Origin: a virus
Strand: one strand, 5' to 3'
IMG/VR virus record: IMGVR_UViG_3300006920_000219
Span: 1-25,570 of that record
DNA length: 25,570 nucleotides
Shown here: positions 1-25,570 of the stretch, in pieces
Position numbering within the stretch: position 1 is the first letter of the stretch
How the letters are laid out: every line of letters begins with the position of its first letter
Notes under the pieces: generated by a model
The model's input: only the letters and a program-made list of their open reading frames with translations
The model's database searches: none
Told to the model about the DNA's origin: nothing
Made by a program: the position numbers and the translations under genes

Positions 1-588
1 ACCAAAGCCATAGGCTCCAGCGTTACGACCACCACCGCTCACCAGATCAATGACCTGAGCGGCAATCAAATACAGTTTCAAACCACCAGCACCCGTACCA
101 GAGATGAAGTAAGGAGCGGCCTCGAAGGAGACCTTACCAACTGTGCCACCCCAGATAGCGGTGCTGCTATTGAGTGGCTTGCCCTTAGCATCGAACAGCG
201 CAATCTTGCGGTTCCACTTCTCGCCCTTCTGGTTCACGCCAGATGCTGCTGTAGCGAACTTGAAGAACACATCACCGGTTGGCTCTTCAGTTTGCTGATC
301 ATAGATTTCAGAGAACAAATCGTTAGCTTTAAAGCCGCCTAGCTTCTTACGTTGTTCAACCTTCAGTTCCTTGTACTTCTCTTCACCCATAGCCAGAGCC
401 TCTTTATAGAGAGGCTGGAGTTGGTCAATGAGGGACTGTGCTTCGTCGCGGGACAGCACCAGCTGAGTCTTGAACTCGCCGTTAGCTTTAGGGAACTGCT
501 CATTGCCGTAGTCGGGCTTCGTCAGGGACGGGTAACGGAACGTACCTTTAGGTGAAGTGAAGGTAGGATTCTTTTTTGGCTTTGCCAT
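1..588 (-). CDS. ssDNA-binding protein, T7 gp2.5-like (3' end cut by window)
   Basis: Translating the minus strand from the ATG at 588 gives 196 codons open to the window edge. The protein starts MAKPKKNPTF and contains TKPDYGNEQF (about residues 23-32), which matches the AKPDYGNEE block near the N-terminus of T7 gp2.5. Further on, FDAKGKPLNS and a GGLKLYLIAAQVIDL segment followed by GGG match the C-terminal part of the gp2.5 OB fold. T7 gp2.5 is about 232 residues, so roughly 35-40 residues, including the expected acidic tail, lie outside the window. gp2.5 coats single-stranded DNA during replication and recombination and recruits the phage polymerase and helicase-primase. A GAAAG purine tract 5-10 bases before the ATG can serve as ribosome binding site. 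Position downstream of the RNA polymerase matches T7 gene order. Confidence 0.9.
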   Translation of the reverse strand, partial: MAKPKKNPTFTSPKGTFRYPSLTKPDYGNEQFPKANGEFKTQLVLSRDEAQSLIDQLQPLYKEALAMGEEKYKELKVEQRKKLGGFKANDLFSEIYDQQTEEPTGDVFFKFATAASGVNQKGEKWNRKIALFDAKGKPLNSSTAIWGGTVGKVSFEAAPYFISGTGAGGLKLYLIAAQVIDLVSGGGRNAGAYGFG

Positions 589-643
589 AGTTTTCTTTCA
601 GGGAATTAGTGGTGTGTAGTTCAGCTTTAGGGGGTTCTTAAAG

Positions 644-883
644 CTACATTTTTGAGTAATAGTGTTCGAGCATCGGGATGTCATAGCCCTGCTCCATTAG
701 TTCTGCCGCTAGGGTCAAGGTAATCTGCCGACCTGATTGCCATGTAGCCATCGCCTTAGCAAGTGCCGTGGTGTATTCGCCTTCAAAGTCCATTGGATGT
801 CTCATTGAATGTTCTGGGGGAGGAATCGCCAGCACCGCAGTTTTGGGTGTCGGGCTGGCTGATTCTTTGTATGGAACTTTCAA
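644..883 (-). CDS. Small phage protein of unknown function between RNAP and SSB
   Basis: An open frame of up to 79 residues lies between the RNA polymerase and the ssDNA-binding protein genes and ends in MLEHYYSKM. I do not recognise the family. The composition (aromatic, acidic and basic residues in the second half) looks like a real soluble protein, and T7 relatives carry small genes here. The start is uncertain. The TTG at 883 gives the longest frame but has no ribosome binding site and lies inside a 12-bp repeat that may be a phage promoter. ATG codons at 805 and 793 are alternatives, also with weak upstream signals. No membrane segment or known motif is visible. Confidence 0.55.
   Translation of the reverse strand: MKVPYKESASPTPKTAVLAIPPPEHSMRHPMDFEGEYTTALAKAMATWQSGRQITLTLAAELMEQGYDIPMLEHYYSKM
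872..883 (-). promoter_or_regulatory. Candidate phage RNAP promoter motif, copy 1 (after RNAP gene)
   Basis: The minus strand reads TTGAAAGTTCCA followed by TACAAAG. The same 12 bases occur upstream of the RNA polymerase gene (3732-3743) and directly at the terL stop (8793-8804), always on the coding strand. This copy starts about 20 bp after the RNA polymerase stop, a place where T7 has its first class II promoters. No sigma70 -10 box lies at a suitable distance, so a phage-polymerase promoter is the best guess. This is inferred from three copies only. Confidence 0.4.
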
Positions 884-903
884 TAATCGCGAATGTGTGA
901 CTA

Positions 904-3462
904 TTAGGCAAAGCAGTAGCGTGAGTCCCGCACTTGCTGCAAATCCAAGCTGCCACGTTCCGGCAATGGCTTCATCTGAGCTTTAAGCTTGTCGGAGAGT
1001 TGGGCATATATCTCATCACGGAAGTCTGAGATGACATCAACTGACTCATACATCTCGACAAAGCTTTCCCGAACAACTTCATACATAGTCTGCATGTCAG
1101 CTGCCGGTGCGCCAAAGGAATCATGGATCATAGCGAAGCTGGTAATGCCCTTCTGGCTGGCACGTACAGTTGTCAACATCATATGACTAGCGTCTGCTGC
1201 GTGAACGAAGTTGGGTGAAATCCCATTGGCTTGCTTACGACGATCCAGTTCATCAGGGTTCTCGACATTCATCGTGAGCTTGATGACCTGACCAGCAATC
1301 GCGGTACGCACACGGTGTGGCTCGACATTCGCATAGGCTTGCATGATCGGGAAGCCACATGGTGAAGTCCACCGTACTGGTAGTTGATCCGATGCTGCCA
1401 GCGAGGCGGTCTCTTGCAGCCACTTCATTGCCTCAGAAGCTTTCACCAGTACTTGTGACACTGCATTCCAGATTAGCTTTGCCAAGTAACCAGCCGCACG
1501 GTATCCGTCACCGCTGAAGGGATAGAACTTACCATCCCTACGGGCTGGGTTAAGGATGTCTTCGAGGAGTTGTTCTTTGAAGCCATACTCTTTAGAGCCG
1601 TAGCACAAGGTCATCACGGAACGCTTGGTCACCTTGCGGTTGATGCCAAACTCCAACCACTGCTTTGCCAGTACCTTCGTACCTTCATAGATGTAGGAAG
1701 TACCAGCATCGGTGTGCCGCATCTCATCTGCCGTACCGGACACTAGATCAAGCTTGGCCTGTTCGCTAACCAACTCAGCTACCATGCGATAGACATCTGC
1801 TGGCTTCTCTGATGGAGTCAGGTTGACCTGTGCGCCACCCTTCTCACAGCGGAGCATTGCTGAGAAGTGCTGGATGCCTGAACAAGAGCCGTCTGCCGAG
1901 CAAGGGATTTTGCTAACGAAGTCTTCGCCGTACTGACAGAAGCCAGCCCACTCGAAACAGAAGGCCAGGAACTGCCACTGCTTATCTGTAGCGACACTGT
2001 CACCCTTGTCATCCATGCGATTGCCAAAGCCTGAGACCCAGCCACGATTGTTATATGGGTCAGCTGCGATGGCGAGTATCTCTTCTTCATTGTTAAGGAT
2101 GAAGTTCACACGGTCTTCGAAGCTGCACTTGTCCTCACCCATCAGGTTTGCACCCTGTACTGCCAACCACTTCCAACCTTCTGCACCAAGCTTCTTGCCG
2201 TTGGCGAATCTCAGGAGGGACTTGGTGGTGTCGTTGCCTTGGCAGTTCAATGAAGACACTGCGTAGATACGACCACGGAAGTCCAGCTGATATGGCATAT
2301 AGATTTTGCGATAGCGGCTGTAGCGATCTGCAATATCCAGAATCATGGAGAAGTGAATACGCTTAGAGCGGATCGACAGGTTGTGCCGGTGAACCTTAGC
2401 GGCAGAGACACGGTACTGCATACGGGCATCCTCGTTTGTCTCGATGTCTGCAGGAGGTACAGGCAGCGGCACACCATCCTTAGGTGGAAGTCCAGCCACG
2501 GTGCTGTTTGCGTACCAGAGGGTTCTCATGACCTCCATGACCTTGGTGTTGACCTGCCATGCGGTTCTCTGCAGGGAGTTAACAGCCGAGTAGACCAGCG
2601 GCATGTCTGTGTTCGCCAACTCCTCTTGATACGCTCTGTTGTTTGACTTAACCAGCTTCAGAGGCTTGATAGCCGTGCTGATATAGCCGCCATCAAGCGG
2701 GTTAGTCCAATCACGAGGGCGTACGACCATCGGCTCATACATTGGACGCAGCATAGCGATAGCGTCCTTACGCTGGGTGATCCAGTTCAGGACATCCTCA
2801 CGAACCTTAAGAACCTTGATGAGCTTCTTCTTGCCTTCGCTCTGTGTCACTACCTCGACGATGCCAATGGACTCGACACACAGGTCGATCATCTTAGAGC
2901 CAACATGGAGCCGCTCATCAGGAGTCCATGACTTCCAGCCGTCTTCCATACGATCAGCCATGCGGACAGCGTAGACATGCTTGTAGTGGTTCGAGGTACG
3001 CTGCTTTGCACCCAAGACAATACGCTCATAGTTCTTACGCTCTGCCTCTCGGATAGCAGACAGCCGCATCTCATCCTCGATGGCAGTCCCAATCGATACC
3101 GCAACATACTGCAGGGTGCGGACGGTGGACAAGCCAGAGATGATGTTCTTCAAGGCAAGGTAGGCAAGTTTGTCTGAGGAGGTGTCACGCACCCGCTTGA
3201 AACAAATCTGACGGTTACCTGCACGGCCTTCTGCAGCCTCTGTGCGCCACTTGGTTACCGCATCAGCGAACTGCTGCAGTCGGTGTGCCAGCAAGGTCTT
3301 GCCGTACACACTTCCCTCTTCACGCTCATGCTCAACTGAGGAGTTCACATGATGCATGAACCGCTCTGCTCCACGGGTGGTCATGGACTCTTCTAGAGAC
3401 AACTGAACAGACATCAGATCGATGTCATTAGCGGAGTCTTCAGGCAGCAAGTAGTTATTCAT
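904..3462 (-). CDS. Phage single-subunit DNA-directed RNA polymerase (T7 gp1 family)
   Basis: This 852-residue protein is close to the 883 residues of T7 RNA polymerase and transcribes phage middle and late genes. The catalytic motifs are intact. ADGSCSGIQHFSAM carries the first catalytic aspartate (D524). RKVTKRSVMTLCYGS holds the R609, K613 and Y621 equivalents of T7 R627, K631 and Y639. MIHDSFG carries the second catalytic aspartate (D781). The C-terminus ends YCFA, like the T7 'foot' (FAFA). In the specificity loop, aligned by flanking GFP and NFVH blocks, T7 R746 is kept (R717), but N748, R756 and Q758 correspond to R719, I727 and L729, so it should read a different promoter. The ATG at 3462 follows TTAGGACA, an acceptable ribosome binding site. 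The gene lies downstream of a terminator and the candidate attP, not directly behind the early genes. Confidence 0.97.
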   Translation of the reverse strand: MNNYLLPEDSANDIDLMSVQLSLEESMTTRGAERFMHHVNSSVEHEREEGSVYGKTLLAHRLQQFADAVTKWRTEAAEGRAGNRQICFKRVRDTSSDKLAYLALKNIISGLSTVRTLQYVAVSIGTAIEDEMRLSAIREAERKNYERIVLGAKQRTSNHYKHVYAVRMADRMEDGWKSWTPDERLHVGSKMIDLCVESIGIVEVVTQSEGKKKLIKVLKVREDVLNWITQRKDAIAMLRPMYEPMVVRPRDWTNPLDGGYISTAIKPLKLVKSNNRAYQEELANTDMPLVYSAVNSLQRTAWQVNTKVMEVMRTLWYANSTVAGLPPKDGVPLPVPPADIETNEDARMQYRVSAAKVHRHNLSIRSKRIHFSMILDIADRYSRYRKIYMPYQLDFRGRIYAVSSLNCQGNDTTKSLLRFANGKKLGAEGWKWLAVQGANLMGEDKCSFEDRVNFILNNEEEILAIAADPYNNRGWVSGFGNRMDDKGDSVATDKQWQFLAFCFEWAGFCQYGEDFVSKIPCSADGSCSGIQHFSAMLRCEKGGAQVNLTPSEKPADVYRMVAELVSEQAKLDLVSGTADEMRHTDAGTSYIYEGTKVLAKQWLEFGINRKVTKRSVMTLCYGSKEYGFKEQLLEDILNPARRDGKFYPFSGDGYRAAGYLAKLIWNAVSQVLVKASEAMKWLQETASLAASDQLPVRWTSPCGFPIMQAYANVEPHRVRTAIAGQVIKLTMNVENPDELDRRKQANGISPNFVHAADASHMMLTTVRASQKGITSFAMIHDSFGAPAADMQTMYEVVRESFVEMYESVDVISDFRDEIYAQLSDKLKAQMKPLPERGSLDLQQVRDSRYCFA

Positions 3463-3576
3463 TAGATTGTCCTAAGGTTCGTTTTAACGATTACTACCAC
3501 TACGATTACTTACTTAAGTAGCAAGTCTTGAGGAGCAGTAATCTTTATTGTCTAAGTACTAAGAGAAATCTTAAGT

Positions 3577-3704
3577 TGACACAAAGTGACACAGAGGTTT
3601 TTTAACAGATATAGCCAAAACCCACGCCAGTCGTAGAGGTATCTTCCACATCTGGTATCAAGTTGACGCAGTGTCACTTTTCAGCCATTTTCCGGAATTG
3701 ACAC
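3577..3704 (+). repeat. TGACRC repeat cluster, RNAP side (candidate integrase arm sites)
   Basis: TGACAC occurs at 3577-3582, 3587-3592 and 3699-3704, TGACGC at 3664-3669, and an inverted copy (GTGTCA) at 3671-3676. The first two are 10 bp apart, one helical turn. The same hexamer recurs on the other side of the tRNA. Short repeats flanking a tRNA core next to an integrase gene are typical of arm-type binding sites of tyrosine recombinases. The assignment is inferred from layout. Confidence 0.5.
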
Positions 3705-3731
3705 ATACCGAATTCGGCTTAGTAGCTTTAC

Positions 3732-3743
3732 TGGAACTTTCAA
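3732..3743 (-). promoter_or_regulatory. Candidate phage RNAP promoter motif, copy 2 (upstream of RNAP)
   Basis: The minus strand reads TTGAAAGTTCCA followed by GTAAAG. It lies about 20 bp downstream of the terminator and about 270 bp upstream of the RNA polymerase start codon. A phage promoter here would give the polymerase positive autoregulation. A weak host -35 (TTGAAA) cannot be excluded, but no good -10 follows. Confidence 0.4.
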
Positions 3744-3744
3744 A

Positions 3745-3753
3745 TATCTGGTA
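3745..3753. promoter_or_regulatory. TATCTGGTA motif, RNAP leader copy
   Basis: TATCTGGTA is followed by GTACTTCTGAGAAA. A close relative (TATCTGGTA then CTTCTGCGAAA) lies at 5669-5690 upstream of the MarR-like gene, and TATCTGGTA also lies at 7942-7950 upstream of the early promoter. A shared regulator-binding site is possible. Confidence 0.35.
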
Positions 3754-3764
3754 GTACTTCTGAG

Positions 3765-3789
3765 AAAAAAGCCCCGCTGAACTGGGGCT
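3765..3789 (-). terminator. Rho-independent terminator between tRNA-Leu and RNAP
   Basis: On the minus strand, AGCCCC pairs perfectly with GGGGCT around an 8-base loop and is followed by a run of T. It lies 20 bp after the CCA end of the tRNA. It would stop transcription from the early/integrase side, or from a host tRNA promoter after integration, before the RNA polymerase gene. Confidence 0.88.
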
Positions 3790-3809
3790 AAGTATTTGAA
3801 TTTATTGAA

Positions 3810-3894
3810 TGGTGCGGGTAGCGGGACTTGAACCCACACTCCTTACGGAAACAGATTTTAAGTCTGTCGTGTATACCAATTTCACCATACCCGC
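3810..3894 (-). tRNA. tRNA-Leu(UAA), complete, CCA encoded
   Basis: The minus strand folds as a complete 85-base class II tRNA. The acceptor stem GCGGGTA pairs with TACCCGC and is followed by A and an encoded CCA. The anticodon stem ACAGA/TCTGT closes the loop CTTAAAA, with anticodon TAA at 3860-3858. The variable arm (TTCCGTAAGGAG region) is long, as expected for leucine tRNAs, and the T arm GTGGGTTCAAGTCCC is canonical. The gene lies directly downstream of the integrase, in the same orientation, and is flanked by short repeats, so it is probably the core of attP as well as a possibly functional tRNA. Most attP cores hold only a 3' part of the host tRNA; this one is full length. Confidence 0.93.
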
Positions 3895-3968
3895 ATACTA
3901 CTTTTTCGGACTCATGGTATTTTAAGTCCTACCACATTCAATATAATCAAGTACTTACAAATATAATG

Positions 3969-4017
3969 TGACACAAAAGTGACGCTCCCACTGACGCAAT
4001 TGTCGCAAATGTGACAC
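3969..4017 (+). repeat. TGACRC repeat cluster, integrase side (candidate integrase arm sites)
   Basis: TGACAC occurs at 3969 and 4012, and TGACGC at 3980 and 3992. The spacings are 11, 12 and 20 bp, so the copies fall roughly on one face of the helix. They fill the gap between the tRNA 5' end and the integrase stop codon. Together with the cluster at 3577-3704 they bracket the tRNA, as integrase arm sites would. Confidence 0.5.
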
Positions 4018-4025
4018 TAAAGTTG

Positions 4026-5054
4026 TCAAGAAAATGCTTCTAAAGCTTCAGTACCGGACTCCAGACCCTTGCCAGCCAAGTTGATGTAACGCTGGGTCAC
4101 CATGATGTTCGAGTGTCCTAGCCAAGCTTGGATGAACGGAGCGGACTTACCTGCCATTGCCAAGCGAGTCCCACAGGTGTGACGCAGGGTGTGAACGATA
4201 AACTCATCGTCGTCGTCCATAGCCATGTCATGTCGCAGCATGTCCCACTGTAGGCGCAGCTTGGAGTCGGTCAGGTCAGCGAACAGCCGATCATTCCCTT
4301 TGCGTCTTTCGACCATCTCAAGCAGTCGCTTTGTCATCGGCACAATCCGCAGCTTGCTGGACTTGTTACCCCCAGCGACCCCTACAGCCAGCAGCCTTGC
4401 CTTGCCATCACGCACATCAGCGAGTCTGAAGTTCAGAATCTCCATTCTACGGAAACCTGTATCGATCCCGAACATGATGAAGTCTGCCAGCCCACCTAAC
4501 CCGCGCTGCTTGCATATCTCCAGCATCTGCTTCTCTTCCTCTACTTCAAAGAAGCGGGTGTTGTGTTCACTCTCACGCCTACGAGTCATCCTTGGCATCA
4601 GGTCAATCCAACCTTCATCCGCTGCTGTCTTAAGCATCACAGACAGGGCAGACAACTTACGGTTGACCGTACCACCACAGTTGCCGCTCTCAGCGAAGTG
4701 AACAGACATCTTACGGACTGCCTCCTGCTTGATAGCCCTCACTGGTGTTTTTTCACCAAGGAAGTTAAGCACATGCCTTGCATTGACCAACTGAGCGTTC
4801 TTAGAGTCAGCCCAGCGGGTTTGCTTGGTGATCTTGAAGACATACCCAAGAGTGACACCGCTTTCGTCTTCTGGAGCTACTGTGACGTTCTGGCGTTGTG
4901 GAGTGAACCGCTGAAGCTTCCGCTTTTCCCACTTCGCCTCTTCCATCGTGTTGATGCGTACAGCATCCTCTTCAGACTTCACTGTGGCTCGGAAGCGATC
5001 CGCACCACTGCCCACGTAAACTACCCATGAGCTTCCCCGTTTCATGTAAGGCAT
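4026..5054 (-). CDS. int: Phage integrase, tyrosine recombinase
   Basis: This 342-residue tyrosine recombinase has a complete active site: arginine R202 in DTGFRRMEI, a lysine at K231 or K234 in NKSSKLRI, H288 and R291 in HTLRH, H314 in LGHS, and the nucleophile Y323 in QRYINLA. The N-terminal part is the expected DNA-binding region (arm-binding then SAM-like core-binding domain). It would carry out site-specific integration, most likely into a host tRNA-Leu gene, given the tRNA 130 bp downstream. The ATG at 5054 is preceded by AAAGGAG five bases away, and the gene follows the MarR-like gene by only 14 bp, so the two are probably co-transcribed. Confidence 0.95.
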   Translation of the reverse strand: MPYMKRGSSWVVYVGSGADRFRATVKSEEDAVRINTMEEAKWEKRKLQRFTPQRQNVTVAPEDESGVTLGYVFKITKQTRWADSKNAQLVNARHVLNFLGEKTPVRAIKQEAVRKMSVHFAESGNCGGTVNRKLSALSVMLKTAADEGWIDLMPRMTRRRESEHNTRFFEVEEEKQMLEICKQRGLGGLADFIMFGIDTGFRRMEILNFRLADVRDGKARLLAVGVAGGNKSSKLRIVPMTKRLLEMVERRKGNDRLFADLTDSKLRLQWDMLRHDMAMDDDDEFIVHTLRHTCGTRLAMAGKSAPFIQAWLGHSNIMVTQRYINLAGKGLESGTEALEAFS

Positions 5055-5068
5055 AAAGGCTCCTTTGA

Positions 5069-5398
5069 TTAGATAATTTCTTCTAACAACTTCTCCCCTG
5101 CAGCAGTCAGGGAGACCAGCTTCTGTTTCCTATCCATTGGATTTTCATCCGCTTGGACAAGCCCCAGACCCTTCACGCCCATCGCTGGACGACCATCAGA
5201 TAACGCTTGCAAGTAGCGTGATGCGCTCGCATACGGCACGTTAGAAGACTCTGCAAGGCTTCTCATGGAGCGTTCTGGCTCTAAAGCAACTGCAAGCAAG
5301 AACAGAATTTGAGAGACCGGCATATTAGGATCTACATTCCTAAAAGTTTCTAAAAATTTAACTTTGTCTATGAGTTTAGTTGTAGACAGCTTTTTCAT
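5069..5398 (-). CDS. MarR-like winged-helix transcriptional regulator
   Basis: The 109-residue protein has a winged-helix layout: helices, then SMRSLAESSNVPYASASRYLQAL as helix-turn-helix (about residues 45-67), and a wing ending DRKQKLVSLTAAGEKLLEEI, a typical MarR-type C-terminal pattern. I choose the ATG at 5398 because AGAGGG lies just upstream; an upstream TTG at 5422 has no such site. The gene sits immediately before the integrase and behind a long AT-rich leader, which suggests it controls the lysogeny block. No CI-like repressor is visible in this window, so this is the best candidate for the lysogeny regulator, but that role is inferred. Confidence 0.8.
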   Translation of the reverse strand: MKKLSTTKLIDKVKFLETFRNVDPNMPVSQILFLLAVALEPERSMRSLAESSNVPYASASRYLQALSDGRPAMGVKGLGLVQADENPMDRKQKLVSLTAAGEKLLEEII

Positions 5399-5425
5399 TT
5401 CATTCCCTCTGTATCGGAGCAAAGA

Positions 5426-5587
5426 TCACATGCGCGGCCTCTGGACAGTACTCACATAGAGCGTGAACCACGCCCAATAAATGATGATTTCATATGGAAC
5501 CTGTTCAAAGCTTGGGAGCCATTGAAAGGAATTTCCTGATGATATAGCAAAATCTTTATTAATGATTTTTTTCAACAGTACCAACAT
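5426..5587 (-). CDS. Possible small protein upstream of the MarR-like gene
   Basis: A 53-residue frame starts at ATG 5587 (MLVLLKKIIN) and ends RPRM. It has a weak AAGGGA ribosome binding site nine bases upstream and a hydrophobic, aromatic stretch PYEIIIYWAWFTLYVSTV that could cross or lie on a membrane. It ends 27 bp before the regulator start. I do not recognise it. It may be a chance frame in an AT-rich leader. Confidence 0.35.
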   Translation of the reverse strand: MLVLLKKIINKDFAISSGNSFQWLPSFEQVPYEIIIYWAWFTLYVSTVQRPRM

Positions 5588-5757
5588 CGGTGATTCCCTT
5601 ATTTCGCAGTTAACTTATGGTTTTTATTAATTTTTTTTCCAGATAAACCTACATTATTTATAATTGAGTATCTGGTACTTCTGCGAAAGCACTCTCTTCA
5701 TTTCCCTAAATTAGGGAGGCTAATTATAGAGGAAGCCATAGATTCCTGACGGAAACA
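5588..5757. promoter_or_regulatory. AT-rich regulatory leader of the regulator/integrase block
   Basis: The stretch contains a TATCTGGTA motif (5669-5677), AT-rich segments with several -10-like hexamers on the minus strand, and a perfect 13-bp palindrome CCCTAAATTAGGG at 5704-5716 that looks like an operator. I could not choose one sigma70 promoter with confidence. Confidence 0.45.
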
Positions 5758-5865
5758 TTACAACAACCTTACGTTAGCAAAGGCGATAAGCTCAGACAGC
5801 TCCTGTACAGGCTTGCCAAGACTCTCAGCGATAGCGTCCAAGATCTGGGTGCAGGTGTTTTCCAT
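5758..5865 (-). CDS. Small early protein, 35 residues
   Basis: The frame MENTCTQILDAIAESLGKPVQELSELIAFANVRLL starts at ATG 5865 with CAGGAG six bases upstream, one of the better ribosome binding sites here. It follows the 123-residue early gene by about 30 bp. It is predicted helical and acidic, with no membrane segment. I do not know its function. Small host-directed proteins are common in early regions of T7-like phages, which is the only hint. Confidence 0.65.
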   Translation of the reverse strand: MENTCTQILDAIAESLGKPVQELSELIAFANVRLL

Positions 5866-5893
5866 TTGATTCTCCTGTGGTGTTCTAGGGGTG

Positions 5894-6265
5894 TTACTGA
5901 GCGAATGAAGCATTGATCTGGCGGTCATGCAGGTAGGCATAAGCTGCCTTAGACACTGGTGCGAAGTCATCTGACTTATTCACGAAGCTGTCGTACTTGT
6001 ACGGGTTGTAAGTGATGCAGTCAGTCGCCGCAGCCATTGCGCGATCTGCTTCAATGTCTTCTGTCCAGTAGCCAATGACACCGGCATGAACGTACTTCTT
6101 CTGCTCTCTGAGAACCCTTGCGCGTCCTGCCTGTGAGACCTTAAAGACAGCGTCCAGCAGATGGATAGAGTCAACGTGAGCGACCACGCGACCCTTGTTT
6201 TCACCCTCCATTGCCTTGACTGAAAACTTGCGCTTGTGCAGGTTGAAGTAAACGTAAACTTTCAT
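5894..6265 (-). CDS. Conserved early phage protein of unknown function
   Basis: This 123-residue protein starts MKVYVYFNLHKRKFSVKAMEG and contains a GRVVAHVDSI segment, a pattern I associate with conserved hypothetical proteins of tailed phages. It has no catalytic motif I can name and no membrane segment. The ATG at 6265 follows GAGGAGA, a strong ribosome binding site. It is part of the early block transcribed from 7.9 kb. Confidence 0.85.
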   Translation of the reverse strand: MKVYVYFNLHKRKFSVKAMEGENKGRVVAHVDSIHLLDAVFKVSQAGRARVLREQKKYVHAGVIGYWTEDIEADRAMAAATDCITYNPYKYDSFVNKSDDFAPVSKAAYAYLHDRQINASFAQ

Positions 6266-6285
6266 GGTTTATCTCCTCAGGTTGG

Positions 6286-6474
6286 TCAGTAGGTGAAGCC
6301 GGTCAGCAGCAACGTGCCGCGCTTGACCCATATTTCGTGGGAGGTGTCTTCTGTATCGGTCAGCGCGTATCGCTTCGAAGAGCGGTCGTACGTACTGCGG
6401 ATATAGGTTTTCTTAGCTGTCTCAGAGCGGCGAACGAATTCACCTTGCGGGATTGACTCAACTGGTTTTTTCAT
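6286..6474 (-). CDS. Conserved small early phage protein
   Basis: The 62-residue protein (MKKPVESIPQGEFVRRSETA...YIRSTYDRSSKRYALTDTEDTSHEIWVKRG...TGFTY) matches from memory a family of short phage proteins with an 'IPxGEF...YDRSxKxYxLxDxED' core and a terminal GFTY/DFTF. Function is unknown. The ATG at 6474 follows CAGGAGATACATC, a good ribosome binding site. Spacing to its neighbours is about 20 and 50 bp, fitting one early operon. Confidence 0.82.
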   Translation of the reverse strand: MKKPVESIPQGEFVRRSETAKKTYIRSTYDRSSKRYALTDTEDTSHEIWVKRGTLLLTGFTY

Positions 6475-6527
6475 GATGTATCTCCTGTCCGGTCTTAAAA
6501 TTGGTCTTCACGTTCGATCCACTCAGT

Positions 6528-6743
6528 TCAGTAGTTCGTATCCCCGACCCACCCCCTGTTGCAGACGCTGGGGTAGAAGGACTGCTGCCAGCGCGACTCA
6601 TCCATGCTCTTAACTAGGACACGCCCAGTGCTGCCGCTATGCCGTGGTTCTTCCATGCCTACTACGACGACAGCCTCACCTTGGAAGGTGTGTGCTATGT
6701 CACCTACGTTGACGGCATTGCCTTGCTTGTTGACTAGTTTCAT
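6528..6743 (-). CDS. Conserved small early phage protein
   Basis: The 71-residue protein begins MKLVNKQGNAVNVGDIAHTFQGEAVVVVGMEEPRHSGSTGRV and ends in an aromatic FYPSVCNRGWVG segment. The EPRHSGSTGRVxV block resembles a short family of phage proteins of unknown function. It probably forms a small beta barrel. The ATG at 6743 follows GAAAGGAACACATC. Confidence 0.8.
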   Translation of the reverse strand: MKLVNKQGNAVNVGDIAHTFQGEAVVVVGMEEPRHSGSTGRVLVKSMDESRWQQSFYPSVCNRGWVGDTNY

Positions 6744-6787
6744 GATGTGTTCCTTTCAGGGTTGTACTGCTCCGGATAATTCCGACA

Positions 6788-6811
6788 CTGCAGACTATTG
6801 ATAATCTGCAG
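6788..6811 (-). other. Inverted repeat between early genes
   Basis: CTGCAGA and TCTGCAG form a perfect 7-bp stem around a 10-base loop in the gap between two early genes. No T tract follows, so it is not an ordinary terminator. In T7 the early transcript is cut by RNase III at hairpins between genes; this could be similar, but it is shorter than those sites. Confidence 0.35.
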
Positions 6812-6831
6812 TAGCTGAAAATCTGGGACTA

Positions 6832-7566
6832 TTAGGCCGCAGCTTGAGCTATGAATCTGTTCTTCAGCGAACCATGCACGACGATCACAGGATCAGCTTT
6901 GCGGGTATTGACGCCACCATCACAGGCTTGGCACTCAGCGCAGGTCTTGCGCTTACCTGCCTCAGCACTTGCTGGACAAACAAACTCGCCAGCTTGTAGC
7001 GGCTGTGCTTCAGTGCGAATTCTGAAAGTCCTATAGCCAGCAGCTTTTGCTTCAGTGCGGTCTGTCTCATTATCAGCAGATGCCATGCACCACTGCATAA
7101 CCGCTAGGGACTTCCCAGACTTCCACTGATGGGTGTAGCCCATGTGACCAGCAGACTGAGCCAGCAGAGCCGCCCAGACAGCAGCAGGGACAGCAGCAGG
7201 ATCACCATAAGTACCTAAGCGAACCACGCGACCCGCAGCAGCTTCGTTAGCCGCTCCAGCGTCCTGCGGATAGATGCCTCGCTCGATACCAGCAGCCACA
7301 GATCGCGCACCCTGCCCCAGATTGACATAGCATGAGCCACCTAAGCCGCGACGATGAGGACAAGAGCCACAGATAGCCGCATCGTCCAGATTCCTAGCGT
7401 TATCCACTGGGGACTTACCGTTATCTCTGAGGATGTACGTTTGAACTACATCACCGGTTTTGCTGTTCGTGCTTTTCTTAGTGATAGCCACTACGACGAT
7501 ATTTTCACCGTTCAAGAGTGATTCACCACGATAAATAATGAAGCCTGTAGGTTGTTTCGTTTTCAT
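6832..7566 (-). CDS. Cysteine-rich conserved early phage protein
   Basis: The 244-residue protein has two cysteine clusters: C66, C69 and C79 in ICGSCPHRR...GGSCYVN, and C197, C209, C212 and C215 in VCPASAEAGKRKTCAECQAC. Other recognisable blocks are RLGTYGDPAAVP, GYTHQW and ASADNETDR. I know this layout from conserved hypothetical proteins of many phages. The spacing suggests metal (zinc or iron-sulphur) binding, but no enzyme activity can be assigned. The ATG at 7566 follows AAAAAGGA. It is the largest gene of the first early block. Confidence 0.85.
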   Translation of the reverse strand: MKTKQPTGFIIYRGESLLNGENIVVVAITKKSTNSKTGDVVQTYILRDNGKSPVDNARNLDDAAICGSCPHRRGLGGSCYVNLGQGARSVAAGIERGIYPQDAGAANEAAAGRVVRLGTYGDPAAVPAAVWAALLAQSAGHMGYTHQWKSGKSLAVMQWCMASADNETDRTEAKAAGYRTFRIRTEAQPLQAGEFVCPASAEAGKRKTCAECQACDGGVNTRKADPVIVVHGSLKNRFIAQAAA

Positions 7567-7605
7567 GTCAATTCCTTTTTAGTGATAGTACCGAATTTGG
7601 TAGGA

Positions 7606-7713
7606 TTAGATGCAAAGATCAGCCACTACAGCAAACACTAGAGCCACCATAGAGGTCAGCACAGTGATAGTGAACAGGATGTCAGCAGCTTCGATTCTCT
7701 TTTGCTTGTACAT
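7606..7713 (-). CDS. Small single-pass membrane protein, 35 residues
   Basis: Reading from ATG 7713 gives MYKQKRIEAADILFTITVLTSMVALVFAVVADLCI. Residues about 11-32 form one hydrophobic helix after a basic N-terminus, so the C-terminus is probably periplasmic. AAGGA lies eight bases upstream of the ATG. Function is unknown; an early membrane-acting or exclusion-type peptide is conceivable. Confidence 0.7.
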   Translation of the reverse strand: MYKQKRIEAADILFTITVLTSMVALVFAVVADLCI

Positions 7714-7724
7714 TGCGATTTTCC

Positions 7725-7850
7725 TTAGTTGAACTTGAACTTCATGCACTCAGCATAACTACCGGTGAACACTATCTTGTAGCTGTTGCGCTGCTCATCG
7801 CCCTTACAGACTATTACGTTACCGTGAGCGTTCTTCTGTGCTGTATACAT
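7725..7850 (-). CDS. First early gene, 41-residue protein
   Basis: The frame from ATG 7850 encodes MYTAQKNAHGNVIVCKGDEQ... and ends MKFKFN. AGGAG lies eight bases before the start. It is the first gene after the early promoter, with a leader of about 25-30 bases. I do not recognise the protein. First early genes of T7-like phages often counter host defence or host enzymes, which is only a contextual hint. Confidence 0.72.
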   Translation of the reverse strand: MYTAQKNAHGNVIVCKGDEQRNSYKIVFTGSYAECMKFKFN

Positions 7851-7884
7851 CGTTTTTTCTCCTGTTTGTTTGTGGCAGGACTCA

Positions 7885-7913
7885 AATATAAATCCTCCGT
7901 TATCTCATGTCAA
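7885..7913 (-). promoter_or_regulatory. Strong sigma70-type early promoter
   Basis: On the minus strand, a perfect -35 TTGACA (7913-7908) and -10 TATATT (7890-7885) are separated by exactly 17 bp. The start would be near 7878, about 30 bases before the first early gene. It corresponds in place to the T7 A promoters read by host RNA polymerase. Two direct repeats AAATAGTTGT, 20 bp apart, touch the -35 box and may bind a regulator. Confidence 0.85.
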
Positions 7914-7942
7914 CAACTATTTCACATTCGGTACAACTATTT
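7913..7942 (-). repeat. Two 10-bp direct repeats at the early promoter
   Basis: AAATAGTTGT occurs at 7922-7913 and 7942-7933 on the minus strand, with a 20-bp period (about two helical turns). The inner copy overlaps the first base of the -35 box. This placement fits an operator or activator site. Confidence 0.6.
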
Positions 7943-7985
7943 ATCTGGTAGTGAAAAAAAGGAACTGATCGGGCTGTTTGTCTTT

Positions 7986-8031
7986 AGATGGACTGTAGAT
8001 AGTTCTAGAGATGGACTGTAGATAGTTCTAG
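7986..8031. repeat. Tandem 23-bp direct repeat (two copies)
   Basis: Two perfect head-to-tail copies, 7986-8008 and 8009-8031, each begin AGATGGACTG and end GTTCTAG. They are bracketed by two copies of AAAAAAGGAACTGAT (7955-7969 and 8036-8050). The block lies in the non-coding junction region upstream of the early promoter. Confidence 0.9.
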
Positions 8032-8130
8032 CGTTAAAAAAGGAACTGATAGTCAAAAATAGAGAGCCATCACAGTGCGCCCTAAGACTATCAATAGAAG
8101 TCAATAGTCAATCCGATGACAGAACAGAGG

Positions 8131-8136
8131 ATTATA
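8131..8136 (-). promoter_or_regulatory. Possible second early promoter (-10 box)
   Basis: A perfect TATAAT (8136-8131) on the minus strand has a weak -35 TTTAAA 16 bp upstream. T7-like phages often have several host promoters in tandem here. The weak -35 makes this uncertain. Confidence 0.35.
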
Positions 8137-8535
8137 TATCTTATGCTTTCCCTTTAAAATCAAGGACTTACAATCGTTATCTTTTAGATACTTTGCCGCA
8201 GAAAACCGAGGCTGGACGGTGGGGGACGGGGGGTACTCGCCGCGTTCGTGATCGAGGTGAGTCTTTCAGATTTTTCTAGCGAATTATTTTAAGGGTGACC
8301 CTAAGTCAGACCCGAAGAAATCCATAGATGAGGCATTGCACCTCTGTAGTTGGACATCAGGTCTGACGGTCAATGAATGTATCTGGTGTTTGAAGAAGCA
8401 TCGTAAGAAGTTATGCACACTACTCCCTAAAGAAAAATGAATAAGTAAGGAGTTCTTCCCGGGGGCGACTGTGCTTAACTCAGTGACGGTATGTTGTACA
8501 GACACTAACTAGGTTGGTCATGGTGGTAGTTGTCC

Positions 8536-8584
8536 CTTAAGACATCTCTTGAGTATCTTAAGACATCTTAGGATGTACTTAGAA
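8536..8584. repeat. Phased short repeats next to presumed genome end
   Basis: CTTAAGACATCT is present twice (8536-8547 and 8557-8568), and CTTRRGA-like heptamers start at 8536, 8548, 8557, 8567 and 8578, about one per helical turn. They resemble the short repeat arrays (SRL/SRR) beside the T7 and T3 terminal repeats. Confidence 0.6.
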
Positions 8585-8719
8585 CATATACCATGACTGC
8601 AGGAATCTCTAGTTTCCCCCCTTACCCCCCATAAGGTTTCCCTTAGTGGCAGTAGGCAGTTAACCAGAGGCTTCCTGAGTCATGGCGAACACACACCATA
8701 GACACACGAGGCTCTGAGT

Positions 8720-8735
8720 CCAGTACGAATACTGG
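8720..8735 (-). other. Stem-loop after terL
   Basis: CCAGTA and TACTGG pair around a TTCG loop on the minus strand. No T tract follows, so it could be an RNA-stability or weak termination element for late transcripts. Confidence 0.4.
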
Positions 8736-8792
8736 TACACAGCCAAGTGCGCTATGTAATCCCCAGAAGAAAGTATGGCTCTCTTCTTATAC

Positions 8793-8804
8793 TGGAACTT
8801 TCAA
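8793..8804 (-). promoter_or_regulatory. Candidate phage RNAP promoter motif, copy 3 (at terL stop)
   Basis: The minus strand reads TTGAAAGTTCCA followed by GTATAAG. The TGA stop of terL is inside the motif. This is where T7 has phiOR, the promoter near the right end that is linked to packaging and replication. Confidence 0.45.
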
Positions 8805-10474
8805 CGTACACCGCTATTACCGCTGTTCCAGCCTGTCTTCTTAGGTCTTCCTCCTAAGACACCTGCCATGAACTTCTTAAGCTCCATCTCTAGGGCAGCC
8901 CCCTTGATCTGGTCTGCAGCCTTGTTGTTGTCCCTTGACATATGCTCAGTCCAGTAAGCCACGGCGATAGCCAGTGCATCTAGTCTGTCGTCATGGACTA
9001 AGGCTCCACGGTCACGGGTAATGCGGGTGAGCTGATAGAACAGGGAGAACTTCACTTCCTTGGCTGAGTTGAAGTCTGTGTCGATCACACGTTGATCCAC
9101 GATCAATCTATGGTTGGACATGACAGGCTCCAGTGTGTCGATGATACGAGCCTCCTTCTGGGTGCTGTGTTTCACCTCCTCCACCGTACATGGGTATATA
9201 CGGCCTAGAACAGGCTTCAGGAGCTGCGTGTACATACCGTCACCGAAGTTAGCCTCAACGATGATCTCCTTCACCTGATGCGTCTTAGCTAGTCTGGCGA
9301 GGGTCTCCAGAGTGGTGTCTGAATAACCACCGTGGATACCACCAGCAGCTACCAAGTACAGGTTACCCGCGAGGATCTTAATGATGGCATAGCCGGTCTC
9401 ATCGCTACCACGACCTGAGGGGTCAATCGCCATTACGCAGCCAGTGTACTCAGACATCTCTGGGGAGTGCCACATCGGCCTGTAGAACCTGTCTCCTGTC
9501 AAAGCTACGTTAGGGAGGTCATTAATACAGACTTCAGGGGCTGCTGCCCATGCCACCTTAAGGTGAGCCATAGTTGGGTTCAGGTTCATCACCACGAGGT
9601 CAGAGACCTTCAGGGGATACCTGTCACCATCAGAGAGGCTAGTGTCGAGCATGAACTGCAGGGCAAAGCCAGCGCGTCCATAGGAAGCCTTACGCTCCAT
9701 CAGGTCAGCCTCATCGAATCGCTTAGGATCGGTAGGCTTATTCTGGAGGTCAGGGTCAGCTTCTAATGCTTTGGTTATCATGGGAGCTAGTCGTCCCTGA
9801 TACCGGATCACTTGGGAGAAGTCTGGATACAGTGAAGGCCAGATGCGAATCTCATAGCCACGCTCTGGCAGCTGGTTATACAAGGACATCTCTGTCTGAG
9901 GTGTGCCGAGGTAGAGGATGCGACCATTCGGCTTCAAGATAGCGTCGAACTCTTTGACAGCCTCAGAGAGCTTATCTCGCATCATCTGGGTTGCTGAGTT
10001 GTTAGGGACTTCAACGTCATCAGCAATCAGGAGGTCAGCACGGGAGCCAGTAATCTGTCCTGTGATACCTACAGACTTCACCGAGGGAGAATGGTCTGGT
10101 CGTGCTGCGCCTACGTCAAAGGAGATTACTGAGTCACGCTGGCCTTCTTTAGGCACTAGGTGCTGCAGCATTGGGATCTCATTGATCAGTCGTTTGACGA
10201 ATGTACTGAAGGCATCTGCGCGTTCCTTCGAGGCAGACACCACAAGAATCTTTTTCTGTGGATCGTTAAGCAATACCCAGCATACAAATGCGGAGGTGAT
10301 CCAAGACTTACCTACACCACGGAATGCTTCAACTACAGCGCGTCTAGGGGCGGTCTGTAGGTAGTGGGAGATGTCGTACTGTACTGGTGTTGGTTCTGGT
10401 AGTCCGAGGTGCTTCCACACCATGTATGTGAAGACTCGGAAATCTGTTAATGCTGGATGTTTTGGTTGTGCCAT
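8801..10474 (-). CDS. terL: Terminase large subunit (T7 gp19-like)
   Basis: The protein (557 residues from ATG 10474) is colinear with T7 gp19. It has the ATPase Walker A EAFRGVGKS, the block ILVVSASKERADAFS, DSVISFDVGAARPDHSPSVKSVGITGQITGSRADLLIADDVE including Walker B, and YLGTPQTEMSLYNQL. The nuclease domain carries MAIDPSGRGSDETGYA, EANFGDGMYTQ and HDDRLDALA, with acidic metal ligands. It packages DNA through the portal and cuts concatemers at the terminal repeats. Neither candidate start has a good ribosome binding site. I prefer the ATG because the alternative GTG at 10513 lies inside a stable hairpin. Translational coupling or a structure-controlled start is possible. Confidence 0.95.
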   Translation of the reverse strand: MAQPKHPALTDFRVFTYMVWKHLGLPEPTPVQYDISHYLQTAPRRAVVEAFRGVGKSWITSAFVCWVLLNDPQKKILVVSASKERADAFSTFVKRLINEIPMLQHLVPKEGQRDSVISFDVGAARPDHSPSVKSVGITGQITGSRADLLIADDVEVPNNSATQMMRDKLSEAVKEFDAILKPNGRILYLGTPQTEMSLYNQLPERGYEIRIWPSLYPDFSQVIRYQGRLAPMITKALEADPDLQNKPTDPKRFDEADLMERKASYGRAGFALQFMLDTSLSDGDRYPLKVSDLVVMNLNPTMAHLKVAWAAAPEVCINDLPNVALTGDRFYRPMWHSPEMSEYTGCVMAIDPSGRGSDETGYAIIKILAGNLYLVAAGGIHGGYSDTTLETLARLAKTHQVKEIIVEANFGDGMYTQLLKPVLGRIYPCTVEEVKHSTQKEARIIDTLEPVMSNHRLIVDQRVIDTDFNSAKEVKFSLFYQLTRITRDRGALVHDDRLDALAIAVAYWTEHMSRDNNKAADQIKGAALEMELKKFMAGVLGGRPKKTGWNSGNSGVR

Positions 10475-10498
10475 AGGACTCGCATACAGCCCCGTAGG

Positions 10499-10551
10499 GA
10501 CGCGCAAGGACACCCGCTGGTATGCTTCTACCAGAGAGAGCCTTGCGCGTC
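10499..10551 (-). other. Nested hairpin between terS and terL
   Basis: GACGCGCAAGG (10551-10541 on the minus strand) pairs perfectly over 11 bp with CCTTGCGCGTC (10509-10499). Inside it CTGGTA pairs with TACCAG around a 6-base loop. Seventeen base pairs in about 53 bases is a stable RNA structure. No T tract follows, so it is not a standard terminator; it covers the upstream start option of terL. Confidence 0.8.
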
Positions 10552-10573
10552 TTACAGAGCGATTAAGGGGAGC

Positions 10574-10831
10574 TTACTTACGAAGAGCGATGACGTTATC
10601 GTCTTCAAAGATAGGCAGGTCGGAGAGGTCGTGTAGGGGCGTACCTTCGACTGCCATTGCTTCAATCTTGTTGTCCTTCAAGAACTGACGGGCAACATTC
10701 AAAATTGCAGCCGGTGGAGGAATCTTTGCGCCTGTATCAGGATCGGAGTACTCCTGTGACAGTGCATCCTTCAGCACCTCTGCAAGCTTCCCGTGGAGGG
10801 AAGATAGGTATTTCTCATCTGCTTTAAGCAT
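10574..10831 (-). CDS. terS: Terminase small subunit (T7 gp18-like)
   Basis: The 85-residue product (MLKADEKYLSSLHGKLAEVLKDAL...PPPAAILNVARQFLKDNKIEAM) matches in size and place T7 gp18 (89 residues), the small terminase that recognises DNA and stimulates TerL. I choose the ATG at 10831, one base after the stop of the preceding membrane-protein gene, because GGAG inside that gene's end is correctly spaced. A longer frame from 10849 lacks a ribosome binding site. The block PPPAAILNVARQFLKDN is typical of T7-like small terminases. Confidence 0.85.
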   Translation of the reverse strand: MLKADEKYLSSLHGKLAEVLKDALSQEYSDPDTGAKIPPPAAILNVARQFLKDNKIEAMAVEGTPLHDLSDLPIFEDDNVIALRK

Positions 10832-10832
10832 G

Positions 10833-11003
10833 TTATTTACTCCAGCCATGCTGCGCTAAGTAGAGGTAGACCATCACTGCGAAAGCCACACTAGCCATCC
10901 CGCCGAATGTCCACTTACCAAGGGTGGCGAACTGTTTGTCCATCCACTCCTGAAGAGCCTCCTTAACGGCTTCCTTCTGGATGTTCTTGTCTATGTCGGG
11001 CAT
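10833..11003 (-). CDS. Small membrane protein, holin candidate
   Basis: The 56-residue protein MPDIDKNIQKEAVKEALQEW... has an amphipathic N-terminal half rich in K, E and Q and one hydrophobic segment FGGMASVAFAVMVYLYLA (about residues 33-50). Its place between tail-fibre genes and terS equals that of T7 gene 17.5, the class II holin (67 residues). Holins control the time of lysis by making membrane lesions. Sequence similarity to gp17.5 is not obvious, so the role rests on topology and position. AAGG lies about nine bases before the ATG. The stop is one base from the terS start, suggesting coupled translation. No separate endolysin or spanin is visible in this window. Confidence 0.7.
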   Translation of the reverse strand: MPDIDKNIQKEAVKEALQEWMDKQFATLGKWTFGGMASVAFAVMVYLYLAQHGWSK

Positions 11004-11014
11004 ATCTCATTACC

Positions 11015-11554
11015 TTAAAATTTAATACAAGCCAGAAGGGCTACGTTACGTGGACGGGCTTCCGCGCCTCCAGAGGTGCTTGAAGTGGAGGCGTTTGCTT
11101 CTGTAGTGTCTGCTACACCACGCGCATACATCGACTCATAACCGCCTGTCGCGGATGAATATGTGGTTAAACCTACTTGTGCCTGATATGTAGCACTAGT
11201 GCCTGGTAAGCCATCAACCGCAGTGTTATGTCGATGAGCTGCATTTTGCGATGACTGAACAGACCCTATAGCCCGCCCCGTGTCAACTCCACGACCATCA
11301 TCTAGACCACGAGGAAACTCACCACGGAGGTCTGGAAGGTTGAACGTGGTTGAACCATCCCCTGCTCCATAGAGTGTTCCCATAGCCGCAAAGAGGCTGG
11401 CGTAGGTAGTACGTGAAACCAGACCCCCGTTAGCCTTTAAGAAGCCGTTAGGGGCTGTACTCATGGCGAAGAAGCAGACCTGACCAACAAGGAATGGAGC
11501 AGCTGTAGCTTCGATTAAAGATGCTCCCGTTGATCCACTAAGTTTTAGCGTCAT
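11015..11554 (-). CDS. Tail-collar-domain fibre protein (distal tail fibre / adhesin)
   Basis: The 179-residue protein contains the tail collar signature: FLVGQVCFFAM...GFLKANGGLVSRTTYASLFAAMGTLYGAGDGSTTFNLPDLRGEFPRGLDDGRG (about residues 21-90), followed by a Ser/Thr/Gly-rich part and the ending ARPRNVALLACIKF, which is typical of receptor-facing ends of phage tail fibres. The ATG at 11554 follows AGGAAGC. It lies downstream of a tail-assembly chaperone and may be a fibre tip that attaches to the gp17 stalk. Host-range variation usually lies in such genes. Confidence 0.88.
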   Translation of the reverse strand: MTLKLSGSTGASLIEATAAPFLVGQVCFFAMSTAPNGFLKANGGLVSRTTYASLFAAMGTLYGAGDGSTTFNLPDLRGEFPRGLDDGRGVDTGRAIGSVQSSQNAAHRHNTAVDGLPGTSATYQAQVGLTTYSSATGGYESMYARGVADTTEANASTSSTSGGAEARPRNVALLACIKF

Positions 11555-11605
11555 TGCTTCCTATGCCTTCCTTTATTACTTGTTTCATAGATTTTCCGAT
11601 TCAAA

Positions 11606-12007
11606 TTAATCAGGGGCGGTAGGCCACTCGATGTTCAAGGGGAAGCCCTCTTGTGAAGGGATGTCTCGGAGAGCTTGACGAAACGGAACCCACAAAAGCT
11701 TTGTACCCTCAGGGATGTCCATAGCTTGCGTCCAATCAGTCTCAGCGATACGCCTGTTGCGGTCTTCTCTAACAGCCACCGACATCTCTTCAGTTGAAGG
11801 GGGTGGTGGTGGTTGAAAGGCTGCGATCTCCCCGAATTCCCCTGAAGTAGCTCTGGAAAATATCTCGTGTGTATGTGGGTAGTCACCCACTGCTGCTGCT
11901 GAAAATGGGAGGAACCCACCATCAGTGCAAGCGAAGTCCACCTCACAATTGATCAGCGTCTCTTCTACGTTTGCCCACTGGGGGTTCCTTACTGCTTTGT
12001 ATTCCAT
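11606..12007 (-). CDS. Tail fibre assembly chaperone-like protein
   Basis: The 133-residue protein has an N-terminal part with YKAVRNPQWANVEETLINCEVDF and a proline run PPPPPS, then EDRNRRIAETDWTQAMDIPEGTKLLWVPFRQALRDIPSQEGFPLNIEWPTAPD. The C-terminal 'RxRRIAETDWTQ...W..FRQALRDIPxQxGFPxxIxWP' pattern is characteristic of phage tail assembly chaperone proteins that help fold or trimerise fibres. It follows a fibre-like gene by 8 bp and precedes the collar-domain gene. Confidence 0.85.
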   Translation of the reverse strand: MEYKAVRNPQWANVEETLINCEVDFACTDGGFLPFSAAAVGDYPHTHEIFSRATSGEFGEIAAFQPPPPPSTEEMSVAVREDRNRRIAETDWTQAMDIPEGTKLLWVPFRQALRDIPSQEGFPLNIEWPTAPD

Positions 12008-12015
12008 ATTTATCC

Positions 12016-12756
12016 TTAGCTAACTCGAACCCAAAGACCACTAAGCGTCAGTGATCCGCTATACAAAGGAGCAGAAGAAACACACAACCATGTGCCTGTA
12101 TTAACTAAGGCTGCCCCTACTCCAGCATCTGTAGTCCGTGAAAAATTACACGCTTGCCAGTTAGCTACAGAGTTGTCCCACATAGCGCCACTACAAGTAC
12201 TCCAGAGGGATGAACCTGCAATGGTGGCTCCCACCGCATACGAAGTGGCATTCTTTGGCCTACCGTTAACAAAGCTTCCAATGGCATAAGCCGAGGTTGT
12301 TACTACTGCACCGGACTGTCCATTAAGAGATGTGACTGCCAGTCCTAACGCAGCGCCATTCGCCTTGGTATAAGAAACACATGTCCAGTTACCTGAGCCT
12401 TCAGAAATGAAAGTTGCGGTATCCCCTGCTGCAGTAACAATGTTTGCCGCTGAAGGGAGCATCAGGGATGCTGCATTGTGTGTAAGGGTGGCTGTGCCAG
12501 CAAACTTAACAAAGCGTGTTGCCCCAGCAGCAGCTGTACCTAAACCTGTAATTGCAGCCCCTCCTGTAATAGAAACCACATTTGAAGTGGTCGAAGCAAT
12601 GTTAGTGAGCGAAGCTGAAGCAACCACCGCTGTAGGAGCATAGTCAATCGTACTTTTTATGCTCAATGCTCCAGTGGTTGCCAAGCCAATAGCTTCCACA
12701 CCGTTTAAAAGAATTGACCCTGTACCGTCTGCATTACCTTTAATTGCAACGGTCAT
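12016..12756 (-). CDS. Tail fibre / receptor-binding protein
   Basis: The 246-residue protein is rich in Ala, Thr, Ser, Gly and Val, with repeated short beta patterns (MTVAIKGNADGTGSILLNG, then TLTHNAASLMLPSAANIVTAAGDTATFISEGSGNWTCVSYTKANG). The GNWTCVSY block followed by KANG is common in phage tail spikes and fibres. The C-terminal part (VNTGTWLCVSSAPLYSGSLTLSGLWVRVS) looks like a compact receptor-binding head. The ATG at 12756 overlaps the preceding stop (ATGA), so the genes are translationally coupled. Confidence 0.82.
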   Translation of the reverse strand: MTVAIKGNADGTGSILLNGVEAIGLATTGALSIKSTIDYAPTAVVASASLTNIASTTSNVVSITGGAAITGLGTAAAGATRFVKFAGTATLTHNAASLMLPSAANIVTAAGDTATFISEGSGNWTCVSYTKANGAALGLAVTSLNGQSGAVVTTSAYAIGSFVNGRPKNATSYAVGATIAGSSLWSTCSGAMWDNSVANWQACNFSRTTDAGVGAALVNTGTWLCVSSAPLYSGSLTLSGLWVRVS

Positions 12757-12995
12757 GGCTCAACTCCCTCCAGTGACTTAACAAGCAGTGTGAGGTCATC
12801 AATAGTTTCGTACGCATCAACAGTAGAAGGCATGTCCCGCAACTCCTGCTTCTTAACTTCAATCTCAGAAAGTACTGAAGCGTTGCTGAGGTTTTGCATG
12901 AACTGGAGGTCAAGCTGCTCTAAAAGAGGCTTGCGGTATACACGGATCTTGTCCTTAGTTATTTCTTTTGCCTTGCTAATATTTATTACAATCAT
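12753..12995 (-). CDS. Small tail-fibre-module protein, helical
   Basis: The 80-residue protein starts MIVINISKAKEITKDKIRVYRKPLLEQLDLQFMQ and is almost entirely helical and charged. Short proteins with an 'INxxKAKEIxKDKIRxxRxPLLxxLDxxFM' start are often found next to tail-fibre genes; their job is not known to me, assembly help is likely. I prefer the ATG at 12995, with GGGAG upstream, to the TTG at 13010. Its start overlaps the stop of the gene before it, and its stop overlaps the start of the next (ATGA at both joints). Confidence 0.75.
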   Translation of the reverse strand: MIVINISKAKEITKDKIRVYRKPLLEQLDLQFMQNLSNASVLSEIEVKKQELRDMPSTVDAYETIDDLTLLVKSLEGVEP

Positions 12996-13165
12996 TCTTG
13001 ATACTCCCAAGCGTTTCGGAAAGTTCTATCTGAAGGCACATCAGAGACCTCTACAATCTTATATTCCACACCTTCTGGAATGTCCTTCATACAGGCTTCA
13101 ATTGATTCATCGGGGATGATGATGGCTACGCCGCCTTCTGGTGTTTTGTAGATTATTCTTTTCAT
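12992..13165 (-). CDS. Small tail-fibre-module protein, 57 residues
   Basis: Reading from ATG 13165 gives MKRIIYKTPEGGVAIIIPDE... ending DRTFRNAWEYQE. AAAGGA lies seven bases upstream. The pattern 'VSDVPSDRTFRNAWE' recurs from memory in short proteins near tail-fibre genes of many phages, paired with the helical protein that follows here. The function is unknown; an assembly role in the fibre is plausible. The TGA stop overlaps the next ATG. Confidence 0.8.
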   Translation of the reverse strand: MKRIIYKTPEGGVAIIIPDESIEACMKDIPEGVEYKIVEVSDVPSDRTFRNAWEYQE

Positions 13166-13176
13166 TGTTTTATCCT

Positions 13177-13848
13177 TTAGCGGAAAATACTTACAGTTGC
13201 ATTAGCGGTATCTGTAATTGACCCAGCCCCGTAGTTACTAGCTAACCTTACTTGAGTTGTAGACATTAAAGTTGCAGGATTCCCTAATAACTGCAAGCCC
13301 CCTCCTGCATTATTACCAGAAGCATATTGCGTCTGTGATGTAGAAACAGCATAGTTCGCATCCACCATAGCAGTCGCAAAATTAACCGTGTAATCACCCA
13401 CACCGTTATCAGTAATACTCGACACATTCCCACTAGCGCGGATAGCCACAGTACCTGTGCCGTTGAAGTTAACCCATGCTCTGCAGCCGTATGCTTTTGC
13501 AGGACTTCCGTAACCAGAGTTAAAGTAGAAGATACCGGCACTGTCTATCTTTGCTGCTTCAGTATTGTTAGCCCTCCATGTATGCGACAAGCCTGAGTAA
13601 TAGAGATCTTTCCACGCACCAGCAGATCGGTCATACGCTTGGATAGTGCCGAGAGTTGAATACAGGATTTCTATACCTGCACCTGTGGTAGGGGCGACTG
13701 AGCCGGTTACACGCAGTGTTCCATTGGCATCAACACTACCGTTCGCTGCGACCACCAACCTATCTAGGTCATCGGTCTTCAGGGTTAGTGCCGTGGGGAC
13801 ACCCGCATAAGTAGGAGTAGCTACTGCTTTTACTTTTAAGGTACTCAT
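13177..13848 (-). CDS. Second tail fibre protein
   Basis: The 223-residue protein begins MSTLKVKAVATPTYAGVPTALTLKTDDLDRLVVAANGSVDANGTLRVTGS and has a middle block AYGCRAWVNFNGTGTVAIRASGNVSSITDNGVGDYTVNFATAMVDANYAVS that is a frequent element of phage tail fibres. It starts on the base after the gp17 stop codon (TAA then ATG), so it is probably translated with gp17 and may form the distal part of a multi-protein fibre. Confidence 0.85.
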   Translation of the reverse strand: MSTLKVKAVATPTYAGVPTALTLKTDDLDRLVVAANGSVDANGTLRVTGSVAPTTGAGIEILYSTLGTIQAYDRSAGAWKDLYYSGLSHTWRANNTEAAKIDSAGIFYFNSGYGSPAKAYGCRAWVNFNGTGTVAIRASGNVSSITDNGVGDYTVNFATAMVDANYAVSTSQTQYASGNNAGGGLQLLGNPATLMSTTQVRLASNYGAGSITDTANATVSIFR

Positions 13849-15132
13849 TTAAACAATCGTCCATGTAGAGTTATCAGGAATCGTCACAGTTACACCGTTG
13901 TTAATTGTGATGAGGCCAGCAGACATAGCGTTCTTCCCTGAAGTGATGGAGTAGTCAGCGGTGATCGTCTGGTCGTTTTCGTAAAAGGCGGCATTACCAA
14001 CACCACCAGTTGCACCCCCACCAACTGCGCCCCACGCAGTGCCGTTGTAACCCTCGAACTGGTTAAGGTCAGAGTTAAAGCGGAACTGACCAACGACAGG
14101 TGTCGGCCTCTGTGCCGTTGTTCCCGAGGGCATACCTGCTGAACCTGTGGGACTGGTCTTACTAACAATCGTCGAGGAGCTGATAGACGCAGCACTGTCT
14201 GCTGCTGCAGTTGCTGAGGACGCTGACGCAGTAGCACTAGAGGCTGCGTTAGTTGCGCTTGTAGATGCCTCTGAAGCCTTCGTAGTAGCTGTCGCCGCCT
14301 GAGTGGTAGCAGTGCTTGCACTAGCGTCTGCCTGAGTTGCAGACGATGCGGAGTTTGTCGCAAAGGTTCCCGCACTCGCGGATGCTATAGAGGCTGTAGT
14401 TGCAGAAGACGCTGCTGCTACTTTGCTGCCATCTGCTGCTGTTGCGGATGCTGCTGCTGCCACCTTACTGGCATCTGCTGCTGTAGCCGAGGTTGCTACT
14501 GCTGTAGCCGTAACACCGGCATTAGTTTCCGAGAGTGCTGCTGCTGTAGCAGAGACTGCTGCTGCCGCTTTAGAACTTGCACTTGCTGTAGCACTCGCTG
14601 CAGAACTAGTAGCGGAGGTAGCAGACTGAGAGGCAGAGGTAGCTGAAGAAGTAGCTTGGGTAGTCGCTGCGACTACCTGTGCGTTGATGAACGGGGTGTA
14701 GACCGTGTCATTGAAATTCTTAGTTACGACATCCTGCGGGTTGATTGGATCAGCCACGTTTGAAATACGCTGGCCTGTAGCCGTGTACTCACCTGTAGAG
14801 GTCTGATAGATAGACCGCTTGTTTGCATCAGCAATCTCTTGAGAGATGTATGTGGCATACATTGCGAGTAAATCCAGATCAGCTTCTAGAAGAACGGAGC
14901 CGTCTGTAAAGTTAACCGGAGGGGTGTCCTTCGGTGTATCTCGCCTGATCTCAATCACCTTCCCATTGGCAGGGGCTGGCTCGATCTTAATCGCGTTCGA
15001 GTTGATGTAGGTATAGCTGGTAGCCACACCATCAACCAACACGTTTACATGCTCAGGTTTGATATACGGAAAAGGAAATGTGAACAGGGTTGTGCTACCT
15101 GTTCCTGAAAATAAGGTATAGCTATATGACAC
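13849..15132 (-). CDS. Tail fibre protein with T7 gp17 N-terminal domain
   Basis: The 427-residue protein starts with the virion-attachment domain of T7 gp17: YTLFSGTGSTTLFTFPFPYIKPEHVNVLVDG...LLEADLDLLAMYATYISQEI (about residues 5-105). Residues about 155-325 are an Ala/Ser/Thr repeat region expected to form a trimeric stalk, including two near-identical 14-residue units (SATAADxSKVAAAx) at about 218-244. The end (GTTAQRPTPVVGQFRFNSDLNQFEGYNGTAWGAV...) is short compared with T7's knob; T7 gp17 has 553 residues. The start is GTG at 15132 with TTGGAG about ten bases upstream. A strong terminator ends just before this ribosome binding site. Confidence 0.92.
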   Translation of the reverse strand: MSYSYTLFSGTGSTTLFTFPFPYIKPEHVNVLVDGVATSYTYINSNAIKIEPAPANGKVIEIRRDTPKDTPPVNFTDGSVLLEADLDLLAMYATYISQEIADANKRSIYQTSTGEYTATGQRISNVADPINPQDVVTKNFNDTVYTPFINAQVVAATTQATSSATSASQSATSATSSAASATASASSKAAAAVSATAAALSETNAGVTATAVATSATAADASKVAAAASATAADGSKVAAASSATTASIASASAGTFATNSASSATQADASASTATTQAATATTKASEASTSATNAASSATASASSATAAADSAASISSSTIVSKTSPTGSAGMPSGTTAQRPTPVVGQFRFNSDLNQFEGYNGTAWGAVGGGATGGVGNAAFYENDQTITADYSITSGKNAMSAGLITINNGVTVTIPDNSTWTIV

Positions 15133-15144
15133 TTATGTATCTCC

Positions 15145-15176
15145 AAAAGAAAAACCCCCAGATTTCTCTGAGGGTT
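15145..15176 (-). terminator. Strong intrinsic terminator between gp16 and gp17 genes
   Basis: A 10-bp stem (AACCCTCAGA with TCTGGGGGTT, one G-T pair) closes a GAAA tetraloop and is followed by TTTCTTTT on the minus strand. It lies about 25 bp after the gp16 stop and directly before the gp17 ribosome binding site. It should reduce transcription of the tail-fibre, lysis and terminase genes relative to the internal virion proteins, unless a promoter or read-through restores it. Confidence 0.88.
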
Positions 15177-15201
15177 TGAGGTTGGTTCTGCTGTTATTGC
15201 G

Positions 15202-18200
15202 TTATTCTCTTTCGCCCATCGGATAGTCGTTCGCCAAGTGGTTTAAGAAGGTAGACATCGGAGCTACGTTATTCAGAGGAACAAGCTTCCCCCACGATTT
15301 GATGTCCTGAGATGTCGTCTGGTATTCATCCGAGATCCCGTTTCGAATCAGCTTCTTCATGGAGAGCAGACTTTGTATCGCCTGATAGGTAGGGTTCGAT
15401 GCCATGCTTGATAAGTCAGAGGTTGTCCTCATCCCGTTGAACATAGGGAATGGAGACATCGTGTCGTAGATGTTAGGAAGCAGGGAAGCTTGAGCCACCT
15501 TACCGAAGCCGTTAGCCACGATCTGGGACGAACTCATCCTCTTGTTAAGGAATTCCTGTCTCTTTTCTTCGCTCATGCCCTGTGCCTGAAGCATGGTTCT
15601 ACCCATGTAAGTCACTGAGGCCATCACACCACCATGCAACATAGTAGACATGGTCGTCCAATCCCTATGGTTCAAGGCGTACAGCATGGACTTGTTCCAT
15701 CCTTGGATAGAGAAGTTCATGAACTGGAACACCGTCTGCCCAAGGGTTGTCCCCATGAGAGGAACCATCGATGCCAAGTCAGGCTCTTGAATTACCCTAC
15801 GAGATTCACGGTTCACTGCAGTCAAGAACTGTGCATGCTCTTCAGGGTGAGTCTTCATCCAACCAGCGAAGTCCAGCTTGTATGCCTTGCCGAACTCTCC
15901 CTTCTTAGGAGCAGAGAACTTCTGGATACTTTCCAAGACTGCAGCGTACTGCTTCTCACTGAGTCCCATCGCCGCTAACCTATCCTTTGTGAGGAAGGTA
16001 GAGCCACCAGCCATAGTGATGCTCTCACCAGAGCGGGTGATCTTGGTGTTGTGTGCGGCATCTACGATGTGGTTAACTAAAGCAATCGCATGGACACGCT
16101 TCTGTTGAATCATCAGAGGAGTCATGCCTGTATAGTCAAGCACACCCTTAGACATCTTCTTCAGTCCTGTGTCGAGGCGGTCAAGACCTCGGTTCATCGC
16201 AGTGTTGCCGCTGTTACGAACCCAATCATCTGCAGCCTTGAACTCGATGCGAGAGATGTACTCACTACCTACACCACCAATAGTGTTCTCAAGATGGTCT
16301 AGGTAGTCATGAGGAGCTTTACCTGTAAGGATGTCCCGCTTCAAAGACTCTAGCTCTCTCACTGCTGCTGTGGTGGCTTTCCAGCCCATCGATCCGGCAA
16401 TCTGAGATAGCTCGGACATCTGGTTCCAGACCGCTCCACCCATCAGTCGAATGACATTGAAGTCACGCCACATCTGGAAGCCCTTACGAATTCCAGTGAA
16501 CTCCTCACGAGGGTTCGCTTGAATCTCATCGAAGGCCAACTTCAGGTGATCACGGTATTCCTTGAGCTTGCTATCAGGAAGGGAGGTTGCACCAAACTTA
16601 TTGCGAGTCACCTCTTCAATAAGGCTGTCGATGTCGCCTACCTTGTAGACATCCAGATGCTTTGCCAAGGACACGTTACCGGCTGTCTTACGGAGGTATG
16701 GCTCGACCACATCAAAGGCGTTTGAATGCACGAAGTCGTTCAAGGACATCGTCACCTTCTCACCTGAAGCTGTCGTCACCACTTCACTGTAGGCTTCCTT
16801 GATGGTGTTCCGATGCTTGAGCGATGAACTCAATCTTCCAACGTCATTCCCTGCCGCAGAGCGCGCTGTTGGAAACATATCATCGATCAGTTCCCAAGCT
16901 TCCTTCTCAGAGAAACCACCCTTACGCATCATGGAGTTCTTCAGGGCTTCCCTGTCTGAACCACGCATCATGTTTTCTAGGAGGTCACCAGTGCGGTTAG
17001 CATGAGCATCCTCCACGGTGGAGATATACCACTTCGCCCACTGTGTAGACTTCTCGTCGCTTATCCCCTGCCGACCAGCTTGATAGGCTCTTGCCCACCA
17101 ACCTTCAGCTTGCTCTGCACCGAAGCGTTGGATGACGCTGTCCCACTTCAAACGATCATGCTTACGGGGTAGGTAGAAGGGATTTGCTTCCAGTGCGCCA
17201 ATGATGCTCTCAACGCCTGTCTCAGGGTCTTTAACAGTGGTCTCTGTCAGCCCCCTCTTCGTCCCGCCTTCACGGTAGAGAGGGTTGTTGATATGCTCAC
17301 GAGCCTCATCAAGTACCTTGCGAATTGCTTCACCGGCCTTGGATGTCATTGCATGGTGGTCACCCTCGAAGCCACGGATGTAGTTGCTGACAAGCTCACC
17401 GAACTCCTCGAATGCTTCTCCCTTGTCACTACCCTTCCTACCAGACTCAGAGAACCACGTTTCGAAAGCTGGATAGGCTTCCTTCCGCATCTTCAATGAC
17501 CATGAGTTGGCAAGCTGGGTTGTGTCATCCCATGCATTAGCTTTGACTACAGAGTGATCCTTGTAGCCCACTGTGCTTCCGAATAACTTAGAGGCAAGGT
17601 TACGAACCATCTGGGGAACCTTAGCTCCACCAAGCTTATGCTCAAGAGATAGGCCGATACCAAACACTGCGGACACGTTGGCATCGTTTGCAGCCTTGAC
17701 CGTTTCTGGATCAACACCCGCATGTGATGGCTGCAGTTCTTCATCCAAGTGAAGCTTGCGCTCCTTCTGGCTGTATGGATTAACCAATCTAACATCCAGC
17801 TTCTCATCAATCAGTTTGTCAGAGATGCCGAGGGACTTGATAAACAGGTTCGTCTCTTTATCATCCATGCCAAGAAGCTTGCGGATTGTGTCCACGAACT
17901 TACTGAGCATCGTCTTCCCTTCTGCTGTCTTGATCTTAGAGAGGAACTCAACGAAGGGCTTCGCAGATGCTCCACCGTACAGACCGGCAGAGAATTCGTA
18001 CATATCAGATAGGTAGTAGCTACTGAACCCAGCATCCTTTGCAGCTTGCTTTGCTTCCTTATAGAGGCCATCCATTTCCGCATACAGCTGTCCATGAGCT
18101 GTGTTTGGGTTCGCTTTGCCATAGTCCAGTTTGTAGACTTGAACAGCGTGGGCTATCTCGTGGATCTTCGTGGTATCCAGAGTGGTCTTGCTGATGTAGA

Positions 18201-19875
18201 TAGCATGCTCGTGAGGATGATAATAAGCTGCAGCACTTCGCGGCATCTCACTCTTAGGAATAGTGTAGACCTTGACATCACTACCTAGCTGCTCCTTCAA
18301 GCGAGTCGCTAAGGCTGAGTGCATTGGGTCGCCCTTGCTAATCAGATTGCTCAACACAACAGAGGCTGGCTCTGATGGATGCTCAACACCGGCCTTAGAC
18401 TTAGGGACATGCTCAGTGCGGGTAGATTGAACCGTGTGGATTGGCGCAGGGACTTCTGCCTCTGTGCCTGTCTTCGACATACCCTTTGATTCAACAGCAC
18501 CTTCAACCAGAGCAGCAGCCCTCTTAGCATCATTTCCTGGCGCATTGATCGGTACGTACAGTTCACGACCTTGTGGGTTGTGCTGGTACAGCTTCATGAT
18601 CTCGTGACTCTCATCACGGATGTTCTGAATGATCTTCGCTACTTCTGGATCGACACTATGCTTAGGGGCTGCGTACTTTGTTGGACGGAAGGCTTCTTCA
18701 CCTTGTGGGGTGAGCTTGTAGCCAGAGCTTTCCAACTCAACTGCCTTCAACTCTTGAGACTTCGTGTAGCCGAACTGGCCTAACTTCATGTTCTCTTCAG
18801 AGAGGTGTGACTTCGCGACACCCTTTGTACTCATCGCTGCGCCACCTACACCACCAAGAGCGAGTCCCATCAAACCCGACATGTATAGGTCGTCATGGGT
18901 CGCCATAGGCCGGAGGTGCTGTGTGGCTGCATCAAACGCTACGTTAGCGGTAGCTGCTGCAAGACCTGATCTAACAGCGTTAGCCGTCCTAGAAGCCTTT
19001 ACTGCAAGACCAAAAGGAGGTAACGCCATCAGCAAAGAGTCAAAGTCAGGCAGCGTTCCGATCAGACCACCAGCCAGCGTTGCTCCTAAGCCCATCCTTC
19101 CAAGCTCTTCGGAGTTCTGCATTGACTTCCGCATACGATCAGCGCGAAGTGCCGCTTCCTTGTCCGACTTAGCCTGTGTGATATACGCCCAGTAGGTGTG
19201 GGGAATATCCTTCAGGTAGCCATCCATCCGCTCCTTATTCCAAGTGAAGTCGGGATCGACATGGTCTGATATTCCACGCTCTTGCCACCAGTTATAGACA
19301 GAGTTCTCTTGCTGAAAAGTGAGAGAAGCAGCACGAGGAGTATCGGCAATATTATTAAGAACCCCTCCATGCTCATACTGTTGCTGCTGCCGTTGCTTAT
19401 CCAGTTCGGCAGATGAGGGTGCAGCAGTAAGAGGGCTAGGATTGAACCCCGCCATGTTGGAGGTATCTTTGTAAGGGGTAGCACCACCCACGTTGAATTT
19501 GCTCAGGTAGTCTTTTGTTTCCTTCCACGGCTTCCCACTAGCCAACGCCTTAACGGCGTTACCACCACCGTTGTACTCAGTCAGAGCCATGTCCATGTTC
19601 CCATTGAACCTCTTCAGGTTGGTTGATAGATAGGCTCCAGCTGCATCTGAGGACTTGTGAAAATCGTTGTAGTCCTCAGGGTTTACAAGACCGAACTTCT
19701 TACCTGTCGCTTCAGTAAACTGGAAGTGACCCATCGCCCCCTTAGGGGACAACATGTCTTTGCCATTACTAGATTCGATGCCCCAGACTTTGCCAAGGGT
19801 TCCAGTAGGAAGACCATACTTCTGATCCTTCTCTGCTAGAACCCGTGTAGCTTCTTCATTGGATGGTGCTGTCAT
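15202..19875 (-). CDS. Internal virion protein D, T7 gp16-like, with lytic transglycosylase
   Basis: This is a 1557-residue protein; T7 gp16 has 1318. Residues about 10-125 form a lytic transglycosylase-like domain with catalytic E34 in WGIESSNG, then GAMGHFQFT and TEYNGGGNA. It would open the peptidoglycan during DNA injection. Residues about 565-635 contain HEIAHA (H572, E573, H576), an HExxH zinc-protease motif, with E627 in YEFSAGLYG as possible third ligand. T7 gp16 has no such motif, and the insertion may explain the extra length. Hydrophobic stretches near residues 255-360 fit the membrane-crossing channel role. The C-terminal part (FMNFSIQGWNKSMLYAL) resembles other phage injection proteins. 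The ATG at 19875 shares a base with the gp15 stop (TAATG), preceded by AAAGGT. Confidence 0.93.
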   Translation of the reverse strand: MTAPSNEEATRVLAEKDQKYGLPTGTLGKVWGIESSNGKDMLSPKGAMGHFQFTEATGKKFGLVNPEDYNDFHKSSDAAGAYLSTNLKRFNGNMDMALTEYNGGGNAVKALASGKPWKETKDYLSKFNVGGATPYKDTSNMAGFNPSPLTAAPSSAELDKQRQQQQYEHGGVLNNIADTPRAASLTFQQENSVYNWWQERGISDHVDPDFTWNKERMDGYLKDIPHTYWAYITQAKSDKEAALRADRMRKSMQNSEELGRMGLGATLAGGLIGTLPDFDSLLMALPPFGLAVKASRTANAVRSGLAAATANVAFDAATQHLRPMATHDDLYMSGLMGLALGGVGGAAMSTKGVAKSHLSEENMKLGQFGYTKSQELKAVELESSGYKLTPQGEEAFRPTKYAAPKHSVDPEVAKIIQNIRDESHEIMKLYQHNPQGRELYVPINAPGNDAKRAAALVEGAVESKGMSKTGTEAEVPAPIHTVQSTRTEHVPKSKAGVEHPSEPASVVLSNLISKGDPMHSALATRLKEQLGSDVKVYTIPKSEMPRSAAAYYHPHEHAIYISKTTLDTTKIHEIAHAVQVYKLDYGKANPNTAHGQLYAEMDGLYKEAKQAAKDAGFSSYYLSDMYEFSAGLYGGASAKPFVEFLSKIKTAEGKTMLSKFVDTIRKLLGMDDKETNLFIKSLGISDKLIDEKLDVRLVNPYSQKERKLHLDEELQPSHAGVDPETVKAANDANVSAVFGIGLSLEHKLGGAKVPQMVRNLASKLFGSTVGYKDHSVVKANAWDDTTQLANSWSLKMRKEAYPAFETWFSESGRKGSDKGEAFEEFGELVSNYIRGFEGDHHAMTSKAGEAIRKVLDEAREHINNPLYREGGTKRGLTETTVKDPETGVESIIGALEANPFYLPRKHDRLKWDSVIQRFGAEQAEGWWARAYQAGRQGISDEKSTQWAKWYISTVEDAHANRTGDLLENMMRGSDREALKNSMMRKGGFSEKEAWELIDDMFPTARSAAGNDVGRLSSSLKHRNTIKEAYSEVVTTASGEKVTMSLNDFVHSNAFDVVEPYLRKTAGNVSLAKHLDVYKVGDIDSLIEEVTRNKFGATSLPDSKLKEYRDHLKLAFDEIQANPREEFTGIRKGFQMWRDFNVIRLMGGAVWNQMSELSQIAGSMGWKATTAAVRELESLKRDILTGKAPHDYLDHLENTIGGVGSEYISRIEFKAADDWVRNSGNTAMNRGLDRLDTGLKKMSKGVLDYTGMTPLMIQQKRVHAIALVNHIVDAAHNTKITRSGESITMAGGSTFLTKDRLAAMGLSEKQYAAVLESIQKFSAPKKGEFGKAYKLDFAGWMKTHPEEHAQFLTAVNRESRRVIQEPDLASMVPLMGTTLGQTVFQFMNFSIQGWNKSMLYALNHRDWTTMSTMLHGGVMASVTYMGRTMLQAQGMSEEKRQEFLNKRMSSSQIVANGFGKVAQASLLPNIYDTMSPFPMFNGMRTTSDLSSMASNPTYQAIQSLLSMKKLIRNGISDEYQTTSQDIKSWGKLVPLNNVAPMSTFLNHLANDYPMGERE

Positions 19876-22244
19876 TACTTACCTTTTTCCTTATATATTT
19901 TGAACAGTTCGCTCAATGGCTTGCGCTCGTTACCATCCTTCTGGATTTGTGCGAAGGCATTTCTGTTGAAAATATTCTTGTTGAATACTGGTGAACCGGC
20001 ATGTGTGTCGTAATGCTCAAGAGCGTACTTGTCTTTCTTCTGCAATTCCTTCAACTCAGCTTCGATTCGCTTCTGGAATTTCGGATGTTCTCGATCCAGA
20101 TTTGCTTCGGTTTGTACCTTCAGCTTGTCTGCATCTATCTGCCCACCGACCCATGTTGAGAAGTCCTGCTTAGAAATTTCAATTCGACGATTATCTTTGT
20201 CAGTAAGAAGCTCCCCGTTATTCAACACTAGGAATGTTCCTGTGCTTGTTGGGTGGAGGACGATGTTCTTACCATCGAGGTGCTGTGACTTTGCAGTAGC
20301 TTGAGCAACCTGAGTCTTGTACCGCTCCATCCAATAGCCAATGTCCTCACCTTGAGGAACCTCAGGTAGGTCGTGGCGCGAGTAAAGGACGTTATTGATC
20401 TTGACTGAACGCTTAGGGTCAGCGAGATACTGTACGGTTGACTGCAGAGCTACCTCTGGCTCCATACCGGCCTTGATCAGTACTTCTGAGCGACTACGTA
20501 TTTGGCTCTTGATCTGTGTGAGGTTAGGAACATCGTTACCGAAGAAGCCTCTCATCCATGATGCAGTCCCGCCAAAGAACGCTGGGTTGAATACTTGATC
20601 AGCAGCTGAGTCCAGCTTCGCAAGTTTCCCTTGATAGTCTTTAGGATCGAGACCCTTCCGGTTACCTTCGATAACCCAACGAGTGGCCTCCTCGATATCT
20701 GAAGAGCCGCCGACTGCCACCATCATTTGAATGGACGAGAGGGTCTCTAAATCTTTGGAGTTGCCGATCAACTTAGCGGCATACTCAGGGTTCACACTAT
20801 TGATACGCATGAATTCCTCAAGACCGGCCTTACCTACCTCGTTAAGTTTTCCAGTAGGTTCACCTGTCTTGCCCCAGCCAAGGGAAGCCAAGTTCATCAG
20901 GCCACCTACGATTCGATTCTTCATCTCAGGGTTGACCACGTTATTACGTGACCACTCCAGCATCTCCCTTTCAGGAGACCACGGGCTACCAGAATCTCTA
21001 GCGGCTTGCTGTCGCTGTCGCAGAATGTCAGTGGCTACGTCATTCAGGTTGGCATCAGTAACCACGCCAGTTGGTGAGACCACCTTCATTGCAGGTAGAT
21101 GAGAGAACGCACCTACATCCAATGCTGCAGCAACTGCTTGATTGACAGCAGCGTGGGAGGAATCTGAAGTTGCTTGAGCGGCATACTTTGAGTTCATGTT
21201 CTGCAGCTTCGTTCGAGCAGCCTCATCAGCATTGATGATTGCCATCGCTGATTGATAGGAGATCACATCCACATTTGCTGGAAGCTTTCGCCATACATCA
21301 AACGCTTTACGATCAAGTTGACCATCAGTGGCTGACACCGCAAACGGCTCAATCTCTTTGTTGACTCGGATGTGTGCGTTCTTATTGAACACCGTGTCAG
21401 TGTGATTGACTAGTGCCTGTGTGTGATCCGTCCCTAGAAGCTCAGTGACGGTAGACCCGTTGCTCAACTTGGTAGAGGTGAAAGCAGCTACGAACTCCTT
21501 GTCACCCTTAACGGATGCAGACGAAAGAACACCCTTGAGAGCAGCCTTCGCTTCCTCAGGTTCTTGCATCAAGATGCCTGTACTCCACAGCTTGTTGTAA
21601 TGCTCAATGACTGCAGCGGCTCGTTCAACAGAAGGCTTACCGGCACTCGACTCGAAAGAGTTGATCAAGCTTGTAGATGCACCCGCCACAGCAGCTGCCT
21701 TGAACTCCGCATCCATCTTCTGAGTATTCGCAGAGATGATCGAGTCGCGGAAGTTGCCGTAGTTCTTATCGAAACCCGCAGCTGTATATTCAGACTGACC
21801 AGCCATCAGCTCTGACCGCTTGCTTGATAAGTACTCCTCAACCTTCGCACCAGCCCCCTCACCTTCAAAGCGGAGTGCGCCTCGCGCTATAGAAGAAGCG
21901 GTCTCTTCACGCAGATTTCTGTTTAGATTTTCACCATATACGTGCTGTGCCATAGCCACATATGCTGGCGACTGTGAGGCAAGAAGGGTTCCATCTTTAA
22001 GTTTTTTGCCCAACTCAGCAACAGGCATGGAGTTCGCGAAGGCACGAGCCTCTGCTTTGTTTTGCTCATCCGTCTGTGCGCGTAACTTATCAATGGCTGG
22101 TGTGGCTGCACCGAAGGCTTCTGCCAGTTGAAATGCTGCTGATGCTCGTGGGTCAAAACGGGCTTGCTCAGTTTGGATGTTCGCAGAGGCAGTCGTCTGA
22201 AGTGCTTCTGGACGCGGGTCATACCCGACTTGTACTCGTGCCAA
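19875..22244 (-). CDS. Internal virion protein C, T7 gp15-like
   Basis: The 789-residue protein, close to T7 gp15 (747), lies between the gp14 and gp16 homologues and should form the internal core and the DNA-ejection channel across the periplasm. It is mostly helical, with an Ala/Gln-rich N-terminus (RFDPRASAAFQLAEAFGAATPAIDKLRAQTDEQNKAEARAFA) that is typical of this family, and a charged helical end (AELKELQKKDKYALEHYDTH). It starts with TTG at 22244 after AAGGAGA, a strong ribosome binding site; the start codon is rare. The stop overlaps the gp16 start. Confidence 0.9.
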   Translation of the reverse strand: MARVQVGYDPRPEALQTTASANIQTEQARFDPRASAAFQLAEAFGAATPAIDKLRAQTDEQNKAEARAFANSMPVAELGKKLKDGTLLASQSPAYVAMAQHVYGENLNRNLREETASSIARGALRFEGEGAGAKVEEYLSSKRSELMAGQSEYTAAGFDKNYGNFRDSIISANTQKMDAEFKAAAVAGASTSLINSFESSAGKPSVERAAAVIEHYNKLWSTGILMQEPEEAKAALKGVLSSASVKGDKEFVAAFTSTKLSNGSTVTELLGTDHTQALVNHTDTVFNKNAHIRVNKEIEPFAVSATDGQLDRKAFDVWRKLPANVDVISYQSAMAIINADEAARTKLQNMNSKYAAQATSDSSHAAVNQAVAAALDVGAFSHLPAMKVVSPTGVVTDANLNDVATDILRQRQQAARDSGSPWSPEREMLEWSRNNVVNPEMKNRIVGGLMNLASLGWGKTGEPTGKLNEVGKAGLEEFMRINSVNPEYAAKLIGNSKDLETLSSIQMMVAVGGSSDIEEATRWVIEGNRKGLDPKDYQGKLAKLDSAADQVFNPAFFGGTASWMRGFFGNDVPNLTQIKSQIRSRSEVLIKAGMEPEVALQSTVQYLADPKRSVKINNVLYSRHDLPEVPQGEDIGYWMERYKTQVAQATAKSQHLDGKNIVLHPTSTGTFLVLNNGELLTDKDNRRIEISKQDFSTWVGGQIDADKLKVQTEANLDREHPKFQKRIEAELKELQKKDKYALEHYDTHAGSPVFNKNIFNRNAFAQIQKDGNERKPLSELFKIYKEKGK

Positions 22245-22259
22245 ATTCGTTCTCCTTAA

Positions 22260-22874
22260 TTAAATTTTAGGTTTTCTGTAGTCTTGGTAGGTAGTACCAA
22301 TCTTCAGAGCTGCACCGAAGTAGTCCGGCATCTGCGGAGTCTTCAATGCGTTGATACGGGATTTCGCATCCGTATTAATATTCATGCGCTGGCCTTCGAT
22401 TGCCATGTTCTTGTTATCCAGATTGTTCTGAACACCAGCGTTGTACTGCGCTTGCTTACCTGAGAGGTCGGCAAGGAGAGCATCTACAGACAAGCCAGAC
22501 ACACCGTTCTCACCAGCCGCTACCGTTGCAGTAGCTTTGGCTTGTCGCGCTGCTCTGTCGTTCTGCTCAGACTTCTGTGAAGCCTCATTGGCAGACTGAA
22601 TACCCATCAGGTTTGTTTGGTTGATGTTGGCATCACGAGCAACCATCGTGTTCTCATACTGACGCTCGTTCGTCGCTGACTGAGCCGAAGCGGCCTGCTG
22701 CTGACCGTAGAGTCCAGCCATTGTTGAAGCCACACTCGCCCCAGCCAGCACACCCGCACTAATGCTGCCTCCTGCACCTATGAGACCTGCTGTGGCTGCA
22801 GTAGCTGCTGTGGTGGCTGTTGCTGCAGCTGCTGCCTGACCTACTAGCAGGGCTATCGTTGTTGGTTCACACAT
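22260..22874 (-). CDS. Internal virion protein B, T7 gp14-like
   Basis: The 204-residue protein (T7 gp14: 196) has an Ala/Thr/Gly-rich hydrophobic N-terminal third (LLVGQAAAAATATTAATAATAGLIGAGGSISAGVLAGASVASTMAGLY), then a helical Gln/Asn-rich body (QQQAASAQSATNERQYENTMVARDANINQTNL). In T7, gp14 is ejected first and forms a pore in the outer membrane. The ATG at 22874 overlaps the end of the preceding gene by eight bases. Confidence 0.9.
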   Translation of the reverse strand: MCEPTTIALLVGQAAAAATATTAATAATAGLIGAGGSISAGVLAGASVASTMAGLYGQQQAASAQSATNERQYENTMVARDANINQTNLMGIQSANEASQKSEQNDRAARQAKATATVAAGENGVSGLSVDALLADLSGKQAQYNAGVQNNLDNKNMAIEGQRMNINTDAKSRINALKTPQMPDYFGAALKIGTTYQDYRKPKI

Positions 22875-23331
22875 TCTTTTTCACCTTGTAAAATCTAATG
22901 AATAGCTCTCCGCTTTCCCCGTACGATTCTGGTTCGAGGAAGAAGAAGCCGAGCCACTGGAGCCACTGAAGGTGGACAGTATTTTTTGACCATGCAAAGT
23001 TGGTTAGCTTGGGATAGTCCTCATGCATACGCTCCACATAGTCCTTACTCTCCCGAAGAAAGGACTTACGGATTGACGACAAGGCATCCGATGCCAGCAT
23101 CCAAGGAAAGCCTGTGTCTCCCTTGGTTCCGCTGACACCGAACATCGCTACCACCTCACCTCCCCGAACCACAGTCCAGCAGGAGGAAGACACCTCAAGA
23201 CCGTTCCTTAGAGAGGCTAGTGGTGACTCCCCGCCTGCTAGGCGTATCTCTTCACGGTCTTCCACACGCATGGTTGCCGCTAACTTGTAGCAATCAAGCA
23301 GTGTGGAGGGGCGTACATAAGGCTTAAACAC
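22867..23331 (-). CDS. gp13-like virion-assembly protein with GNAT-like fold
   Basis: The 154-residue protein resembles T7 gp13 (138 residues) in length, order and pattern: RPSTLLDCYKLAATMRVEDREEIRLAGG, then a strand block TVVRGGEVVAMFGVSGTKGDTGFPWMLASD, and YPKLTNFAWSKNTVHLQWLQWLGFFF, which recalls the GNAT acetyltransferase fold. T7 gp13 is needed for maturation of the internal core; enzymatic activity is not established. The start is GTG at 23331, inside the last codons of the tail tubular protein gene. It overlaps both neighbours. Confidence 0.85.
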   Translation of the reverse strand: MFKPYVRPSTLLDCYKLAATMRVEDREEIRLAGGESPLASLRNGLEVSSSCWTVVRGGEVVAMFGVSGTKGDTGFPWMLASDALSSIRKSFLRESKDYVERMHEDYPKLTNFAWSKNTVHLQWLQWLGFFFLEPESYGESGELFIRFYKVKKNV

Positions 23332-25570
23332 CTTGGCTTCGCTTGGAATAGAATCCCTCCCAATCTGCTGATAGGAAGGCGCAAGGAACAGGGCTATCGT
23401 TCTCTAGCGTGATCGTTGTGCCGATGTTCCTAGAGATAATCGGGAAGACAAACTTACCTGTTTCCACGCCAGACATACCAATGGTTGCCGAAGATGTCCC
23501 TAGAACCTTGCCTGAGTAGATGTAGGTGTACGTAGGTCTGTTCTCTGGTGTCACCTTGACCGAGAAGTAGCCGGTATCCGCATAGTTCAAAGAGACCTTG
23601 CGAAGCTGTAGACGCCCTTCTGTATCGGACTTAGAACCGCCAGCCGCTTGCCCAGCTTTGACGGTGATGGTGCTGATGCCGTATCTGAAGAGGTACTTGC
23701 GACCAAACACTAGATCAGTGTTGGTGTAGTTACCGGCAATGGTTGCCACACCGTCTGTGACTGTCACGTTCAGTACCTGCCCAGCAGAGCGGCTCTGGCC
23801 TAGAGGAATGACAGCTTGGTAATCACCTCCATCTGGGACATAACCCAATGCCGAAGTTGGGATAGTCGTCACTGAGTTGGCATAAGTAAGGGCTGATTTA
23901 CTTACATACATCTTCCGATCCAGCAGGACGGAGTACGGCTCAGATGCAGGAGTACTCGCCAATGTCATATCGACCTTCTCGAAGAAGACACCGGTAGGGC
24001 GATTAACCACCATGAACATCTCAGACTGAATGAAGTCAATAGCCAACACACTCTCAGTTGAAGGGAACGTCCACTTCGCCCATGCGCTCTGAAGCTTCTC
24101 GTTGGTAGACCAGAAGTACTTATAGATGTAGACGCTCGATCTGTTCAGTGTGGTTAGTACTGCAAGACAGTCCTCAGTAGGACACTGGGCAATCTTGTAG
24201 ACACCTGAGGGGATATACTTAGGAACGTGTGCAGTGATATCTGTCGAGTCATTAGCTGCATTGTTCTCCGAGGTGAAGAACTCCCTCATACCAGACCAGT
24301 TCCCTTTGTTAACAGCAAAGTAGACGTTCTTACCTGCACCCACCGGTTTCGCGTTGACGTTACAAGGGAAGTCTGTGGTCTGCTTAATGCCCACCGTCCT
24401 TGGAGTCAGCAATTCGTTCTGATCAATCACGAACTGTGTTTGCTCTGAGAACAGTAGGAGCTGCTTGTTAAACGGGATGGCATGCGACAGGATCGACACC
24501 TTGGTGTGGCTGGCATTGACATCGATAGGATCGCTATCTAGCAAGTCAATCGCCGTGCTACGGAACATGTTGAAGTAGCTGCCTGCCTCCGAGAAAATCA
24601 CTGCCTCATCTGAGAGAAGACCTAAGCGGTTTCTGTAGAAGAAGATGTCGTTGATCTTTCGTCCAATGAATGACGGGTTAGGACTCGAGAGGATGTCACC
24701 AACAGTGCGGTCTGCCCAAGCACCTTGTTTAAAAGTGAAACCACCGCTTGCTTCGCGCACGAGAACGTAAGGCATTGTGGAAGCGTTCAGCCCCAGAACT
24801 GTTGTCGGGGCTATGGTTTCACGCCAAACACCTGGGGATACAGTACTGTCGAAACGTACCCAGTAGTTGTCAAAGGCACTGCTCGCATCACCCACGATCT
24901 CTACGGTGAAGTTACTCACGCGAGGAGCGTTAGGGAGATCAGTAAACTTCTGCAGCTTGCCCTTGATAGCAACCATCGCATTGTTGTTGAAGCCGTCTTC
25001 CGTAACGATTGTGAAGTCAGCGGCCTTGCTTATGTAGATGCAGGAGCCGTTCAGTGTGACCGTCCAGCCGTTGGCTGTAGTGATACCACTAGCAGCTAGT
25101 GAAGTAACAAGATCGGTTGCAATCTTGTCTGTGCTGATGTCGGTAGAGTCAGCTGTTGTAGAACCTGTCAGGGTGGCCTTAGATGCCACCGTAGTGCCGT
25201 TGATGATGATCTTGTAGGTCTTACCGTAGTTACCTGCTTTGATGTTGACTAGGGCTTCATACGGCCTTGCAGCTACGGTTGTGGTTCCTGATAGTACGGA
25301 GACGGTCTTATTAACGAAGAACGTATGGTCAGCAACAGTCATCGCTGCGAATGATGTAGAGGCGGTGGTAGTAGTCAGGTAGGCTTTACCGTTTGGGAAA
25401 GCCACTGTCTTCTCATTGCCAGCCAAGTCATAAACCTTCAGATCACCGGTAGTGATGATGACCACATACTTCTCGGTCTCATCACGGTTGATCATGTGGA
25501 TGAAGGCATCAGCTAGTGGGGTGCTTTGAATCTTCTTCAGGTGCTGCGTAGGCGGTCTCTTCTTCAAGCC
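23324..25570 (-). CDS. Tail tubular protein B, T7 gp12-like (5' end outside window)
   Basis: The frame is open to the window edge (at least 748 codons; T7 gp12 has 794). Near the edge, GLKKRPPTQHL...FIHMINRDETEKYVVIIT...LKVYDLAGNEKTVAFPNG...MTVADHTFFVNK matches T7 gp12 (LQKRPP, IHLINRDE, RVFDLSGNEK, TVADYTFIVN). About 40 N-terminal residues are missing. Inside, RKINDIFFYRNRLGLLSDEAVIFSEAGSYFNMF is the central family signature. gp12 forms the nozzle at the tail tip. The stop overlaps the GTG start of the gp13-like gene by eight bases. Confidence 0.95.
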   Translation of the reverse strand, partial: GLKKRPPTQHLKKIQSTPLADAFIHMINRDETEKYVVIITTGDLKVYDLAGNEKTVAFPNGKAYLTTTTASTSFAAMTVADHTFFVNKTVSVLSGTTTVAARPYEALVNIKAGNYGKTYKIIINGTTVASKATLTGSTTADSTDISTDKIATDLVTSLAASGITTANGWTVTLNGSCIYISKAADFTIVTEDGFNNNAMVAIKGKLQKFTDLPNAPRVSNFTVEIVGDASSAFDNYWVRFDSTVSPGVWRETIAPTTVLGLNASTMPYVLVREASGGFTFKQGAWADRTVGDILSSPNPSFIGRKINDIFFYRNRLGLLSDEAVIFSEAGSYFNMFRSTAIDLLDSDPIDVNASHTKVSILSHAIPFNKQLLLFSEQTQFVIDQNELLTPRTVGIKQTTDFPCNVNAKPVGAGKNVYFAVNKGNWSGMREFFTSENNAANDSTDITAHVPKYIPSGVYKIAQCPTEDCLAVLTTLNRSSVYIYKYFWSTNEKLQSAWAKWTFPSTESVLAIDFIQSEMFMVVNRPTGVFFEKVDMTLASTPASEPYSVLLDRKMYVSKSALTYANSVTTIPTSALGYVPDGGDYQAVIPLGQSRSAGQVLNVTVTDGVATIAGNYTNTDLVFGRKYLFRYGISTITVKAGQAAGGSKSDTEGRLQLRKVSLNYADTGYFSVKVTPENRPTYTYIYSGKVLGTSSATIGMSGVETGKFVFPIISRNIGTTITLENDSPVPCAFLSADWEGFYSKRSQGV

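Follow-up and report, generated by a model that had tools for sequence, protein, structure and literature searches.

A phage with a T7-type RNA polymerase must silence that gene to persist as a prophage, and the locus described here raises the question of whether integration itself could contribute. On the minus strand of the window (the whole 25,570-nucleotide stretch of viral DNA analysed), gene, tRNA, promoter and hairpin scans recovered every part named in an earlier note on this DNA, and in the same order: early promoter, early genes, MarR-like gene, tyrosine integrase, tRNA-Leu(UAA), hairpin terminator and T7-type RNA polymerase. The early promoter (7885-7913, minus strand), of host type with the sequence TTGACA-17-TATATT, is the sole sigma-70 match of 11/12 found when both strands of the 25.6-kb window are considered. 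The MarR-like regulator (5069-5422, minus; phrog_9665, E=5e-18) is 37% identical to gp10, the MarR-like protein of phage LUZ100, and is followed by a 342-aa tyrosine integrase (4026-5054, minus; Pfam PF00589, E=3e-18; phrog_1, E=1e-37). The 852-aa single-subunit polymerase (904-3462, minus; PF00940, E=1e-108; phrog_414, E=9e-271) shares 56% identity with that of Bordetella phage BB8 and 50% with that of Limnohabitans phage YIMV22061. Its gene is set in a T7-like gene order, as in temperate T7-like phages, and the integrase and MarR-like gene lie directly upstream of it, as in temperate Autographiviridae, an order shared by many relatives. Megablast of the window against phage records gave zero matches. 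Relatives of this phage exist as prophages in bacterial genomes. We think it quite likely, a judgement that covers the whole explanation developed below, that the attP and lysogeny module in the window belongs to a temperate T7-like phage of Autographiviridae type.

The earlier note placed attP between the integrase and polymerase genes and predicted prophages with these two genes at opposite ends, next to tRNA-Leu. Such prophages exist. In Pseudomonas putida HAI-2, Rhodopseudomonas palustris XCP and Xanthobacter YC-JY1, polymerase and integrase are found 38-41 kb apart at opposite ends of an insertion in tRNA-Leu, which supports this placement of attP. In HAI-2 the polymerase (600,458-602,971) and integrase (639,010-640,014) are on the same strand, and both prophage ends carry a 55-bp direct repeat that runs from the anticodon loop of tRNA-Leu(UAG) to its CCA; the attachment site is empty in three other Pseudomonas genomes. 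HAI-2 and others carry only the 3' half of the tRNA, and their insertion restores the host tRNA next to the polymerase. A 39.7-kb element (G417) at the same Pseudomonas tRNA-Leu site was set aside; it has a different integrase and no T7-type polymerase was detected in it.

Other junctions follow a second pattern in which the host tRNA is not rebuilt. The prophages of Xanthobacter YC-JY1, a complete chromosome, and R. palustris XCP split the host tRNA-Leu(UAA) at its anticodon loop, and a complete tRNA-Leu(UAA) of different sequence adjoins the integrase. Because this complete tRNA and the host 3' half are both seen at the integrase end in R. palustris, we dropped its assignment to a 5'-half class. 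Three metagenomic contigs (L042, L079 and L083) each capture one junction, reading from the 5' half of a host tRNA-Leu, ending in GATTTAAAA, through 24-26 nt into a complete phage tRNA-Leu and then the polymerase; in uninfected Polynucleobacter genomes this flank adjoins an intact tRNA-Leu(UAA). In Polynucleobacter MG-27-Goln-C1, a host contig (C4) stops exactly at the junction point and a phage contig (C5) ends in the core, and the host tRNA 3' half was not found in this genome with a pattern from related genomes. Our scans did not return the integrase end of L042-type contigs. Among 399 genomes of the order to which Polynucleobacter belongs, no tRNA identical to that of the window was found; the best match has 82% identity. 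Taken together, the sequences of the relatives show the core position, the split host tRNA, the complete phage tRNA, the two genes at opposite ends and a terminator on the polymerase side.

Where, then, would the window recombine? The earlier note put the crossover at the tRNA gene, which was our own initial assumption as well. The complete tRNA-Leu(UAA) (3810-3894, minus; ARAGORN and Rfam, 62 bits) carries the 10-nt loop GACTTAAAAT, so the crossover could be inside it. A second copy of this anticodon loop, which the earlier note missed, lies outside the tRNA, between it and the integrase (3919-3928, minus), and matches the junctions in L042, L079, L083, Xanthobacter and R. palustris; we predict that this copy is the attP core. 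An attP core of approximately 10 bp shared with the host tRNA gene is seen in relatives, and the isotype of the carried tRNA agrees with the UAA-type core, from which we infer the identity of the target.

To place this second copy in context, we gathered relatives from viral contigs by polymerase alignment, since the integrase as a single query gave one distant viral-contig relative only. About 20 related viral contigs encode a tRNA-Leu within the spacer between integrase and polymerase, typically about 500 bp long, a shared location that is not expected by chance. An exact anticodon-loop 7-mer lies between the integrase and the tRNA in 10/14 non-redundant relatives with a full tRNA (shuffle mean 0.4, maximum 3 in 1000), and on either side of the tRNA in 13/14, compared with 0 for a swapped isoacceptor. 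Neither a tRNA nor a core was found in the spacers of BB8, L003, L036, L043 and L066. After this second-core test we abandoned a crossover inside the tRNA. That alternative, in which both junctions would carry a hybrid complete tRNA and a replacement would be unneeded, draws on the identical loop in the tRNA and on the relatives with a 3' half only, such as HAI-2, that rebuild the host tRNA at the polymerase end. We consider it unlikely for the window, as relatives with a full tRNA hold a second loop copy outside it, as the three metagenomic junctions and two chromosomes connect the host half to the short core rather than to the loop of the phage tRNA, and as an IHF-type site lies near the short core. 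The crossover is thus most likely not in the tRNA but in the short anticodon-loop core 5' of it.

A perfect match to the IHF consensus, WATCAANNNNTTR, lies close to the core (3945-3957, plus strand). IHF-type sites in relatives have the same orientation and are mostly 30-42 nt from the core, with exact matches in 9/30 and matches with at most one mismatch in 19/30 (0.1 and 2.4 in shuffles). What the earlier note described as repeats flanking the tRNA is a 23-nt inverted repeat (87%; 3789-3811 and 3935-3957), one arm of which holds this perfect IHF consensus while the other is IHF-like by eye, with one mismatch. Seven GTGACAC-type sequences between 3576 and 4017 lie on both sides and are candidate integrase arm-type sites: GTGACAC and GTGACGC on the integrase side (3967-4018), TTGACAC and GTGACAC on the polymerase side (3576-3704).

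If the crossover occurs in the short core, the complete tRNA-Leu of the phage is probably a replacement for the host gene broken by integration, because the metagenomic junctions show a cut host tRNA-Leu followed by a complete phage tRNA-Leu and the polymerase. This offers a testable reason for the single tRNA-Leu in many T7-like phages. Phage tRNAs in general can serve translation, and the window's tRNA could be such an aid. It could also be a leftover of imprecise excision, as proposed for LUZ100 (PMC10134795). Both proposals, which leave the tRNA unrelated to the present attachment site, seem to us very improbable, given that the carried isoacceptor fits the short core in 13 of the 14 cases above and never when swapped, and that the same agreement is found in LUZ100, L094, L096, RHEph01 and Lo5R7ANS.

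Replacement through the short core suggests the following model, in which we have good but not full confidence as a whole. The integrase would most likely catalyse a crossover between the core at 3919-3928 and the anticodon loop in a tRNA-Leu(UAA) gene of the host. That gene would be cut in two, and the circular phage DNA would open between its integrase and polymerase genes. The prophage would then hold the MarR-like gene, integrase and early promoter at one end and the polymerase at the other. Next to the polymerase, the promoter and 5' half of the host tRNA gene would lead into the complete phage tRNA-Leu, which would substitute for the broken gene and would probably be transcribed from the captured promoter up to the phage terminator. 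That terminator (3764-3789, minus) lies 21 nt behind the tRNA and consists of a hairpin (3789-3770) and a U-run (-11.8 kcal/mol, z=-2.5); it would halt most host transcription ahead of the polymerase. In a lysogen, the opening of the circle would therefore deprive the polymerase of the early promoter, and the terminator would protect it from the host promoter. During infection, early transcription would read through the terminator and start the polymerase. The enzyme would then boost its own expression through the phage promoter before its gene, provided that the MarR-like regulator leaves this promoter free. That the window's own phage uses its elements in this manner we infer from the relatives, and replacement by the tRNA and all of the transcriptional effects are to be read as predictions of the model.

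Is the separation of polymerase and early promoter itself an off switch? The arrangement would help silencing, as recombination parts the polymerase from its start-up promoter and brings in a host tRNA promoter from which a spare tRNA and a terminator separate it. The geometry of HAI-2 bears out the parting claimed in the earlier note: the sole gene-strand sigma-70 match of at least 10/12 is at 637,474, at the integrase end and 37 kb from the polymerase. The role of shield that the note gave to the terminator is likewise compatible with HAI-2, where a strong terminator stands behind the tRNA-Leu on the phage side of the junction. A strong host-type promoter directly before the polymerase gene, which by the earlier note could have spoken against the idea, was not found in a sigma-70 scan of the window. 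Even in the free phage, however, early promoter and polymerase have a terminator between them. The proposal that integration is an off switch, removing the host promoter that feeds the polymerase and setting the gene behind host tRNA promoter, replacement tRNA and terminator, is one we put forward tentatively and regard as rather doubtful; if it holds, excision would be needed to re-form the start-up operon.

The separation could instead be a by-product of where integrase and attP are located, with a MarR-like repressor silencing the phage and early promoters and the terminator only ending the tRNA and integrase transcripts. We give this account about an even chance. A repressor at the phage promoter could suffice as a rival to uncoupling, as proposed for LUZ100, which has a terminator (T4) between integrase and polymerase, a phage promoter (phi1) before the polymerase and a proposed MarR model (PMC10134795). 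The window has matching parts. Between terminator and polymerase lies a candidate phage-polymerase promoter, TTGAAAGTTCCAGTA (3743-3729, minus), missed in the earlier note, with an exact second copy at 8804-8790 and a third, differing by 3 mismatches, at 883-869; each of them is on the minus strand. The repeat scan that found it also picks up the known promoter motif of LUZ100 and, in YIMV22061, a motif present in 5 copies. Beside the candidate promoter is a putative regulator site, TATCTGGTA (3745-3753), with exact copies upstream of the MarR-like gene (5669-5677) and of the early promoter (7942-7950), three upstream regions in all. With at most one mismatch there are 12 matches versus 4.3 expected, and 0/100 shuffles reach 12.

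Spacer architecture in relatives speaks to both accounts. Terminator-like hairpins occur in 37/52 spacers of relatives, compared with 7-12 in shuffles, and the same hairpin scan of 52 spacers detected none in some relatives. In YIMV22061 core and tRNA are reversed, so a host promoter would not lead into the polymerase, and a terminator-like hairpin detectable on both strands sits between integrase and tRNA; the hairpin there follows the 3' side of the tRNA, not the polymerase, in line with the by-product account. Xanthobacter, R. palustris and L002 have the tRNA on the integrase side of the core, and promoter capture is therefore not universal. On the other side, the layout integrase-core-polymerase persists over large sequence distance and several tRNA arrangements, and repression, for which the binding sites are candidates, is compatible with uncoupling, such that both may act.

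For related phages of Rhizobium, integration through a short core combined with a replacement tRNA has already been published. Prophages of the temperate Autographiviridae vTRX32-1 and RHEph01 end in a 12-bp core inside tRNA-Leu, and these phages carry a replacement tRNA-Leu (PMC8631192). Like the window, they combine an integrase, a short tRNA-Leu anticodon-loop core (CAGATTTAGGTT) and a T7-type polymerase. We located the RHEph01 core and tRNA in its sequence: the replacement tRNA is upstream of the integrase and reversed, whereas that of the window is placed between core and polymerase and points the same way. A captured host promoter would drive the tRNA there, and the phage terminator would follow it. 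LUZ100 resembles the window in having the MarR-like gene and integrase in one operon, a terminator between integrase and polymerase, a phage promoter before the polymerase and a tRNA-Leu(UAA), but its tRNA is found upstream of the integrase in reverse orientation; the LUZ100 authors interpreted this tRNA as an excision leftover and did not obtain stable lysogens (PMC10134795). In our analysis, LUZ100 has an anticodon-loop core downstream of the integrase. The T7-like cyanophages P-SSP7 and S-TIP37 also have attP downstream of the integrase, and their integration in a host tRNA-Leu gene was demonstrated experimentally, but their attP is 39 bp and matches the first half of the tRNA, and stable lysogeny was not found (PMC8776855). 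The tRNA-dependent lysogeny of actinobacteriophages involves a core of approximately 10 bp, a host tRNA that is not rebuilt and a phage tRNA of the same isotype, as we predict for the window; these are different phages, of Actinobacteria, whose requirement for the tRNA in lysogeny was demonstrated by mutation (PMC10865867). Our analysis extends the known set of phages that integrate in the tRNA-Leu anticodon loop by relatives from other proteobacteria.

In the integration-dependent immunity of mycobacteriophages, the attP site sits within the repressor gene, and the repressor is restructured when the phage integrates. The likeness is that recombination at attP would alter expression by relinking parts. 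The window differs from that type in that its core at 3919-3928 is intergenic and the MarR-like gene stays whole and separate at 5069-5422; what would change is the linkage between polymerase and promoter.

On the minus strand of this single virus record of 25,570 bases, the terminase (10513-8801, by homology) is followed by a gap, an early promoter (7913-7885, matching sigma-70 at 11/12), early genes, a MarR-like gene (5422-5069), a tyrosine integrase (5054-4026), tRNA-Leu(UAA) (3894-3810), a hairpin terminator (3789-3764; fold -11.8 kcal/mol, z -2.5) and the polymerase (3462-904). Besides the early promoter, no sequence on either strand of the whole window reaches 11/12 against sigma-70, and the coding strand of the tRNA-polymerase interval holds zero matches of at least 9/12. 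With its genes, tRNA, promoter and folding hairpin all recovered in that order, the layout described in the earlier note is right. At 7913-8801 the terminase runs directly into the early region; in T7 these two regions sit at the two extremes of the linear genome, so the contig must span joined genome ends (a terminal repeat, concatemer or circle). The polymerase is nearest to those of two Autographiviridae, Bordetella phage BB8 (56%) and Limnohabitans phage YIMV22061 (50%). A profile scan gathered relatives from 80 viral contigs and 11 bacterial loci. A layout seen repeatedly among them runs from a MarR-like gene through the integrase and a tRNA-Leu (or no full tRNA) to the polymerase.

The earlier note considered the tRNA itself as the crossover site. 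The distribution of anticodon-loop copies and, in relatives, host tRNA halves joined at a short core make a core outside the tRNA more likely. Many relatives lack a full tRNA and have just a piece of tRNA-Leu starting at the anticodon loop (or ending there, in loci L057 and L093), and those with a full tRNA carry an extra short copy of the loop outside it. An exact anticodon-loop 7-mer lies 13-54 nt from the tRNA, on its integrase side, in 10 of 14 non-redundant full-tRNA cases (shuffles: mean 0.4, maximum 3 of 1000) and between tRNA and polymerase in 3 further cases; the loop of the other isoacceptor was found in 0/14. The predicted core of the window is such a copy, GACTTAAAAT, at 3919-3928. 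It lies near a site matching the IHF consensus (3945-3957), and in relatives an IHF-type site accompanies the core in one orientation, mostly 30-42 nt away (exact in 9/30 and with at most one mismatch in 19/30, against 0.1 and 2.4 in shuffles). GTGACAC-type repeats on both sides of the window's core are possible integrase arm sites. The terminase-early gap holds another perfect IHF-consensus site (8158-8170), whose start coincides with that of the second-best gene-strand sigma-70 match (8158-8131).

That integration would put polymerase and integrase at opposite prophage ends, as the earlier note proposed, is borne out in Pseudomonas putida HAI-2, Rhodopseudomonas palustris XCP and Xanthobacter YC-JY1. 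In HAI-2, a strong terminator (-23.7 kcal/mol) and then the polymerase (600,458) come after the host tRNA cluster Arg-His-Leu(UAG); the terminator belongs to the phage part of the junction, so it arrived with the phage. Towards the far end lie, in this sequence, the terminase, MarR-like gene and integrase (639,010, same strand as the polymerase), then a 55-bp repeat of tRNA-Leu from anticodon loop to CCA, then host DNA. Three other Pseudomonas genomes have the site unoccupied, as one continuous stretch that matches the joined flanks at 89-90% identity. The sole gene-strand sigma-70 match of at least 10/12 in the HAI-2 prophage falls at 637,474, between terminase and MarR-like gene; in the lysogen about 37 kb separate it from the start of the polymerase. 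Polymerase and integrase are 38-41 kb apart on one strand in XCP and YC-JY1, and about 35 kb apart in a Mucispirillum genome with the same order, judged there by gene order and distance.

The HAI-2 prophage splits tRNA-His off the rest of its cluster, leaving it downstream of the phage integrase (locus L100, 2897-2972). A single contig (L056, 3235-5414) carries integrase, a tRNA-Leu anticodon-loop piece, tRNA-His, complete tRNA-Leu(UAG) and polymerase, which looks like recombination (or misassembly) between two tRNA-His copies flanking a HAI-2-type prophage. In genome G439 (locus L132), the same cluster adjoins a fragment of a polymerase that shares 95% identity with the HAI-2 one, and the second half-site is about 6 kb away; this is probably a degraded prophage of the HAI-2 kind. 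A 39.7-kb element in the same Pseudomonas tRNA-Leu site of genome G417 (L163/L164) has a different integrase, and no T7-type polymerase was detected in it.

Xanthobacter and R. palustris both have a host tRNA-Leu(UAA) split at the anticodon loop: the 5' part precedes the polymerase, the 3' part follows the integrase, and between integrase and core there is a complete tRNA-Leu(UAA) whose sequence differs. Three metagenomic loci (L042, L079 and L083) show a tRNA-Leu 5' half ending GATTTAAAA, then 24-26 nt, a complete phage tRNA-Leu and the polymerase. The flank upstream of the half is common to Polynucleobacter genomes, and uninfected ones have it with an intact tRNA. The host contig of Polynucleobacter MG-27-Goln-C1 stops exactly at the junction point, and a phage contig of 40.3 kb has its end within the core; a pattern taken from related genomes did not find the host tRNA 3' half in this genome. 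The window's order of integrase, core, tRNA, terminator and polymerase is the one that would give the L042-type junction, so integration would set its tRNA directly behind the captured host tRNA promoter, which the phage terminator would then face. In YIMV22061 core and tRNA are reversed, and the integrase side has a hairpin that is terminator-like in either strand direction; there too it comes after the 3' end of the tRNA. Terminator-like hairpins occur in 37/52 integrase-polymerase spacers against 7-12 in shuffles, the spacers being partly non-independent and some relatives having none.

Taken with these junctions, the complete phage tRNA most likely replaces the host tRNA broken by integration. 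Such replacement has a parallel in tRNA-dependent lysogeny (PMC10865867) and was proposed for Rhizobium relatives of the same phage family, where a short core with a replacement tRNA is known (PMC8631192). Carried tRNA and core are of the same isoacceptor also where the tRNA lies elsewhere (LUZ100, L094, L096, RHEph01 and Lo5R7ANS). In LUZ100, a reversed tRNA-Leu (2658-2743) lies upstream of the integrase and a core of the same isoacceptor downstream (about 3916-3925), a set-up shared by L094 and L096. Given this match, the LUZ100 tRNA may be a replacement tRNA and the downstream core its attP.

Physical uncoupling of the polymerase is seen in relatives, where it may affect expression. Two features speak against a switch by topology alone: even in the free phage a terminator separates the polymerase from the early promoter, and beyond that terminator comes a candidate phage promoter, TTGAAAGTTCCAGTA (3743-3729). 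The scan behind this candidate also picks up the mapped promoter motif of LUZ100 and, in YIMV22061, a motif with five copies. Adjoining this promoter is a site, TATCTGGTA, with further copies ahead of the MarR-like gene and ahead of the early promoter; its exact copies (3745-3753, 5669-5677 and 7942-7950) each lie in a regulatory gap, and the 5669 copy pairs in inverted orientation, across a spacer, with TATCTGGAA at 5637-5645. It is a possible operator of the MarR-like protein. Repression by that protein, as proposed for LUZ100 (PMC10134795), would by itself suffice to keep the polymerase off. We consider it most likely that both act, with uncoupling lowering leak into the polymerase and repression blocking its self-amplification.

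T7-like phages are already known to integrate in tRNA-Leu by an attP that lies downstream of the integrase (PMC8776855; PMC8631192), and LUZ100 is known to have its integrase upstream of the polymerase and to carry a tRNA-Leu (PMC10134795). Boeckman 2022 and Zhao 2019 apart, we found no description in the literature of a replacement tRNA that sits between core and polymerase and is served by a captured host promoter, or of polymerase uncoupling as a result of integration. The integrase-polymerase spacer also seems to take up cargo: that of Lo5R7ANS (3734-6829) holds an annotated restriction endonuclease, a DNA methyltransferase and two tRNA splicing ligase genes, and longer spacers occur in loci L023 and L244 as well.

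Follow-up and report, generated by a model that had tools for sequence, protein, structure and literature searches.

The closest solved counterpart of the protein described here is gp48 of phage PhiM1, a tetrameric ejection protein (TEP; PDB 8vb2). In the available parts of its description, the stretch Asp268-Asp528, inserted in the hub, is named an endolysin/exotransglycosidase-like domain, an assignment made via BLASTP and DALI, and peptidoglycan degradation is the proposed role (PMC11440229); the words protease, peptidase and metallo are absent from the main text of that paper. A second counterpart is the virion RNA polymerase (vRNAP) of phage N4, which is injected with the DNA and whose C1/polyvalent metallopeptidase (MPTase) module is a zincin with an HExxH motif. 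As far as the accessible portion of Iyer 2017 goes, this module belongs to the zincin superfamily, resembles lethal factor and is the commonest polyvalent domain, with autoprocessing or effector roles proposed (PMC5512222); the terms 'gp16', 'phiKMV', 'internal virion' and 'internal core' are missing from its main text. An N4 structure preprint mentions HExxH, and the protease words searched for are absent from the DEV preprint. Within the literature searched, outside which most subscription journals lie, no zincin is named in a T7- or phiKMV-type gp16, so that the place of such a module in the T7/phiKMV-type core ejectosome, as described below, looks new.

Architecture of the gp16-like ejection protein

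The window, which is the whole 25,570-base stretch of an IMG/VR virus record, carries its late genes on the minus strand, in a T7-like order. The gp12 position (assigned from position only) and a gp13-like gene are followed by the genes for gp14-like (22260..22874; PF24072, E 2.7e-28), gp15-like (19875..22244; phrog_23202, E 8.7e-158) and gp16-like (15202..19875) internal virion proteins, a tail fibre and terminase; the gene for a T7-type RNA polymerase lies farther along. The 1557-residue gp16-like protein matches phrog_342, 'internal virion protein with endolysin domain', over its whole length (E 1.5e-174), and this match, the gp12-gp13-gp14-gp15-gp16-fibre order and a T7-type hub identify it as a T7 gp16-type ejection protein. 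Adjoining the RNA polymerase gene are a tyrosine recombinase (4026-5054, minus strand; PF00589, E 3.3e-18; phrog_1, E 1.2e-37), with tRNA-Leu(taa) beside it (3810-3894, minus strand), and a winged-helix-like regulator (5069-5422, minus strand; phrog_9665), from which the window phage looks like a temperate T7-like phage. A conserved protein of unknown function is encoded at 6832-7566 on the minus strand (phrog_2554, E 3.4e-68) and weakly resembles dihaem cytochrome c (PF09626, E 9.2e-5).

The transglycosylase that the sequence-only reading had expected at the N-terminus was found there as an SLT domain (residues 14-122, nucleotides 19510..19836; PF01464, E 1.3e-11). A Kyte-Doolittle scan revealed hydrophobic segments at residues 267-285 (19021..19077) and 330-348 (18832..18888), compared with 328-348 and 387-413 in T7 gp16. 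The zincin (metallopeptidase) module occupies residues ~489-690 (17806..18411, minus strand), as delimited by AlphaFold2 models, profile matches and a fold match of Z 11.2, and it is predicted to be a unit of about 200 residues that folds independently. It is followed by the hub region at residues ~774-972 (16960..17556), for which the part after the zincin of a low-confidence 821-residue model matched residues 532-770 of T7 gp16 (9jyy_I; Z 6.8, rmsd 4.5, 181 aligned). Since alignment to T7 gp16 with hhalign paired segments 16-376, 601-814 and 1100-1202, and the hub region has this T7 counterpart, the zincin is an insert between conserved T7 segments, with the transglycosylase/membrane region on its N-terminal side and the T7-type hub after it. 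The 821-residue model (pLDDT 68, pTM 0.39) is too weak for reading the arrangement of domains and was used for the zincin island and, cautiously, for the hub match; in it, low-confidence linkers lie on both sides of the module, and its alignment with 8vb2_A is collinear (372 aligned, rmsd 22.7).

Predicted fold and relatives of the module

AlphaFold2 modelling of residues 477-722 with 54 sequences gave a model of good confidence (pLDDT 86.1, pTM 0.77) with a helix, three strands, the HExxH helix, a long helix and the Glu helix, an order of elements that matches the zincin core as set out in the accessible part of PMC5512222. The helix at 91-112 in model numbering holds H96/E97/H100, and a later helix, at 149-157, holds E151; HExxH on one helix and a glutamate ligand on a later one are the arrangement of gluzincins. 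A zincin-like fold, whose prediction had been proposed as a check on the motif, is thus supported both by the model and by its matches to solved structures. The best of these is the PhiM1 TEP (8vb2_A, chain 268-506; Z 11.2, 147 aligned, rmsd 3.5), and the second is the HExxH domain of N4 vRNAP (9pnt, residues 2129-2362; Z 8.3). Outside phages, the nearest folds are protein-cleaving M34 enzymes, namely lethal factor (Z up to 7.2, 145 aligned), PPEP-3 (Z 5.6) and PPEP-1 (Z 5.0), all below Z 8, the threshold for safe reading of the fold-comparison tool. M34 is the MEROPS family name for anthrax lethal factor and the Pro-Pro endopeptidases. These enzymes are secreted proteins outside phage virions; they share the HExxH motif and the downstream glutamate with the window protein, without a significant sequence match (Pfam ATLF, PF07737, in 2 of 21 module members, best E 0.055). 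From its modelled fold, the stretch of residues ~489-690 is a predicted M34-like gluzincin with zinc-peptidase residues.

Since an N4 paper that names the HExxH motif cites a paper on alpha-ketoglutarate-dependent HExxH oxygenases, and a fold match to 8s5f was obtained (Z 4.1), an oxygenase in place of a peptidase was considered. We regard it as very improbable, because M34 peptidases give the closer match (Z ~7, 145 aligned) and because a glutamate conserved on the second helix fits gluzincins.

Profile searches agree with the phage matches. Two kinds of module, types A and B, were used as queries. Type B matched 9sfn_G (E 4e-19), 8vb2_A (E 7.8e-9) and N4 vRNAP (E 0.0056), and type A alone matched 9sfn_G (E 1.8e-5) and 8vb2_A (E 0.0038). 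The profile phrog_2206 (virion RNA polymerase) matched 17 of the 21 module members (best E 5e-13), which together with the 9pnt match indicates homology to the MPTase region of N4 vRNAP (aa 2130-2448). The initial suggestion of similar peptidase modules in polyvalent phage proteins is borne out by these matches and by Iyer 2017. Apart from phrog_2206, Pfam, NCBIfam and PHROGs gave no confident named domain for the module (Tox-MPTase4 in Pfam, at E 0.011, was below the cut-off), and Foldseek against the PDB returned nothing at E <= 0.001, its first rows being a mycobacterial regulator. The N4 module is joined to an RNA polymerase, whereas that of the window is joined to a T7-type channel hub, and the former, unlike the slot described here, has already been recognised as a zincin.

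The PhiM1 region 268-528 has the same fold as the window module and the same place in a gp16-type protein, and it carries H385, E386, H389 and E449 (sequence numbering of the profile alignment) as HExxH and glutamate. Because it is the top fold match to the zincin and the motif residues align, these data say that PhiM1 TEP 268-528 would be a peptidase rather than an endolysin/exotransglycosidase. In PhiM1 a lysozyme-like domain lies in the OEP, whereas the window protein has its transglycosylase at its own N-terminus, where the TEP has none. In gp37 of phiKMV, H423, E424, H427 and E496 align with the four residues of the window; 9sfn_G (1337 aa) is probably this protein, judging from its equal length and the same aligned residues. 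The first 287 residues of phiKMV gp37 gave no match in Pfam, SLT included, whereas the window protein has an SLT domain.

Conservation and exchange of the module

The HEIAHA motif with H572, E573 and H576 and the downstream E627, from which this analysis started, were confirmed in the 1557-residue ORF. HEIAHA (residues 572-577, 18145..18162, minus strand) lies inside the span 18085-18190 originally given for the motif, but YEFSAGLYG with E627 (17995..17997) lies just outside it. H572 and H576 are predicted zinc ligands, E573 the predicted general base and E627 the predicted third ligand. As 7.9% of 4000 shuffles of the window protein contain at least one HExxH, the string alone is weak evidence, and it is conservation that counts. 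An IMG/VR scan with the single window protein found no relative, but an alignment-based scan did: a profile that joined the window protein to those of the isolates Limnohabitans phage YIMV22061 (49% identity) and Bordetella phage BB8 (42% identity) found 53 loci. Thirty of these are close relatives, of which 22 span the zincin region and eight are fragments starting after it; the 22, the two isolates and the window make up 25 rows, among which HExxH was not selected for, since the scan patterns lie in the C-terminal part. In the 23 distant loci (~20% identity, some of them fragments, one without a listed ORF), HExxH is absent from the 22 with listed ORFs.

All 25 rows, some of which are near-duplicates, share H572, E573, H576 and E627, and E627 is invariant in 54 of 54 rows; conservation in relatives, the other check suggested at the outset, holds in these rows without exception. 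They are four of the seven invariant residues among 194 columns (P ~6e-7 if invariant columns fell randomly), and they stay fixed while the identity of the module to that of the window drops to 19%. Across residues 190-1010 of 34 proteins, a partly selected set in which 15 rows had been fetched with patterns favouring the HExxH or Glu motif, only H572, E573, H576, E627 and G669 are invariant. In M34 peptidases, a catalytic tyrosine stands seven residues ahead of the glutamate ligand. The corresponding residue in the window, Y620 (18016..18018, minus strand), would presumably play this part by likeness; it is tyrosine in 19 of the 25 rows and missing in six, as well as in five of the nine tabled phage proteins besides the window, including phiKMV gp37, where the position is Asn.

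The initial claim that T7 gp16 has no such motif stood for the domain, nothing in T7 gp16 matching the domain profile, but not for the string, as HERLH occurs at residue 559, probably by chance. This HERLH is a trap for annotation by motif alone. A second HExxH in the twin loci L026 and L027 (HETIHG) was likewise put down to chance, as it lies in an apparent linker with no zincin around. In Xanthomonas phage CP2, the same giant protein has a second, different HExxH at ORF residue 1282 (MHEMGHVYLE), possibly another type of zincin.

A second kind of module, type B, is present in seven of the 25 rows (L001, L013, L017, L022, L024, L026 and L027). Type-B modules are only 19-23% identical to that of the window, while the C-terminal parts of the same proteins are 42-63% identical. 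In the module tree (20 rows), the five distinct type-B members form one clade with support 100/100, whereas the C-terminal tree scatters them over three positions, and a topology forcing them together was rejected (AU p 0.003, run without L027, the twin of L026). Two zincin lineages have thus been exchanged in one slot among otherwise related proteins, and the conflict between the trees implies that the slot was refilled with another zincin, neither left empty nor decayed; the catalytic residues were kept at each exchange. Variation also affects the cell-wall domain at the N-terminus. Four of the rows that extend this far (L002, L015, L026 and L032) are 17-19% identical to the window there while the remainder of the protein is related, and a Pfam scan of three of these four gave no SLT match. 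The N-terminal ~130 residues of gp16, compared in this way, are a second swappable slot of the same protein.

These patterns bear on whether the domain could be catalytically dead or purely structural, serving for instance to guide DNA along a groove in the virion or to assist folding. A DNA path along a groove formed by the domain is proposed in the available part of the PhiM1 paper (PMC11440229), and the region holding the MPTase is described, in the accessible portion of PMC5512222, as required for packaging of N4 vRNAP. Nevertheless, it is exactly the four zincin residues that are invariant despite 19% identity and exchange between lineages, and a solely structural role is considered improbable.

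Related modules are found well beyond the window. The type-B module of L013 matched 186 of 50,697 phage records at E <= 0.01, including 145 of Pseudomonas and 32 of Xanthomonas phages, N4-like virion RNA polymerases and one DarB-like protein, and the window module matched 55 phage records. Carriers include phiKMV gp37 and phages of Klebsiella, Xanthomonas, Burkholderia and Achromobacter, while T7, K1-5 and Pasto gave no match to the domain profile. H, E, H and E are kept in nine of nine records hand-chosen, non-randomly, from the match lists (phiKMV gp37, f30-Xaj, LUZ7 vRNAP, KMI5, Paku, MKPT02, Axy09, CP2 and Parlo). Among the matches listed, the usual product names are 'hypothetical', 'peptidoglycan lytic exotransglycosylase' and 'internal virion protein (with endolysin domain)'. 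A scan of genome contigs found one relative, and no cellular origin was traceable. The relative is a 1574-aa ORF with the module that follows a 729-aa ORF on a Pseudomonas putida contig (L148:4192-8916); the pair may be gp15/gp16-like proteins in a prophage.

Proposed role as an injected protease

We consider it probable that the module is an M34-like gluzincin that leaves the virion as part of gp16, regains its fold inside the host and there cuts a protein, which is most likely the host's own. H572, H576 and E627 would hold one zinc, and E573 would activate water for cutting a peptide bond. The module, inserted on flexible linkers in the gp16 'hub' of the core ejectosome, would be carried folded in the virion, threaded out through the tail along with the rest of gp16 and refolded in the host. 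Its target there would most likely be a host protein encountered in the first minutes of infection. By analogy, the cytoplasmic side is favoured as its location after ejection: in the available parts of the sources, the model for T7 places gp16-C (411-1118) in the cytoplasm (PMC8954989), and cytoplasmic refolding is proposed for the C-terminal domain of N4 vRNAP (PMC12633501). The two preceding hydrophobic segments could, as a hairpin, instead leave the module on the periplasmic side.

A protein met after ejection is a likelier substrate than peptidoglycan or a target in virion maturation. Maturation is unlikely, because in the parts of the reports at hand the model of the mature PhiM1 particle includes the TEP with the domain in place (PMC11440229) and N4 vRNAP is packaged without processing (PMC5512222). 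Cutting of peptidoglycan cross-links in aid of the N-terminal transglycosylase would accord with the presence of the SLT domain on the same chain and with the endolysin/exotransglycosidase-like label that the available text on PhiM1 gives the equivalent region (PMC11440229). However, the fold and motif are those of protein-cleaving zincins, the homologous N4 module stands beside an RNA polymerase domain proposed, in the portion of the source at hand, as cytoplasmic (PMC12633501), and phiKMV has a separate lysozyme domain, in gp36. Because the module's nearest non-phage folds are protein-cleaving M34 enzymes and homologous modules occur in proteins modelled as entering the cytoplasm, peptidoglycan is the least favoured substrate, and we hold this role to be highly improbable.

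As to which protein would be cut, a host protein is placed first and the ejectosome itself second. In the latter case, the zincin would act after ejection on gp16 or on gp15/gp14, freeing a domain or dismantling the channel after DNA entry. Autoprocessing has been proposed for polyvalent MPTases (Iyer 2017, PMC5512222) and T7-type ejectosomes are described as coming apart once delivery is over (PMC11440229), in the accessible parts of both papers, and the low-confidence linkers flanking the module would suit such cleavage. On the other hand, PhiM1 and N4 show no cleavage in the virion, the proteins that host the module differ in make-up (gp16, vRNAP, DarB-like), so that a common site in the own protein is not obvious, and T7 and K1-5 lack the module and presumably still disassemble; self-cleavage is rather unlikely.

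Cleavage of a host protein, the preferred reading, invites a wider and more tentative proposal, to which we give somewhat less than an even chance: that podovirus core ejectosomes commonly carry a swappable M34-like zincin, overlooked in published structures under the label endolysin, that is injected before the DNA to cut a host protein, which might be a defence, envelope or transcription factor. Records that name these proteins 'endolysin' or 'exotransglycosylase' leave the zincin unmentioned, and the functional reading of the solved PhiM1 ejectosome would be corrected. The module bears on the roles of ejection proteins beyond channel-making, as a candidate virion-delivered protease that would act before any phage gene expression. 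The conservation of this predicted catalytic module in gp16-type proteins, phiKMV included, makes it a directly testable enzyme.
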